Of a stretch of 64,000 nt of DNA, positions 1 through 64,000 are shown one piece after another (position 1 is the stretch's first letter; each line of letters opens with the position of its first letter). The translations under genes were made by a program, and so were the position numbers. The stretch is taken from positions 930,001-994,000 of the forward strand of contig NZ_FXWH01000001.1 of assembly GCF_900177775.1 (NCBI RefSeq), given 5' to 3'. Under the pieces are notes generated by a model, which searched no databases, was not told the origin of the DNA, and worked only from the letters and a program-made list of their open reading frames with translations. Origin of the DNA: Pseudidiomarina planktonica. Lineage in GTDB: Bacteria > Pseudomonadota > Gammaproteobacteria > Enterobacterales > Alteromonadaceae.

Positions 1-1
1 A

Positions 2-1573
2 AAGATGAAGAAAACTGCAGAAGACTTTTTGGGTGAGAAAGTAACTGAAGCGGTTATTACTGTTCCAGCTTACTTTAACGATGCTCAGCGTCAGGCAACC
101 AAAGACGCAGGTCGCATTGCTGGTTTAGAAGTAAAACGTATTATTAATGAGCCAACTGCTGCGGCGCTGGCTTATGGTATGGATAAAAAGCAAGGCGACA
201 ACATTATCGCCGTGTATGACTTAGGTGGTGGTACTTTCGATATCTCCATTATCGAAATTGACGAAGTTGAAGGCGAGCACACCTTTGAAGTGTTGGCTAC
301 CAACGGTGACACCCACTTAGGTGGTGAAGACTTTGATAACCGCTTGATTAACTACTTAGTTGAGCAGTTTAAGAAAGATCAGGGTATTGATTTACGCAAA
401 GACCCACTGGCAATGCAGCGTCTGAAAGAAGCTGCAGAAAAAGCTAAAATTGAGCTTTCTTCAGCCCAACAAACGGAAGTGAACTTGCCGTATGTTACTG
501 CTGACAGCAGTGGTCCTAAGCACTTAGCTATTAAAGTAACGCGGGCGAAACTGGAATCACTGGTTGAAGATTTGATTCAGAAAACCTTAGAGCCGTTGAA
601 ACTTGCCTTGCAAGACGCCGACTTATCGGTTGGTGAAATCAATGACATCATCATGGTTGGTGGTCAAACCCGGATGCCGAAAGTGCAAGCTGCGGTAACT
701 GACTTCTTCGGTAAAGAGCCACGTCGTGACGTGAATCCGGACGAAGCTGTTGCAGTAGGTGCTGCAGTGCAAGCTGGTGTGTTACAGGGCGATGTAAAAG
801 ACGTGTTGCTGCTGGACGTATGTCCGTTGTCACTTGGTATTGAAACCATGGGCGGCGTGATGACCAAGCTGATTGACAAAAATACGACGATTCCGACCAA
901 GCAGTCGCAAACGTTCTCAACTGCCGAAGACAATCAGTCAGCGGTAACCATTCACGTGGTGCAAGGTGAGCGTAAGCGTGTTGCTGACAACAAGTCACTG
1001 GGTCAGTTTAATCTGGAAGGTATTCGCCCGGGTGCTCGCGGCGTACCGCAAATCGAAGTTACTTTCGATATTGATGCGGACGGTATCCTGCACGTGTCTG
1101 CGAAAGACAAAGACACCGGCAAAGAGCAGAAAATCACCATTAAAGCTTCTTCTGGCTTGAACGACGACGAAGTAGAAAAAATGGTTCGTGATGCCGAAGC
1201 GCATGCCGAAGAAGATAAGAAGTTTGAAGAAATGGTTCAGGTTCGCAATCAGGCTGACGGTTTGGTTCACGCCACCCGTAAGCAGTTGGAAGAAGTAGGT
1301 GACGAGCTTGAACAAGCTGACAAAGATGCCATTGAAAGTGCTATTGGTGAACTTGAAACCGCTATTAAAGACGGTGACAAAGAAGCCATTGAAAGCAAGT
1401 CTGAGGCACTGATGGAAGCATCCGCCAAGTTAATGGAAGTAGCGCAGCAAAAAGCCCAGGCTGAAGGTGGTGCTGCCGGTGCCGAAGCAGGCCCGGACAA
1501 GTCCGCAAGTGATGCTGCAGACGACGTTGTCGACGCTGAATTTGAAGAAGTAAAAGACGAAGACAAAAAGTAA
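2..1573 (+). CDS. dnaK: DnaK (Hsp70) chaperone, 5'-truncated by the window edge
   Basis: ATP-dependent cytosolic Hsp70 that binds exposed hydrophobic segments of client proteins and cycles with DnaJ and GrpE. About 523 residues are visible; comparison with the roughly 638-residue E. coli protein means some 115-120 N-terminal residues lie outside the window. The reading frame is open through base 2, so the ATG at position 5 is internal, not the start. Visible are the nucleotide-binding motifs [11 protein letters not shown] and DLGGGTFD, the VGGQTRMP segment, the substrate-binding domain and an acidic tail ending in [12 protein letters not shown]. In the interdomain linker region [11 protein letters not shown] has Cys where most homologues have Thr. 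dnaJ follows on the same strand after a hairpin. Identification is certain. Confidence 0.98.
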
Positions 1574-1602
1574 CAGCGAATCCTGGCGGATAAGCTAAGT
1601 CG

Positions 1603-1645
1603 AAGTGCACGAGCGTGACTAAGGTGACTCTCGTGCGCTTTTGTT
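1603..1645 (+). terminator. Hairpin between dnaK and dnaJ (attenuator-like terminator)
   Basis: The arms AAGTGCACGAG and CTCGTGCGCTT pair over 11 positions with one G-U wobble around a 16-nt loop, and a short T-run follows. It lies in the dnaK-dnaJ gap, so it probably reduces rather than blocks dnaJ transcription from the dnaK promoter. Function is inferred. Confidence 0.6.
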
Positions 1646-1669
1646 AGAGCAACCGGAACATTGGAAACT

Positions 1670-2818
1670 ATGTCAAAACGCGATTTTTATGAAGTGCTCG
1701 GCGTTGCCAGAGACGCCGGCGAACGCGACATCAAAAAAGCCTATAAACGGTTGGCCATGAAATATCACCCGGACCGAACTAAGGGTGATAAAGAGCTTGA
1801 ACTTAAATTTAAAGAGGTCAAACAGGCGTACGAGGTGTTAATGGATCCTCAGAAACGCCAGGCCTATGACCAATACGGTCACGACGCCTTTGACCAGTCC
1901 CGTGGTGGATTCGGCGGTGGTGCTGGCGCTGGTGGCGCTGATTTTGGTGATATCTTTGGTGATGTGTTCGGTGATATTTTTGGTGGTGGCGGTGGCCGTC
2001 GTCAGCAGAGCCGTGCTCAGCGTGGTGCTGATTTGCGCTACAACCTGGAAATGTCACTGGAAGATGCCGTGCGTGGCAAAGAAGTTGAGCTGAGAATTCC
2101 GAAGCTAAGTACCTGTGATGATTGTGATGGCAGCGGTGCCCGGGCGGGAACCAAGGCTGAAACTTGTGGTCATTGTCATGGTGCCGGACAGATTCAAATG
2201 CGGCAGGGTTTCTTTGCGGTTCAGCAAACCTGTCCACATTGTCGCGGTCGTGGCAAAATTATCAAAGATCCTTGTCGTAGCTGTCATGGCGAAGGTCGGG
2301 TTGAGAAAACTAAGACTCTGTCAGTGAAAATTCCGGCCGGTGTTGATACCGGTGATCGTATTCGTTTATCGAATGAGGGTGAGGCTGGAGAACACGGCGC
2401 ACCAGCAGGTGACTTATACGTACAGGTGCATGTTCGCGAGCATCCAATCTTCAAACGCGACGGCAACAACCTTTATTGTGAAGTACCATTAAGCTTTACT
2501 CATGCAGCACTTGGCGGTGAAATCGAAGTGCCAACGCTGGAAGGTAAAGTGAAGCTTAAGGTGCCAACTGAAACCCAAACCGGTAAATTATTCCGGTTAC
2601 GTGGCAAAGGCGTGAAGTCAGTGCGCACGGGTGCAACCGGCGATTTAATTTGTAAGGTAGTGCTGGAAACACCGGTGAATTTATCTGAGTCGCAGCGCGA
2701 TTTATTGCGTGACTTGGATAAATCCATGGGTAAAGGTGACGAAGCTGCGAAATACCGCCCGAAAGAAAAAGGTTTCTTCGATGGTGTGAAACAGTTTTTT
2801 GATGACTTGCGCAACTAG
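1670..2818 (+). CDS. dnaJ: DnaJ co-chaperone (type I Hsp40)
   Basis: Cytosolic J-protein that delivers clients to DnaK and stimulates its ATPase. The 382-residue product has an N-terminal J domain with the HPD tripeptide (YHPDRTKG), a Gly/Phe-rich linker at about residues 75-115, and four CxxCxGxG zinc repeats ([32 protein letters not shown]). A C-terminal client-binding region follows. I chose the ATG at 1670 because [11 protein letters not shown] matches the usual N-terminus; an upstream in-frame TTG at 1661 is less likely. It lies 96 bp after dnaK, and the hairpin in between suggests partial coupling to the dnaK promoter. Confidence 0.98.
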
Positions 2819-2844
2819 TTGAATAAACTATGCTTGTGAGTACG

Positions 2845-2881
2845 AACGGGCAACGGCAATATCGCCTGTGCCCGTTTTTTT
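2845..2881 (+). terminator. Rho-independent terminator after dnaJ
   Basis: Perfect 8-bp arms AACGGGCA and TGCCCGTT, with a partly self-complementary loop (CGGC...GCC), precede a run of seven T. It ends the dnaK-dnaJ unit directly upstream of the ribosome-binding site of the next gene. Confidence 0.85.
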
Positions 2882-2894
2882 ATGGGAGTTTCTG

Positions 2895-3719
2895 ATGAAA
2901 AATTGGCGCCATTTTGGATGTCTTATATTGGCAGCAGCGACGTTAATTGCCTGCACGAAATCACCGACCGGTCGCAATCAGTTGCAATTGTTTTCCAGTA
3001 GTCAGTTGGAACAGATGGGGAACGAAAGTTACGCGCAATTGAAAGAGCAGGAAAAACTGAGCACCGATCAAGAGTTGATTGATTATGTGCAATGCCTTGC
3101 GGATGAGCTGATTGCCGGATTACCCGCTGAATACCGCGAAAAAAGCTGGGAAGTGAATGTGTTCGACAGCGATCAAATTAATGCGTTTGCCTTACCTGGT
3201 GGCAACATTGGTGTGTATCGCGGTTTGCATGAAATAGCAGAAACTCCGGACCAGTTGGCTGCAGTTATGGGACACGAAATTGGCCATGTAATTGCTGAGC
3301 ACGGTAATGCGCGGATGTCGAATAACATGCTCATTGGCTTAGGTTTGCAAGTGGGTAGTATTGTGGCCTCGCAGAAAACCGATAACAACACTGCGGCCAT
3401 GATTATGGCTGGTTTAGGAGTGGGTGCTCAGGTTGGTGTTATGTTGCCATTCTCACGTTCACACGAGTCTGAATCCGACCAGTTAGGTATGGATTACATG
3501 GCGCAGGCTGGTTACAACCCGGCAGCTGCCGCTGACTTGTGGCGCAATATGAAAGTGGCATCAGGCGGATCATCGCCGCCTGAATTGCTGTCGACGCATC
3601 CATCACCAGACAGTCGTATTGACGATATAAATGATTATTTACCGCAGGTTATGCCTATTTATGAACGTCAGGTAGCAGCCGGTAAAGGCGGTAGTTGCAA
3701 GCGTCCTGCAACAGATTAA
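2895..3719 (+). CDS. M48-family zinc metalloprotease, lipoprotein (LoiP/YggG-like)
   Basis: Putative periplasmic or membrane-anchored Zn-dependent endopeptidase of the M48 (HtpX/Oma1-type) family, probably acting in envelope protein quality control. The 274-residue product starts with a lipoprotein signal, LIAC, with the lipidated Cys at about residue 20. The zinc motif HEIGH lies at residues 127-131 and the third ligand Glu sits in ESESD near residue 193. The ATG at 2895 follows GGGAG at a good distance; an upstream GTG at 2868 lies inside the dnaJ terminator and is rejected. It resembles E. coli LoiP/YggG and could equally be a BepA-type relative without the TPR domain. It appears monocistronic, with terminators on both sides. 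Confidence 0.9.
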   Translation: MKNWRHFGCLILAAATLIACTKSPTGRNQLQLFSSSQLEQMGNESYAQLKEQEKLSTDQELIDYVQCLADELIAGLPAEYREKSWEVNVFDSDQINAFALPGGNIGVYRGLHEIAETPDQLAAVMGHEIGHVIAEHGNARMSNNMLIGLGLQVGSIVASQKTDNNTAAMIMAGLGVGAQVGVMLPFSRSHESESDQLGMDYMAQAGYNPAAAADLWRNMKVASGGSSPPELLSTHPSPDSRIDDINDYLPQVMPIYERQVAAGKGGSCKRPATD

Positions 3720-3763
3720 GTCGTAGCAGAATGAATTCGCTATAAGCTATTGCTAAATTGACT

Positions 3764-3810
3764 AAACGAAAGGCCTGAACTTAGCGTAAAGTGAAGGCCT
3801 TTCGTTTATT
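3764..3810 (+). terminator. Rho-independent terminator after the M48 peptidase gene
   Basis: A perfect 13-bp stem (AAACGAAAGGCCT / AGGCCTTTCGTTT) is followed by ATTT. It ends only a few bases before the Shine-Dalgarno of the next gene, so that gene is read either by read-through or from a promoter overlapping the hairpin. Confidence 0.8.
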
Positions 3811-3821
3811 TGGAGCAAGTT

Positions 3822-5063
3822 ATGTTTTCTCGCTGGTTTGCCATTCCGTTTTGGCAACGTGTGCTCGGAGCTTTCATTGCAGGCGCCCTGATTGGCGTGT
3901 TTGCCAGTGATTTCGCGGTGCAGCTAAAACCGCTCGGAACGCTATTCATTAATGCCATTATGATGCTGGTGGCGCCGCTTATTTTCTGCGCCATAGTTAC
4001 CGCCATTACCGATATGCAGGACACCCAGCGCATGGGTCGGTTAGGTGTGAAAACCATAGGTTTGTTCCTGCTGACCGCGGTTATAGCCAGCGTGATTGGC
4101 TTGTCGGTGGGTAGCTTGCTCGATATTAGCCCAACGGCAACCATCAGTCAGGGCGACTACGAACAAAAGAATGTACCTGGTGTGGCGCAGGTTCTGTTAA
4201 ACATGGTACCGACCAACCCATTTCGCGCGCTCAGCGAAGGTAACATTCTGCAAATCGTGGTTTTTGCAGCTCTGGTTGGTGTTGCCATAAACAAAGTTGG
4301 CAGTACCGCGGCGCCATTGCAGAAAACCTTAAAGTCTGGCGCTGAAGTAATGTATAAAATTACTAAAATGGTGCTGGAACTAACGCCACTTGGCGTGTTC
4401 GGTTTAATGGCCTGGGTAGTCGGCTATTATGGCTTGGAAAGCTTACTGCCCTTAGCGTCTTTTGTTGGTGCTATTTATTTGGCGTGCTTGCTGCACATTA
4501 TTTTTGTGTACGGCAGTTTTGTGAAGTTTGCCGGTGGTATTTCACCCTGGTTATTCTTCAAAACCGTATTCGAAGCTCAGCTGATTGCGTACACCACCTG
4601 TAGCAGTTTTGGCTCGTTACCAGCGGCTCATAAAGTGGTTACTGAGAAGTTAGGCGTTTCCAAAGATTACGCCAGCTTTGTATTGCCGCTAGGTGCCACT
4701 ATTAACATGGACGGCTGTGGTGGTATTTACCCGGCTATCGCCGCGATCTTCATTGCTCAATTGTACGGCATTGACTTGAGTGTTCTGGATTACATGATCA
4801 TTACAGCCACGGCTACCCTGGCGTCAGTAGGTACCGCCGGCGTGCCGGGTACAGCTATGGTTATGTTAACTGTAACGCTAAATGCAGTAGGCTTGCCGCT
4901 GGAAGGCATTGCCTTTATTGCTGCAATAGATAGGATTATAGATATGATGCGCACCGCGACCAATGTGACCGGTGACATGATGGTGGCGCTAGTGGTTGGT
5001 CGTTCAGAGCAGCAGGTGGATGAAGAAGTGCTGGCTGCACTAGGTAAACCACAAACAGCTTAA
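3822..5063 (+). CDS. Dicarboxylate/amino acid:cation symporter (DAACS/SLC1 family)
   Basis: Inner-membrane secondary transporter that imports an acidic amino acid or C4-dicarboxylate with Na+ or H+. The 413-residue product is hydrophobic throughout and carries the family landmarks of the two re-entrant hairpins and TM7/TM8: CSSFGSLPAAHK, NMDG and the substrate-binding helix DMMRTATNVTGD. The usual NMDGT is NMDGC here (around residue 300), which may shift substrate preference. The ATG at 3822 follows GGAG; an in-frame TTG at 3810 overlaps the terminator. The substrate cannot be settled from sequence; gltP- and dctA-like assignments are both possible. Confidence 0.9.
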   Translation: MFSRWFAIPFWQRVLGAFIAGALIGVFASDFAVQLKPLGTLFINAIMMLVAPLIFCAIVTAITDMQDTQRMGRLGVKTIGLFLLTAVIASVIGLSVGSLLDISPTATISQGDYEQKNVPGVAQVLLNMVPTNPFRALSEGNILQIVVFAALVGVAINKVGSTAAPLQKTLKSGAEVMYKITKMVLELTPLGVFGLMAWVVGYYGLESLLPLASFVGAIYLACLLHIIFVYGSFVKFAGGISPWLFFKTVFEAQLIAYTTCSSFGSLPAAHKVVTEKLGVSKDYASFVLPLGATINMDGCGGIYPAIAAIFIAQLYGIDLSVLDYMIITATATLASVGTAGVPGTAMVMLTVTLNAVGLPLEGIAFIAAIDRIIDMMRTATNVTGDMMVALVVGRSEQQVDEEVLAALGKPQTA

Positions 5064-5116
5064 CGAACAAGTAGCGGGTTGAACATGAACCTGACCGGAA
5101 CAAGGGAACAGTTGAA

Positions 5117-5920
5117 ATGACGGTAACAGTTGCAGTGCTTGGAGCCAGCGGGCGTATGGGGCAGGAAGTAATTACTGCTATTGCCTCAAATTCACAAGTT
5201 GAATGCACTGCGGCTGTGGTTCGTGATAGTTCGAGTGCCGTTGGTGAGCCTGTCGCTGGTGGTTCGGGATTGGTTTACAGCACACTGGCTGATGCGGTTA
5301 AGGCACGGCCACAGGTGTTTATTGACTTTAGCCTGCCGACAGCTTTGTCGGACAACCTGCAGGCTGCGCGCGACGCAGGTGCTGCTATAGTGGTTTGCAC
5401 CACAGGTTTAAGCACCGAGCAGCAGCAAGAGTTGCAGCAAGCCGGTGAACAGCAGCGCGTACTCTACGCAGCTAATACCAGTGTTGGGGTAAATCTGTTA
5501 GCTGAACTGGTGCAACTGGCTAGTGGTGTGCTGGCACAAGCTGACATTGAAATTACCGAAGCGCATCACCGACATAAGCGTGACGCGCCATCGGGCACCG
5601 CATTGTTACTGGGTGAAGCGGTAGCGCAGGGGCGGCAGCAACAACTGGCCGATGTTTCTGCTGGTATTCGTGGCGACGGGTTGCGTGGTGACGGCGAAAT
5701 CGGCTTTGCCAGTATCCGTGCCGCTGACATTATTGGTGAGCACACAGTGCTGCTGGCGCACCCTGGTGAACGATTAGAATTAACGCATCGGGTAAGTAAC
5801 CGGAATATTTTCGCCAAAGGTGCATTGCAGGCTGCGCAGTGGCTAGTTGAGCAGGAAACGGGCTACTACCAGATGCGCGATATGCTGAACCTTCAACAAC
5901 TACTGTCGAAATTAGCTTAG
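5117..5920 (+). CDS. dapB: 4-hydroxy-tetrahydrodipicolinate reductase
   Basis: NAD(P)H-dependent reductase of the diaminopimelate/lysine pathway, which supplies meso-DAP for peptidoglycan and lysine for protein. The 267-residue product opens with the dinucleotide-binding loop GASGRMG. The catalytic and substrate-binding segment EAHHRHKRDAPSGTA lies at about residues 155-169; E. coli has HRHKVDAPSG, so only one residue differs in that core. The ATG is at 5117, 53 bp after the symporter. Position upstream of carAB is common in gammaproteobacteria. A terminator follows at about 6000. Confidence 0.97.
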   Translation: MTVTVAVLGASGRMGQEVITAIASNSQVECTAAVVRDSSSAVGEPVAGGSGLVYSTLADAVKARPQVFIDFSLPTALSDNLQAARDAGAAIVVCTTGLSTEQQQELQQAGEQQRVLYAANTSVGVNLLAELVQLASGVLAQADIEITEAHHRHKRDAPSGTALLLGEAVAQGRQQQLADVSAGIRGDGLRGDGEIGFASIRAADIIGEHTVLLAHPGERLELTHRVSNRNIFAKGALQAAQWLVEQETGYYQMRDMLNLQQLLSKLA

Positions 5921-5999
5921 GTGACAGTTCAATGACGAAATTGAACTGGACGAATGAGGGGCATTTTTGTATTATAGGAACAATTTGCTAGCTGCAGAC

Positions 6000-6024
6000 A
6001 AAGCGCCCTCGAGGTCGCTTTTTT
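6000..6024 (+). terminator. Rho-independent terminator after dapB
   Basis: Stem AAAGCG / CGCTTT is extended by CC/GG around a TCGA loop and followed by a T-run. It separates dapB from the carAB unit. Confidence 0.75.
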
Positions 6025-6035
6025 GGTAACTGAAA

Positions 6036-6056
6036 AGCATAAAAAATAATTATGCT
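6036..6056. repeat. 21-bp inverted repeat in the carA upstream region
   Basis: Perfect 7-bp arms AGCATAA and TTATGCT flank a 7-bp A/T-rich centre. The position 130-150 bp upstream of carA fits an operator. Its odd length and its sequence do not match the 18-bp ARG-box consensus, so the binding protein is unknown. Confidence 0.45.
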
Positions 6057-6130
6057 GGTGGTTGCCAATGCAGGGAAGGCAGGCTGAAAACGGGCATTAA
6101 AGTGGCCTTGGGCACTAATGCAGAATATTA

Positions 6131-6168
6131 AACGGGGAAGTCAACTTACTTGATTCACCCGTTTTTTT
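6131..6168 (+). terminator. Leader terminator/attenuator directly upstream of carA
   Basis: Arms AACGGG and CCCGTT, continued after a 2-nt internal loop by AGTCAA/TTGATT (one G-U), form a stem closed by a 5-nt loop. Seven T follow. The structure ends only 17 bp before the carA start and 6 bp before its Shine-Dalgarno. A terminator in this place implies conditional read-through into carAB, that is, transcription attenuation. The signal controlling it cannot be read from the sequence. Confidence 0.7.
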
Positions 6169-6185
6169 ATGTACGGAGGTTACCC

Positions 6186-7349
6186 TTGAGTATATTAGCT
6201 AGCCATGCAGCAAGTCGTGCCATTTTGGTACTTGCCGATGGCACTGTCTTTCACGGCACCGCAATTGGTGCTGGTGGAGCCGCGGTTGGTGAAGTTGTTT
6301 TTAATACCGCAATGACCGGTTATCAGGAAATTCTTACCGACCCCTCCTACGCAGAACAAATGGTTACCCTCACTTATCCCCACATTGGCAATTACGGCAC
6401 TAACAGCGAAGATGAAGAATCAAATCGCGTGTGGGCCAAAGGCCTGATAATTCGTGATTTATCGCTCAAAGCCAGTAACTTTCGTAAAGACCAGTCATTA
6501 AGTGACTACTTACGTCAGCGCAATGTCGTGGGTATTGCCGATATAGACACGCGCAAACTGACGCGTATTCTGCGTGAGAAAGGTGCGCAGAGTGGCTGCA
6601 TTATGGCCGGCAACATTGACGGCGAACTCAATGTTGAGAAAGCACTGAAACTGGCGCAAGACTATCCGGGCCTGCAGGGCATGGATTTAGCCAAAGAAGT
6701 GAGCATTAAAACACCACATCAATGGGAAGGCGGTGCCTGGCGATTAGGGCAGGGCTTCTGTAAAGACAACGAAGAGAAATTTCATGTTGTTGCCTACGAT
6801 TACGGTTGCAAGCGCAATATCCTGCGTAACCTGGTAGCGCGTGGTTGTAAAGTGACCTTAGTGCCGGCGCAAACACCGGCAGCCGACGTATTAGCCATGG
6901 ACCCGGACGGCGTGTTCTTGTCGAACGGCCCGGGTGACCCTGAGCCATGCGACTACGCTATTAAAGCGATTCAGGAAATTATTGCGGCGAAGGTGCCAGT
7001 ATTTGGAATTTGTCTGGGGCACCAATTGCTGGCTCTGGCCAGCGGTGCGCGTACGGTCAAAATGAAGTTTGGTCACCACGGTGCGAACCATCCGGTGCTT
7101 GATATCGAACGCGGCACGGTAATGATTACCAGCCAGAACCATGGCTTTGCGGTAGATGAAGGCACGCTGCCGGATAACCTGAAAGTAACGCATAAGTCGT
7201 TATTTGATGGCACCTTGCAAGGTATTCATCGCACTGATGCGCCAGCGTACAGCTTCCAGGGACACCCAGAAGCTAGTCCGGGACCGAATGACGCGGAAGC
7301 CTTATTTGACCATTTTATCGAGCTGATGACGGATCACGTTAAAGCCTGA
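6186..7349 (+). CDS. carA: Carbamoyl-phosphate synthase, small (glutaminase) subunit
   Basis: Hydrolyses glutamine and channels ammonia to CarB for carbamoyl phosphate, the precursor of pyrimidines and arginine. The 387-residue product has an N-terminal small-subunit domain and a C-terminal class I amidotransferase. The nucleophile Cys is in [15 protein letters not shown] (about residue 276), and His and Glu of the triad are in GHPEASPGP (about 360 and 362). Translation appears to start at TTG 6186, which sits 6 nt after CGGAGG. No ATG lies nearby, and the upstream in-frame TTG at 6150 falls inside the leader hairpin. It is followed after 30 bp by carB. Confidence 0.97.
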
Positions 7350-7379
7350 AGCCTTTGAACGACAGGACAAATTAAGTTT

Positions 7380-10600
<3,221 letters not shown>

Positions 10601-10604
<4 letters not shown>

Positions 10605-11077
10605 ACCAAATACCTATGACGGAGCATGGTGCGGAAATGTTACGCACCGAATTAAAGCGTCTTAAAACTGAAGATCGTCCACGTATTATTCAGGCAATTT
10701 CTGATGCTCGCGAGCATGGCGATCTAAAAGAGAACGCGGAATATCACGCGGCGCGTGAACAGCAAGGTTTCTGTGAAGGTCGAATTCAGGAAATTGAAGC
10801 TAAGCTGAGCAACGCGCAAATCATTGACGTAACCAAGATACCAAATAATGGCAAAATCATTTTTGGCTCTACCGTTACACTGTTTAACACCAGCAATGAT
10901 AACGAAGTGACCTACCGCATAGTGGGCGACGACGAGGCCAATATTAAGTCCAACTTAATCTCGGTGAACTCGCCCATCTCACGCGCTTTAATTGGCAAAG
11001 TAGTTGACGATGTCGCCGTGGTTGCAACACCAAACGGTGAAGTTGAATACGAAGTAGTGAAGGTAGAGTATAAATAA
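10601..11077 (+). CDS. greA: Transcription elongation factor GreA
   Basis: Enters the secondary channel of RNA polymerase and stimulates cleavage of backtracked RNA. The 158-residue product has the N-terminal coiled coil with the tip segment [20 protein letters not shown], including the acidic residues that position catalytic Mg2+. The C-terminal FKBP-like domain includes [12 protein letters not shown]. It overlaps carB by 4 nt, an arrangement shared with many gammaproteobacteria. The transcript terminates in a hairpin that lies within the next, convergent gene. Confidence 0.98.
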
Positions 11078-11098
11078 GCTGTTCAGCTAACGAACAGA

Positions 11099-11368
11099 CT
11101 ACTTTGAAAGCAGTGCGGCAAGTTCGCGCTGCTTTTTTTGTTTTTCAGCCTTGGTTAACGGCGCGCCGTGGTATTCGGCGATATCAGGAAACACCTGCTC
11201 TATCGGCTTATGCAAGGCTTTTGCTAAAGCCTCAGCGACCACCCGTGAGCGTGCTTTGCGAGCCGCCACTTTAGAAATCAGCGACGGGCTTTTACCAAGC
11301 GCCTGAGCCAGCATACTGAAGTCAAAACCCCGCGCTGACAATTCCTTTTTGATTTGATCTGTGTCCAT
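11099..11368 (-). CDS. Small helix-turn-helix DNA-binding protein (Ner/XRE-like)
   Basis: Predicted 89-residue cytosolic DNA-binding protein. Residues about 1-60 form a helix-turn-helix fold: a segment beginning FDFSMLAQALGKSP, then a recognition-helix-like SLISKVAARKARSR, and a third helix, VVAEALAKALHKPIEQVFPDI. This resembles Ner/Nlp-type phage-derived regulators. The basic Lys/Gln-rich tail is encoded across the greA terminator. It is divergent from a CI-repressor-like gene, with only a few bases between the longest reading frames. I infer a transcription regulator of this pair; targets are unknown. Confidence 0.75.
   Translation of the reverse strand: MDTDQIKKELSARGFDFSMLAQALGKSPSLISKVAARKARSRVVAEALAKALHKPIEQVFPDIAEYHGAPLTKAEKQKKQRELAALLSK
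11107..11139 (+). terminator. greA terminator embedded in the 3' end of the convergent HTH gene
   Basis: Arms AAAGCAGTGCG and CGCGCTGCTTT pair over 11 positions (one G-U) around a 7-nt loop and run into seven T. On the minus strand the same bases encode the last codons of the HTH protein. Confidence 0.8.
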
Positions 11369-11378
11369 TATGTATAGT
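11349..11378 (+). promoter_or_regulatory. Predicted sigma70 promoter of the CI-like gene
   Basis: TTGATT and TATAGT are separated by 18 bp. Initiation would fall near 11384-11386, downstream of the GTG at 11377. The CI-like protein would then start at ATG 11395 or later. The promoter overlaps the 5' end of the divergent HTH gene. Confidence 0.5.
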
Positions 11379-11394
11379 GTCTGATGAGTTCACA

Positions 11395-11949
11395 ATGGAA
11401 CTCACTTTTAATTCAAATGACGATGGGTATATGTCAAACGACAATAATCACAATAAAACACAGTCAAATGACAAAAGCAAGCTTAGCTTGCCCGATCTTG
11501 ATGCGTGTATGGAGCGGCTGAAAGCGGTTTCCGGGCAGACTCATAATGTTTCAGCGTTGCGCTGGCTGGGCTTATCCAACACCACTTACGCGAACTGGAA
11601 ACGGCGTCAGGTGAATTATGGTGCGTTAGCGAAAGGGTTATTAGCGCGCGGTATTTCACTGGATTGGTTTTTTGCACCCAATGTGGATTTACGCTATCCG
11701 GGGCCGGATGAATTGCCGCGTATTCAGGAAGTAGCGGAAACCTATACCTCAACTCAACGTACTCAGCGGGTAATTCGCGCAATCGAGCGCATAGATCCCG
11801 TATTGCAGGAACATCAGTTACCAGCAACAGAATCAAACCGGGCTATTTTGGTAGAAACTTATTTTACGGCCAGACGGGGCTTTGTGCCTTTACCAACTGC
11901 GCTAACGCAAGTGACAAAGGCACTGAAGCAAGAGCCGGATCGCGATTAA
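11395..11949 (+). CDS. CI-repressor-like helix-turn-helix protein lacking a peptidase domain
   Basis: About 184 residues. After a polar Asn/Ser-rich tail, the segment from CMERLKAVSG through LRWLGLSNTTYANWKRR to GLLARGISLDWFF matches the N-terminal DNA-binding domain of phage CI-type repressors (Bac_CI_repr). The rest shows no S24/LexA-type Ser-Lys autocleavage region, so RecA-induced cleavage is unlikely. The start is uncertain: GTG 11377 lies within the predicted promoter, while ATG 11395, 11431 or 11509 are possible. The N-terminal tail is encoded by DNA holding three operator-like repeats. The stop overlaps the convergent yhbY stop by 4 bp. Probably a domesticated phage-type regulator. 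Confidence 0.75.
   Translation: MELTFNSNDDGYMSNDNNHNKTQSNDKSKLSLPDLDACMERLKAVSGQTHNVSALRWLGLSNTTYANWKRRQVNYGALAKGLLARGISLDWFFAPNVDLRYPGPDELPRIQEVAETYTSTQRTQRVIRAIERIDPVLQEHQLPATESNRAILVETYFTARRGFVPLPTALTQVTKALKQEPDRD
11413..11472. repeat. Three phased operator-like repeats (TCAAAYGAC)
   Basis: TCAAATGAC at 11413-11421, TCAAACGAC at 11434-11442 and TCAAATGAC at 11464-11472. The second sits in the palindrome TGTCAAACGACA and the third in the near-palindrome GTCAAATGAC. Spacing is 21 and 30 bp, close to two and three helical turns. The middle copy contains a TTGACA on the minus strand (11432-11437), a candidate -35 for the HTH gene, so a repressor bound here would block it. The spacing is also in codon register (Ser-Asn-Asp three times), so coding repetition is an alternative. 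Confidence 0.5.
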
Positions 11950-12254
11950 CCGCGTGGCAGAGTGATTTTTTTCAGTTCGCTGGGGCGATACAGAATCTGA
12001 ACTTTGCCAATGACCTGTACTTGCTGAGCGCCAGTTTCAGCGACAATAGTGGCATATATTTGCGCGCGCACTTCACGGTCTTCTTCGGGTACTTTTACTT
12101 TAATCAGCTCATGATGAGCCAACGCAGTTTCGATTTCTGCTAATACACCTTCAGTAAGACCATTATTGCCTAACAACACCACTGGCTTGAGTGAATGTGC
12201 CTGACTTTTTAGGAACTGTTTTTGTTTATTGCTTAAGTTGTTGGCTGTTGCCAT
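11946..12254 (-). CDS. yhbY: YhbY, CRM-domain RNA-binding protein of ribosome assembly
   Basis: 102-residue single CRS1/YhbY (CRM) domain protein that associates with pre-50S particles. The characteristic segments LSNKQKQFLKSQAHSLKPVV, LLGNNGLTEGVLAEIETAL and HELIKVKV are present. I chose the ATG at 12254, which follows CAGGAT and agrees with the compact family size, over longer in-frame extensions up to 12431. It is divergent from rlmE, as in E. coli, where both are ribosome-assembly genes. Confidence 0.95.
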   Translation of the reverse strand: MATANNLSNKQKQFLKSQAHSLKPVVLLGNNGLTEGVLAEIETALAHHELIKVKVPEEDREVRAQIYATIVAETGAQQVQVIGKVQILYRPSELKKITLPRG

Positions 12255-12334
12255 GTAATAATATCCTGCAATGACTTGAATTCCGTATATTCTACCGCCA
12301 TCTAGGTAGCAGAAGCCAGCAGAGCATAACAAAC

Positions 12335-12961
12335 ATGGGTAAAAAACGATCAGCCAGCAGCACGCGTTGGTTACAAGAACATTTTTCTGACCATTATGTG
12401 CAAAAAGCACAAAAAAAAGGTCTACGTTCACGCGCAGTGTTTAAATTAGAAGAGCTGCAGCAACGCGATAAGTTAATTAAACCGGGTATGACGGTGGTAG
12501 ATTTAGGCGCGGCTCCAGGCGGTTGGTCACAATACGTGGTTGAGCAACTGCAAGGTAACGGGCGAGTTATTGCCTGTGACATTTTGCCAATGGATCCTAT
12601 TGCCGGCGTTGATTTTCTGGAAGGTGACTTTCGTGATGAAGCTGTTTTAGCGGCACTATTGAGCCGAATCGGCGGCGCTACCGTAGATGTAGTGTTGTCA
12701 GATATGGCACCGAACATGAGTGGTAACGGCAACGTTGATTTGCCGCGTTCCATGTATTTAGTGGAGCTGGCATTGGATATGTGCCGACAAGTATTGAAAC
12801 CTGGCGGCACTTTTGTCGTCAAAGTATTTCATGGGCAAGGTTTTGAAGAATTCTTGCGTGAATGCCGCGCGGCATTCACCAGCGTAAGGACACGCAAACC
12901 AGATTCTTCCCGGGCACGCTCGCGGGAAGTCTATCTGGTAGCGACCGGTTACAAACTGTAG
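12335..12961 (+). CDS. rlmE: 23S rRNA (uridine-2552 2'-O) methyltransferase RlmE
   Basis: SAM-dependent 2'-O-methyltransferase acting on U2552 in the A-loop of 23S rRNA during late 50S assembly. The 208-residue product has the Rossmann SAM motif [13 protein letters not shown]. The K-D-K-E catalytic set is plausible: Lys in the RSRAVFKL segment, Asp in [11 protein letters not shown], Lys in FVVKVFHG and Glu in [11 protein letters not shown] at 12335. It is 57 bp upstream of ftsH, the classical rlmE-ftsH pair under heat-shock control in E. coli; no heat-shock promoter was identified here. Confidence 0.97.
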
Positions 12962-13018
12962 TACTCTGTACAGTCATGTAAATCATGCAAAGAGCGTTTT
13001 AAAAAGAGGTAGTCAGCT

Positions 13019-14950
13019 TTGAGCGATATGGCAAAAAATCTCATACTGTGGCTGGTCATCGCCGTCGTGTTGATGAGCGTGTTCCAGAGCTTTAGCCCTG
13101 GTACCAGTAGCGGCCCGAAAATGGCCTACAATGAATTCATTACCCAGGTTAACAACGGTAATGTTCGCAAGGTTCATATTAGTGAAGACCTGCGCAGCAT
13201 TAACGGTGTTACGCGTACCGGCGAGAATTTTAAAACAGTAATTCCGCTGCAGTACGATCCTAAGCTGACCGACGACTTAATTAAGAACGACGTTGAGTTC
13301 ACCGGTGAAGCTCCGGAAGAGCAAAGTATTCTGGCGTCAATCTTCATTTCGTGGTTCCCAATGCTGTTGCTGATTGGTGTGTGGATATTCTTCATGCGTC
13401 AAATGCAGGGCGGTGGTGGCCGTGGTGCTATGTCTTTCGGCAAAAGCAAAGCTCGCTTAATGGGTGAAGATCAGGTTAAAACTACCTTTGCTGATGTAGC
13501 CGGTTGTGATGAAGCCAAAGAAGAAGTGAGCGAACTGGTTGATTACTTGAAAGACCCATCTCGCTTTCAACGCCTTGGCGGTAAAATTCCGAGAGGCGTG
13601 CTCATGGTTGGTCCTCCGGGTACCGGTAAAACCTTGCTGGCAAAAGCTATTGCTGGCGAAGCACGCGTACCTTTCTTCTCCATTTCAGGTTCAGACTTCG
13701 TGGAAATGTTTGTTGGTGTTGGTGCCTCACGGGTACGTGACATGTTCGAACAAGCGAAGAAGTCAGCGCCGTGCATTATCTTCATTGATGAAATTGATGC
13801 GGTTGGCCGTCAGCGTGGCGCCGGTTTAGGTGGCGGTCATGATGAACGCGAACAAACTCTGAACCAGATGCTGGTTGAAATGGATGGTTTTGAGGGCAAC
13901 GAAGGTATTATCGTTATTGCCGCAACGAACCGTCCTGACGTGCTGGATCCAGCCTTACTTCGTCCGGGTCGTTTTGACCGCCAGGTAATGGTTGGTTTAC
14001 CGGACGTACGTGGTCGTGAACAAATTCTGAAAGTACACATGCGTAAAGTACCACTGGGTGACGATGTTGATGCATCGGTCATTGCCCGTGGTACCCCAGG
14101 CTTCTCAGGTGCCGATTTGGCCAACCTGGTGAACGAAGCGGCATTGTTCGCTGCACGTGGCAATAAACGTGTGGTGGCGATGGAAGAATTCGACAAAGCG
14201 AAAGACAAAATCATGATGGGTGCGGAACGTCGCTCCATGGTGATGACCGACGACGAGAAAGCCATGACGGCCTATCACGAAGCTGGTCACGCTATTGTTG
14301 GCCGCTTAGTGCCTGAGCATGATCCGGTTTATAAAGTATCTATTATCCCGCGTGGACGAGCGCTGGGGGTAACTATGTACTTGCCTGAACAGGACCGTGT
14401 TAGTCACAGCAAGCAACATTTGGAAAGCATGATTTCCAGCTTGTTCGGTGGTCGTTTAGCCGAGCAAATCATTTACGGTGATGAGAAAGTAACCACTGGC
14501 GCGTCGAACGATATTGAACGTGCCACAGAAATTGCCCGTAAAATGGTTACTCAGTGGGGTCTTTCTGAAAAGATGGGGCCACTGCTTTATGCTGAAGATG
14601 ACAACGAAGTATTCTTAGGTCGTTCAGTAGGTCAGCATAAGAGTATGGCTGATGAAACGGTGCGCGCTATTGACCAGGAAATTCGCTCCTTTATCGATCG
14701 TAACTACGATCGGGCGAAGACCATTCTGGAAGAGAACGTTGATATTCTGCATGCCATGAAAGACTGTCTGATGAAGTATGAGACCATTGATGCGGATCAG
14801 ATTGATGACTTAATGAATCGTCGTGAGGTTCGTGAGCCGCGCGATTGGCGTAAAGATAAAGACGGTAAATCGGATGACGGAGGGTCGGGTAAAACCACCT
14901 CATCAGGCCCGGTTAAAGCTGACAAGCCCGGCGACGCCCCGGCAAATTAA
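13019..14950 (+). CDS. ftsH: ATP-dependent zinc metalloprotease FtsH
   Basis: Membrane-anchored hexameric AAA+ protease that degrades LpxC, SecY, sigma32 and damaged membrane proteins. The 643-residue product has an N-terminal TM helix (about 5-25), a periplasmic domain, a second TM (about 103-125) and an AAA module with Walker A GPPGTGKT near residue 198. The zinc motif HEAGH is near 420. I chose TTG 13019 because AAGAGG is 9-10 nt upstream and [16 protein letters not shown] aligns with E. coli; ATG 13028 is the alternative. A strong terminator follows. Confidence 0.98.
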
Positions 14951-14960
14951 TCAATGAACC

Positions 14961-14985
14961 AGCCCCGCTTGCGGGGCTTTTTTTT
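14961..14985 (+). terminator. Rho-independent terminator after ftsH
   Basis: Perfect stem AGCCCCGC / GCGGGGCT with a minimal TT loop (probably opened to a tetraloop), followed by eight T. Confidence 0.9.
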
Positions 14986-15067
14986 GACAGCTATACGTAG
15001 TTGCCGGTGAATGGCACTAAACTGCCCGTTTGCGCAGCTGTTGAACGATTGAATAGCGAGAACAACG

Positions 15068-15883
15068 ATGTCTTATCCAACACCGAATATTGAAGTGATG
15101 GGAATTATGAACGTTACCCCGGATTCATTTTCCGATGGTGGTCGTTTTATGCAGTTGGATAAGGCCATGCAACAGGCAGGAGAAATGGTAGCTGCAGGTG
15201 CTAGTTACATTGATATTGGCGGCGAGTCGACCCGACCCGGCGCCGATGCGGTAAGCGAGCAGGAAGAGTTGGATCGGGTTATTCCGGTGATTGAACGCGT
15301 GGCTGCCGAATTGGCGGTGAAGATATCAGTAGATACCAGTAAAGCCGCAGTAATGCGCGAAGCGGTAAATGCCGGTGCGCACATGATTAACGATGTGAAT
15401 GCTTTACGCGCCGAAGGGGCGTTAGCAGCGGCGGCAGCAGGTAAGGCTGACGTGTGTTTAATGCACATGCAGGGCGAACCTCGTACCATGCAACATGAAC
15501 CTCGTTATGATGACGTTGTGTGTGATGTAAAAGCTTTTTTAAAGAAACGCGTTCAGGCTTGCAACGAAGCGGGTATCGACAGCTCACGGCTGTACCTTGA
15601 TCCGGGTTTTGGTTTTGGTAAGAGTGTACGGCATAATTACCAGATGTTGCAGCGATTGCAGGCCTTCCATGAGTTGGAGTTGCCGTTGCTAATAGGCATT
15701 TCGCGTAAATCTATGCTGGGCGCCGTCACGGGTCGTGATGTGGCCGAACGATTGCCGGCAAGTATTGCTGCCGCAACCATTGCAGCCCTTAAAGGAGCCC
15801 GTATAATTCGCGTTCATGATGTCAGGGAAACAGTCGATGCCATGGCCGTGGTAATGGCGACACAAACAGGAGAGAACCTTTGA
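15068..15883 (+). CDS. folP: Dihydropteroate synthase
   Basis: Condenses p-aminobenzoate with dihydropterin pyrophosphate in folate synthesis; the sulfonamide target. The 271-residue TIM-barrel enzyme shows both family signatures, [15 protein letters not shown] and [12 protein letters not shown], plus the DPGFGFGKS phosphate-binding segment. ATG at 15068. The stop overlaps the glmM TTG start by 4 nt, so the two are translationally coupled as in many gammaproteobacteria. Confidence 0.97.
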
Positions 15884-17220
15884 GCGAACGGAAATATTTT
15901 GGCACCGACGGTGTTCGTGGCCGGGTTGGTGATTTTCCAATAACGCCCGATTTTGCGGTGAAACTAGGCTGGGCTGCCGGCACCGTATTTGCTGCTTCAG
16001 GCAACCGCCGTGTTCTTATGGGTAAAGATACCCGGGTTTCTGGTTATATGTTGGAATCGGCGTTAGAGGCTGGTTTACTTGCTGCTGGTGTGAGCGTGGA
16101 GTTTTTAGGCCCCATGCCAACGCCGGCTATTGCCTATTTAACCCGCAACTTCCATGCGGCTGCGGGCATCGTTATTAGCGCCTCGCACAACCCTTATCCT
16201 GATAACGGTATTAAGTTCTTCTCCGACCAGGGGAATAAATTACCTGATTCAGTAGAGCTTGAAATTGAACGTTTGCTGGATGAGCCTATTGAGTGCGTAG
16301 AGTCTGAGCTGCTAGGGCGTGCCAGCCGCATTCACGATGCGCCAGGTCGCTATGTAGAATTCTGCAAAAGTGTATTCCCTGGTGATTTAACCTTAACGGG
16401 CATGAAGATTGTGGTCGACTGCGCCCATGGCGCTACTTATCACATTGCACCCAATGTACTGACGGAACTGGGTGCTACCATTTGGGAAATCGGAACCGAG
16501 CCAAATGGGGTCAATATCAATAAGGATTGTGGCGCTACACACCTTGATGCGTTGCAAAAGAAAGTGCGGGAAACCAAAGCTGACCTCGGTTTTGCCTTAG
16601 ACGGTGACGGCGACCGGATTATGCTGGTAACCAGCTCCGGACGTATCGTTGATGGCGATGATATTATTTATCTGTTGGCGCGTAAGGCGCAACAGGACGG
16701 GCAGTTGCAAGGTGGCGTGGTAGGCACCTTAATGAGCAATTTTGCCCTGGAAAAGTTTTTCAGTGATAGCAGCATTCCTTTTGTGCGGGCCAAAGTAGGC
16801 GACCGTTATGTGATGGAAGAGCTGGTGAAACGCGACTGGCGTTTAGGTGGTGAAAACTCTGGTCATATCATTAACCGCCAGTATCACAGCACCGGTGACG
16901 GTATCATTGCCGGTTTGCAGGTATTAGCAGGTATGCAGCGTGAGCAAAAATCGCTGGACGAAATGCTAGCCGGCTTTGTGAAGTTTCCGCAATCACTGAT
17001 TAACGTGCGCTTCTCTGGTGACACAGATCCGCTGCAGGCGGACAATGTGAAGGCTGTGGTTGAAGAAGTGGAAAGCGCGCTTGGCGATAATGGCCGGGTG
17101 CTGTTGCGTAAGTCAGGTACTGAACCTTTGTTGCGAGTTATGGTTGAAGGTAAAGAGGCTGGCATAGTAAAAGCTTACGCACAGCAAATCGCCAGTGAAG
17201 TGGAAGCCGCATCGTCATAA
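15880..17220 (+). CDS. glmM: Phosphoglucosamine mutase
   Basis: Interconverts glucosamine-6-phosphate and glucosamine-1-phosphate for UDP-GlcNAc, feeding peptidoglycan and LPS. The 446-residue product carries the phosphoserine loop [13 protein letters not shown] with the active Ser at about 102. The metal-binding loop is DGDGDR and the sugar/phosphate-binding end is [15 protein letters not shown] at 15880 is preceded by AGGAGAG at 5-6 nt, and [15 protein letters not shown] matches the normal N-terminus. Confidence 0.97.
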
Positions 17221-17265
17221 CACCGAAATCGATGTAGGCTCCCGCGCAAAAATTCACGGGGTATC

Positions 17266-17294
17266 TTGTAACTTCCGGGTGGGTTATGTACTAT
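17266..17294 (+). promoter_or_regulatory. Predicted sigma70 promoter for tpiA
   Basis: TTGTAA and TACTAT with 17 bp between them, ending 27 bp before the tpiA start. Suggests tpiA is transcribed independently of folP-glmM. Confidence 0.55.
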
Positions 17295-17321
17295 TCCCGC
17301 CGCTTTAAAGAAAGGGTATTT

Positions 17322-18083
17322 ATGCACGTGCAACCATTGGTTATTGCAAACTGGAAAATGAACGGTAGTCGTGAGCTGGTGAATGCTATGAGCTCCGCGC
17401 TGGGTAACCAGTCGGCGTTGACCGAGCAGGTGCAAGTGGTTATTTGTCCGCCGGCGACCTTGCTACCGGCGCTGGCCGAGCAAGCCAGCACTGCTGGCAT
17501 AGCCTGCGGCGCCCAAACCGCTAGTGCACACGCAGGTGGTGCTCACACCGGTGAGTTATCCCTGTCATTATTGCAGGAGTTTGGGGTTAGCTACGTGCTG
17601 GTAGGGCATTCTGAGCGTCGTCAACACTACGGTGAAACAGACGCTGATGTAGCCGCCAAAACTAAGGCGATCATTGCTGCAGGATGCACCGCGGTGGTTT
17701 GTGTAGGCGAGACTGCCCAGCAACGCGAGCAGGAACAAACCAAAGCCGTTATTGGCGAACAGTTAGCCGCGGCTTTAGCTGACTTGCCTGATAATGCGGC
17801 AACTAAGTTAGTGGTAGCCTATGAACCCGTATGGGCAATAGGTACTGGCCTAACAGCCTCACCTGAACAAGCACAGGATGTGCACGCTTTTATACGCGAA
17901 AACTTAAAGAAATTAATAAAAACTGACGCTGATTTGATTCCATTGCTTTACGGCGGCAGTGTAAAATCGGATAATGCGGCTTCGTTATTTGCCGAGCAAG
18001 ATATTGATGGCGGGTTAATTGGTGGTGCAAGCTTAGTGGCAGACGATTTTATTGCCATTTGTAGTGCCGCCAAACCAGCCTAG
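17322..18083 (+). CDS. tpiA: Triosephosphate isomerase
   Basis: Glycolytic isomerase of dihydroxyacetone phosphate and glyceraldehyde-3-phosphate, cytosolic TIM barrel. The 253-residue product shows the Lys of NWKMNGS, the electrophile His in GHSERRQ, the catalytic Glu in AYEPVWAIGTG, and the phosphate loop YGGSVKSDN. The ATG at 17322 follows AAAGGG; an upstream ATG at 17286 in the promoter region is rejected because MHVQPLVIANWK is the normal start. Location between glmM and secG is shared with Pseudomonas-type gene order rather than E. coli. Confidence 0.97.
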   Translation: MHVQPLVIANWKMNGSRELVNAMSSALGNQSALTEQVQVVICPPATLLPALAEQASTAGIACGAQTASAHAGGAHTGELSLSLLQEFGVSYVLVGHSERRQHYGETDADVAAKTKAIIAAGCTAVVCVGETAQQREQEQTKAVIGEQLAAALADLPDNAATKLVVAYEPVWAIGTGLTASPEQAQDVHAFIRENLKKLIKTDADLIPLLYGGSVKSDNAASLFAEQDIDGGLIGGASLVADDFIAICSAAKPA

Positions 18084-18109
18084 AAACCACGTGTTGGGGA
18101 TAGTAAATT

Positions 18110-18436
18110 ATGTATGAATTTTTATTGATCAGTTACCTTGTTGTAGCCCTGGCGTTAGTTGGTTTAGTGCTAATTCAACATGGTAAAGGTGCCGATATGG
18201 GCGCATCTTTTGGTGCCGGCGCATCAAATACCGTGTTCGGTTCAGGCGGTTCTGGTAACTTCCTGACGCGCACCACCGCCACTTTGGCTATCGTTTTCTT
18301 TGGTCTGAGCTTAACGCTTGGTAACCTGAGTTCTGATGCCGGTAGTGAAGCACAGCCTTTCAGTGATTTAGAAACGCCAATCGAAACTGTGCCAGCCCAA
18401 GAGACTAACAACAGCGACGTTCCTGAATCTAACTAA
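18110..18436 (+). CDS. secG: SecG, preprotein translocase subunit
   Basis: Small inner-membrane component of the SecYEG channel. The 108-residue product has two TM helices (about 3-23 and 53-73) joined by the family loop HGKGADMGASFGAG. The C-terminal tail is Glu/Asn-rich and poorly conserved. ATG at 18110, 26 bp after tpiA. The next feature, tRNA-Leu, is probably co-transcribed. Confidence 0.95.
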   Translation: MYEFLLISYLVVALALVGLVLIQHGKGADMGASFGAGASNTVFGSGGSGNFLTRTTATLAIVFFGLSLTLGNLSSDAGSEAQPFSDLETPIETVPAQETNNSDVPESN

Positions 18437-18456
18437 CTTAAGTTAGTGTAAATTTA

Positions 18457-18543
18457 GTCGAAGTGGTGGAATTGGTAGACACGCTACCTTGAGGGGGTAG
18501 TGCTCTAACGGGCGTGCGGGTTCAAGTCCCGCCTTCGACACCA
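18457..18543 (+). tRNA. tRNA-Leu (GAG)
   Basis: 87 nt with a paired acceptor stem GTCGAAG/CTTCGAC, anticodon loop TTGAGGG, a long class II variable arm, the T-loop TTCAAGT and an encoded CCA end. Directly follows secG, as leuU does in E. coli. Confidence 0.97.
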
Positions 18544-18592
18544 AATTAAAGTCTGCATAGGCTTTTTTATATGGGAAACCGCTAGTTAGCGG

Positions 18593-18620
18593 TTGCGTTA
18601 AAGCGCAATTTCCTTATAAT
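18593..18620 (+). promoter_or_regulatory. Strong sigma70 promoter of tRNA-fMet / rimP-nusA-infB operon
   Basis: TTGCGT and a consensus TATAAT, 16 bp apart, followed by a G/C-containing discriminator typical of stable-RNA promoters and by the tRNA 17 bp later. A hairpin AACCGCTA/TAGCGGTT immediately upstream may end the secG-tRNA-Leu transcript. Confidence 0.8.
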
Positions 18621-18637
18621 ATGCAGCACGTTTCGGA

Positions 18638-18714
<77 letters not shown>

Positions 18715-18786
18715 ATTCTCGTAAGTACTGGTGATTTATTTGATTTATATCCCGCTACGAGAAGTAAAACAAAGGGTCCAGTGTTC

Positions 18787-18816
18787 AAAAAGCCCCGCAG
18801 CAGTTCGGGGCTTTTT
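18787..18816 (+). terminator. Leader terminator 1 between tRNA-fMet and rimP
   Basis: 11-bp stem AAAAAGCCCCG / CGGGGCTTTTT with an 8-nt loop. It would release the tRNA transcript unless RNA polymerase reads through to rimP-nusA. Confidence 0.8.
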
Positions 18817-18866
18817 ACTATGTGACCTCTGCTGCACCGTTTCGACGGCCGGGCAGTCAACACACT

Positions 18867-18886
18867 GGGCGCTATGCCCTTTTTTT
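18867..18886 (+). terminator. Leader terminator 2 just upstream of rimP
   Basis: Short stem GGGC / GCCC with a GCTAT loop and seven T. It ends 19 bp before the rimP start. Together with the first hairpin it makes a two-step leader; control by NusA level is an inference from E. coli. Confidence 0.65.
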
Positions 18887-18905
18887 GTTTTTGGGAGAAG
18901 GCAAC

Positions 18906-19373
18906 TTGGCACGCATTGAAGATCGCATTGCTGATTTGATTGAACCAGCCGTAGCAGCGCTGGAATTTGAGTTGTGGGGCGTTGAATACGTTCGCGCCGG
19001 TAAGCACTCAACATTACGAGTTTATATTGACCATGCCGATGGCGTGAGTGTTGATGACTGTGCTGACGTAAGTCGCCAGGCCAGCGCCGTGTTAGACGTT
19101 GAAGACCCTATTACCAGTGAGTACTTCCTGGAAGTGTCGTCACCGGGTATGGAACGACCCTTTTTTAAAGCGCAGCAGTACGCCGATTACATTGGCGAGC
19201 AGGTTGCGGTAGAGCTTTCGGTTCCACAACAAGGCAAGCGCAAATTCAAAGCGCAAATCGCCGGTGTTGACGGAACTAGTGTGCAGTTCATTGTTGGTTC
19301 AGGTGAGAAAGAAGAAACCCTGAGCGTAACTGAAGCTAGCATCAAGAAAGCACATTTAATTCCACAGTTTTAG
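18906..19373 (+). CDS. rimP: Ribosome maturation factor RimP
   Basis: 30S assembly factor needed for pseudoknot maturation of 16S rRNA. 155 residues, with the conserved core LRVYIDHADGVSVDDCADVS and VSSPGMERP. I chose TTG 18906 because GGGAGAAGG lies directly upstream and the resulting N-terminus (ARIEDRIADLIEPAV) aligns with E. coli RimP; an in-frame ATG at 18822 lies before the second leader terminator. First protein gene of the rimP-nusA-infB operon. Confidence 0.95.
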   Translation: MARIEDRIADLIEPAVAALEFELWGVEYVRAGKHSTLRVYIDHADGVSVDDCADVSRQASAVLDVEDPITSEYFLEVSSPGMERPFFKAQQYADYIGEQVAVELSVPQQGKRKFKAQIAGVDGTSVQFIVGSGEKEETLSVTEASIKKAHLIPQF

Positions 19374-19403
19374 GTTAAGGACAGTGTTGGCGAGGCAACA
19401 ATA

Positions 19404-20903
19404 ATGACAAAAGAAATTTTAATGGTTGCAGAAGCGGTTTCTAACGAGAAAGCCGTTCCAAAAGAGAAGATTTTCGAGGCACTTGAGTCCGCGCTGGCAC
19501 ATGCGACAAAGAAAAAGTATGACGGCGACATTGAAGTGCGTATCAGCATTGACCGCGTTACGGGTGAGTTTGACACTTTCCGTCGTTGGTTAGTGGTTGA
19601 TGATTCAGATACGGGTTTAGAAAATCCGTACCATGAAATCGGCTTAGAAGCGGCACAGTACGAGAACCCTGAAATTCAGTTAGGCGACTACGTGGAAGAG
19701 AAAATAGAATCGATTGAATTCGATCGTATTACCACGCAAACCGCGAAACAGGTTATTGTACAAAAAGTGCGCGAAGCAGAACGCGCGAAAGTGGTCGAAG
19801 AATATCAGGATCAAGTAGGTGATTTGGTTAGCGGTACTGTGAAACGGGCTAATCGTGAGCACGTTATACTTGATTTAGGTAACAATGCCGAAGCTATTGT
19901 TTACCGTGAAGAAATGTTACCGCGTGAATCCGTTCGCGCTGGCGACCGCGTACGTGGTCTGCTTTATGATGTGCGTCCGGAAGCACGTGGTGCGCAATTA
20001 TTTGTGAGCCGTACTCACCCTGATTTCCTGGTGGAACTGTTCCGTATTGAAGTACCGGAAATTGGCGAAGAAATGATTGAAATTCGCGGTGCCGCTCGTG
20101 ATCCTGGATCACGTGCTAAAATTGCCGTGAAGAGTAACGATCGCCGCATCGATCCGGTTGGTGCTTGCGTAGGTATGCGTGGCGCCCGTGTTCAGGCTGT
20201 GTCCAGCGAACTTGGTGGCGAGCGGGTTGATATCGTATTGTGGGACGATAATCCGGCCCAATTCGTTATTAACGCAATGGCACCTGCTGAAGTTGCTTCT
20301 ATTGTGGTGGATGAAGATTCACACACCATGGATATTGCTGTGGAAGAAGGCAATCTGGCTCAGGCTATTGGTAAGAGTGGCCAGAACGTGCGCTTAGCAA
20401 GCCAGTTAACTGGTTGGCAGCTAAACGTGATGTCGATTGATGACTTCACTGAAAAGAACGAAGCCGAAGCACAACGCCTGTTGGATTTATTTACCAGCGC
20501 GTTAGAAGTTGATGAAGACTTCGCTTCTGTGTTGGTTGACGAAGGTTTCTCTTCACTAGAAGAAGTTGCTTACGTGCCAATGGAAGAGTTGCTTGAAATT
20601 GAAGGCATGGACGAAGATATCGTCGAAGAGTTAAGAAATCGGGCGAAAGCCGTTTTAACAACCAAAGCACTGGCAAACGAAGAGTCGCTGGAAGGCGCTG
20701 AACCAGATGAGACTTTGTTGGGGCTGGAAGGTTTAGACCGGCATTTAGCATTCGTGTTAGCAAGACACGGTGTCACAACACTAGAAGAATTGGCCGAGCA
20801 GGGTATTGATGACCTTGCGGATATCGAAGAGTTATCAAGTCAGCAAGCAGGCGAGCTTATTATGCAAGCCCGTAACATTTGCTGGTTTGGTGAAGAGAAA
20901 TAG
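19404..20903 (+). CDS. nusA: Transcription termination/antitermination factor NusA
   Basis: RNA polymerase-binding factor controlling pausing, intrinsic termination and antitermination. 499 residues: the N-terminal RNAP-binding domain, an S1 domain (about 135-200) and KH1/KH2 (including [15 protein letters not shown] and [15 protein letters not shown]). Two C-terminal acidic repeats (AR1, AR2) follow, the last ending QARNICWFG as in enterics. ATG at 19404. In E. coli NusA represses its own operon at the leader, which makes the leader hairpins here relevant. Confidence 0.98.
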
Positions 20904-20927
20904 CGGTCGACGGGGGTACAACAAACT

Positions 20928-23597
20928 ATGGAAGAAGTAACGCTGGATAAGCTAGCCAAAGATGTGGGTACGACGGTAGATCGTTTAGTACAGCAATTTG
21001 CTGAAGCTGGTATGAAAAAACAGCCAGGTGACGGTGTCACTGAGAGCGAAAAACAAGAACTACTAGCATTTTTAAACCGTCAGCACGGTGGCAAAGGTTC
21101 GTCAGAGCCAAGCAAAATGACCTTGCAACGTAAAACCAAAAGCACGCTAAGCCTGGGTGGCGGTACTAAAGCCAAGGCAGTGCAGGTTGAAGTGCGTAAG
21201 AAGCGCACCTACGTGAAGCGTTCTGCTGTGGAAGATCAGCAACGTGAAGAGCAAGAGCGTGTTGAAAAAGAACAAGCTGAAGCTGATTTGAAACGCAAAG
21301 AAGCAGAAGCAAAAGCAGCGGCTGAAGCAAAAGCTGCGGCTGATAAGAAAGCTGCCGAAGAAAAAGCCAAGCAAGAAGCAGCTCGCAAAGAAAAAGAAAA
21401 AGCTCGCGCTAAAGCTGAAGCTGAAAAGCGTGCTGCGATGACGCCGGAAGAACGTGCTGCTGCTGATGCTGCGAAAGCAGAAGAAGAGCGCCTGAAGAAA
21501 ACTCAGGAAGAAGAAGCGCGTAAGAAAGCCGAAGCGGAAGCTGAAAAGCAAGCTGCTGAAGCTCGTAAGCTGGCTGAAGAGAATGAAGGCCGCTGGCAGG
21601 AAGAAGAAGCCAAGCGTAAAGAAGCCGAGAAAGAAGACGTTCACTTTACCACGTCAACGCACGCCCAGGCTGCGGAAGATGCGCAGGATGTCGATGAAGA
21701 ACGTCGTAGCCGTCGCAAGAAGAAGCGTCGTCGTGAAGATGAAGAAAAAGATGAAGCACCACGTCGCGAGAAGCGTCGTAAAGGTGGACGTCGTCCGTCA
21801 ACCTTGCAACAGGCATTTAATAAGCCAGCTGCACCAGTTGAACGTGAAGTTCGCATTGGTGAAACCATTACGGTAAGCGAATTAGCCAGCCGTATGGCAG
21901 TAAAAGCCGGCGACTTGATTAAGACTATGATGAAGATGGGCGAAATGGTAACCATCAATCAGGTTCTGGATCAGGAAACGGCCAGCTTAGTGGTTGAAGA
22001 AATGGGCCACAAATACTTATTGGTTAGCGATAACGCGCTGGAAGAAGCCGTGATGGCCGACCGTGGTGAATCTGAGCAGGGCGAGCTGAAGCCGCGTGCG
22101 CCAGTAGTAACCGTTATGGGTCACGTTGACCATGGTAAAACCTCATTACTTGATTACATTCGTAAAGCGAAAGTAGCCTCAGGTGAAGCTGGTGGTATTA
22201 CGCAGCACATTGGTGCGTATCACGTAGAAACGGATCAAGGCATGGTAACTTTCCTGGATACTCCAGGTCACGCCGCCTTTACCTCTATGCGTGCACGTGG
22301 TGCCGGCGCAACCGACATTGTTATCCTGGTAGTTGCAGCAGACGATGGCGTGATGCCACAAACCTTAGAAGCTATTCAGCACGCGAAAGCGGCGAATGTT
22401 CCTATCGTAGTTGCTGTAAACAAAATGGATAAGCCAGAAGCCGACCCGGATCGCGTTAAAAACGAGCTGGCTCAGCGTGACGTAGTACCAGAAGATTGGG
22501 GCGGCGATGTCCAGTTCATTCAGGTATCTGCACACACAGGTCAAGGTATTGACCAGTTACTGGAAGCTATCTTGCTACAATCTGAAGTATTAGATTTGAA
22601 AGCAGTTGCCGATGGTATGGCACACGGCATCGTGATTGAATCACGCCTTGACCGTGGCCGTGGACCGGTAGCCTCAATTCTGGTGCAAGAAGGGACAATT
22701 CGTCAGGGTGACATTGTTCTATGTGGCCTTGAATACGGTAAAATTCGTGCCATGCGCGACGAGCTTGGCCGTGAAATTAAAGAAGCAGGTCCTTCTATAC
22801 CAGTTGAGATTCTTGGTTTGTCTGGTGTTCCTCAGGCGGGCGATGAAGCCACTGTGGTGAAGGATGAGCGTAAAGCTCGTGAAGTGGCGAATTACCGTCA
22901 AGGTAAATACCGTGACGTCAAACTGGCCCGTCAGCAGAAAGCGAAACTGGAAAACATGTTTGCGAACATGGAAGAAGGCGATGTAGCTGAGTTGAACGTG
23001 GTACTGAAGTCTGACGTTCAGGGCTCGCTGGAAGCTATTGCTGAGTCGTTACAAAAACTGTCTACCGACGAAGTGAAAGTGAACATTATTGGTAGTGGCG
23101 TTGGTGGTATTACTGAAACTGACGTGTCTCTGGCCAGTGCTTCAAACGCTATTGTGGTTGGTTTCAACGTACGTGCTGAAGCCGCTGCGAAACGATTGGT
23201 TGAGCAAGAAAGCGTTGATTTACGCTACTACAGCGTTATCTACGACTTGATTGATGAAGTGAAGGCGGCCATGAGTGGCATGCTGTCACCTGAATTCCGT
23301 CAGGAAATCATTGGCCTTGCTGAAGTTCGTGACGTGTTCAAATCACCGAAAATTGGTGCCATTGCAGGTTGTATGGTTACCGAAGGTGTCGTGAAACGTT
23401 CAGCACCAATTCGTGTCCTGCGCGACAACGTGGTTATCTATGAAGGCGAGCTGGAATCTCTGCGCCGCTTTAAAGATGACGTACAAGACGTTCGTAAAGG
23501 CATGGAGTGTGGTATCGGTGTGAAGAACTACAACGATGTCAAAGCTGGCGATCAAATCGAAGTGTTTGAAACGGTTCAGATCGAGCGGAGCTTATAA
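20928..23597 (+). CDS. infB: Translation initiation factor IF-2
   Basis: GTPase that places fMet-tRNA on the 30S subunit and promotes subunit joining. 889 residues, practically the E. coli length. An N-terminal IF2N domain and a long Lys/Glu/Ala-rich charged linker (about 90-290) precede a second IF2N. The G domain shows [17 protein letters not shown] and NKMD, and domains II-IV end in [18 protein letters not shown]. The charged linker makes large antisense open frames that are not genes. It sits 24 bp after nusA and 6 bp before rbfA. Confidence 0.98.
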
Positions 23598-23603
23598 GCA
23601 GCT

Positions 23604-23981
23604 ATGGCAAAAGACTACAGTCGTACAGAGCGGGTCGGGCAGCAGTATCAACGCGAAATCGCAACGATACTGCAGCAGGAAATTAAAGATCCGCGCGTGA
23701 GTATGGTGACTGTTTCCAGTGTAGAAGTGTCACGGGATTTGGCTTATGCCAAGGTGTTTGTGACCTTCTTTCACGACGATGAGGAACAGGTTAAAACCAG
23801 CCTGAAAGTATTGAATGATGCGGCTGGATTTGTGCGCTCATTGTTAGGCAAACGGGTACGGGCTCGTATCGTACCTGCCTTGCGTTTTGTGCATGATCCG
23901 TCACTGAATGAGGGCATTCGCATGTCCCGTTTGGTAGACGAAGCGATTCAGCGCGATCGGAGCAAGAACAAGGACGACTGA
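23604..23981 (+). CDS. rbfA: Ribosome-binding factor A
   Basis: KH-fold cold-shock protein for 30S maturation (16S 5' end, helix 1). 125 residues, with the N-terminal [20 protein letters not shown] and the core [28 protein letters not shown] at 23604, 6 bp after infB; truB begins 1 bp after its stop, so the three are tightly coupled. Confidence 0.97.
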
Positions 23982-23982
23982 C

Positions 23983-24957
23983 ATGGCACGACGTAAGTCC
24001 GGACGCCCCATCAGTGGCGTGGTATTACTGGACAAGCCTACCGGCATAACCTCGAATGCCGCACTTCAACAAGTGCGGCGTTTTTTTAACGCGAAAAAAG
24101 CCGGCCATACCGGTGCTCTTGATCCTCTTGCAACAGGTATGTTGCCGGTGTGTCTGGGCGAAGCGACCAAATTCTCCCACTACTTATTAAACGCCGACAA
24201 AGCTTACCGGGTGACCGCACGCTTGGGTCAGCGTACCACCACCAGCGATTCCGAAGGTGACCTGGTCGCCGAGCAGGTAGTGGATAAAACGGCCGAAGAA
24301 ATTCAGCAAATTCTGCCTGAGTTTATTGGTGAACAAGAACAAGCACCCTCCATGTTTTCGGCGTTAAAGCACGAAGGCCGACCGCTCTATTACTATGCCC
24401 GCAATGGTATTGAAGTACCGCGCAAAGTGCGCACTATCACCATTTACAGTATTGAGTTTGTCAGTATGGAAAATGGTGATATCACGCTGGATGTGGTGGC
24501 TAGCAAAGGCACTTATATACGCACCCTGATTGATGACTTAGGCCAGCGCCTGGGCTTTGGCGCGCATGTGGTGGCGTTGCACCGACATTGGGTAGCAGGC
24601 TTACAGGAACTACCTATGCTGACGCTGGAGCAACTGGAACAGTTGGTACCGGCCGAGCAGAGTGAAAATGATCAGGACTATCTAGCCTTAGACGCTGTGT
24701 TATTAGCCAGCGACAGCATTATCAGTGAGATGCCGGTGGTGTTGTTAAATACTGCAGACACAGCGGAATTTCAGCACGGTATGCCGGTGCCTGTTCCTGA
24801 CAACCTGCAAGAGGGCGCTGAATACCGGATAAAACGCCAGGCTGATAACTTATTTTTAGGTATCGCAACAGCGGAGCCAGCACCTGCAGGTGGTTTCATC
24901 CTGGCACCGAAACGGGTACTTAACGTTGGTGAGCGGCTTACGCAAGACCATTATTAG
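23983..24957 (+). CDS. truB: tRNA pseudouridine-55 synthase TruB
   Basis: Makes pseudouridine 55 in the T-loop of tRNAs and also acts as a tRNA chaperone. 324 residues; the catalytic Asp is D47 in GHTGALDPLATGMLP, and YRVTARLGQRTTTSDSEG and KGTYIRTLIDDLG are further family motifs. A C-terminal PUA-like region follows. ATG at 23983. The rpsO promoter follows immediately. Confidence 0.97.
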   Translation: MARRKSGRPISGVVLLDKPTGITSNAALQQVRRFFNAKKAGHTGALDPLATGMLPVCLGEATKFSHYLLNADKAYRVTARLGQRTTTSDSEGDLVAEQVVDKTAEEIQQILPEFIGEQEQAPSMFSALKHEGRPLYYYARNGIEVPRKVRTITIYSIEFVSMENGDITLDVVASKGTYIRTLIDDLGQRLGFGAHVVALHRHWVAGLQELPMLTLEQLEQLVPAEQSENDQDYLALDAVLLASDSIISEMPVVLLNTADTAEFQHGMPVPVPDNLQEGAEYRIKRQADNLFLGIATAEPAPAGGFILAPKRVLNVGERLTQDHY

Positions 24958-24960
24958 CAA

Positions 24961-24989
24961 TTGTATTGTGCTAAGTAAGCACGTATAAT
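24961..24989 (+). promoter_or_regulatory. Strong sigma70 promoter of rpsO
   Basis: TTGTAT and consensus TATAAT separated by 17 bp, about 70 bp upstream of rpsO. Gives rpsO its own transcript besides operon read-through. Confidence 0.8.
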
Positions 24990-25000
24990 TCGCGGCCACT

Positions 25001-25028
25001 GTATTGCTGAATTAGTGATCGGCAATAC
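25001..25028 (+). promoter_or_regulatory. rpsO leader hairpin, possible S15 autoregulatory element
   Basis: Perfect 7-bp arms GTATTGC / GCAATAC around a 14-nt loop in the untranslated leader, about 30 bp before the rpsO start. S15 represses its own mRNA in several bacteria using different leader structures. Whether this hairpin binds S15 is inference. Confidence 0.4.
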
Positions 25029-25058
25029 TTAATTTACTTATATTTTTAGGAGTTATAC

Positions 25059-25328
25059 ATGTCACTAACTGCAGAAGTTAAAGCTGAAATCGTTAAGAAA
25101 TATGGTCAGGGCGAGAACGACACGGGCTCACCTGAAGTGCAGGTTGCACTATTAACTGCAAACATTAACGAATTGCAGGGTCACTTTAAAGCACACGCGA
25201 AAGATCACCACTCACGTCGTGGTTTGTTGCGTATGGTAAGCCAGCGTCGTAAATTGCTGGATTACTTAAAGCGTAAAAACAACCAACGTTATGCAACGTT
25301 GATTGATAGCTTAGGACTACGTCGCTAA
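25059..25328 (+). CDS. rpsO: 30S ribosomal protein S15
   Basis: Primary 16S rRNA-binding protein of the 30S platform. 89 residues, standard length, with the signature [20 protein letters not shown] and the rRNA-binding [23 protein letters not shown] at 25059 after TAGGAG. Followed by a strong terminator and a separate pnp promoter. Confidence 0.98.
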
Positions 25329-25340
25329 GTTATTACGTTG

Positions 25341-25366
25341 AAAAAAGGGCCGTTTGGCCCTTTTTT
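25341..25366 (+). terminator. Rho-independent terminator after rpsO
   Basis: 11-bp stem AAAAAAGGGCC / GGCCCTTTTTT with a GTTT loop. Confidence 0.9.
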
Positions 25367-25405
25367 CATTTCAGCGGCTACTTTATTCGCATTATGCCTT
25401 TTCAT

Positions 25406-25435
25406 TTGGGCGCACGTACATAGTTCCGCTATACT
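25406..25435 (+). promoter_or_regulatory. Predicted sigma70 promoter of pnp
   Basis: TTGGGC and TATACT with an 18-bp spacer, leaving a leader of roughly 85-90 nt before the pnp GTG. In E. coli the pnp leader is cut by RNase III and autoregulated; no obvious long RNase III hairpin was seen here. Confidence 0.5.
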
Positions 25436-25527
25436 GTGCACGCACTATTTAAAAGTGAAAATGAAACTGAAAGAGAAAGGGCCATGAGGCCAAGCAAAAG
25501 CAAGAAATAGGTGAAGGAAAAATTAAC

Positions 25528-27678
25528 GTGAATCCGATTACTAAAAAATTCCAATACGGTCAGCATACCGTAACTTTAGAAACTGGCGTGATGGCACGTC
25601 AAGCAACTGGTGCTGTGCTAGCAAGCATGGATGACACGACAGTTCTGGTAACTGTGGTTGCAAAAAAAGAAGCAAAACCAGGTCAGGATTTTTTCCCATT
25701 GACCGTAAACTACCAGGAGCGTACCTACGCAGCCGGTAAAATTCCAGGCGGCTTTTTCAAACGTGAAGGCCGTCCTTCAGAAAACGAAACATTGACCTGT
25801 CGTTTAATCGACCGCCCAATTCGTCCATTATTCCCGGACGGCTTCACTAATGAAGTACAAGTTGTGGCAACCGTGATTTCGGTTAACCCGCAAATTTCAC
25901 CAGATATCGTAGCCCTAATTGGTACCTCAGCGGCATTGTCGATTGCCGGCGTGCCATTTGCTGGTCCTATTGGTGCAGCACGTGTTGGTGTTATCAACAA
26001 TGAATACGTATTAAACCCAAGTCAGGAAGAGCTGACTGAATCACAACTTGATTTAGTTGTAGCCGGTACTGAAAGCGCCGTATTAATGGTTGAATCTGAA
26101 GCTCAGCTGCTGTCTGAAGACGTGATGCTGGGTGCGGTAATGTATGGCCATGAGCAACTACAAACCGTGATTTCTGCTATTAACGAGTTCACTGCTGAAG
26201 CTGGTAAGCCGAAGTGGGAATGGACTGCACCGGCAGTAAACGAAGATTTGTTAAGCAAAGTGAAAGAACTGGCCGAAGCGGGTATTGGTGAAGCTTATAT
26301 GATCACTGATAAAACCGAACGTCGTGATCAGTTAAGCGCACTTAAAACTGAAATTACCGCGAAGTTAGTAGAAACTGACGAAACGCTGGATGAGCGTGAA
26401 ATCAGCGATTTATTCCACTCCATTGAAAAAGACGTGGTTCGTGGTCGTATTATTGCTGGTGAAAAACGCATTGATGGTCGTGACCCGGATATGGTTCGTG
26501 CGATTCACGTGGCTACTGGTGTGTTACCGCGTACCCATGGTTCATCACTGTTTACCCGTGGTGAAACTCAGGCGCTGGTAACAGCAACCTTAGGTACTGA
26601 GCGTGATGCACAGATTATTGATGACATCATTGGCTCGCAAAACAGCCGCTTCATGCTGCATTATAACTTCCCTCCGTACTGTGTTGGTGAAACCGGTATG
26701 GTTGGCTCGCCTAAGCGTCGCGAAATCGGTCACGGCCGTTTAGCGAAGCGTGGTATTCAAGCGGTAATGCCGTCGCATGACGACTTCCCGTACACCATTC
26801 GTCTGGTTTCAGAAATCACTGAATCAAACGGTTCCAGCTCAATGGCTTCAGTTTGTGGTTCGTCACTGGCGTTAATGGATGCCGGTGTGCCAATTAAAGC
26901 CTCAGTTGCTGGTATTGCCATGGGTCTGGTGAAGCAGGGCGATAACTTTGTCGTACTGTCTGACATTCTGGGTGACGAAGATCACTTAGGCGACATGGAC
27001 TTTAAAGTAGCCGGTAGTAATGATGGTATTACTGCACTGCAAATGGATATTAAGATTGACGGTATCACCCGTGAAATCATGGAAAAAGCATTAGCGCAGG
27101 CGAAAGCAGCGCGTTTACACATCATTGGTGTAATGGACAATGCTATTTCTGGTCACCGCAGTGAACTGTCAAACTACGCGCCGCGTTACCACACCATGAA
27201 AATCAACTCGGATAAAATCCGTGACGTGATTGGTAAAGGTGGTGCGGTTATTCGTGAACTGACGGAAAGTACTGGTACTAACATCGAAATCAATGATGAC
27301 GGCACCATCCGCATTGCGGCTACCGATCAGGAATCAGCTGATAAAGCTATCGCGCGTATTAAAGAACTGACTGCTGACGTTGAAGTAGGTGCTATTTACG
27401 AAGGTAAAGTAGCGCGTATCGTAGACTTCGGTGCTTTTGTTACCATTTTACCTGGCAAAGACGGTCTGGTTCACATTTCACAAATCGCTGAAGAGCGCGT
27501 GAACGATGTGAACGAATACCTGAAAGTTGGTGATGTGGTACCAGTTAAGGTACTGGAAATTGACCGTCAGGGTCGCGTCCGTTTAAGCATGAAAGAAGCC
27601 GCTGAGAAAGCTCCGGAAGCAAAACCGGAAGCAGCTGCAGAAGAAGCAACTGAAGAAGCTTCAAAAGACGACGCATAA
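25528..27678 (+). CDS. pnp: Polynucleotide phosphorylase
   Basis: 3'-5' phosphorolytic exoribonuclease and degradosome component. 716 residues: two RNase PH-like cores (the second with [10 protein letters not shown] and [19 protein letters not shown]), then a KH domain (about 555-615) and an S1 domain (about 620-690). A low-complexity Ala/Glu tail of about 22 residues follows. GTG 25528 follows AAGGAAAA; the N-terminus [18 protein letters not shown] aligns with the family. Followed by a terminator and nlpI, as in E. coli. Confidence 0.98.
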
Positions 27679-27696
27679 GCGACAGCTAAGAAAGTG

Positions 27697-27724
27697 AAAA
27701 GGGAGCCGGTTGGCTCCCTTTTTT
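27697..27724 (+). terminator. Rho-independent terminator after pnp
   Basis: 11-bp stem AAAAGGGAGCC / GGCTCCCTTTTTT with a GGTT-containing loop and T-run. Confidence 0.9.
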
Positions 27725-27793
27725 ATTGGCTGACAGCTTTTGTTTAGCTTCATAAGTGTGGTGTAATGTGGCTATACCAAAGGGGTCGTATTC

Positions 27794-28672
27794 ATGAATA
27801 GTTTTCGCTTAGTATTACTTTTGCTTGCTGTTAGTTTGAGTGGGTGTGCCAGCCAGTCGAACTTGCGGAACAATCTACCAGTTGCAGAGCCGGTGCAAAC
27901 GCGGTTCGCCTATGAAATTGAACTGGGTAAATTAAACGACTTTATGCGGCAGGATATAGCCGGTGACCAGCTTGGTGAGTTACTTTATCGCCGTGGCGCA
28001 CTCTATGATGCTTTAGGCCTGCGCACGCTGGCTAGAATAGATTTTAACCATGCGTTGGAATACATCCCCGATCTTGCCAATGCCTATAATTACCTGGGTA
28101 TTCACTTCACGGTACTAGGTGAATATCAGTACGCCTATGACGCATTTGACTCCGTCCTTGAACTTGAACCTGAGCATGGTTACGCACTACTGAACCGCGG
28201 TGTTGCTGCTTATTACCACGGCCGCTACGAACACGCGCAGACGGATATGCGTGGCTATGCTGAGCGCGATCCCACCGATCCCTATCGTGTACTTTGGTTA
28301 TATCTGGCCGAGCATGAAGTAGATGCCGAACAGGCGCGCCGCAACTTAGCTGATTACTATGCGGATATTCCGGAATCTGAATGGGCACGGGAAATCATTG
28401 GGGTTTATTTGGGTGAGCAAAGCATTCGGGAGTTTTTAAATTCCGACTTCAATGACAACGCCAGCGACAATCCAAACACCGTGGCCGAACGGCTTTGCGA
28501 AGCTTATTTTTATCTGGGCAAGATGTTGCAAAGACAACAGCGCAATGAGGATGCCAAACTATTCTTTCGCCTGGCGCTAAGTACCAATGTATTAGAATTT
28601 GTCGAACACCGTTATGCCTCGGTCGAACTGGCTAGAATGGCGAAGACAGCAACAACGAATGCTGCTAACTAA
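27794..28672 (+). CDS. nlpI: NlpI lipoprotein with TPR repeats
   Basis: Outer-membrane lipoprotein that in E. coli recruits the protease Prc to degrade peptidoglycan hydrolases such as MepS. 292 residues with a lipobox LSGC (Cys 18). Tetratricopeptide-type helices are visible (YRRGALYDALGLRTLARIDF, AYNYLGIHFTVLGEYQYAYD, ALLNRGVAAYYHGRYEHA). ATG at 27794. Downstream of pnp as in enterics. The next gene starts 15 bp later and is probably co-transcribed. Confidence 0.93.
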   Translation: MNSFRLVLLLLAVSLSGCASQSNLRNNLPVAEPVQTRFAYEIELGKLNDFMRQDIAGDQLGELLYRRGALYDALGLRTLARIDFNHALEYIPDLANAYNYLGIHFTVLGEYQYAYDAFDSVLELEPEHGYALLNRGVAAYYHGRYEHAQTDMRGYAERDPTDPYRVLWLYLAEHEVDAEQARRNLADYYADIPESEWAREIIGVYLGEQSIREFLNSDFNDNASDNPNTVAERLCEAYFYLGKMLQRQQRNEDAKLFFRLALSTNVLEFVEHRYASVELARMAKTATTNAAN

Positions 28673-28687
28673 AGCAGAGTTGGCGCT

Positions 28688-29668
28688 ATGGTAGCTGCTA
28701 TTAAACCGCTAGCGGGCATACTCACCATCATAAGTGTACCGCTGGTGGCAGGCGTTTGGTCTGCCCATCAGTTAAGCCGCCAGCCAACTACTCCTGAACC
28801 AACTCAAGCTAGTTCACCAACACTGCAGCTGCCTGTTAGTGAGGCGTTCGCGAAGGTTTCCAGCAGTGCACAATTACAGGCTCGACTGCAGTTGCTTAGC
28901 GAATCTCAGCAGCCGCGTTTGCAACTCGGTGCGCGCCAATTATTCGGTCCAGCTCCGTTACCACAGAACTGTGTTGCAGTGCAGTTGCCCGAAACAGGTG
29001 AGCTGGCTTCGGTACTTGAACTTTTTGCCGGTTTTTCAGAGCATCCGCAGGCTAATTTGGGATGGTGCTTTCAAGGTCATTTTGGTGAGCTACTGCAACC
29101 TTCGTTGCGTGGGCACATTAATTTCGCGCCCACAGAGCGCGCTTATGCCAAAGCGAACAGCATCCAGTTACCCAGTGATGCCTCAGTTGATTTATTGGCA
29201 CATGAGCTGGCTCACATTGCTGGTTTGGCCGATGAATACGCTATGCGCGAGCCGTTGGCGCAGAATTTTTGCCAGGGGCGCTACAATCACCCTAGTTTGA
29301 ACGTGGTGGTAACTGAGCGGCGCTACCTGAGTGCAAATGAACTACAGGAACTATGGCAGCAATTGCCGTGGAAAGAGCAGGTGACACATTGGCAGCAACT
29401 AGCGCAGCCAACCGAGCAAGGCTGGAAGCTTGGTAGTAGCAAGGAGCAGGAGTTTGGGTTGTTCCAGACAGATACCTGCGAACAGGTTGGGTTATTTGCG
29501 TGGAAACCGGTGGCAGAAACTACGGCCATGCAGCATTTTGATGTGCCGAAATGGCCGCAGCTCTATCTTGATTTAATGCAGAATTACCTGAGCGAAACGC
29601 TAGAGAGCGGTGGCAACCTGGGCAATCATGAGCACGGGGCAGGCAATAGCGAAAAACCAAACCAGTGA
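28688..29668 (+). CDS. Putative exported zinc metallopeptidase (HExxHxxGLxDEY), family not recognised
   Basis: 326 residues that I could not assign to a named family. An N-terminal hydrophobic segment (about 7-26) is a likely signal anchor; a Pro/Thr/Ser-rich linker follows, so the domain should be periplasmic. The motif HELAHIAGLADEY at residues 172-184 has two zinc His and the general-base Glu, and a likely third ligand in DEY. This layout is reminiscent of M64/metzincin-like enzymes. Four Cys could form disulfides. It lies 15 bp after nlpI, suggesting an envelope role. Its 3' end overlaps the convergent MAPEG gene by 69 bp. Confidence 0.75.
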   Translation: MVAAIKPLAGILTIISVPLVAGVWSAHQLSRQPTTPEPTQASSPTLQLPVSEAFAKVSSSAQLQARLQLLSESQQPRLQLGARQLFGPAPLPQNCVAVQLPETGELASVLELFAGFSEHPQANLGWCFQGHFGELLQPSLRGHINFAPTERAYAKANSIQLPSDASVDLLAHELAHIAGLADEYAMREPLAQNFCQGRYNHPSLNVVVTERRYLSANELQELWQQLPWKEQVTHWQQLAQPTEQGWKLGSSKEQEFGLFQTDTCEQVGLFAWKPVAETTAMQHFDVPKWPQLYLDLMQNYLSETLESGGNLGNHEHGAGNSEKPNQ

Positions 29669-29992
29669 ACGCAACTTGTCAAAGTTAGCTAAATACAGCA
29701 CGTGATAGCTTAACCGTAATACGATGAAAGCAACGGCAAGCCACTGGTTCTCTGGCGTGATTTGATCGGTTGCAATCACTAACAGTACCGCAGCGGCATA
29801 CAACGGGAACGCTTCATAGGCATTGTAGTGGCCGGCTACGGCCCGGGCACCAGCGCCGGTTAAGCGCTGTTGCTGGGCACGCGGATGACGATTGTCGTAA
29901 CCCTTGTCGCGATTTTGGAAATACACCACCGGAGCTTTGGCAGCAATAGGTAACAGGCCTGCTATTAGTAAACACCAAATCAAAAGGCTCAT
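29600..29992 (-). CDS. MAPEG-family membrane protein
   Basis: 130-residue inner-membrane protein with four predicted TM helices (about 2-20, 58-78, 82-102 and 107-127) of the MAPEG (glutathione/eicosanoid metabolism) superfamily. The conserved segment AGHYNAYEAFPLYAAAV matches the family's (H/N)-x-N-xx-E pattern. Bacterial members are mostly uncharacterised. ATG at 29992 follows GGAGAAG. The last 69 bases overlap the 3' end of the opposite-strand peptidase-like gene. It lies upstream of lipA's 3' end with no evidence of co-transcription. Confidence 0.85.
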   Translation of the reverse strand: MSLLIWCLLIAGLLPIAAKAPVVYFQNRDKGYDNRHPRAQQQRLTGAGARAVAGHYNAYEAFPLYAAAVLLVIATDQITPENQWLAVAFIVLRLSYHVLYLANFDKLRSLVWFFAIACPVLMIAQVATAL

Positions 29993-30032
29993 CTATTCTT
30001 CTCCAGTGGTTAAGTTTTTACGTCACTTCTTT

Positions 30033-30998
30033 TTATTTCACTTCTTTACCGGCAGCTTGTAAGTCGGCGTGGTAAGAAGAGCGCACTAACGGGCCACTGG
30101 CAATATGGGTAAAGCCCATATCCACACCAGCCTGACGGAACATTTCGAAGTCATCAGGATGCACGTACCGGGTTACCGGTAAATGGTGACGACTTGGCTG
30201 TAAATACTGGCCAATAGTCAGCATGTCGACATCGTGGTCACGTAAATCCTGCATTACCTGCAGAATTTCTTCGTTAGTTTCACCTAAACCGACCATTAAG
30301 CCTGACTTAGTGCGCACATCCGGGCGTGCTTCTTTAAAGCGTTTCAGTAAGTCTAACGACCACTGATAGTTGGCGCCTGGGCGAGCCGCTTTGTACATGC
30401 GTGGCACAGTTTCCAGGTTGTGGTTGAATACGTCAGGTACTTCGCCGGTCAGAATATCCAATGCGACGTCCATGCGACCACGGAAGTCAGGTACCAGTAC
30501 TTCTACCTGAATACCAGGCGAGTGCGCACGAATTTCACGAATACAGTCGGCAAAGTGTTGAGCGCCACCGTCGCGAAGATCATCGCGATCAACCGAGGTT
30601 ACCACCACATACTTAACTTTCATGTCGCGAATGGTTTCACCCAGTTTAACCGCTTCCTCAGCATCCGGAGGTAGTGGGCGACCATGAGCAACATCACAAA
30701 ACGGGCAGCGGCGGGTACAAATAGCGCCCAGAATCATGAAGGTAGCAGTACCGTGATTAAAGCACTCGGGTAAGTTCGGACAAGAGGCTTCTTCACAGAC
30801 AGAATGCAGGCCATGTTTGCGCATAGCTTGCTTAATTTCGTCAATACGCTGGGTTGAAGATGGCAATTTCACTTTTAGCCACGAAGGCTTGCGTAACATT
30901 TCGTCACGTTCGGTCGGAACCACTTTAACCGGAATTAATGCCATTTTGTCGGCATCGCGCATTTTTACGCCGGGTTCAACTCTAACTGGCTTTGACAT
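30033..30998 (-). CDS. lipA: Lipoyl synthase
   Basis: Radical SAM enzyme inserting two sulfurs into octanoyl-protein to form lipoyl groups on 2-oxoacid dehydrogenases. 321 residues. The auxiliary cluster Cys are C68, C73 and C79 ([12 protein letters not shown]), the radical SAM cluster is C94-x3-C98-x2-C101 (CTRRCPFC), and the auxiliary-cluster Ser is in LVRSSYHA. All match E. coli positions. I chose ATG 30998 ([10 protein letters not shown]) over an extension into lipB. It overlaps the lipB 3' end by 17 bp. Confidence 0.98.
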
Positions 30999-31677
30999 AA
31001 TCGAGATTGAGTCCTGCTTGCTGTGTGATAGTGGTGTATGAGAGCCGCTGTGCAAATTCACTGGTAACCTTGTCGGCTGCCTCTGCAAAACTTTGCGGCC
31101 CACCTAGTGATTTGCTCTGAATCATTTTCAATCCGGCATAACCACAAGGATTAATACGAAGAAACGGGCTTAAGTCCATGTCTATATTAAAGGCCAGACC
31201 ATGGAACGAGCAGCCGCGCCGAATGCGTAACCCCAGTGAGCATATTTTGTCGTCGCCAACATACACTCCCGGGGCGTCGCAGCGTGCCGCTGCGTCAATA
31301 TTGTATTCTGCCAACACTGAAACGATGGTGTTCTCGATTTGGTTCACTAATTGGCGAACACCAAGTTTGCGGCGGCGTATATCTAACAGAAAATAAACCA
31401 CCAGCTGACCGGGACCATGGTAGGTTACCTGTCCACCGCGATCCACCTTCACTACCGGAATATCGCCCGGAGCCAACAAATGTTCTTCTTTACCGGCCTG
31501 ACCCTGCGTAAACACTGGTTCATGCTCTACCACCCAAAGCTCATCGGGTTGGTGTTCATCGCGGGCATCGGTAAAGGCCTGCATAGCGTGCCACACAGGC
31601 TCATAGGCCTGACGTCCTAGTTGACGTATTACCAGCTCGGCGGTTGCATTTGAATGTTCGGACAAATGTTCTGACAT
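30982..31677 (-). CDS. lipB: Octanoyltransferase LipB
   Basis: Transfers octanoyl from acyl carrier protein to lipoyl domains, forming a thioester acyl-enzyme. 231 residues, with [16 protein letters not shown], the catalytic Lys in [11 protein letters not shown] (K144) and the nucleophile Cys in RINPCGYAG (C178). ATG at 31677. Part of a dacA-dat-ybeD-lipB-lipA series on the minus strand. Confidence 0.97.
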
Positions 31678-31722
31678 AGGAGCATTATACCTACCTGAAT
31701 TAGCCTCGGCTAGCGGCCTGAG

Positions 31723-31989
31723 CTAGAGTACGTAACGCACGTCTTCGATGTCCGCTAAGCAGCGGTACAGCGTTTCGATATGTTGCTGACTTTCAACCTT
31801 TACGGCCACCGAAATAGAGTGGTAATTGCCTTTGCTGCTCGGTTTTACCGCTGGTGAATAATCACCAGGAGCATGTTCCTGCAACACTGCTATTACCTGA
31901 TCCGGTAACTCTGGTGTGGCAACGCCCATAACTTTAAAAGTAAAGTGGCAGGGAAACTCCACCAATTCATCAAATTTTGTCTTTTGCAT
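31723..31989 (-). CDS. ybeD: YbeD/DUF493 family protein
   Basis: 88-residue small ACT-like fold protein found between dacA and lipB in gammaproteobacteria; function not established. [11 protein letters not shown] and [20 protein letters not shown] are diagnostic. I favour ATG 31989 ([12 protein letters not shown]), with GAGG 9 nt upstream and agreement with E. coli; ATG 31995 is two codons upstream. It lies 11 bp after dat. Confidence 0.93.
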
Positions 31990-32000
31990 AGTCATTTTCC

Positions 32001-32864
32001 TCAGCCTGCGGCTTGCTGCTTTGCTGCAGCAATAGGCGCATTGGCACGAAATAGATCCGCTAATTGGCGGGTCATAGCGCCAGGTCGACCATCTGCAACC
32101 ATGTGCTCATCTAACCACCCAACCGGCTGAATTTCACGGCTGGAACTAGTTAAGAAACATTCATCGGCGGCGTACAAAGCGTCTAAATCAAAGGCTTCCT
32201 CATGCACCTCAATACCGTTGTCGCGCGCCAGTTCTACTAACCAGTCGCGGGTAATGCCGGGCAATATCAGTTCATCTTTCGGTGGCGTTATTAAGCGACC
32301 GTTTTTTACAATGAAGTAATTACAGGACGCACCTTCAGTTACCCGGCCAGCGCGATGTAACAGTGGCTCCATACCGCCCATGGCAACGGCTTGCTGCTTC
32401 AACAGTATATTACCTAACAAGCTGATGCTCTTAATGTCACAGCGCAACCAGCGAATGTCGTCCATAACACATACCCGTACTGGCTCCGGTAATTCGGTTG
32501 GCAGCTGAATATGGGTAGCGCTAATAAACACTGTTGGCGTTAGCATGGTTGCTGGTAAGTGCGAGCGCTTGGTATCAGCACCACGGGTTACCTGCAAATA
32601 AATAAAGCCGTCCGCAATAGCATTCTTCTGAATAGCCTGCTCGAATAATTGCTGCCATTCGGAATCACTGCGATTGGCTATGCCCAGGGCAGACAATGAC
32701 CGGTTGAGACGCTGTAAATGACGGTCGAGCAAAAATAACTGACCGGCATACACAGTTACCACTTCATAAATTCCATCGGCGAACAGGAAGCCGCGGTCAA
32801 ACACCGAGACTTTGGCTGCCTCGGCAGGCAGCCAGTCGCCATTTAAATAAACCGTTTCGGCCAT
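32001..32864 (-). CDS. dat: Class IV aminotransferase, probable D-alanine (D-amino acid) aminotransferase
   Basis: PLP enzyme that likely interconverts D-alanine/2-oxoglutarate and D-glutamate/pyruvate. 287 residues of fold type IV. Opening [16 protein letters not shown]-type segment ([18 protein letters not shown]), the PLP Lys in [11 protein letters not shown], and [13 protein letters not shown] are visible. Branched-chain aminotransferase and ADC lyase are alternatives, but length and adjacency to dacA (its start directly abuts the dacA stop) favour D-amino acid metabolism linked to D-Ala release by PBP5. Confidence 0.85.
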
Positions 32865-34028
32865 TTATTCGCTACCAAATTTCTTTTTCAAATAATCTGT
32901 CAGGCGTTTAAATACGCCACCTTCTTCAACGGCGTGCAATGTTACCAGTGGGAAGCTGGCAATATCTTCACCGTCTAATTGCAGATATACGCTGCCAACT
33001 ACAGTTCCTTTCTCAAGCGGGGCTTGTAGCTCTTCGTTCAGCTCAAAGTTGGCTTGCAGGCTGTTACGTTGACCGCGAGGCAAAGTAATAACTACGTCAT
33101 CGCTAACACCAAGTTCAACTTCGTCGGTATCACCGCCCCAAATGCGATGGCTGACAAAGCTATCACCCGCTGCATAAGCAGTTACAGTTTCAAAGTAACG
33201 GAAGCCGTAGTTCAACAGTTTTTTGCTTTCAACTTTACGTTGTTGCTCACTGTTGGTACCCATTACCACCGAGATAAAGCGTGTATCACCGTCAACCGCC
33301 GAGGTAACCAGACTATAGCCTGCTTCCTGAGTGTGGCCGGTTTTAATACCATCAACATTCATGCTGCGGTCCCACAACAACGAGTTGCGGTTGTACTGCT
33401 TAATGTTGTTGTAAGTAAAAGATTTCTCGGCGTACAGCGCATATTCTTCAGGTGTTTCTTCAATTAGAGCTTTGGCCAGAATAGCCATGTCGCGCGGAGT
33501 GGTGTACTGCTCCGGGTGCGGCAAACCATGGCTATTACCGAAATTTGTTCCGGTCATGCCTAAATCACTGGCATAAGCATTCATTAAATCTGCAAACGCT
33601 TCTTCACTACCGGCAATATGCTCGGCCATGGCAACGCAGGCATCATTTCCTGAAGAAATAATAATGCCGCGATTTAAGTCGGCAACAGACACTTGTTTGC
33701 CTACTTCAATAAACATTTTTGAAGACTCAGGGAAGTTTTTCGCCCAGGCACGCTCACTCACGGTAACCAAATCGCTTGGGTGAATGCGTCCCGCCTGAAT
33801 TTCACGTCCGATAATGTAACTGGTCATCATCTTCGTCAGGCTGGCCGGTGCTAACCGTTCATCGGCATTTTCTTCCGCCAATACCTTACCGGTAGTGTAA
33901 TCGATAAGTAGATAGCCTTTGGCGTTTACTGCTGGCGCTTGCGGAACTACACCACTTGCTGCCGCACTCATCACAAAGGTAGAAAGAAAAAGAACTGTTA
34001 AAGCTGTTCGAAAGTGACTAAACATCAT
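32865..34028 (-). CDS. dacA: D-alanyl-D-alanine carboxypeptidase (PBP5)
   Basis: Periplasmic, membrane-associated low-molecular-weight penicillin-binding protein that trims terminal D-Ala from pentapeptides. 387 residues with a signal peptide ending near residue 25, the SxxK motif S63-LTK66, the SGN motif in ISSGNDACVAM, and KTG in GIKTGHTQ. A C-terminal domain ends in an amphipathic helix (FKRLTDYLKKKFG) for membrane attachment. ATG at 34028. First gene of the dacA-dat-ybeD-lipB-lipA unit, behind its own promoter. Confidence 0.97.
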   Translation of the reverse strand: MMFSHFRTALTVLFLSTFVMSAAASGVVPQAPAVNAKGYLLIDYTTGKVLAEENADERLAPASLTKMMTSYIIGREIQAGRIHPSDLVTVSERAWAKNFPESSKMFIEVGKQVSVADLNRGIIISSGNDACVAMAEHIAGSEEAFADLMNAYASDLGMTGTNFGNSHGLPHPEQYTTPRDMAILAKALIEETPEEYALYAEKSFTYNNIKQYNRNSLLWDRSMNVDGIKTGHTQEAGYSLVTSAVDGDTRFISVVMGTNSEQQRKVESKKLLNYGFRYFETVTAYAAGDSFVSHRIWGGDTDEVELGVSDDVVITLPRGQRNSLQANFELNEELQAPLEKGTVVGSVYLQLDGEDIASFPLVTLHAVEEGGVFKRLTDYLKKKFGSE

Positions 34029-34101
34029 GGGTGTCTCTGTCGGTTAGTGAAATTAAATAATTCGTATGCAAGCAGCGCCGTACGCACATTCAGCGCTGCG
34101 A

Positions 34102-34115
34102 ATTATAGCATTATA
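34102..34115 (-). promoter_or_regulatory. Predicted dacA promoter with two -10 elements
   Basis: Two TATAAT hexamers read on the minus strand (34102-34107 and 34110-34115), the proximal one carrying an extended TGC upstream. No good -35 is visible. Between it and dacA lies a CAGCGC/GCGCTG inverted pair that would form a leader hairpin. Confidence 0.55.
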
Positions 34116-34134
34116 GGAGGGCCTTTAACCATAT

Positions 34135-34989
34135 TTAGGGCAGTTGAACCCGAAAAACATCATGATGCCCGTTATCTTTCAGGCGTTGCAGTAAATCGGT
34201 TGCTTCCGCATTGGCAAAGGGGCCCAGCACTAGGCGGTATAGACCATCATTTGCCTGGGTAGTTGCAGGAACTTGATAGAGTTGCGACAAAGCGTCGGCT
34301 TCTTGCTGTAAACGTTCGTTATTGGTGCCCGCCATTACCTGAATGAAGTACTTGGTTTCGTTCGCGGGTGCTGTTTCAGTGGCTGTTGATGCCGCTGGAG
34401 CCGAAGAAATTATGGCCGACGGCGCGGCTGGCTCTGGCGATTCGGCAACTTCTACCAGCGGCGCTTGTACGGTTTCAACCCGCACTCGTGCGGTACCGGT
34501 GGCGAGCATGCCAATTTTATAGGCAGCGGAGTACGACAAATCTATTAACCGGTCGCCGTGAAAAGGGCCCCGATCGTTTACCCTCACTATCACCGATTTG
34601 TTGTTGGCCAGATTGGTAACTCGTACATAGGTTGGTAACGGTAGGGTTTTATGTGCGGCACTCATGCTGAACATATCGTAGTACTCACCATTGGAGGTGA
34701 GGTGACCATGAAATTTCTGCCCGTACCAGGACGCGGTACCTTCTTGTTGATAATCACGCACGTCACCCATCACATGATAGGTGTTGCCAAACAACTCATA
34801 GGTTTTATTCCCTTGGCGGCTGGGAGGTTCTTGCCGAGGAATTGGATCGCGCAGTTCGGCAGTAGTAGGCAGCCGCACCGGGGCGGCATCCTGACTCATG
34901 CGATAACGACCGTTAGAGCTGCTACAAGCTTGTACTAAGCCAAGTACCAGCAACCCGAATACGATTTTATTACTGTTGGCTATCGGCAT
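34135..34989 (-). CDS. rlpA: RlpA, septal ring lytic transglycosylase/SPOR lipoprotein
   Basis: Outer-membrane lipoprotein binding denuded glycan and, in Pseudomonas, cleaving it. About 284 residues with a lipobox LVQAC (Cys 22). A double-psi beta-barrel follows, with GTASWYGQKFHGHLTSNGE and NDRGPFHGDRLIDLSY; then comes a Pro/Ala linker and a C-terminal SPOR domain (FIQVMAG, VLGPFANAEA). Start is uncertain: ATG 34989 gives a compact signal peptide, while GTG 35010 is possible. Either overlaps the mltB 3' end. Confidence 0.93.
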   Translation of the reverse strand: MPIANSNKIVFGLLVLGLVQACSSSNGRYRMSQDAAPVRLPTTAELRDPIPRQEPPSRQGNKTYELFGNTYHVMGDVRDYQQEGTASWYGQKFHGHLTSNGEYYDMFSMSAAHKTLPLPTYVRVTNLANNKSVIVRVNDRGPFHGDRLIDLSYSAAYKIGMLATGTARVRVETVQAPLVEVAESPEPAAPSAIISSAPAASTATETAPANETKYFIQVMAGTNNERLQQEADALSQLYQVPATTQANDGLYRLVLGPFANAEATDLLQRLKDNGHHDVFRVQLP

Positions 34990-35986
34990 AGTCTTGTTTA
35001 ATCTGCTCACTAAGTTGATATACCGCCATGGCGTACAATGGACTGTGGTTGTAACGCGTTATCACATAGAAATTTGGCAGCGTAAGCCAGTACTCATGGC
35101 CGTCTTCTATTTCTAATTCGAGTACATTCGCGTTCATCTCATCAGCAACCTGAGCTTGCACTTGCTCGGGTAACTTGAGTCCGGCACCGGTCAGTTCACC
35201 GACGGTTTGTGCTGGTTTCAGTTTGCCACTAATCAGTTCTTTCGCCGGCGCTTCACCACTGAGCGGAAATGCTACCGGGTGTCCGCTAGTCCAGCCGTGC
35301 TTGCGGAAGTAATTGGCAACACTACCTATAGCGTCAACTGGATTATTAAATAAGTCGCGTTGGCCGTCGTTATCGAAATCAATGGCGTAATAGCGGTAGC
35401 TCGATGAAATAAACTGACCAAATCCCATCGCGCCGGCATAGGAGCCCATCAGATTATCTGGCTCCAGTTTTTCTTCGCGCATCAGCAGCATAAACTCAGC
35501 TAATTCCTGGCGAAAGAATTTCTGGCGGGGCGGGTAGTGAAAACCTAAGGTATAAAGTGCATCGAGTACCTCATATTTGCCCTTATAGGTGCCGTAGAAA
35601 GTCTCCACCCCAATAATAGCCACAATGAGGTGGGCAGGAACGCCGAGTTCCTGTTCTGCGCGAGCCAGAGTTTCTTTATGTTCAGCCCAGAATTTAACCC
35701 CGCCAGCGATGCGCTTTTCGGTCAGAAAAATAGGGTGGTACTGATACCAGGGCTTGGCTTCCCAAGGGCGTTGAATAGCTTCAAGAATATCTTGATTTCG
35801 ATTGGCCTGACTCAACAAGCGTTCGACTTCGCTGGCAGTGAAGTTGTGCTCTGAGACCATTTTATCAATGAAGGCTTGCTGCTCGGCAGGGTCAATCTTG
35901 TCGGTGCTGGCTATAGCTGGTTGAATCCAGGAGTGTGCCAATAGCCCCGCCAAAGTTACCCATAACCATGGTTGCATTACTTTCAT
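34970..35986 (-). CDS. mltB: Membrane-bound lytic murein transglycosylase B
   Basis: Periplasmic lytic transglycosylase making 1,6-anhydromuramyl ends. 338 residues with a cleavable signal (ends near AIAS) and no clear lipobox Cys, so it may be soluble. The catalytic Glu is in IIGVETFYG, and GAMGFGQFISSSYRYYAIDF is typical of the SltB/MltB family. ATG at 35986. It lies between rodA and rlpA in a cell-wall elongation cluster. Confidence 0.95.
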   Translation of the reverse strand: MKVMQPWLWVTLAGLLAHSWIQPAIASTDKIDPAEQQAFIDKMVSEHNFTASEVERLLSQANRNQDILEAIQRPWEAKPWYQYHPIFLTEKRIAGGVKFWAEHKETLARAEQELGVPAHLIVAIIGVETFYGTYKGKYEVLDALYTLGFHYPPRQKFFRQELAEFMLLMREEKLEPDNLMGSYAGAMGFGQFISSSYRYYAIDFDNDGQRDLFNNPVDAIGSVANYFRKHGWTSGHPVAFPLSGEAPAKELISGKLKPAQTVGELTGAGLKLPEQVQAQVADEMNANVLELEIEDGHEYWLTLPNFYVITRYNHSPLYAMAVYQLSEQIKQDYADSQQ

Positions 35987-36018
35987 TGTGTACCTCGTAG
36001 CTTATGTTGTCGTTGCCG

Positions 36019-37137
36019 CTATTGGCCCCGCATGACCAGACGCCGATGCGTGGCAATACTCATTAACATGCCAAAGCCGGCCAGGAGTGTCACCATTGAG
36101 GTGCCACCGTAGCTGATTAGCGGTAATGGTACACCCACCACTGGCAGTAGTCCCGAAACCATACCAATATTTACTAAAACATAAACAAAGAAGGTAAGTG
36201 TTAAGCTGCCGGCCAAAAGTTTTTCAAACGCGCTTTGGGCACGAATGGCAATAGTGAAGCCCCGCAGAATAACGAAGCCGTATAAAACCAATAAGCCAGC
36301 CACACCAATTAAACCAAATTCTTCGCTGAACACGGAAAAAATAAAGTCAGTGTGGCGCTCGGGCAGAAACTCCAGTTGGGATTGGGTGCCTTGCAACCAG
36401 CCTTTGCCTTCTATTCCGCCGGAGCCAATGGCAATTTTAGACTGAATAATATGGTAGCCCGCACCTAGTGGATCACTCTCTGGATTTAGAAACGTCAGTA
36501 CCCGCTGACGCTGATAATCGTGCATGAGGAAAATCCACAACACCGGAGCGAATGCGGCTGCCGCGCCAATACAAAAGAAAATCAGTCGCCAGCTAATGCC
36601 GGCTAAAAAGATAACAAACAAACCAGCCGAGCCAATCAGCAATGAAGTACCTAAGTCGGGTTGCCGTGCAATCATTAAAGTAGGTACCAGCAATAACAGG
36701 AAAGCTGCAAATACTCGTTTTAACGATGGTGGTAAACCGTGTTCTGAAATAAACCAAGCCAGCATCATGGGCACGGCCAACTTCATAATTTCGGATGGCT
36801 GTATATTAGTCACGCCGATATCCAGCCAGCGCTGGGCGCCTTTTGCCGAAACCCCAACCAGCAATACCGCCAGCAGCAGGGCTACGCCGAAGGTGAACAG
36901 AGGAAGGGCGAAACGCTGCAAGGTGGGCGGCGGAATTTGTGCCACCACAAACATGACGAAAAAAGCAAAACCTATGCGGATAGCCTGTCGCTGAATTAAC
37001 GCCAGATCTTGTCCTGCAGCACTATAAACTGAAATCAAACTGAGTACTGACAGGCACATCAATACCAGTAACAAAGGCCCGTCAATATGGAGCTTTTGTA
37101 GAATAGGATGACGTTGACGTTCAGCATTGGTTTGCAT
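36019..37137 (-). CDS. rodA: RodA, SEDS peptidoglycan polymerase
   Basis: Multispanning inner-membrane glycosyltransferase of the elongasome, partner of PBP2. About 372 residues and roughly ten TM helices. SEDS landmarks include KGAQRWLDIG, QPSEIMKLA, ARQPDLGTSLL, the catalytic-Asp region and the C-terminal PLISYGGTSM. ATG 37137 is chosen over an upstream extension inside mrdA. It begins 1 bp after the mrdA stop. Confidence 0.97.
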   Translation of the reverse strand: MQTNAERQRHPILQKLHIDGPLLLVLMCLSVLSLISVYSAAGQDLALIQRQAIRIGFAFFVMFVVAQIPPPTLQRFALPLFTFGVALLLAVLLVGVSAKGAQRWLDIGVTNIQPSEIMKLAVPMMLAWFISEHGLPPSLKRVFAAFLLLLVPTLMIARQPDLGTSLLIGSAGLFVIFLAGISWRLIFFCIGAAAAFAPVLWIFLMHDYQRQRVLTFLNPESDPLGAGYHIIQSKIAIGSGGIEGKGWLQGTQSQLEFLPERHTDFIFSVFSEEFGLIGVAGLLVLYGFVILRGFTIAIRAQSAFEKLLAGSLTLTFFVYVLVNIGMVSGLLPVVGVPLPLISYGGTSMVTLLAGFGMLMSIATHRRLVMRGQ

Positions 37138-37138
37138 G

Positions 37139-39019
37139 TTATTGCTCTTCCTCTTCCTCTTCCTTTGGCGCAACACCAAAGTAAAAATCCATGAGTTCGC
37201 GAGCTGCCGGTGCGGCAACACTGCCTCCGCCACCCGCGTTTTCCATGGCTATAACCAATACAATCTCAGGCTCTTCAACTGGGGCATAACCAACATACAT
37301 GGCATTGTCGCGGTAACGCTCTTCAATATCTTCGGCAACGTATTTTTCGTCCTGACCAATACTCTTCACCTGCGCCGTACCGGTTTTGCCGCCTGAGGTG
37401 TAGGGGGCATTCCTGAACGCTGTGTGGGCGGTACCTTTTACGGTACTCACAACGTCTTCCATGGCATCCAGCACAATATCCCAATACTCGGGGTTATTCA
37501 GCGTTACCGGTGGTTTTTCCTCAATCAACGCAGGCGTACTGACCTCATTGGTCACAGTTTCTTTTAATAGACGCGGAACCAGGTGCGTGCCTCGGTTTAC
37601 CACCATCGCGGTAGCCGTAGCTAGCTGCAAAGGTGTGGCCGTCCAGTAACTTTGACCAATACCCACTGAAACGGTTTCACCCGCATACCAGGGAAGATTA
37701 AAACGCGACCGCTTCCAGCCCCGCGTTGGCATGAGCGCGGCAGATTCTTCGGCAATATCAATACCGGTGTACTCGCCAAACCCGAACTGGAACATAAACT
37801 CCGACATTTTGTCGATGCCAAGCTTCAATGCCAAATCATAGTAAAAGGTATCGCAGCTTTCGGTAATGGCGGTACTGACGTTTACCCAGCCGTGGCCCCA
37901 TTCCAGCCAGTCCCGGTAGCGGTGGTCTACACCCCGAATTTCAAACCAGCCCGGATCCCAGATGCGGGTTTTCGACGTAATCAGTTCTTCGTTTAAGCCC
38001 AGCAAGGCAATTTGCGGCTTAATGGTTGATGCTGGCGGGTAACCACCTTGGGTGGCGCGATTCAACAACGGACTTTCGGTAGAGGCAAGTAAACTCTGAT
38101 AGCGCGCGTAGGAAATACCGTTCACAAACCAATTGGGGTCGTAGCTTGGCGTGCTGGCCATTGCCAGGACACCACCGGTACGGGTATCCATAACCACAAT
38201 AGAACCACGTTTATCGCCCAAGATTTCAACCGCTTTGCGCTGCAGGTTTATATCGAGTTCAAGATAGATATCGCTGCCGGGCACTGGGGGCTCAACTTCC
38301 AGAGCACGTACTTTACGACCACGATTGTTCACTTCAATTTGCTGGTAGCCAACGGTACCGTGCAGCACTTTCTCGTAGAATCGCTCCACGCCGAGTTTGC
38401 CTATAGTTCGGGTTGCTGCGTAGTTGGCTTTTTGTCCGCTTTCTTCCAGTTTCTTTACATCGTTGCGGTTTATTTTGGCTACATAACCCAGTGCATGAGT
38501 CAGAATTTCATCATGGGGATAATACCGTATTAACCGCGCTTCAATAGAAACGCCGGGAAACTTATGCTGGTGAACGGCAAATTTAGAAAGCTGCTTTTCG
38601 TTCAGATTGTCCAGTAAGGTTACCTGAGAGAATCGCCGCTCGCGGGCGCGTTGCTGATGAAACTCGCTAATAACTGTGGCATCTAATTCCAGCAAACGGG
38701 AAAGCTCAGCTAAGGTGGTGTCCAGGTCGCGAACTTCTTCCGGGGTAATTTCAATACTAAATACGGGGCGGTTTTCCGCTAACAAAATACCATTGCGGTC
38801 ATAAATGAGACCCCGGTTTGGTGCTAACGGAACAATCTTGATGCGGTTGTCATTAGAGCGCGTTTGAAAGCCTTGGTGCTGAACCACTTGTAGTTGATAC
38901 ATGTTGTACAGCAATAGCCCAAAAGCCGAATACACTAATACCAGAGCGACAGCCACACGACGGCTGAATAAACTGGCTTCGGCATTGTGGTCACGGATAG
39001 TCGCGCGCTTTTTCAACAT
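37139..39019 (-). CDS. mrdA: Penicillin-binding protein 2 (elongasome transpeptidase)
   Basis: Class B PBP that crosslinks peptidoglycan during rod elongation with RodA. 626 residues: a short cytosolic tail, TM helix about 22-44, a pedestal domain, and the transpeptidase with PPASTIKP (active Ser about 331), SCD and KTGTAQ. The C-terminus ends in a run of Glu. ATG at 39019. rlmH lies 2 bp upstream, so rsfS-rlmH-mrdA-rodA-mltB-rlpA probably form one transcript. Confidence 0.97.
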   Translation of the reverse strand: MLKKRATIRDHNAEASLFSRRVAVALVLVYSAFGLLLYNMYQLQVVQHQGFQTRSNDNRIKIVPLAPNRGLIYDRNGILLAENRPVFSIEITPEEVRDLDTTLAELSRLLELDATVISEFHQQRARERRFSQVTLLDNLNEKQLSKFAVHQHKFPGVSIEARLIRYYPHDEILTHALGYVAKINRNDVKKLEESGQKANYAATRTIGKLGVERFYEKVLHGTVGYQQIEVNNRGRKVRALEVEPPVPGSDIYLELDINLQRKAVEILGDKRGSIVVMDTRTGGVLAMASTPSYDPNWFVNGISYARYQSLLASTESPLLNRATQGGYPPASTIKPQIALLGLNEELITSKTRIWDPGWFEIRGVDHRYRDWLEWGHGWVNVSTAITESCDTFYYDLALKLGIDKMSEFMFQFGFGEYTGIDIAEESAALMPTRGWKRSRFNLPWYAGETVSVGIGQSYWTATPLQLATATAMVVNRGTHLVPRLLKETVTNEVSTPALIEEKPPVTLNNPEYWDIVLDAMEDVVSTVKGTAHTAFRNAPYTSGGKTGTAQVKSIGQDEKYVAEDIEERYRDNAMYVGYAPVEEPEIVLVIAMENAGGGGSVAAPAARELMDFYFGVAPKEEEEEEQ

Positions 39020-39021
39020 AG

Positions 39022-39492
39022 TTATTCGCGATGGTAAGGATGGTTACTGTTCAGGCTCCAGGCCCGGTAAAGACTCTCTGCAACCAGTATTCTGACCAAA
39101 GGGTGCGGCAGGGTCAATGCTGATAAACTCCAATGTTCGCTGGCAGCTTGTTGACACTCTGGCGCTAACCCTTCCGGCCCACCAACTAATAAGCTGATAT
39201 CGCGCCCATCCATTTGCCAATGTTGCAAACGTGCGGCTAAATCAGGAGTAGAGTAGGGCTTACCTGTTACATCCAGGCTGACGATGCGATCGCTTTTGCC
39301 GACAGCAGCTAGCATTGCCTCCCCTTCAGCCTTGAGGATGCGAGTAATGTCGGCATTCTTGCCACGTTTCCCGGCCGCAACTTCAGTGAGCTGTAACTGA
39401 CATTCAGCAGGGAAACGTTTTTGATAGGTTACAAAGCCGGTGCTGACCCAGTCTGGCATTTTGGTGCCTACCGCTATCAGCTGGATTCGCAT
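39022..39492 (-). CDS. rlmH: 23S rRNA (pseudouridine-1915 N3) methyltransferase RlmH
   Basis: SPOUT-family methyltransferase modifying pseudouridine 1915 in helix 69. 156 residues. The SAM-binding knot shows [14 protein letters not shown] and the C-terminal [22 protein letters not shown] 39492 ([13 protein letters not shown]) is chosen; its A is shared with the rsfS stop (TAATG). Confidence 0.97.
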
Positions 39493-39815
39493 TAGGGGTG
39501 ACCCCAAAGTTTTTCAAGTTCGAAAAAGTCGCGAGTAGTTTCCTGCATCACGTGAACGATAACATCGCCCAAATCAACCAGTACCCACTCTGACTGTTCG
39601 CTACCTTCAACACCAATGGCAGGCGTACCTGAATACTTTGCTTCGGTGGCGACATGATTGGCAATACTACGCACGTGAGTTTTGGAGCTGCCTGAGCAGA
39701 TAACCATAAATTCGGCGATGTCAGTTTTTTCATGGACATCAAGCACTTGAATGTCACGGCCTTTTAATTCTTCAATTTTTTCGATAACGAAATTACGCAG
39801 TTGTTCAGCTTGCAA
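39492..39815 (-). CDS. rsfS: Ribosomal silencing factor RsfS
   Basis: Binds L14 and prevents subunit joining in slow growth or starvation. 107 residues with the family core [21 protein letters not shown] and [27 protein letters not shown] at 39815. Head of the rsfS-rlmH-mrdA-rodA series; an 88-bp gap with no convincing terminator separates it from nadD. Confidence 0.97.
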
Positions 39816-39903
39816 GACAGTAGATCTCCGCTACGCCATGAGGGCGTATTAAATAAAATGAATAAGCTCGTATAGTTTAACACGGAGCCGGTTAGAAAAG
39901 CAG

Positions 39904-40530
39904 CTAACGATATAGCTGCTGTTGGTTAATATAGTCAGCAATTGCTGGCGGCACCATATGGGTCCAGCTGTCACTATTGTTGATCCGCTGCCGAATATCG
40001 GTCGCGGAAATATCAACCAGTGGCGTTTGCGCAAAGTAAATGCCACCGGCTGGTTGTTGTTGAAGGGCGCTAAGTTCCAGTTCGCGAGCCGCAACAAAGG
40101 CGCTAAGCACTGGTTTTAGTTGTCGCTCAGTGTCACCACGGCGCATCACTACCAAATGCGCATGGTCAACCAACTGTTGCCATTGGTGCCAGCTATCCAG
40201 TGCATTGAATGCGTCCATTCCCAGTGCAAACACCAGCGTATCTTGCGGATACTTTTGCTTTAGTTCAGCTAAGGTTATGGCGGTGTAGGAATGTCGATTT
40301 TGTTGCAGTTCCCAGTCTTCAGCCTGCAAACGTGAATCCAGTTCACAGGCCAGAGTAACCATTTGTAGCCGCTGCTCGGCACTCACCGAAGGAGTGTCCC
40401 GGTGCGGTGGAATCGCACTTGGCATTAGGTGAATGGCTTGTGCTGACAGCTCATCCGCTAACGCCAACGCTGGCCGAATGTGACCCCAGTGAAGAGGATT
40501 AAAGGTGCCGCCAAAAATGATTCTTAACAT
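39904..40530 (-). CDS. nadD: Nicotinate-nucleotide adenylyltransferase
   Basis: Forms deamido-NAD from NaMN and ATP. 208 residues with the nucleotidyltransferase motif GGTFNPLHWGH near the N-terminus and the C-terminal ISATDIRQRI. ATG 40530 (MLRIIFGG) is preferred over a start inside holA. It lies 4 bp after holA. Confidence 0.97.
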   Translation of the reverse strand: MLRIIFGGTFNPLHWGHIRPALALADELSAQAIHLMPSAIPPHRDTPSVSAEQRLQMVTLACELDSRLQAEDWELQQNRHSYTAITLAELKQKYPQDTLVFALGMDAFNALDSWHQWQQLVDHAHLVVMRRGDTERQLKPVLSAFVAARELELSALQQQPAGGIYFAQTPLVDISATDIRQRINNSDSWTHMVPPAIADYINQQQLYR

Positions 40531-40534
40531 GGGC

Positions 40535-41560
40535 CTATATCCGCGGCAATTTATGTTTGGCACTTAAGGCCAATACCAAATGCACCGCCAGCGTGGGTAG
40601 GTGTTCGCCCGAGTCACGTTTAAACGCCAGTTCAAACCGACACAGTAAATCGCTGATAACCGCCAGATCTGCGGTGGTTAAGCGTTCCAGCCAGGCTTTA
40701 TAAGCGCCGTGCTGGCTTTGCCAAATACCTAGCCGTTGTGCCGCATAACCAAAATCTTGCTGGTGTTGCAGGGCTTGTTTTAGTTGCCACAAATGTTGGA
40801 ACTCTCGTTGCAGTACCCACAGTAAAATGGCCGGCTCAACATCACCGCTTAGTAGTCGCTGCAAGCGATGCAAGGCTTGCTCGACATTGCCTTGCAATAA
40901 GCTTTCTTGCAATGCGAACACCTGAAACCGGCTGCTGTCTTCGCTATGACTTTGTACCAGCTCCAGCGTAACCGGTTGGGGTAAATTCTGCAGGGCCAGT
41001 TTAATCAGTTGCTGGTCCATAGCCAGCAGGTTTCCTTCATACCAGTCCGCCAGCATTTGTACCGCAGCATCATCCAGTTGTAGCTGGTGCCGTTTGGCTC
41101 GTTGATGAATAAAGGCGGGCAGGCGAGAGCGGTCGGGTGCACTCACTTGTAATAGCGGACCCAGCTTGTCGAAAACGGTAAACCATTTGGCTTTCAGTTG
41201 TTCTTTTTTTAGTTTGGGGCCACAGAGTATTAAATGTTGGTCGGGTGGTGGTGCTTCGGCATAGCGCTTTAAGCTATCGGCACCTTCGCGACCGGGCTTG
41301 CCGTCTGGTAGTTCCAGCTCTACTAATTTACTGCTGGAGAACAAGCTCATGCTTTGGCCACCGGCAGCCAGACTGCTCCAGTCAAAGCCGGAGTCCTGCA
41401 TCAGATGCTGGCGCTCATCAATACCATTGTCCACGGCATAGCGGCGAATAATCTGCAAACAATCATCACGCAATAAGGGTTCATCACCGAATATGCGCAG
41501 TACCTGCGGCAAACCGTTTTGCGTTAGGTACTGGGATAAATTGTCAGGATTGATAACCAT
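40535..41560 (-). CDS. holA: DNA polymerase III delta subunit
   Basis: Clamp-loader subunit that opens the beta sliding clamp. 341 residues: an N-terminal AAA-like domain starting LRIFGDEPLLRDDCLQIIR and a C-terminal collar domain with LLWVLQREFQHLWQLKQAL. ATG at 41560, 2 bp after the lptE stop. Standard leuS-lptE-holA-nadD order. Confidence 0.95.
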   Translation of the reverse strand: MVINPDNLSQYLTQNGLPQVLRIFGDEPLLRDDCLQIIRRYAVDNGIDERQHLMQDSGFDWSSLAAGGQSMSLFSSSKLVELELPDGKPGREGADSLKRYAEAPPPDQHLILCGPKLKKEQLKAKWFTVFDKLGPLLQVSAPDRSRLPAFIHQRAKRHQLQLDDAAVQMLADWYEGNLLAMDQQLIKLALQNLPQPVTLELVQSHSEDSSRFQVFALQESLLQGNVEQALHRLQRLLSGDVEPAILLWVLQREFQHLWQLKQALQHQQDFGYAAQRLGIWQSQHGAYKAWLERLTTADLAVISDLLCRFELAFKRDSGEHLPTLAVHLVLALSAKHKLPRI

Positions 41561-41562
41561 AG

Positions 41563-42084
41563 TTAGCGGGAAGGGGTTTCGGTTAATTCAGCAATAAGTT
41601 GTCGTAACACCCTGCGGGCTGCTTCTTCGCGCATCTCACCAACAAGAATCTCTCGTTCCCGGGTTTTTGCTAAGGCAAAGTTCGGGTCGTCCTGGTAATC
41701 ACGATACACTTCCAGTTCAAACTGCTGCGGCTCGCGTTGTTCTTGTAGCAATTCATAGCGGACCCGATAAATAAGTTCATATTCCGCAACCTGGCCGCTG
41801 GCAGACAACGACAGTGTGCGCCGGTCGAGCTGATCATTGTTGATTCGAATAGTTACCGGTGAATCTTTTTCAACCAGTTCAACACCAGCTAGCACTAAGC
41901 GTTCACGCATAACCTTGGCAAATTCACTAAATTGGGGAGCGCTTAGTTTGGCCTGCTGTAATGACGCCGGCAGTTGATAATCGTCACGCAGCTGAAAGCC
42001 ACAACTAGCCAGCACTAGGCTAAAGCCTAATACCAGCATTAGTTTCAGTGACTGCTTATTATCTGTGCGCGAGCTTGGTTGCAT
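41563..42084 (-). CDS. lptE: LPS-assembly lipoprotein LptE
   Basis: Outer-membrane lipoprotein that plugs LptD in LPS export. 173 residues with a lipobox LASC (Cys 28) followed by GFQLRDDYQLP, the family's CGF(H/Q)LR motif. ATG at 42084 shares its A with the leuS stop (TAATG), giving tight coupling. Confidence 0.95.
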   Translation of the reverse strand: MQPSSRTDNKQSLKLMLVLGFSLVLASCGFQLRDDYQLPASLQQAKLSAPQFSEFAKVMRERLVLAGVELVEKDSPVTIRINNDQLDRRTLSLSASGQVAEYELIYRVRYELLQEQREPQQFELEVYRDYQDDPNFALAKTREREILVGEMREEAARRVLRQLIAELTETPSR

Positions 42085-44675
42085 TAGCTAACTACCATGT
42101 TAAAGATTTTGCCGGGAACATAGATTTTCTTCCGTAGCGTTTTACCTTCGGTAAATTTGCTGACGTTTTCGTCGGCCATCGCAATAGCCTCAACTTGTTC
42201 AGCGGTAGCGTCAACAGGCACGTTAATTTTGCCGCGCATTTTGCCATTCACCTGAATCACAATAAGCTGCTCTGACGCGATCATGGCACTTTCGTCAACT
42301 TCCGGCCAGGCCGCAAATATAACATCGTCGTCATGCCCTAAGGCTTGCCACAGAGCTTCCGACAAATGCGGTGTAATAGGTGCCAGCATAAGTACTACAG
42401 CATCTAAGGCTTCCTGCATTAACGCGATGTCGGTACCGCTGTCTAGTGGCGCTTTTTGCAACCGGTTCAACAACTCCATAATGGCCGCAATGGCGGTATT
42501 GAAGTTCTGCCGACGACCCATGTCATCGGAAACCTTAGCAATGGTTTTGTGCAGTTCGCGACGCAGCTCTTGTTGGTCGGTATTCAGTGGCGTGGTTGCA
42601 GTGTTTTGATGTGCATTGCCATCCCCTGTGTTTACCAACTCGTACACCAGGCGCCAAACCCGACGTAAGAAGCGCTGCGCGCCTTCAACACCTGAGTCTG
42701 ACCATTCCAGCGTAGCTTCCGGTGGTGCTGCGAACATCATAAACAAGCGTACCGTGTCGGCTCCGTAAAGGTCTACCATCACTTGCGGGTCGATGCCGTT
42801 ATTCTTGGATTTTGACATTTTGGTCATGCCATCGGCCTGCACTGGCTTACCATCTTGTTTCAAAATGGCACTGGCAATCTCGCCTTTTTCGTTACGTTTC
42901 ACTTCTACGTCAAGTGGTGAGTACCAGGTGCGTCCGCCTTTATCGTCTTCACGATAATAGCTATCGGCCAATACCATGCCCTGACAAAGCAGGCGTTTAA
43001 ACGGTTCGTCGGAGTTCACTAAACCGGTATCACGCAGCAACTTATGGAAGAAGCGGGCGTACAATAAATGCAAAATAGCGTGCTCAATACCACCAATATA
43101 CTGATCAACCGGCAGCCAGTAATTGGCTTGTTCCGGGTTCAGCATGCCGTCGTTGAAATTGGCGCTGCAATAACGGGCGTAATACCAGGACGACTCCATA
43201 AAGGTGTCGAACGTATCGGTTTCGTGCTCTGCCGGTTGCCCCTCATAAGTGGTTTTACGCCACTGTGGGTTGGTTTTCAGTGGTGAGTTATTGCCATCCA
43301 TAATCACGTCTTCCGGCAAACGTACCGGTAGCTCGGATTCCGGCACTGGTACGGACTCACCGTTTTCCAAATTCAGCATTGGAATTGGGGCACCCCAGTA
43401 ACGCTGACGTGACACGCCCCAGTCGCGCAGGCGGTAATTCACCTGACGTTTACCAACGTTATGTTGTTCCAGCCAGTTGGCAATCTTCTCGAAAGCTTCG
43501 GCACTAGTTAAACCGTCGTAGTCGCCCGAGTTCATCACAATACCATGCTCAGAAATGGCGCCTTCAGATAGGTCGTTATTACCTGTTTCGGCGTTCACCA
43601 CTTGCTTAATAGGTAACTTGTAGGCAGTTGCAAATTCCCAGTCGCGCTGGTCGTGACCAGGTACAGCCATAACCGCACCAGAGCCATAATGCATAAGCAC
43701 AAAGTTGGCCACATAAACTGGCAGCAAATCACCAGTTATGGGGTGGATAGCGCGAACACCGGTATCCATGCCTTTCTTTTCAATAGTGGCAAGGTCGGCT
43801 TCTGCCGTTTTGGTGTTTTTGCACGACTCAATAAACTCGGCTAATTCCGGATTGTTGGCCGCAGCTTGGGTAGCTAATGGGTGTTGCGCGGCAACCGCCA
43901 TATAAGTTACCCCGTACAGAGTATCTGGACGCGTGGTATACACGCGCAGTTTTTCATCGGACTGCTGCAACGAGTATTCAATTTCAACACCCTCAGAGCG
44001 ACCTATCCAGTTACGCTGCATGGTTTTAACTTGTTCAGGCCAGCCTTCCAGCTGATCCAGATCTTGCAGTAACTCATCGGCATAGGCGGTGATTTTAATA
44101 AACCACTGTGGAATCTCTTTTTGTTCCACACGTGCGCCTGAACGCCAGCCGCGGCCATCTATAACTTGCTCATTCGCCAGCACGGTCTGGTCGACCGGAT
44201 CCCAGTTCACCGTCGCGTTTTTCTTATACACCAAGCCTTTCTCGTATAGCTTGGTGAAGAACCATTGTTCCCAACGGTAATAGTCGGGCTGGCAGGTAGC
44301 TAGTTCGCGTGACCAGTCGTAGCCAAAGCCTAGTGACTTTAGCTGCTCGCGCATGTAATCAATATTTTTGTAGGTCCAGCTGGCCGGTGCTGTTTTGTTC
44401 TGAATAGCGGCATTTTCAGCCGGTAGACCAAAGGCGTCCCAACCCATAGGTTGCAACACGTTTTTGCCTTGCATGCGCTGATGGCGTGCAACCACGTCGG
44501 CTAAGGTGTAATTACGAACGTGCCCCATATGCAGCTTGCCACTCGGGTAGGGGAACATGGCCAGACAATAGAACTTGTCTTTTGAGGCATCTTCAACAGC
44601 CTTAAAAACTTTGTCCTGTTCCCAACGTTGCTGAATAGTCGATTCTAATGCTGCGGGATTATATTGTTCTTGCAT
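42084..44675 (-). CDS. leuS: Leucyl-tRNA synthetase
   Basis: Charges tRNA-Leu; three tRNA-Leu genes are in this window. 863 residues. Class I signatures are present: HMGH in [15 protein letters not shown] and KMSKS in [15 protein letters not shown]1 editing domain contains a Thr-rich segment ([14 protein letters not shown]). C-terminal anticodon-binding and tRNA-contact domains follow. ATG at 44675. Confidence 0.98.
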
Positions 44676-44751
44676 TCGTAGTAACTTCCAAAGCCTGAAG
44701 TGAAAAAAAGGAGATCACAAAATTGTGTCGGGAACCTGCCGTATGGCTGGC

Positions 44752-44949
44752 TTAGCTAAGCGCGTACCACATCAGTAACATGACAACTAAACCGGCAGCG
44801 CCAAAGAAGCCATACTCTACGCGGGCTTGTTGCTGTGCTTCGGTATTTTCAGGGTCGCTGTGTAACAACACCATAAGTAAGCTGCTAACGCCGATAACGC
44901 CTGCACCAGTTAAAATGGCGAAAATCAATGCATCAATAATATTGGTCAT
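44752..44949 (-). CDS. Small membrane protein of unknown function
   Basis: 65 residues with two hydrophobic segments (about 5-28 and 46-64) linked by a charged, Glu/Gln-rich loop. Preceded by AGGAT 6 nt before its ATG, and located between lnt and leuS on the same strand. I recognise no family. The clear Shine-Dalgarno, the fit to the gap and plausible topology support a real gene. Confidence 0.65.
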   Translation of the reverse strand: MTNIIDALIFAILTGAGVIGVSSLLMVLLHSDPENTEAQQQARVEYGFFGAAGLVVMLLMWYALS

Positions 44950-45007
44950 AGCAATATCCTGAAATCGTGAGAGGTGATGATAAATAAACGAACTAATTGG
45001 GTATAGT

Positions 45008-46567
45008 TTACTGTTTCTTGCGCTGTTTGACCATGCTGAAACAGGTAATCAGAGCACAACAAAGTGCGAGTAGCCAGGCACCTAAATTACCAAATTGGTG
45101 ATACCAGGTACTACCGGTAACCAATGGAACTTCGGCGCTTACAACCTGCTCGGTAAATTGCTCGCCTTCGGCCAACCAACGGCCTTGTTCGTCAATAATA
45201 CCAGTAACGCCACTGTTGGTTGCTCGCAATAATGGTCGGCCTAATTCTAAGGCTCGCATACGGGCAATTTGCATGTGCTGCCAGGGGCCGTGTGAACGAC
45301 CAAACCAGGTGTCATTGCTAACGGTTAGTAAAAAATTGGTGTCGCTATGAAGGTTTTCACGCACTTGGCCCGGGAAAGCTATTTCGTAGCAAATTGCTGG
45401 TGTGAGCAAATAGCCGTTCGCCTGTAGATTTTCTTGCGCAAAACTACCCCGTGAGAATGATGACATGGGTAAGTTAAATAAGGGGGCTAGTGGTCGTAAA
45501 ATTTCCTCAAACGGAACGAACTCGCCAATAGGTAACAACTGATGCTTTTGGTATCTGTTGGGTGCCAAATACTCATAGTTGGTGGCAACCGGGTTCGTTA
45601 GTGCAGCCTGCTGTTGTTGGCCCAGCACAATCAAACTGTTGTAAAAAGCGTCGTTGCCGCGGCGATAGTCAATAATTCCGGTAACCAATGCGGTATTACT
45701 AAGTTGGGCGGCCTGATCTATGTTTGCCAGCACGTCACCGGCAAAGGGTTCCAAAATAGTAATAGCCGATTCGGGCCAAATAATGAGTTCGTGATTGTTA
45801 TAAAAAGGGCGGCTTAAATCCAGATACTTGAGCACTGTTGGCCATTGCTGCTCGGCGTCCCACTTTAGTGACTGGGCAATATTGCCTTGCACTAGTGCGA
45901 CTGACACGGTTTCGCCGGTACGCTGTACCTGCTGTTGCCAGCCCAGCGTTATGGCCAGCACCAAAGTAACCGCCGGTACTGCCAGCAGGCGCCAACGCCG
46001 CTCGGCAAATGCGGCAGCAATAGCTGCAGCCATAATCACCAGCACCACGCTAATACCAATTTCGCCAATCAAGGGCGCGAAGTTAGCTATATTCGAGTCA
46101 ATTTGCGAATAGCCCAGGCGTAACCAAGGGAAACCGGTAAACAGCCAACCTCGTAACAATTCGGCAATTAACCAAAATAGCGGTAGTGCCCAAACAGCTG
46201 CCCGGGTGTACTGGTGTAACCAACGCCACAGGAAAAATGCCAACGCCGGGAATAAGGCCAAATATATATACAAGACCGCCAGCACGCCCAGGGTGGCAAT
46301 AATAGGTAAGCCACCAAATTGATCGATGCTGACATAAATCCAGCTGAGTCCGGCGGTGAACCAACCTAAACCAAAACTAAAGCCAAGCTTCCAGCCTTCA
46401 CCGGGAGTGGTGTCCCAGCCGCACCAAATAACCCATGCCAGTAACGGAATCGTTAGAAAATAAAAGTCAAAAGGCGCATAGCTAAAGGTTAGCAATGCGC
46501 CCGCAATAAATGCCGTTAACAGTTTTAAGCCAGCGAACGACCATCTATTTGTATGTGGATTGCTCAT
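45008..46567 (-). CDS. lnt: Apolipoprotein N-acyltransferase
   Basis: Inner-membrane enzyme adding the third acyl chain to lipoproteins, needed for Lol export. 519 residues: several N-terminal TM helices, then a nitrilase-like periplasmic domain with the Glu in IWPESAI, a Lys after the LPIGEFVPFEE segment region, and the nucleophile Cys in AICYEIAFPG. A C-terminal TM helix closes it. Start ATG 46567 shares bases with the corC stop (TGATG). Confidence 0.96.
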   Translation of the reverse strand: MSNPHTNRWSFAGLKLLTAFIAGALLTFSYAPFDFYFLTIPLLAWVIWCGWDTTPGEGWKLGFSFGLGWFTAGLSWIYVSIDQFGGLPIIATLGVLAVLYIYLALFPALAFFLWRWLHQYTRAAVWALPLFWLIAELLRGWLFTGFPWLRLGYSQIDSNIANFAPLIGEIGISVVLVIMAAAIAAAFAERRWRLLAVPAVTLVLAITLGWQQQVQRTGETVSVALVQGNIAQSLKWDAEQQWPTVLKYLDLSRPFYNNHELIIWPESAITILEPFAGDVLANIDQAAQLSNTALVTGIIDYRRGNDAFYNSLIVLGQQQQAALTNPVATNYEYLAPNRYQKHQLLPIGEFVPFEEILRPLAPLFNLPMSSFSRGSFAQENLQANGYLLTPAICYEIAFPGQVRENLHSDTNFLLTVSNDTWFGRSHGPWQHMQIARMRALELGRPLLRATNSGVTGIIDEQGRWLAEGEQFTEQVVSAEVPLVTGSTWYHQFGNLGAWLLALCCALITCFSMVKQRKKQ

Positions 46568-47445
46568 CAACCATCATCTTCTGCGGTGTGGCGTTGAGGG
46601 AAAGTAACCTGAATTTGTTGAATGCGACGCTTATCGGCACTGGTTACTTTAAACACAATGTTTTCCAGAGTAATTTCTTCGCCAGGCTGCGGTAAATGAC
46701 CAAAGCCATGCGCGACCATGCCACCTATAGTGTCGTATTCTTCATCATTGAAATCAGTATCGAAGTACTGGTTAAAGTCTTCAATATTGGTAAGCGCTTT
46801 CACTGAGTAGCGTGATTTATTGATTCGACGAATGGCCGCTTTACTGTCTTCGTAATGATCGGTTTCGTCTTCAATTTCGCCAACAATCTCTTCCAGAATA
46901 TCTTCTATGGTTACCAGACCGGAAACACCACCGTATTCATCAACTACAATAGCCATGTGGTAGCGCTGTGAGCGGAACTCTTTCAGCAGTACATCAACGC
47001 GCTTACTTTCCGGAACTATCACGGCAGGACGAATCACACTGGCCAGACTGAAGCTTTCTTCAGACATGTTAAAGCCATACGGCAGTAAATCCTTTGCTAG
47101 TAAAATGCCTTCTACATGGTCTTTGTTTTCACTTACCACCGGATAGCGGCTGTGCTGACTATCAATAACAATTGGCAGGAATTCTTCCACGCCCTGATTG
47201 ATATCCAGTGTGACCATTTGCGAGCGCGGTATCATAATGTCGCGAACCTTAAGTTCGGCAACATCAAGCACACCCTCAATCATTTCTTTGGTGTCATTAT
47301 CTATCAGGTCACGTTCTTCGGCGTCCTGAATTAAGTCGACTAATTCTTCCCGGCTTTTCGGCTCTCCGGTAAACACCTGTAGCAAACGTGATGCCCAGGA
47401 CTTACTCGAAGAACCGTTTGTAGAGTGGGGATTATCATCGCTCAT
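46567..47445 (-). CDS. corC: CorC/YbeX, CBS-domain HlyC/CorC family protein
   Basis: Cytosolic CBS-pair protein; E. coli YbeX/CorC is linked to Mg2+/Co2+ efflux and, more recently, ribosome metabolism. 292 residues, same as E. coli. Two CBS motifs ([10 protein letters not shown] and [19 protein letters not shown]) and a C-terminal transporter-associated domain ([15 protein letters not shown]) are visible. ATG 47445 (SDDNPHS) rather than the upstream TTG. Confidence 0.96.
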
Positions 47446-47478
47446 TAGCTGGTATAGCTCCAATTGTTAGCATGTGGT

Positions 47479-47943
47479 TTATGGTTGTTCCTGATAGGGG
47501 TCTGCAACCCCCAATTCCGCCAGAATTTTACGTTCCAGCGCTTCCATATGTTCCGCGTCAGCATCTTCAATATGGTCATAACCTAGCAAATGCAAGGTTC
47601 CGTGTACAATCATGTGAGCCCAGTGGGCTTGTTCGGTCTTATTCTGCTCTTTTGCTTCGGCAGCCACTACGGGCGCACAAACCACCAAGTCACCCAGTAA
47701 TCTTACCGGTAAGGGAATGTCTGCATCAAACGGAAAGGATAAGACATTGGTGGCGTAATCGCGACCTCTGAACTCATTATTTAACTGCTGACCTTCGTCT
47801 GGATCAACAAATCGCACGGTAAGTTCGCAATCATCGGTGGTTTGGTCTGCTTGCAGAGCTGCAGTTACCCAGCGAGTTAACTCAGCTGCGTCGGGTATGT
47901 TTGTGTGACTAGTGGCAACCTGGCGGTCAATGATTATTTTCAT
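47479..47943 (-). CDS. ybeY: Endoribonuclease YbeY
   Basis: Zinc-dependent RNase for 16S rRNA 3'-end maturation and ribosome quality control. 154 residues with the zinc motif [14 protein letters not shown] at 47943 overlaps the ybeZ stop by 4 nt. Operon miaB-ybeZ-ybeY-corC-lnt as in E. coli. Confidence 0.97.
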
Positions 47944-48935
47944 TGTGGTTTTTGCTCAAAGCTCTCGTAAGCTTGCACAATACGTTGTACCACTGGATGG
48001 CGCACTACGTCGGAGGCCTGGAAGAAGGTAAAGCTAATGTCTTCCACCCCGTGCAATACTTCAATAGCATGCCGTAAGCCTGATTTGGTGCCACGCGGTA
48101 AATCAATTTGGGTAATGTCGCCGGTAATAACAGCGCGGGAATTAAAGCCAATACGGGTCAGGAACATTTTCATTTGTTCACAGGTAGTGTTCTGGCTTTC
48201 ATCCAGAATAATGAAGGCATCGTTTAGCGTGCGGCCGCGCATGTAAGCCAGTGGCGCTACTTCTATCACGTTGCGTTCAATGAGCTTTTCAACTTTTTCA
48301 AAGCCCAGCATTTCAAACAAAGCATCGTAAAGTGGGCGCAGGTAAGGGTCTACTTTTTGTGCTAAATCGCCAGGTAAAAAACCGAGCTTTTCGCCGGCTT
48401 CAACGGCCGGGCGAGTTAACAATATGCGTCGAACTTCCTGTCGCTCCAGCGCATCTACGGCGCAGGCAACAGCCAGATAGGTTTTGCCGGTTCCGGCAGG
48501 ACCTATACCAAAGTTCACGTCATGAGTAATAACCGCACGCACGTAACCCGCTTGATTGTGATTACGTGGTTTAATCAGGCCGCGCTTGGTCTTAATGTGA
48601 ACCATTTTCTCGGCAGCCGGATCGCCTTTATCAGGCGCTTGTTCAAGTACCTTGGCAGCTTGAATGGCCAGATGAACTTGTTGCGGTTCAATTTGTTGCG
48701 CCTTACCTTTTACCAAGGCGGTTTCAACGTATAGATCGCGCAGAATTTTTTCGGTGGCAGTAACCGTATGTTGCTCACCAATCACCCGGAATTGATTGCT
48801 CCGGTGACTAATCTCAACGCCTAAACGGCGTTCCAGATGTTTAATGTTCTCGTCAAAAGCTCCGCATAAATCGGCTAAGCGGCGTGTATCTGCGGGTTCT
48901 AAAGCTAAATCAAGAGTAATTAAGGTTGCTGTCAA
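47940..48935 (-). CDS. ybeZ: YbeZ, PhoH-like ATPase
   Basis: Cytosolic P-loop ATPase that partners YbeY in rRNA processing. 331 residues, with Walker [12 protein letters not shown], Walker B-like FIILDESQN and the PhoH core [17 protein letters not shown] at 48935, overlapping the miaB stop by 4 nt. Confidence 0.96.
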
Positions 48936-50392
48936 AGTATCCTCGAATTTGTTGCGCCAGTTGGCGGCGTAAAGGTTGTAACACCGAGCTCATCGGGTTG
49001 CGAACCTGCTTTTTTGGCTAAAATTTGCTGTGGAGCGGTATCAACACGCAAGCCCATTTCAGCTTCAGTTCTAATCACATCGCCACGTAAAGAGTTGGCA
49101 AATACATCGGTAATTTTTACATCAACAAACTGACCAATCATGCCAGGCTGACCGATGAAGTTAACCACGCGGTTGTTTTCAGTACGGCCACTTAGTTCCA
49201 TTGGGTCTTTTTTCGATGGACCAATGACCAAAATACGTTGTTCGGTACCTAACATACGGCGCGCATGATTAAGTGCTTGCTGGTTTATCCGTTGTTGCAG
49301 CAGTTGTAATCGTTGCTTTTTGGTCGCTTCGGTCACGTCGTCTGGCAAATCTGCCGCCGGGGTGCCCGGACGAGCACTGTAAATAAAGCTAAAGCTTAAA
49401 TCGAAATCAACCGCCTGAATTAAATCCATGGTGGCTTCAAAGTCGGCATCGGTTTCACCCGGGAAGCCAATGATAAAGTCAGACGACATCGCGATATTCG
49501 GACGTACTTTCCGCAGTTTGCGGATTTGCGACTTGTATTCAATGGCGGTGTGGCCACGCTTCATTTGCGTTAACACGCGATCTGAACCGCTTTGTACCGG
49601 CAAATGTAAATGATCGACCAGCTCTGGAATGGTTGCGTAGGCTTCAATAATATCGTCGGTAAATTCAACCGGATGAGAGGTGGTGTAGCGAATCCGGTCA
49701 ATACCATCAATGGCCGCAATCAAATGCAACAGCTCAGAGAAACGGCATACTTTACCGTCGAACTGCTCGCCGCGGAAGGCATTTACGTTTTGACCTAATA
49801 AGTTTACTTCACGCACGCCCTGATCGGCCAATTGCGCAATTTCATACAGCACATCGTCAACCGGACGGCTGACTTCTTCGCCGCGAGTGTAAGGCACTAC
49901 GCAGAAGCTACAGTATTTGCTGCAACCTTCCATAATAGAAACGAACGCGCTTGGACCTTCGGCACGAGGCTCGGGCAAGCTGTCGAATTTTTCGATTTCG
50001 GGAAATGAAATATCAATCATGGGGGCATGATCGGTTTGCACTTGCTTCACCATTTCCGGCAGGCGGTGCAACGTTTGCGGACCAAAAATAATATCCACAT
50101 ATGGCGCCCGTTCACGAATGTGATGACCTTCCTGTGAGGCTACACAGCCACCCACGCCAATAACCAAGCCTGGCTTTTTGTCTTTCAGCGTTTTCCAGCG
50201 GCCTAACTGATGAAATACTTTTTCCTGCGCTTTCTCACGAATAGAGCAAGTATTCAGCAAAATCAGATCGGCATCTTCAGGTTCTGCGGCAGCCTCGTAG
50301 CCATGCGTGGCATTCAGTAGATCCGCCATTTTGGCCGAATCATACTCGTTCATCTGGCAACCCCAGGTTTTGATATATAGCTTCTTGGTCAT
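48932..50392 (-). CDS. miaB: tRNA-2-methylthio-N6-dimethylallyladenosine synthase MiaB
   Basis: Radical SAM methylthiotransferase modifying A37 of tRNAs reading UNN codons. 486 residues. The N-terminal UPF0004 domain has cluster Cys in [20 protein letters not shown] and GGCVASQEG. The radical SAM motif is C-x3-C-x2-C in [14 protein letters not shown], and a TRAM domain follows. ATG 50392 ([12 protein letters not shown]) rather than the GTG 18 nt upstream. Slightly longer C-terminal tail than E. coli. Confidence 0.97.
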
Positions 50393-50467
50393 GATTGTAA
50401 CTGTGCCCACACTGCGTGAATTTCTATGGCGGTTATTTTATCGCGTTATTGCTCTAAAGGCCAATCT

Positions 50468-51346
50468 TCATATCTCGCTGCGGCGGCGATTCCGTAGGGC
50501 GAAATAGCCAGCCACCATAATGATGAGAGTACCAAATGCCATGTGCCAATAAACCGGTTCCTGCCAGAAGAAATAACCAAAGCCTGCGGCGAAAATAACC
50601 GAGCTGTAAGTGAATACGCCAACGCTTGCAGCCGGGGCTAAACTGAAGGCCTTGGTCATGCCCAGTTGGCCGGCGGTAGCAAACACGCCGATAGCTGCTA
50701 AGCCAAGCCAGTGTTCTTGTGCAATAGACTCCCATAACCAAATCAATGGGATAGCGGACAATACCGTCGAGATACTGGCAAAATAAAAAACGATTTTGCT
50801 GGTGGATTCGGTGCCCGACATTTGCCTGATTAAAGTTTTGGTAAAGGCAGCGAGTACCGCCGCACAAAAGGCTACGGCGATCATAGGCGATAGCGTCATG
50901 TGGACTGGGTTTAAGAATACAAACACCCCAATAAAACCAATAAAAATAGCGAACCAGGTTTGGCGGGTAACGCGCTCGTGCAACCAAATACGGCCAATCA
51001 TTGGAATCAGAAACGGCGTGAGTAGCAACACTAAGGTAGCCTGTGCCAGCGGTAGTGCCGCGATTGCATAGAAAAATAGGTACATGGCGGCAATGCCGGC
51101 AATACCGCGGGAAAGATGAAATCCCCAGGCTTTGGTTTTAAATGCGCCCGGACCTTTACGCCACAACCATGGTAGCAACACCAAAAACGCCATAATATTT
51201 CGAAAGAACACCAGTTGTTCTTCCGGCAAGTCGGTGCTCAAATATTTTACTAAGGCGCTAACACTGGCAAAGCAAAATTCCGCACCGAGTAATAATACGG
51301 CGGCTAGAAAAACGCGAGGTGGCGGTAATTGAGTCGTTGCTATCAT
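50468..51346 (-). CDS. DMT-superfamily permease (EamA type)
   Basis: Inner-membrane exporter-like protein of 292 residues with about ten TM helices and two EamA repeats. The first carries LFFYAIAALPLAQATLVLLL and the second MTKAFSLAPAASVGVFTYSS. Substrate cannot be predicted. ATG at 51346. Divergent from the ubiF-like gene across 175 bp; 75 bp separate it from miaB. Confidence 0.88.
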   Translation of the reverse strand: MIATTQLPPPRVFLAAVLLLGAEFCFASVSALVKYLSTDLPEEQLVFFRNIMAFLVLLPWLWRKGPGAFKTKAWGFHLSRGIAGIAAMYLFFYAIAALPLAQATLVLLLTPFLIPMIGRIWLHERVTRQTWFAIFIGFIGVFVFLNPVHMTLSPMIAVAFCAAVLAAFTKTLIRQMSGTESTSKIVFYFASISTVLSAIPLIWLWESIAQEHWLGLAAIGVFATAGQLGMTKAFSLAPAASVGVFTYSSVIFAAGFGYFFWQEPVYWHMAFGTLIIMVAGYFALRNRRRSEI

Positions 51347-51382
51347 ATAGCGGCGTGTTCCTAAAAACTTGGTGAGGTGGGC

Positions 51383-51395
51383 TTACCTTAGGTAA
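51383..51395. repeat. 13-bp perfect dyad between divergent genes
   Basis: TTACCT-T-AGGTAA lies 37 bp from the permease start and 127 bp from the hydroxylase start, next to an A/T-rich TATATTAT stretch. A regulator-binding site is possible; none is recognised. Confidence 0.35.
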
Positions 51396-51521
51396 CAGCT
51401 ATATTATCACTGAAAAGGAATTTTTTCTGGTACGGCTGGTGTATTCTGGTAGCGTATTTTCATATTATCCAAGCCTGACTTAGGCTGAACAATGGTTGAT
51501 GCATTACAACCCGGAGCTTTC

Positions 51522-52667
51522 ATGAACATTGTAGTGGTTGGCGGCGGACTGGTCGGCGCCTCAGCGGCATTGGCACTGGCACAAGCCGGGCACCAGGTGA
51601 CGCTGATTGAGCGAGTTGAGCCTGGCGCCGTTTCCGCTGAGACTAAAGATTGGGATTTACGCATATCTTCGGTTCATCAGCAAAACCAGCAGTGGCTGGC
51701 CGAGCTAGGCGTGTGGTCGCAAGTACCGGCTACACGCCGGTTTGGCTATACCGAACTTGCAGTAGAGAGCCAGGACGGCGCTAAACTTACCTTCAGTGCT
51801 GCGGATGCAGGTTTTGCTGAGCTAGGTTTTATGGTGGAGAATAATGCGCTGCAACGTGCGTTATGGCAGCAATTAGAAGCCGAGCAAGTAACTTTGCGTT
51901 GCCCTGATGCGGTGGAGAGCATTGACTGGGAAGCCCGAACAGTTACCACTACTGCGGCGGAGCCGTTGTCCTTTGATTTGCTGCTCGGTTGTGACGGTGC
52001 CAACTCGGCAACTGCAAAACGTGCCGGTATTGGGCGCCGCGGTTGGGATTACGGTCAGCGCTGCATGCTGGCGAATGTGATTACCGAGCAAGCGTTACCA
52101 ACGCAAACCTGGGAAATATTTCGTGCTGGTGGTCCTTACGCTTTACTTCCATTAGATACGCACCGCGCGTGCTTAATTAACTACCAGAGCAGCCAGGCTA
52201 TTAGTGAGCTGCAACAGCAAGGTGATGACGCCGTTTTAGCGGAACTATCCGATTTATTCAGTCCACATATTGGTAGCTTTCAATTGCAGCCAACCAATAG
52301 TTACGCCAGCTTCCCCATACAGCGGCACACGGCACTGCGCTATCACGCACACAATTGCGTCGCTTTAGTGGGGGATGCTGCACATAGTATTCACCCGTTA
52401 GCCGGGCAAGGCGTTAATTTGGGTTTTGCCGACGTGCAGAGCTTAGTGAGTCAGCTCAGTACTCAGGATTTAGCAACCGTATTGCCTGCCTATGAAGGTG
52501 AGCGTCGCGCGCTGAATCAGCGCATGATGCGTGCCATGGATGCTATTCATTATGGCTTCGACAGCAAACATCTTATTGCTAAATGGGGAATTCGGGGGGT
52601 ATTCGCGGGTATTGCGCAATTACCACCATTGAAACGGCAGGTTGTGCGCGCCGCCATGGGGTTATAA
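51522..52667 (+). CDS. FAD-dependent hydroxylase of ubiquinone synthesis (UbiF/UbiH family)
   Basis: Flavoprotein monooxygenase of 381 residues, most likely hydroxylating a ubiquinone ring precursor. The FAD-binding GxGxxG (VVGGGLVGASAALAL) opens the protein. LLGCDGANSATAKRAGI and GDAAHSIHPLAGQGVNLGFAD are the UbiH/COQ6 signatures. In E. coli ubiF is the neighbour of miaB, which favours UbiF (C6 hydroxylation) here; UbiH or UbiI are alternatives. ATG 51522 follows GGAGC; an ATG at 51492 lacks this. Confidence 0.88.
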   Translation: MNIVVVGGGLVGASAALALAQAGHQVTLIERVEPGAVSAETKDWDLRISSVHQQNQQWLAELGVWSQVPATRRFGYTELAVESQDGAKLTFSAADAGFAELGFMVENNALQRALWQQLEAEQVTLRCPDAVESIDWEARTVTTTAAEPLSFDLLLGCDGANSATAKRAGIGRRGWDYGQRCMLANVITEQALPTQTWEIFRAGGPYALLPLDTHRACLINYQSSQAISELQQQGDDAVLAELSDLFSPHIGSFQLQPTNSYASFPIQRHTALRYHAHNCVALVGDAAHSIHPLAGQGVNLGFADVQSLVSQLSTQDLATVLPAYEGERRALNQRMMRAMDAIHYGFDSKHLIAKWGIRGVFAGIAQLPPLKRQVVRAAMGL

Positions 52668-52675
52668 CTGCAGCG

Positions 52676-53089
52676 TCAGTCTGGCGGTGCCTTGCGCATT
52701 TTTTTCACCGCACCACGTTTTTTCTTACTTTCAATTCGGCGTTTCTTGCTGGCCAGTGTAGGGCGGGTGGCAACTCGCTTCTTCTGGGTAAAACCAACTC
52801 CGGCGACCAGCTTTATAAATTGCTCCAACGCCAGTTCCCGGTTGGTTGCCTGACTGCGGGTTTCCTGACACTTAATAATGATTTTGCCACTTTGCGTAAT
52901 GCGGTGATCGGCTTTGTTCAGCAGCCGGTGTTTATAAAAGTCGGGCAGTGACGACGCCGCAATATCAAAAATTAGCTGCGCAGCAGTAGCAACCTTGTTT
53001 ACGTTCTGGCCACCGGCTCCGCTGGAGCGAATAAACTGCCATTCAATTTCCTGTTCAGGAATGCTCACGCGCTGACTAATCTGGATCAT
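52676..53089 (-). CDS. arfB: Peptidyl-tRNA hydrolase ArfB (ribosome rescue)
   Basis: Rescues ribosomes stalled without a stop codon by hydrolysing peptidyl-tRNA, using a GGQ motif (residues 26-28, in SSGAGGQNVNK) and a basic C-terminal tail that enters the mRNA channel (KKRRIESKKKRGAVKK). 137 residues, close to E. coli ArfB. Convergent with the hydroxylase gene, 8 bp between stops. ATG at 53089. Confidence 0.95.
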   Translation of the reverse strand: MIQISQRVSIPEQEIEWQFIRSSGAGGQNVNKVATAAQLIFDIAASSLPDFYKHRLLNKADHRITQSGKIIIKCQETRSQATNRELALEQFIKLVAGVGFTQKKRVATRPTLASKKRRIESKKKRGAVKKMRKAPPD

Positions 53090-53159
53090 TTATGGGCTCG
53101 GACACTTAACAATTAGGGGAAAGAGTGAAACTAGGTTAGCGGGAACGAACGCCAGATAC

Positions 53160-53181
53160 AAAAAAACCGCCAATGGCGGTT
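53160..53181 (-). terminator. Terminator of the five-tRNA operon
   Basis: Read on the minus strand: stem AACCGCC / GGCGGTT with an ATT loop followed by seven T. It lies about 50 bp after tRNA-Leu(CAG). Confidence 0.8.
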
Positions 53182-53231
53182 CATTTTTGCTTACTACTTT
53201 ATTTTTGTTGCCACACCACTTTATTGAAAAG

Positions 53232-53318
53232 TGGTGCGGAGGGGGGGACTTGAACCCCCACGAGCTTTCGCTCACTAGCACCTGAAGCTAGCGCGTCTAC
53301 CAATTCCGCCACCACCGC
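53232..53318 (-). tRNA. tRNA-Leu (CAG)
   Basis: 87-nt class II tRNA, anticodon loop TTCAGGT, long variable arm, T-arm GGGGG TTCAAGT CCCCC, encoded CCA. The acceptor stem GCGGTGG/CCTCCGC has a T-T mismatch at pair 5-68. A hairpin made by the CCA end and the following bases may help 3' processing. Last gene of the array. Confidence 0.95.
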
Positions 53319-53340
53319 AACAAAATAAAATAAGGTAATA

Positions 53341-53415
53341 TGGCTGGGGTACCAGGATTTGAACCTGGGAATGGCGGGATCAAAACCCGCTGCCTTACCG
53401 CTTGGCTATACCCCA
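53341..53415 (-). tRNA. tRNA-Gln (TTG), copy 2
   Basis: 75 nt, acceptor TGGGGTA/TACCCCA, anticodon loop TTTTGAT, encoded CCA. Identical to the copy 35 bp upstream, indicating recent duplication or gene conversion. Confidence 0.97.
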
Positions 53416-53450
53416 ACATAAATACCCAAAACATTCACAAAGCACAAGAT

Positions 53451-53525
53451 TGGCTGGGGTACCAGGATTTGAACCTGGGAATGGCGGGATCAAAACCCGC
53501 TGCCTTACCGCTTGGCTATACCCCA
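53451..53525 (-). tRNA. tRNA-Gln (TTG), copy 1
   Basis: 75 nt, identical in sequence to the second copy; anticodon TTG reads CAA and, by wobble, CAG. No tRNA-Gln(CTG) is in the array. Confidence 0.97.
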
Positions 53526-53547
53526 ATCCAGTATGTCGATTCAATAT

Positions 53548-53632
53548 TGGTGCGGACGGAGAGACTTGAACTCTCACGCCGTGAGGCACTGGAACCTAAA
53601 TCCAGCGTGTCTACCAATTCCACCACGTCCGC
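53548..53632 (-). tRNA. tRNA-Leu (TAG)
   Basis: 85-nt class II tRNA; acceptor GCGGACG/CGTCCGC fully paired, anticodon loop TTTAGGT, encoded CCA. Confidence 0.97.
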
Positions 53633-53640
53633 GAAAATAT

Positions 53641-53717
53641 TGGTGGCTACGGCGGGATTCGAACCTGCGACCCCAGCATTATGAGTGCTGTGCTCTAACC
53701 AACTGAGCTACGTAGCC
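53641..53717 (-). tRNA. Elongator tRNA-Met (CAT)
   Basis: 77 nt with acceptor GGCTACG/CGTAGCC (G1-C72 paired, unlike the initiator), CAT anticodon in a CACTCATAATG context, T-loop TTCGAAT and encoded CCA. First gene of the array Met-Leu-Gln-Gln-Leu, similar to the E. coli metT-leuW-gln series. Confidence 0.97.
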
Positions 53718-53760
53718 TGACCTTTAAAACTTGATTGTGCGCTCTGCGAGTGCGGCGCGT

Positions 53761-53789
53761 ATTATGCAAATCAGGGTGGTTAGCGTCAA
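53761..53789 (-). promoter_or_regulatory. Promoter of the tRNA operon
   Basis: On the minus strand TTGACG and CATAAT are 17 bp apart, followed by a G/C-rich discriminator (ACGCGCCGC) typical of stringently controlled stable-RNA promoters. It lies about 43 bp before tRNA-Met. The remaining bases up to the SDR gene (53790-53918) are A/T-rich with no recognisable feature. Confidence 0.8.
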
Positions 53790-53918
53790 CCTATTTTTCG
53801 CAAAAAAGCAGCTCTGTTGCGTTGTTTGAACAAAAAAAGACAGATTCGCTGGTTTTTTCAGCAAAACTCTATTCGTTCTTACCAAATAACAACAAATCTG
53901 CATTTTTGCGAAGGTTAG

Positions 53919-54587
53919 TTACCAGGGTAAATCCTCGCCGTTGCTATGTTTAAATTGCCCGGTGGTTTTCAGGCTAAGTTCATCAATGCGTTTTATAATA
54001 CGTTCGGCTGCCACATCGGCACTAATGTCACCCGCATTATTAACCATGTCGGTTTGCACAAAACCCGGATGAATCATGGCAACCGCAATACCTTCATCCT
54101 TTAAATCCAGCGCTAAGGATTTGCCTGCTGCGTTTAACGCGGCTTTGGACATGCGATAGCCGTAGCGGCCACCGGAGCCATTATCGGCAATAGAACCCAT
54201 ACGGCTGGTGATCATAATGACCTTGCTACCTTTTTTCAGGCTGCCGTGCAGGGTGTCAGTAACATTCAGTGGTGCAATAGCGTTCACTTCATATTGAGCG
54301 CGCATAGTGGCGCTATCAATATCGCCTAAAGATTCATTGTGCAGTAAACCCGCGTTATTAATCAGGGTGTCTATTTTCCGGTCTTTCAGTTGATCTTGCA
54401 GTCTTAGCAAGTCAGCTTCGCGGGTTACATCAATGCTATCAAGAATTTCCGCGCCAGTTTCGAGCAACTCGGCTGAGGCCTGCCGGCATACCGCAATCAC
54501 ATGATCGCCGCGCGCACTAAATTGTTTGGCCATAGCCAGCCCGATGCCGCGGTTGGCACCGGTAATTACAACGTTCTTCTTACTCAT
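53919..54587 (-). CDS. Short-chain dehydrogenase/reductase (SDR), substrate unknown
   Basis: 222-residue classical SDR. The cofactor motif TGANRGIG opens the Rossmann fold, NNAG follows, and the catalytic Ser, Tyr-x3-Lys are in ITSRMGS and YGYRMSK. The Arg in the ANRG segment and VCRQ suggest NADP(H) preference. It resembles YciK/CsgA-type small SDRs, but the substrate is not predictable. ATG at 54587, 23 bp after fumC on the same strand, so co-transcription is likely. Confidence 0.9.
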   Translation of the reverse strand: MSKKNVVITGANRGIGLAMAKQFSARGDHVIAVCRQASAELLETGAEILDSIDVTREADLLRLQDQLKDRKIDTLINNAGLLHNESLGDIDSATMRAQYEVNAIAPLNVTDTLHGSLKKGSKVIMITSRMGSIADNGSGGRYGYRMSKAALNAAGKSLALDLKDEGIAVAMIHPGFVQTDMVNNAGDISADVAAERIIKRIDELSLKTTGQFKHSNGEDLPW

Positions 54588-54610
54588 ACTTACTCCTGTA
54601 GTGGTGTTGC

Positions 54611-55984
54611 TTACATGCCGCCTTTGGTAAGTCGTTTCGGATCTAACAGGCGACGCAATTCGTCTTCACTTAAATCGGTATGTTCTTTGGCAACATCCAG
54701 TACCGGCCGTTTCTCTTTATAGGCCTGCTTGGCAATGTCAGCGGCTTTGTTATAACCAATAACCGGGTTTAATGCGGTAACCAGGATTGGATTTTTTGAC
54801 AGCGCTTCCTCCAATCTGTCGTTGTTTACCGTAAACGAGCTGATTGCTTGCTCACCTAAGGCATGGCAACCATTAGTCAGTAGTTCCAGGCTCTGGCTTA
54901 AGTTCAGCGCAATAACCGGCAGCATCACGTTTAGCTGGAAATTACCGGATTGGGCTGCGGTAGTAATAGTGCTGTGATTACCGGTAACCTGCGCGGCAAT
55001 CATAGCCACTGCCTCCGGAATTACCGGGTTTACTTTACCAGGCATAATAGAACTGCCGGGCTGCAGTGCCTGCAGGCTAATCTCGCCTAAACCTGCTAGC
55101 GGGCCACTATTCATCCAGCGCAGGTCATTACTGATTTTCAGCAAAGTGCTGGCCAGGGTAGTGAGTGTGCCCGACAACTGTAACGACAATTCCTGCCCCG
55201 CAATACCGGCAAATAAGTTATCACTGGGGCTAAATTTAAGTTCAGTAAAATCTGACAATGCGTTGCTAAAGGCCTGACTGAATTCTTCCGGGGCATTAAT
55301 ACCCGTGCCAATAGCGGTACCGCCCTGAGGTAGTTGCTGCAACCGCGGTTGTAACTCTTCCAGTGCAGTTAACGACAAGCTTAACTGATGCGCCCAAGTT
55401 TCAAGTTCTTGGGCCATAGTTAGCGGCATTGCATCCATTAAATGCGTGCGACCGGTTTTGGTTACATCCTGCAAATTAGCGGCTTTGTCGCGAATGGATT
55501 GAATTAATGCTTCCACGGCGGGTTTTAATTGCTGCTCAAGCGCCAGAGCACTGCTAATTTGAATGGCGGTAGGCACCACATCGTTGCTGCTTTGGCTGCG
55601 ATTCACATCGTCATTCGGGTGAATATCAATCTTATTCCGTTGTGCTAAGCCCGCAATAACTTCATTCATATTCATATTGCTACTGGTGCCGGAACCGGTT
55701 TGGAACACGTCCACTGGAAAATGGTCGTGCCAACGTTCTTCGTATATTTCCAATGCGGCACGCTGAATGGCCGAGGCTTTCTCGGCGGGTAGGTCGGCAT
55801 GCTCCTGGTTGGCTTGTGCGGCACAATATTTCACTAATGCCAGTGCTTTAATGAAAGCCTTCGGCATGGTCAGGCCGCTGATTTTAAAGTTGTTCACAGC
55901 GCGTTGAGTTTGCGCGCCATAGAGTGCGTCAGTGGGAACATCAATGCTTCCCATGCTGTCTTTTTCAGTACGAAAACGAGTCAT
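54611..55984 (-). CDS. fumC: Class II fumarate hydratase
   Basis: Oxygen-stable, iron-independent TCA-cycle fumarase. 457 residues. Three conserved regions are visible: TGRTHLMDAMPL, the GTGINAPEEF region and the signature GSSIMPGKVNPVIPE. SGTSSNMNMNEVI is the substrate-binding segment. ATG at 55984. A class I (Fe-S) fumarase is not seen in this window; FumC often replaces it under oxidative stress or iron limitation. Confidence 0.96.
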   Translation of the reverse strand: MTRFRTEKDSMGSIDVPTDALYGAQTQRAVNNFKISGLTMPKAFIKALALVKYCAAQANQEHADLPAEKASAIQRAALEIYEERWHDHFPVDVFQTGSGTSSNMNMNEVIAGLAQRNKIDIHPNDDVNRSQSSNDVVPTAIQISSALALEQQLKPAVEALIQSIRDKAANLQDVTKTGRTHLMDAMPLTMAQELETWAHQLSLSLTALEELQPRLQQLPQGGTAIGTGINAPEEFSQAFSNALSDFTELKFSPSDNLFAGIAGQELSLQLSGTLTTLASTLLKISNDLRWMNSGPLAGLGEISLQALQPGSSIMPGKVNPVIPEAVAMIAAQVTGNHSTITTAAQSGNFQLNVMLPVIALNLSQSLELLTNGCHALGEQAISSFTVNNDRLEEALSKNPILVTALNPVIGYNKAADIAKQAYKEKRPVLDVAKEHTDLSEDELRRLLDPKRLTKGGM

Positions 55985-56113
55985 GCTGTCGCTCCCTTTT
56001 GGTTGGCTTTCTCTAGTTGTATGGGGGCAGGTCAGAAAAGATCAATCTGACGGGTGTTGCCGTAGCTATATAAGTTAGCTTACTCTGTTCAGAATGACAG
56101 GAGAAAAGAAATC

Positions 56114-56770
56114 ATGATGCGACCACTGGGAAGCTCTTTTTTGATAGGTTTGTTGGCGCTGGTAACAACCGCAGCGCACAGCGAGCCGGTGCAAGTGACG
56201 CTAACGGATGCCAATGGCCAGCCGCTTGAATTCGCGGTCATAAGTGTTCCGGGTGAGCCCGGGCGTCCGCTGGAGCAGGCGATTATGGACCAAATTGACG
56301 TGCAGTTCCGGCCGCATGTGTTAACAGTGCCGGTGGGCAGTAAGGTACTGTTCCCGAACAGCGATAATATTCGTCATCACGTTTATTCATTCTCCGAAGC
56401 AAAAACATTTGAAACCCAGCTATATGCGAACGAAGCCCGGCCAACGATTTCCTTTGATACCGCCGGGATTGTTGCGCTTGGTTGCAACATTCATGACCAA
56501 ATGCGTGGCTACATTTATGTCAGCCCCCATCAGCAGAGCAATGTAACCGATGCAACTGGCCGTGCGACGGTCAATTTAAACGGCGATACCGAGTTGCTGA
56601 TTTGGCACCCGTGGCTGCAGCAACAAAAACGTGAACAAATCACAGTGGCGGTAAAAGACGACCAACGCGAGCTTAGTTTGCAGGTAGATGTGAAAGCTAC
56701 TGAACAAAGTGAAGAAAAACCGTCGCGTTTGCAGGAACGGTTTAATCGCAGGACAGGCAATGACGAGTAG
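56114..56770 (+). CDS. Exported cupredoxin-like copper protein (plastocyanin/methylamine-utilisation type)
   Basis: 218 residues with a signal peptide (about 1-23). A cupredoxin fold is indicated by candidate type 1 copper ligands: His in NIRHHVYSF (88 or 89), then Cys124, His127 and Met130 in GCNIHDQMRGYIYV. Proteins of this type are often labelled methylamine utilisation protein, without proof. The C-terminal part is polar, with a charged tail. ATG 56114 follows AGGAG. It overlaps the GGDEF/EAL gene by 11 nt and heads a five-gene operon. Electron transfer or copper/redox sensing in the periplasm is inferred. Confidence 0.88.
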   Translation: MMRPLGSSFLIGLLALVTTAAHSEPVQVTLTDANGQPLEFAVISVPGEPGRPLEQAIMDQIDVQFRPHVLTVPVGSKVLFPNSDNIRHHVYSFSEAKTFETQLYANEARPTISFDTAGIVALGCNIHDQMRGYIYVSPHQQSNVTDATGRATVNLNGDTELLIWHPWLQQQKREQITVAVKDDQRELSLQVDVKATEQSEEKPSRLQERFNRRTGNDE

Positions 56771-59057
56771 TTTTCGCACGCGATTAATTGTGTTGTTTGC
56801 CGGCCTGGCCGGCGGTGTGCTGTTGGTGTCTTTGCTGGCGGTGTGGATTGCCACCAATAACCAATTGAATCGCACCGTTGAACGAGAGCTCACGGTAAGT
56901 GAACGCGTGTTCCTTGAGTTAGTGGAACAACGGGCAACACAGTTAGGGCAGGCCGCCAGTGTATTAGCCGACGATTTTGGCTTCCGTCAGGCGGTAGCCA
57001 CCAACGATGAAGACACCATAGTGTCGGCACTGATAAATCACGGCGAACGCATTCAAACCGATTTGATGGTGCTGCAAAACGTAGCCGGGGAAGAAATAGC
57101 GTCCACCCACGATATGAGTGAGTTACCTGCACTTAATGAACTAATTGCTATGGGTAACGAGCAGGGCATTGCTATTGTTGACGAGCAAATATTTCAGTTA
57201 ATTACCGTACCCGTGCGAGCACCCGATTTAATCGCATGGGTTACCTTGGGTTTTAGCATAGACGCAGAGCTAACCTCTGAATTGCAAGCACTGGCGAATG
57301 CCGATGTAACTTTCTACAGTACCGATACCAATAGTTTGTTCGTGTCCAGTTTAAGCGCCGAGCAGCAACAAGAATTTCAGACCGGCCTTAGTGAACGCCA
57401 GCAAACTCTCAGCGAATGGTTAAATAACCAGCATCTGGCCGGTCAAAAAATTAGTCTGGCCAATCTTGGCGAAGCGTCGCTATCAGTGTTGCTAAGCACC
57501 GATTTGGATGCCGCTGGCGCCGAATTTTCTCGGTTACGTCAGCAATACCTGGTAATTGCTATTGCCACTTTACTGGTAGCACTGCTGCTGGCGGTAGTTA
57601 CCGCGCGTCGCATTAATGCCCCGTTAAAAACCCTGACCGAAGCGGCTGAGCAATTGCAGCGTGGCGATTACACTTCACCGATAAAAGTAGAGCGAAGCGA
57701 TGAATTTGGTCACTTAGCGAATACTTTCAATGAAATGAAAGTAGCCGTAGCCGAGCGTGAACAGCGCATATCTTTTCAGGCTGATCATGACTTACTCACC
57801 GAGCTACCAAACCGGCGTTATTTTCAACGGGCGCTGGCGAAAATGTTGGACACCAACCAAAGTGGCTTTTTGGTGTTACTGAATATCAACCGGTTCCGTG
57901 AACTAAACGACAGTGTTGGCCAGCGCATTGGCGATCAGTTATTACAGTTGATTTCGCGCCGGTTGCGTGGCTGGAAAAGCAGCGACTGGTTTCTGGCCCG
58001 GTTGGCCGGTGATGAATTTTTACTGGTAAATACTGCGTCAGACCACGCCCCCGTAGTGGGTGAAATTGAAGCCTTATTAGAACTCCTGCAACAGCCGTGG
58101 TCGCTAGACGGCACCAGCTACTTACTGACGTTTAGTGCCGGTATGGTGAGCTTCCCCGAACATGGCTCTGAAACCGATAGCCTGGTGCGACGAGCCCAGA
58201 TTAGCCGTGCTAAAGCGAAAGAAGACAAGCTTTCGTTGGTAATATATGAAGCCGGCATGGACGAAGTGCATATGCGCCAATTGCGTATTCTGCGTTGCTT
58301 GCCTGAAGCAGTTGAGAAAGACCAACTTGAGCTGCACTATCAGCCGAAAATGAACTGTGCAAACGGCAAAGTGAAAGGCGCAGAAGCGCTTATTCGCTGG
58401 CATCATCCTGACTTAGGATTTGTTCGCCCGGACGAATTTATTCCACTGGCGGAACAAGCTGGGGAAATTACCCGCATTACCCGTTGGGTTTGCCTGCAGG
58501 TTATTCAGCAACTGTTAGTTTGGCAGCAAGCCGGGAAGCAACTGTCGGTGTCGTTAAACTTGTCTGCGGTAGATTTAATGAGTGACGGCCTCGCCGACTT
58601 TTTAAGTCAGGCGGTGGCAAGTAGTGGCATTGAACCGCATTTACTAACGCTGGAAGTTACCGAAAGCGCCATTATGCATGACCCGGAAGCGGCTATTGCC
58701 CGGTTGCAGCGATTGCAAAGTGTTGGTTTGCGTATCTCGATTGATGACTACGGCACCGGCTATTCGTCGCTGGCGCAGTTAAAACGCTTACCGGTTAACG
58801 AGTTAAAAATCGACCGCTCCTTTATTCAGCACCTGGCCGAAAGCGAGCAGGATCGCATGATAGTACGCTCAACGCTGGCGCTGGCTCATGATTTTGGGCT
58901 ACAAGCGGTAGCTGAAGGTATTGAAGAAGAGTCGGCCTGGACTATTTTAAAAGAATTTGGTTGTGACGAACTGCAGGGCTACTACTTCAGTAAGCCACTG
59001 CCGGTTGCTGAATTTACTCAGTGGCTGCTAACACAGGAAGAGGTGATTTCATCATGA
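56760..59057 (+). CDS. Membrane GGDEF/EAL protein with periplasmic sensor and HAMP
   Basis: 765 residues. TM1 (about 8-30), a periplasmic sensor region of about 225 residues, TM2 (about 262-283), HAMP (about 285-335), a GGDEF domain and an EAL domain. The diguanylate-cyclase signature is AGDEF (416-420) and the RxxD inhibitory site is degenerate (KSSD, one residue out of register). The EAL domain looks intact: EALIRWHHP at 542, loop 6 DDYGTGYSSL at 662, and KIDRSFI. Net phosphodiesterase activity is the likelier reading. ATG 56760 follows AGGACAGG and overlaps the cupredoxin stop. The stop overlaps the next start (ATGA). Confidence 0.95.
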   Translation: MTSSFRTRLIVLFAGLAGGVLLVSLLAVWIATNNQLNRTVERELTVSERVFLELVEQRATQLGQAASVLADDFGFRQAVATNDEDTIVSALINHGERIQTDLMVLQNVAGEEIASTHDMSELPALNELIAMGNEQGIAIVDEQIFQLITVPVRAPDLIAWVTLGFSIDAELTSELQALANADVTFYSTDTNSLFVSSLSAEQQQEFQTGLSERQQTLSEWLNNQHLAGQKISLANLGEASLSVLLSTDLDAAGAEFSRLRQQYLVIAIATLLVALLLAVVTARRINAPLKTLTEAAEQLQRGDYTSPIKVERSDEFGHLANTFNEMKVAVAEREQRISFQADHDLLTELPNRRYFQRALAKMLDTNQSGFLVLLNINRFRELNDSVGQRIGDQLLQLISRRLRGWKSSDWFLARLAGDEFLLVNTASDHAPVVGEIEALLELLQQPWSLDGTSYLLTFSAGMVSFPEHGSETDSLVRRAQISRAKAKEDKLSLVIYEAGMDEVHMRQLRILRCLPEAVEKDQLELHYQPKMNCANGKVKGAEALIRWHHPDLGFVRPDEFIPLAEQAGEITRITRWVCLQVIQQLLVWQQAGKQLSVSLNLSAVDLMSDGLADFLSQAVASSGIEPHLLTLEVTESAIMHDPEAAIARLQRLQSVGLRISIDDYGTGYSSLAQLKRLPVNELKIDRSFIQHLAESEQDRMIVRSTLALAHDFGLQAVAEGIEEESAWTILKEFGCDELQGYYFSKPLPVAEFTQWLLTQEEVISS

Positions 59058-59908
59058 TAAAAACCAAGCAACTGGCTTTAACCACTGGAATTTTGGTTGT
59101 GTGCTTAGGCGCCACAGCGCCGACCTACGCCGATAACGGGCGTTTGTTAGCAACTGGTGCCGCATCTACTGTTGAGGGCACCAGTGGCGGCGGTATTGTG
59201 CCCTGGGCTACGTTGAGCAGCTATGCCAGTGAAAATCAGTGGGGCGCCACTGTGGCCCTTGGTGAAGTGCAGGTGGATGACTTTCGGTTATCGGTGCAAG
59301 GCGCTAGTTTAACTTATGGCAATCGGGTGGAAGTGTCATACGCCAATCAGGTGTTTGACTTAAAAACCATCGGCGGTGAACTTAAACAGGACATTTTCGG
59401 CCTGAAAGTGCGCGCCTTTGGAGACTTAATTTACGGTGATTTGCCGCAGGTCAGTGTCGGCTTGCAGCATAAACGCAATCGAACTTTTGAGTTACCACAA
59501 GCGGTAGGTGCCACCGATGATTCAGGAACCGATGTTTATATTAGTGCGGCCAAGGCCTGGTTAGATGGCCCGTTTCACCGAACCTGGCTGGTGAATGTAA
59601 CGGCCCGCGCAACCAAAGCCAACCAGTTGGGGTTATTAGGGTTCGGTGGTGATAAAGACGACGATTACAGCATTCAGGCGGAAGCTTCAGTAGCCATGTT
59701 TATTAACCGTAAGCTGGCGGTTGGGGTAGAGTATCGGCAAAAGCCTGATAATTTAGGCTTTGCCCGTGAAGAAGATTGGTACGATGCCTTTGTTGCTTAC
59801 TTCCCAACCAAGTCACTGTCTATTGTTGGGGCTTACACCGACTTGCAATCTATTGCCGGGTTGGACGACCAGGATGGCTTCTATTTGTCCCTGCAAGGTA
59901 CCTTTTAA
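59054..59908 (+). CDS. DUF3034-type exported, probably outer-membrane beta-barrel protein
   Basis: 284 residues with a signal peptide ending near TYA-DNG. The rest is rich in alternating polar/hydrophobic, aromatic-ended segments (VEVSYANQVFDL, LAVGVEYRQ, LSIVGAYTDL) and ends in a terminal Phe, as in outer-membrane beta-barrels. From recall it belongs to the DUF3034 family, which has no known function. ATG 59054 follows GAGGTGA and overlaps the GGDEF/EAL stop by 4 nt. It could be a porin-like or surface-exposed partner of the system. Confidence 0.8.
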   Translation: MIKTKQLALTTGILVVCLGATAPTYADNGRLLATGAASTVEGTSGGGIVPWATLSSYASENQWGATVALGEVQVDDFRLSVQGASLTYGNRVEVSYANQVFDLKTIGGELKQDIFGLKVRAFGDLIYGDLPQVSVGLQHKRNRTFELPQAVGATDDSGTDVYISAAKAWLDGPFHRTWLVNVTARATKANQLGLLGFGGDKDDDYSIQAEASVAMFINRKLAVGVEYRQKPDNLGFAREEDWYDAFVAYFPTKSLSIVGAYTDLQSIAGLDDQDGFYLSLQGTF

Positions 59909-59920
59909 GGAGAACCAGAT

Positions 59921-60343
59921 ATGATTTTTAAAACTCGTTTAATTGCGGTTATGCTGCTAATGGGGCTGTCCGGATCCGTGCAGGCAGATGACTCTTTGTA
60001 TCAGGAGCTTGGTGGCAAAGAAGGCATCAGTAATGTCATGGCTGAAATGCTGTACGAACTCGCCGGTGATGACCGCATTGCCGACCAATTTGCGGATACC
60101 GATATTGACCGTTTGCATCAAATGCTAACCGAGCAGGTATGTGAAATCAGTGGCGGGCCTTGCACTTACACTGGTGAAGACATGGTGAAAATTCACACCG
60201 GGTTGAATATTACCAACGCCGATTTTAATGCGCTGGTAGAGAATTTGATTATTGCCATGGAACGCGAAGAAATACCCACTACGGCACAGAATCGCTTGTT
60301 GAGCTTATTGGCTGACATGCATCACGAAGTGGTTGGGTTGTAA
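59921..60343 (+). CDS. Exported group 1 truncated haemoglobin
   Basis: 140 residues: a signal peptide (about 1-22) followed by a 2-on-2 globin of the trHbN type. LYQELGGKEGI and the proximal His in DMVKIHTGLNI (His92) are diagnostic. By eye, the distal positions B10, E7 and E11 are Leu44, Leu65 and Leu69, not the Tyr/Gln pair of classical trHbN. Two Cys (74 and 81, in CEISGGPC) could pair in the oxidising periplasm. The export signal is unusual for a globin. It begins 12 bp after the DUF3034 gene. Oxygen/NO binding or redox sensing is inferred. Confidence 0.92.
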   Translation: MIFKTRLIAVMLLMGLSGSVQADDSLYQELGGKEGISNVMAEMLYELAGDDRIADQFADTDIDRLHQMLTEQVCEISGGPCTYTGEDMVKIHTGLNITNADFNALVENLIIAMEREEIPTTAQNRLLSLLADMHHEVVGL

Positions 60344-60348
60344 GCAGT

Positions 60349-61725
60349 ATGGCGAAGTTTAAAATCCCGCACACGCTGGTATTAATGACCTACTTAATGC
60401 TGGCGGCTCTGGTTCTAACCTGGATTATTCCCGCCGGTAGCTTCGACAGAACTGAAAATGCTGCCGGACAAACAGTAGTGCTACAGGGCACTTTTGCAAC
60501 CATAGAAGATCAGCCGGGGGTTAACCCGCTGAACTTGTTTACCGTTATTCCACGTGCGCTGGCCGATGCGCAGGGCGTGATCTTCTTTGTGTTTCTGATT
60601 GGCGGGGTGATGGGCATTATCCGTAAAACCGGCATGCTAGATGCGGTTATCGGACGCCTGTTAGAAAACTTTGCGGGTAAAACCGGCTGGCTTATTTTCG
60701 GTGGCATGCTGACCTTTGGTATTTTTTCAGCGCTCATTGGCGTAGCCGAAGAGTACCTTATCTTTGTGGCTTTGTTAGTGTCGCTGTGTCGAGCCTTAAA
60801 GCTTGATGCTATTGCAGCTATGGGTATTTTAATTGTTGGCTATGGTATTGGTTACGGGTTGTCGTTATTTAATCCGTTTACACTACTTATTGCCCAGTCT
60901 ATAGCCGAAGTGCAGCCGGCATCGGGGCTCGAGTACCGCCTTATGCTGTGGGTACCTATGTTTGCCATTGGCTTTCATCATGTGTATCGCTATTCGCGGC
61001 GAGTACTGAAGAACCCGAAAAACTCGTTGTTACACGACGTGAGCGGCGCCAATGCGCCTGAGGAAGAGAAAACCTATCCAGCTCTGAATGGCCAGCATAA
61101 GATTATATTGCTGGGCTTCGTGGCTGTTTTAATTACGTTAGTGTGGGGTATTACTCAGTATGGCTGGTATTTAACCGAGCTCAGCGCGTTGTTTTTAGGG
61201 TTAGGCGTATTTGCGGCCATAGTGGGGCGGTTGTCTACTGATGACGCCGCGCGCACCTTTATTGAGGGTGCTGCCGAATTAACCGCAACCGCGTTACTCA
61301 TTGGTTTTGCGCGTTCCATTGCTTTGCTGCTGGAAGACGGTCAGGTACTGGACACTGTTATTTACTATTTGTCGATGCCGGTAGAGGCGTCAGGCGCGCA
61401 TTTAGGCGCCGTTATGATGCTGGTTATTCAGTCGCTGCTGAACTTCTTTATTCCGTCGGGTAGTGGTCAGGCGTTTGTAACCATGCCGATTATGGTGCCT
61501 ATTGCGGACACTTCCGGGATTGGCCGTCAGGTGGCCGTATTAGCCTTTCAAATGGGTGATGGCCTGATGAATATGATAGTACCAACCAACCCAGTGTTAA
61601 TGGGTATTCTGGGGCTGGCGGGTATACCTTACGATCGCTGGTTTAAGTTCGTCGCGCCCTTGTTGGTGAAGCTATTGATATTCTGCGCGGTTGCTTTGGT
61701 GATTGCGGTGAGTATTGGTTACTAA
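60349..61725 (+). CDS. YfcC/DcuC-family membrane carrier
   Basis: 458-residue inner-membrane protein with about 12 TM helices of the C4-dicarboxylate carrier/YfcC family (PF03606 type). The N-terminal VLTWIIPAGSF and the C-terminal IPSGSGQAFVTMPIMVPIAD and DGLMNMIVPTNPVLMGIL are family landmarks. The substrate (dicarboxylate, amino acid or short-chain acid) is unknown. It starts 5 bp after the globin stop, so it is co-transcribed with the cupredoxin-globin operon; whether it is functionally linked is open. Confidence 0.9.
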   Translation: MAKFKIPHTLVLMTYLMLAALVLTWIIPAGSFDRTENAAGQTVVLQGTFATIEDQPGVNPLNLFTVIPRALADAQGVIFFVFLIGGVMGIIRKTGMLDAVIGRLLENFAGKTGWLIFGGMLTFGIFSALIGVAEEYLIFVALLVSLCRALKLDAIAAMGILIVGYGIGYGLSLFNPFTLLIAQSIAEVQPASGLEYRLMLWVPMFAIGFHHVYRYSRRVLKNPKNSLLHDVSGANAPEEEKTYPALNGQHKIILLGFVAVLITLVWGITQYGWYLTELSALFLGLGVFAAIVGRLSTDDAARTFIEGAAELTATALLIGFARSIALLLEDGQVLDTVIYYLSMPVEASGAHLGAVMMLVIQSLLNFFIPSGSGQAFVTMPIMVPIADTSGIGRQVAVLAFQMGDGLMNMIVPTNPVLMGILGLAGIPYDRWFKFVAPLLVKLLIFCAVALVIAVSIGY

Positions 61726-61753
61726 GCCATTTTTACTGAGTACTAACTAGCAT

Positions 61754-61792
61754 AAAAAAAGCGCTCACCGGATAACCCGTGAGCGCTTTTTT
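61754..61792. terminator. Bidirectional terminator between the carrier and ychF
   Basis: Stem GCGCTCAC-C-GG / CC-C-GTGAGCGC with one mismatch and an ATAA loop, flanked by an A-run and a T-run, so it can terminate both converging transcripts. Confidence 0.9.
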
Positions 61793-61817
61793 GTAACTGC
61801 GTTAGAACTAAAGCAGT

Positions 61818-62909
61818 TTATACGTTAAAGCGGAACAGAATAACGTCGCCGTCTTTAACAATATATTCTTTACCTTCTTCACGGCGCTTGCCGGCGTCTT
61901 TCGCGCCTTGTTCACCACGGAACTCAATGTAGTCGTTAAACGCAACTACCACAGCACGAATAAAGCCTTTTTCGAAGTCCGTATGAATTTTACCAGCAGC
62001 TTGCGGTGCGGTAGCGCCTACCGGAATAGTCCAGGCACGCACTTCTTTCACGCCAGCAGTGAAGTAGGTTTGCAAGTTCAGCAATTCATAACCACCGCGA
62101 ATAACGCGGTTCAAGCCAGGCTCAGTTAAGCCCAGGTCAGCCATGAATTCTTCTCGCTCGCTGTCATCAAGCTCAGCAATTTCGGCTTCGATTTCTGCAC
62201 ACACAGGTACCACAATAGCGTTCTCGGTAGAGGCTATTTCGCGAACCTTGTCCAGGTAAGGATTGTTTTCAAAGCCATCGTCATTCACGTTGGCAATATA
62301 CATGGTTGGCTTCAAGGTCAGCAGGTTGTACGAGCGAATAGTCGCACGTTCATCCGGGGTAAGCGTTACGGAGCGAGCCATGTGGCCTTCTTCCAACGCT
62401 GGTTGCAGCTTTTCCAGTACTTTAATTTCAGCCGCTGCTTGTTTGTCACCACCTTTGGCTTTTTTGCCCAGGCGATGCAGTGATTTCTCAACGCTGTCTA
62501 AATCGGCTAACGCCAATTCAGTATTGATAGTGTCAATGTCTTCAGCCGGGTCAACTTTACCGGCAACGTGCACAATATTGTCGTTTTCAAAACAACGAAC
62601 AACGTGACCAATAGCATCGGTTTCACGAATGTTTGCCAGGAACTGGTTACCCAGACCTTCACCCTTCGAGGCGCCTTTTACCAGGCCGGCAATGTCCACA
62701 AATTCCATGCTGGTTGGTACGATGCGCTGCGGGTTAACAATGTCAGCTAACTGTTGTAAGCGTTCGTCAGGAACAGGAACCACACCCGTATTAGGTTCAA
62801 TGGTGCAAAATGGAAAGTTTGCCGCTTCAATACCGGCCTTGGTTAAGGCGTTGAAGAGGGTAGATTTGCCAACGTTGGGTAAGCCTACGATGCCACATTT
62901 GAATCCCAT
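61818..62909 (-). CDS. ychF: YchF/OLA1-type redox-regulated ATPase
   Basis: OBG-family P-loop ATPase that binds ribosomes and modulates translation and oxidative stress responses. 363 residues, equal to E. coli. [14 protein letters not shown] (Walker A) and [16 protein letters not shown] (switch II) are present. The G4-equivalent is NVND rather than NKxD, consistent with ATP preference, and a C-terminal TGS domain follows. ATG at 62909, 24 bp after pth, the conserved pth-ychF pair. Confidence 0.98.
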
Positions 62910-62933
62910 ACTATTACTCTCTTGTTAGTTCTG

Positions 62934-63521
62934 TCAGGTGGTTGCCTTGAAGCTATGCAGGCGCTGTTGTGCGGCGGTTAAGCCGTCTTTGAATAACAGG
63001 TCAATACTACGGCAAGCTTCATCAATAGTGCTGTCGAGTAATTCTTGTTCGGCAGCAGGTGCTTTACCCAGTACAAAACCTGTTACTTTTGATTTGTGCC
63101 CCGGGTGCCCAATACCAATGCGTAAGCGCATAAAGTCAGGCGTTCCCAAACAGGCGATAGTACTCTTAATACCATTGTGACCACCCGCGCCACCACCGAG
63201 TTTAAATTTGGCAGTTCCTGGCGGTAAATCCAGTTCGTCGTATGCCACTAACACTTCTGCCGGCTCAATTTTATAAAAATTAGCCATGGCTGCGATAGCT
63301 TTGCCGCTATTGTTCATGAAGGTTGTAGGAACGAGTAACCGAACATCCAGCGCACCTTGTTGAATGCGTGCCGTCAGGCCATAAAACTTGGTTTCTGGGG
63401 TTAGGGTAAGTTGGTATTGCCGTGCTAGTTCGTTAACCAGCCAGGCGCCAGCATTGTGCCGGGTTGAAGCGTAGTCGGGGCCTGGATTTCCCAGGCCCAC
63501 GATCAAACGAGGTGTTGTCAT
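62934..63521 (-). CDS. pth: Peptidyl-tRNA hydrolase
   Basis: Recycles peptidyl-tRNAs released prematurely from ribosomes. 195 residues with [21 protein letters not shown] (catalytic His about 23), FMNNSGKAI and [15 protein letters not shown] at 63521, 8 bp after rplY. With arfB, this window carries two distinct peptidyl-tRNA hydrolases. Confidence 0.98.
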
Positions 63522-63529
63522 AACAACAC

Positions 63530-64000
63530 TTATTCGCCGTCTTTCTCTTCTTTATCTGAACCTTTGTCAGAAGCAGCAGGTACGTCGCCAGCATCAACTT
63601 CTTCGTCAGTTTCAGTTTCGTCTTCTTCTTTTTGCAGACGTGGTGCAACAATAGACACAACCGCTTGGTCGTGGTCTTCACCTTTGTGCAATTCCATCAG
63701 CTCAACGCCTTTCGGTAATTGCAGGTCGGTTAAGTGCAGGTTTTCACCTAACGCTAAGTTAGCTACGTCAACTTCCAGGTATTCTGGTAAGTCTTTCGGC
63801 AAACACTCAACTTCAACGTCGTTCAGGTGATGCACAACAACACCGCCTTCGTCTTTCACGCCTTTCGCAGTTTCTTCATTTAAGAAGTGCAATGGAATGT
63901 GCGTGTGTAACTTCTGACCTTTTTCTACACGTTGGAAGTCAAGGTGAGTCAGTTTTGGCTTGTAAGGGTGACGTTGGATGTCTTTCAAAATAGCCTGGTG
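63530..64000 (-). CDS. rplY: 50S ribosomal protein L25/CTC, 5'-truncated by the window edge
   Basis: 5S rRNA-binding L25 of the long (CTC/TL5) form. About 156 C-terminal residues are visible; the frame stays open to base 64000, so the start lies outside. [15 protein letters not shown] belongs to the 5S-binding domain and the following part is the CTC beta domain. The tail is strongly acidic ([10 protein letters not shown]...KEEKDGE). Order rplY-pth-ychF is common. Confidence 0.95.

Follow-up and report, generated by a model that had tools for sequence, protein, structure and literature searches.

A conserved operon encoding a cupredoxin, a membrane sensor, a DUF3034 protein and a globin

Why would a bacterium encode a blue copper protein and a haem protein side by side with a membrane-bound c-di-GMP enzyme? 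This question is raised by five plus-strand genes in the Pseudidiomarina planktonica genome, located in a stretch of 64,000 nucleotides that was analysed as a whole (hereafter the window). Gene 1 (56114-56770; 218 aa) encodes a predicted exported cupredoxin, gene 2 (56760-59057; 765 aa from the ATG at 56760) a membrane sensor with the Pfam architecture dCache_3-HAMP-GGDEF-EAL, gene 3 (59054-59908; 284 aa from the ATG at 59054) a DUF3034 protein (Pfam E = 4.7e-107), gene 4 (59921-60343; 140 aa) an exported globin (Pfam Bac_globin), and gene 5 (60349-61725; 458 aa) a YfcC/DcuC-type carrier (Pfam DcuC). As described in the initial annotation of this DNA, the genes are coupled by overlaps of 11 and 4 nt and gaps of 12 and 5 nt. 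Folding in comparison with shuffled sequences revealed an intrinsic-terminator-like hairpin on the plus strand 3' of gene 5 (61755-61792; -24.3 kcal/mol over a 56-nt stretch, z = -6.3), and none of 200 shuffles folded equally well. Given this strong hairpin, all five genes may be co-transcribed in the window. Five tRNA genes (Leu, Gln, Gln, Leu, Met) are located on the minus strand at 53232-53717, and a listed 114-aa ORF at 53340-53684 runs across them and is probably an artefact.

Conservation of the genes was evaluated in an evenly drawn sample of 274 genomes of the class, the window genome included. DUF3034 was found in 15 of these genomes, again counting the window's own, and all of genes 1 to 4 occurred together in 8 of the 15 (window, L016, L017, L018, L019, L021, L022 and L023; L016 was counted as complete despite frame-broken ORFs). 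In one further DUF3034 genome (L024) cupredoxin and globin are present but the sensor is missing, in another (L020) DUF3034 adjoins a cupredoxin whose sensor is a Ser/Thr kinase (Pfam), and in the remaining five a divergent or partial DUF3034, in one case at a contig end, stands without any partner. When one genome per species was scanned, at least 544 DUF3034 relatives were obtained, of which the closest 80 were kept for locus counts; such a selection overstates conservation, and the 274-genome sample and a 398-genome sample described below are fairer. Of these closest 80 of at least 544 loci, all contain the globin, 74 the cupredoxin and 73 the complete four-gene set on one strand, and three of the seven incomplete loci (L038, L086, L093) run into a contig end. 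The YfcC-type gene 5, which had been taken as part of a five-gene unit, was found in just 5 of the 80 and was rejected as a member of the set. No further conserved neighbour was detected in these loci, the next flanking family, by eye a short-chain dehydrogenase, being present in 18 of 80.

The three inner junctions measure 30 nt or less in 75 of 76, 73 of 76 and 84 of 86 loci of relatives (starts estimated from alignments), so the arrangement is not due to chance. At least six arrangements of the set genes were observed, including the usual cupredoxin-sensor-DUF3034-globin order. DUF3034 is divergent from globin-cupredoxin-sensor in L021, L024 has the order DUF3034-globin-cupredoxin, L214 the order cupredoxin-DUF3034-globin with the sensor elsewhere, and L206 encodes globin-cupredoxin-sensor without DUF3034. 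In five genomes outside the class (L215, L231, L232, L233, L235), globin and DUF3034 are divergent from cupredoxin and sensor. That the genes stay together despite rearrangement points to selection acting on them jointly. Judged from these comparisons, the operon of the window is real and genes 1 to 4 form a conserved unit. The neighbourhood counts thus bear out the earlier expectation that the first four gene types recur together; its restriction to marine gammaproteobacteria was too narrow, as the set recurs there and also in Pseudomonas, Xanthomonas, Stutzerimonas, Pseudoxanthomonas and the five genomes outside the class. Hosts among the relatives listed further include Idiomarina, Pseudidiomarina, Aliidiomarina, Shewanella, Marinobacter and Rheinheimera. 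Since DUF3034 relatives are encoded in at least 544 stretches from one genome per species, a function of the set would apply widely.

Predicted properties of the four proteins

Gene 1 matched no Pfam cupredoxin model, and two weak matches to other families stayed under the cut-off. A profile built from 17 gene 1 relatives weakly picked copper nitrite reductases and a blue copper protein (best E = 0.0012), and the AlphaFold2 model (pLDDT 90) contains a plastocyanin/amicyanin-like domain at residues 53-138 (56270-56527). The predicted copper ligand H88 is present in 83 of 83 cupredoxin sequences, and C124, H127 and M130 in 82 of 83, the exception being a truncated ORF. By fold and by this His, Cys, His, Met set gene 1 is a predicted type-1 copper cupredoxin, exported according to a signal peptide called by eye, and in the predicted structure it is inserted into a beta-sandwich resembling the carboxypeptidase-regulatory domain and the SusC NTE. 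It shares fold and ligand set with amicyanin, plastocyanin and pseudoazurin but differs from them in its insertion in a second beta-sandwich domain and in its gene neighbours, which are sensors and not electron-transport enzymes; unlike the SusC NTE/carboxypeptidase-regulatory domain, it carries an inserted cupredoxin and has no fused barrel. The C-terminus ends in a short predicted helix (residues 205-215; 56726-56758; AlphaFold2), and 71 of 83 sequences fit a loose L..F-type tail pattern. This tail could be a docking peptide.

The periplasmic dCache_3 match of gene 2 (residues 39-218; 56874-57413) scores 47.6 bits against a Pfam cut-off of 25.7, and the region holds a conserved DFGF stretch; a sequence search found no relative of this sensor domain among solved structures. 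Pfam and alignment place a GGDEF domain at 57780-58226 and an EAL domain with an intact catalytic set (E-N-E-D-D-K-E-Q) at 58299-58997. EAL catalytic and metal residues are intact in 80 of 80 gene 2-type sequences. A canonical GG[DE]EF motif is present in 14 of the 80, and the window reads AGDEF, which departs from the motif of a diguanylate cyclase (L020, a Ser/Thr kinase by Pfam, was left out of these counts). Because the EAL set is always intact and the canonical GGDEF motif occurs in so few sequences, gene 2 is most likely a c-di-GMP phosphodiesterase. The c-di-GMP enzyme of the initial annotation is thereby given a probable direction. With 18 EAL-domain matches in its 2.57-Mb genome (G000), the host would have gene 2 as one phosphodiesterase of many. 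In nine Pseudomonas loci, the operon copy has a second sensor-phosphodiesterase gene close by, upstream of the cupredoxin (L065, L071, L072, L076, L079, L084, L090, L102) or, in L089, downstream of the globin; both copies keep the EAL residues and have no canonical GGDEF.

For the DUF3034 protein, 12 strands were predicted and matches to FapF, KdgM and the COG4313 channel were obtained; weak sequence matches to designed Ika proteins and to NPC1 were set aside as probable chance. Prediction supports an exported, even-stranded outer-membrane beta-barrel (signal peptide judged by eye). One might also think of a secretion channel as in FapF amyloid secretion, the operon making or exporting a matrix component under c-di-GMP control, a reading that we consider very improbable. 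Residues 24-54 (59123-59215) are strongly conserved (EGxxGGGxxPW) and were left unplaced by AlphaFold2; this N-terminal segment is a candidate plug or partner-binding segment.

Solved truncated-globin relatives were found for gene 4. Its F8 His92 is conserved in 88 of 88 sequences and its CD1 Phe57 in 86 of 88, and by these residues and the family profile it is a group-1 truncated globin. Profile and F8 His are shared with the solved group-1 proteins (8tls and relatives; mycobacterial HbN), from which gene 4 differs in being exported and in two cysteines, Cys74 and Cys81, that are invariant (88 of 88) and absent from the aligned solved chains. By their lipobox most relatives are lipoproteins; the window copy is apparently soluble. 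Globins of the HbN-like O2/NO dioxygenase type carry a distal pair of B10 Tyr and E11 Gln. The corresponding positions in gene 4, presumed from an assignment by hand to be 44 and 69, are Leu in 70 and 72 of 88 sequences, respectively. Aliphatic residues at these presumed distal positions might mean that the globin does something other than bind O2 tightly, an idea weakened by the nearest solved chains, which have Phe and Val there and are thus non-polar as well. Haem loading of the globin, like copper loading of the cupredoxin, is a prediction.

The cupredoxin is paired with a sensor domain across exchanged outputs

To follow the cupredoxin beyond the four-gene set, its profile was searched against the class sample, where 59 of 274 genomes gave matches at E <= 1e-3. 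Places at E <= 1e-29 were regarded as strong (n = 22); the surroundings of weaker places were examined for some of them. Sixteen strong places lie beside the same sensor-domain profile, four beside or within ~2 kb of a Cache-Ser/Thr-kinase, and two have neither. Thus, 20 of 22 have a Cache-type membrane sensor no more than ~2 kb away, its output being GGDEF-EAL, a cyclase, a histidine kinase or a Ser/Thr kinase. Searching with the sensor domain alone (E <= 1e-12) gave 20 places in 19 of the 274 genomes. At 17 of these places a cupredoxin match lies within ~3 kb (a weak one in G259); the other three are GGDEF-EAL proteins. The sensor was present in 16 of 20 genomes with a strong cupredoxin versus 3 of 254 others (Fisher p = 1.5e-19, relatedness ignored).

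The search was extended to a phylum sample of 398 genomes, 56 of which contain the cupredoxin at E <= 1e-15 in a total of 61 places. Of 54 places fetched, 52 were classified, and L230 and L234 were dropped as their ORF scan gave no cupredoxin. A sensor-profile protein was located within 3.2 kb of 42 of the 52: sensor-GGDEF-EAL with DUF3034 and globin in 26, sensor-GGDEF-EAL without DUF3034 in 12 (one with globin), sensor-cyclase in two, sensor-Ser/Thr kinase in one, and in one (L242) a hybrid histidine kinase that is separated from the cupredoxin by a MauG-type peroxidase. The ten places without a sensor-profile protein in this distance include L243, where a hybrid histidine kinase lies beyond the reach of the profile. 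For chosen members, Pfam confirmed the outputs as Guanylate_cyc (L170, L174), HisKA/HATPase (L171), Pkinase (L020, L178, L179, L180, L181), GGDEF/EAL (L176) and hybrid histidine kinase with a CCP_MauG neighbour (L242, L243); the Cache matches of L171, L178 and L181 fall short of the Pfam cut-off, and L176, L242 and L243 have no Cache match listed. Membrane Ser/Thr-kinases directly beside the cupredoxin in proteobacteria were seen in L178, L179, L181 and L020 (Pfam) and in L241 (own profile).

Barrel-like proteins of other families adjoin the cupredoxin in part of the loci. Proteins adjoining the cupredoxin were chosen by eye (length, position, ends) and then clustered, which gave four barrel-like clusters of 13 members (~410 aa), 5 members (~300 aa) and two pairs; the pair L210/L216 and four single proteins were, by eye, not counted as barrels. 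In the largest cluster, aligned with 12 of its 13 members (alignment A8, L199 left out), Porin_4 was matched weakly by 4 of the 12 proteins scanned, and one pair contains a Porin_5-matching protein of L020, a genome that also has a divergent DUF3034. Among the 37 cupredoxin places without DUF3034 (L170-L181 and 25 phylum-sample places), 21 adjoin a member of these four other families and 16 have none. With hhalign probabilities of 3.6% and 6.9%, homology of the two larger families to DUF3034 was not found.

The main new result is this pairing of cupredoxin and sensor across exchanged outputs, with barrels of other families in part of the loci. By gene neighbourhood, the cupredoxin is tightly paired with the sensor domain, while phosphodiesterase, cyclase, histidine kinase and Ser/Thr kinase replace each other as output, and the class that we propose is delimited by a cupredoxin gene next to a dCache-type sensor, whatever its output. 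Because the pairing is kept while the output and often the barrel differ, the cupredoxin is best read as the sensor's input, which suggests that it is a signalling partner of the sensor domain.

Alternatively, cupredoxin, globin and barrel could carry out periplasmic redox or NO chemistry, with the phosphodiesterase merely co-expressed and no contact between them. This would agree with the occurrence of the input genes without an adjacent sensor (L024, L054, L214), with weaker cupredoxin relatives that adjoin MauG-type peroxidases and cytochromes, and with a mirror-tree comparison that gave no special cupredoxin-sensor signal. In the latter, the distance matrices (49 entries left after dropping L020, L021, L024, L051, L058 and near-identical sequences) correlated with r = 0.70 for cupredoxin and sensor versus 0.85 for cupredoxin and EAL, which does not favour direct contact. 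However, the cupredoxin pairs with the sensor domain and not with a single type of output, and cupredoxin and sensor are both retained in five genomes where the genes are split. Seven of eight genomes with a cupredoxin and no adjacent sensor have exactly one sensor (E <= 1e-8), in five cases on another contig or far off and in two beside another cupredoxin copy; G107 has none at this threshold, despite cupredoxin, globin and DUF3034. Put differently, of the six among them whose cupredoxins have no sensor nearby, five carry one unlinked sensor elsewhere. We judge shared physiology without contact to be unlikely. The earlier proposal that the cupredoxin signals across the membrane to the GGDEF/EAL protein thus gains from the constancy of the pairing under differing output domains and obtains no support for contact from the mirror-tree.

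Upstream regions

Regulatory sites were counted in 83 upstream regions and compared with mononucleotide shuffles. FliA sites numbered 25 versus 9.8 in shuffles, and in 18 of the 83 regions a flagellar sigma-28-like promoter scored above the 99th percentile obtained by resampling. These sites cluster in related loci of Pseudomonas (9) and Xanthomonas (6), the others being from Aliidiomarina (L039), an Idiomarina MAG (L042) and L023; the window upstream region has no such site above this percentile. In those lineages only, these putative promoters hint at a motility output. Counts for RpoN (8 versus 9.0), RpoE (14 versus 10.0) and RpoH (8 versus 11.2) were obtained in the same way, and no clear enrichment was found for FNR/ANR (40 versus 34.2), NsrR-like (6 versus 4.2) or Fur sites (0 versus 0.4).

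CueR-like sites were not enriched either (4 in the 83 regions versus 4.8 in shuffles), which bears on a second alternative: the cupredoxin may report periplasmic copper by being loaded or empty, with the barrel as copper channel and the globin as accessory. Further against such copper-status sensing, no copper pump or oxidase was recognized by eye among the 25 commonest flanking families, type-1 copper sites are usually redox carriers, and the globin is left without explanation. We regard this alternative as doubtful.

A model for trans-envelope signalling and its relation to known systems

On balance, and from sequence comparison together with structure prediction, we favour the reading that genes 1 to 4 encode a sensory module that spans the envelope, with c-di-GMP hydrolysis as its output and the cupredoxin as the input partner of the sensor. 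The periplasmic type-1-copper protein would serve the Cache-domain membrane sensor, and the DUF3034 barrel and the exported globin would complete the outer side. Reaction with the globin, or with a redox-active molecule that comes in via the barrel, would determine whether the cupredoxin holds Cu(I) or Cu(II), or whether it is loaded or empty. A changed metal state would alter the contact with the dCache domain, and the signal would pass via HAMP to the EAL domain, changing c-di-GMP and thereby the choice between motile and sessile life. Physical contact, direction and nature of the signal and the effect on motility or biofilm are what we infer here, and the signal itself might be redox, copper, NO or O2. 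As a haem protein recurs in the loci (the globin, or the MauG-type protein in L242 and L243), redox chemistry between copper and haem is suggested as the event sensed.

Outer-membrane or periplasmic proteins act as input of inner-membrane sensors in NlpE-CpxA and RcsF-IgaA, and NlpE is linked to copper; unlike the window set, these systems are not known to have a cupredoxin, a globin or a shared operon with a dedicated barrel. The tripartite c-di-GMP system YfiBNR of Pseudomonas aeruginosa (PMC4655355, PMC4887326) combines an outer-membrane part, a periplasmic part and an inner-membrane c-di-GMP enzyme that answers a periplasmic signal. Because of this resemblance in architecture, trans-envelope signalling as a category is not new. 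No Pfam match to YfiR, YfiB or YfiN was obtained among the window operon proteins, and an NCBIfam DgcN/YfiN match covers just residues 263-480 of gene 2 with 116.8 bits versus a cut-off of 325. YfiR and YfiB are not known to be copper or haem proteins and YfiN is a cyclase, whereas the window encodes a probable phosphodiesterase and, as the outer-membrane part, a predicted barrel, and the output domain varies between lineages. A literature search, with most subscription papers outside it, found no description of the four-gene set or of cupredoxin-coupled sensors, and PMC3770913 and PMC5835511 concern other subjects.

A more far-reaching version, which we put forward tentatively and rate as possible rather than probable, is a new class of trans-envelope receptors whose first messenger would be a blue copper protein's own oxidation state. 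A haem partner (globin or MauG-type) or a redox compound admitted by the barrel would charge and discharge the copper, and a dedicated Cache domain would read it, joined to c-di-GMP, cyclic-nucleotide, two-component or Ser/Thr-kinase outputs. If true, such a redox messenger would be new in kind. If the module reading is right, it would provide a role for DUF3034 and for a widespread cupredoxin family, for which we found none described, and an example of a blue copper protein serving signalling, not electron transport. With one input pair joined to four different outputs, the most convenient host can be chosen for a test of the idea, and the input/output exchanges between lineages represent natural experiments of evolution.

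Distant cupredoxin relatives adjoin MauG-type di-haem peroxidases in L242 and L243 (Pfam) and in L248, L184 and L250 (by eye), with hybrid histidine kinases in addition in L242 and L243; these loci possibly constitute a second copper-haem sensing group.
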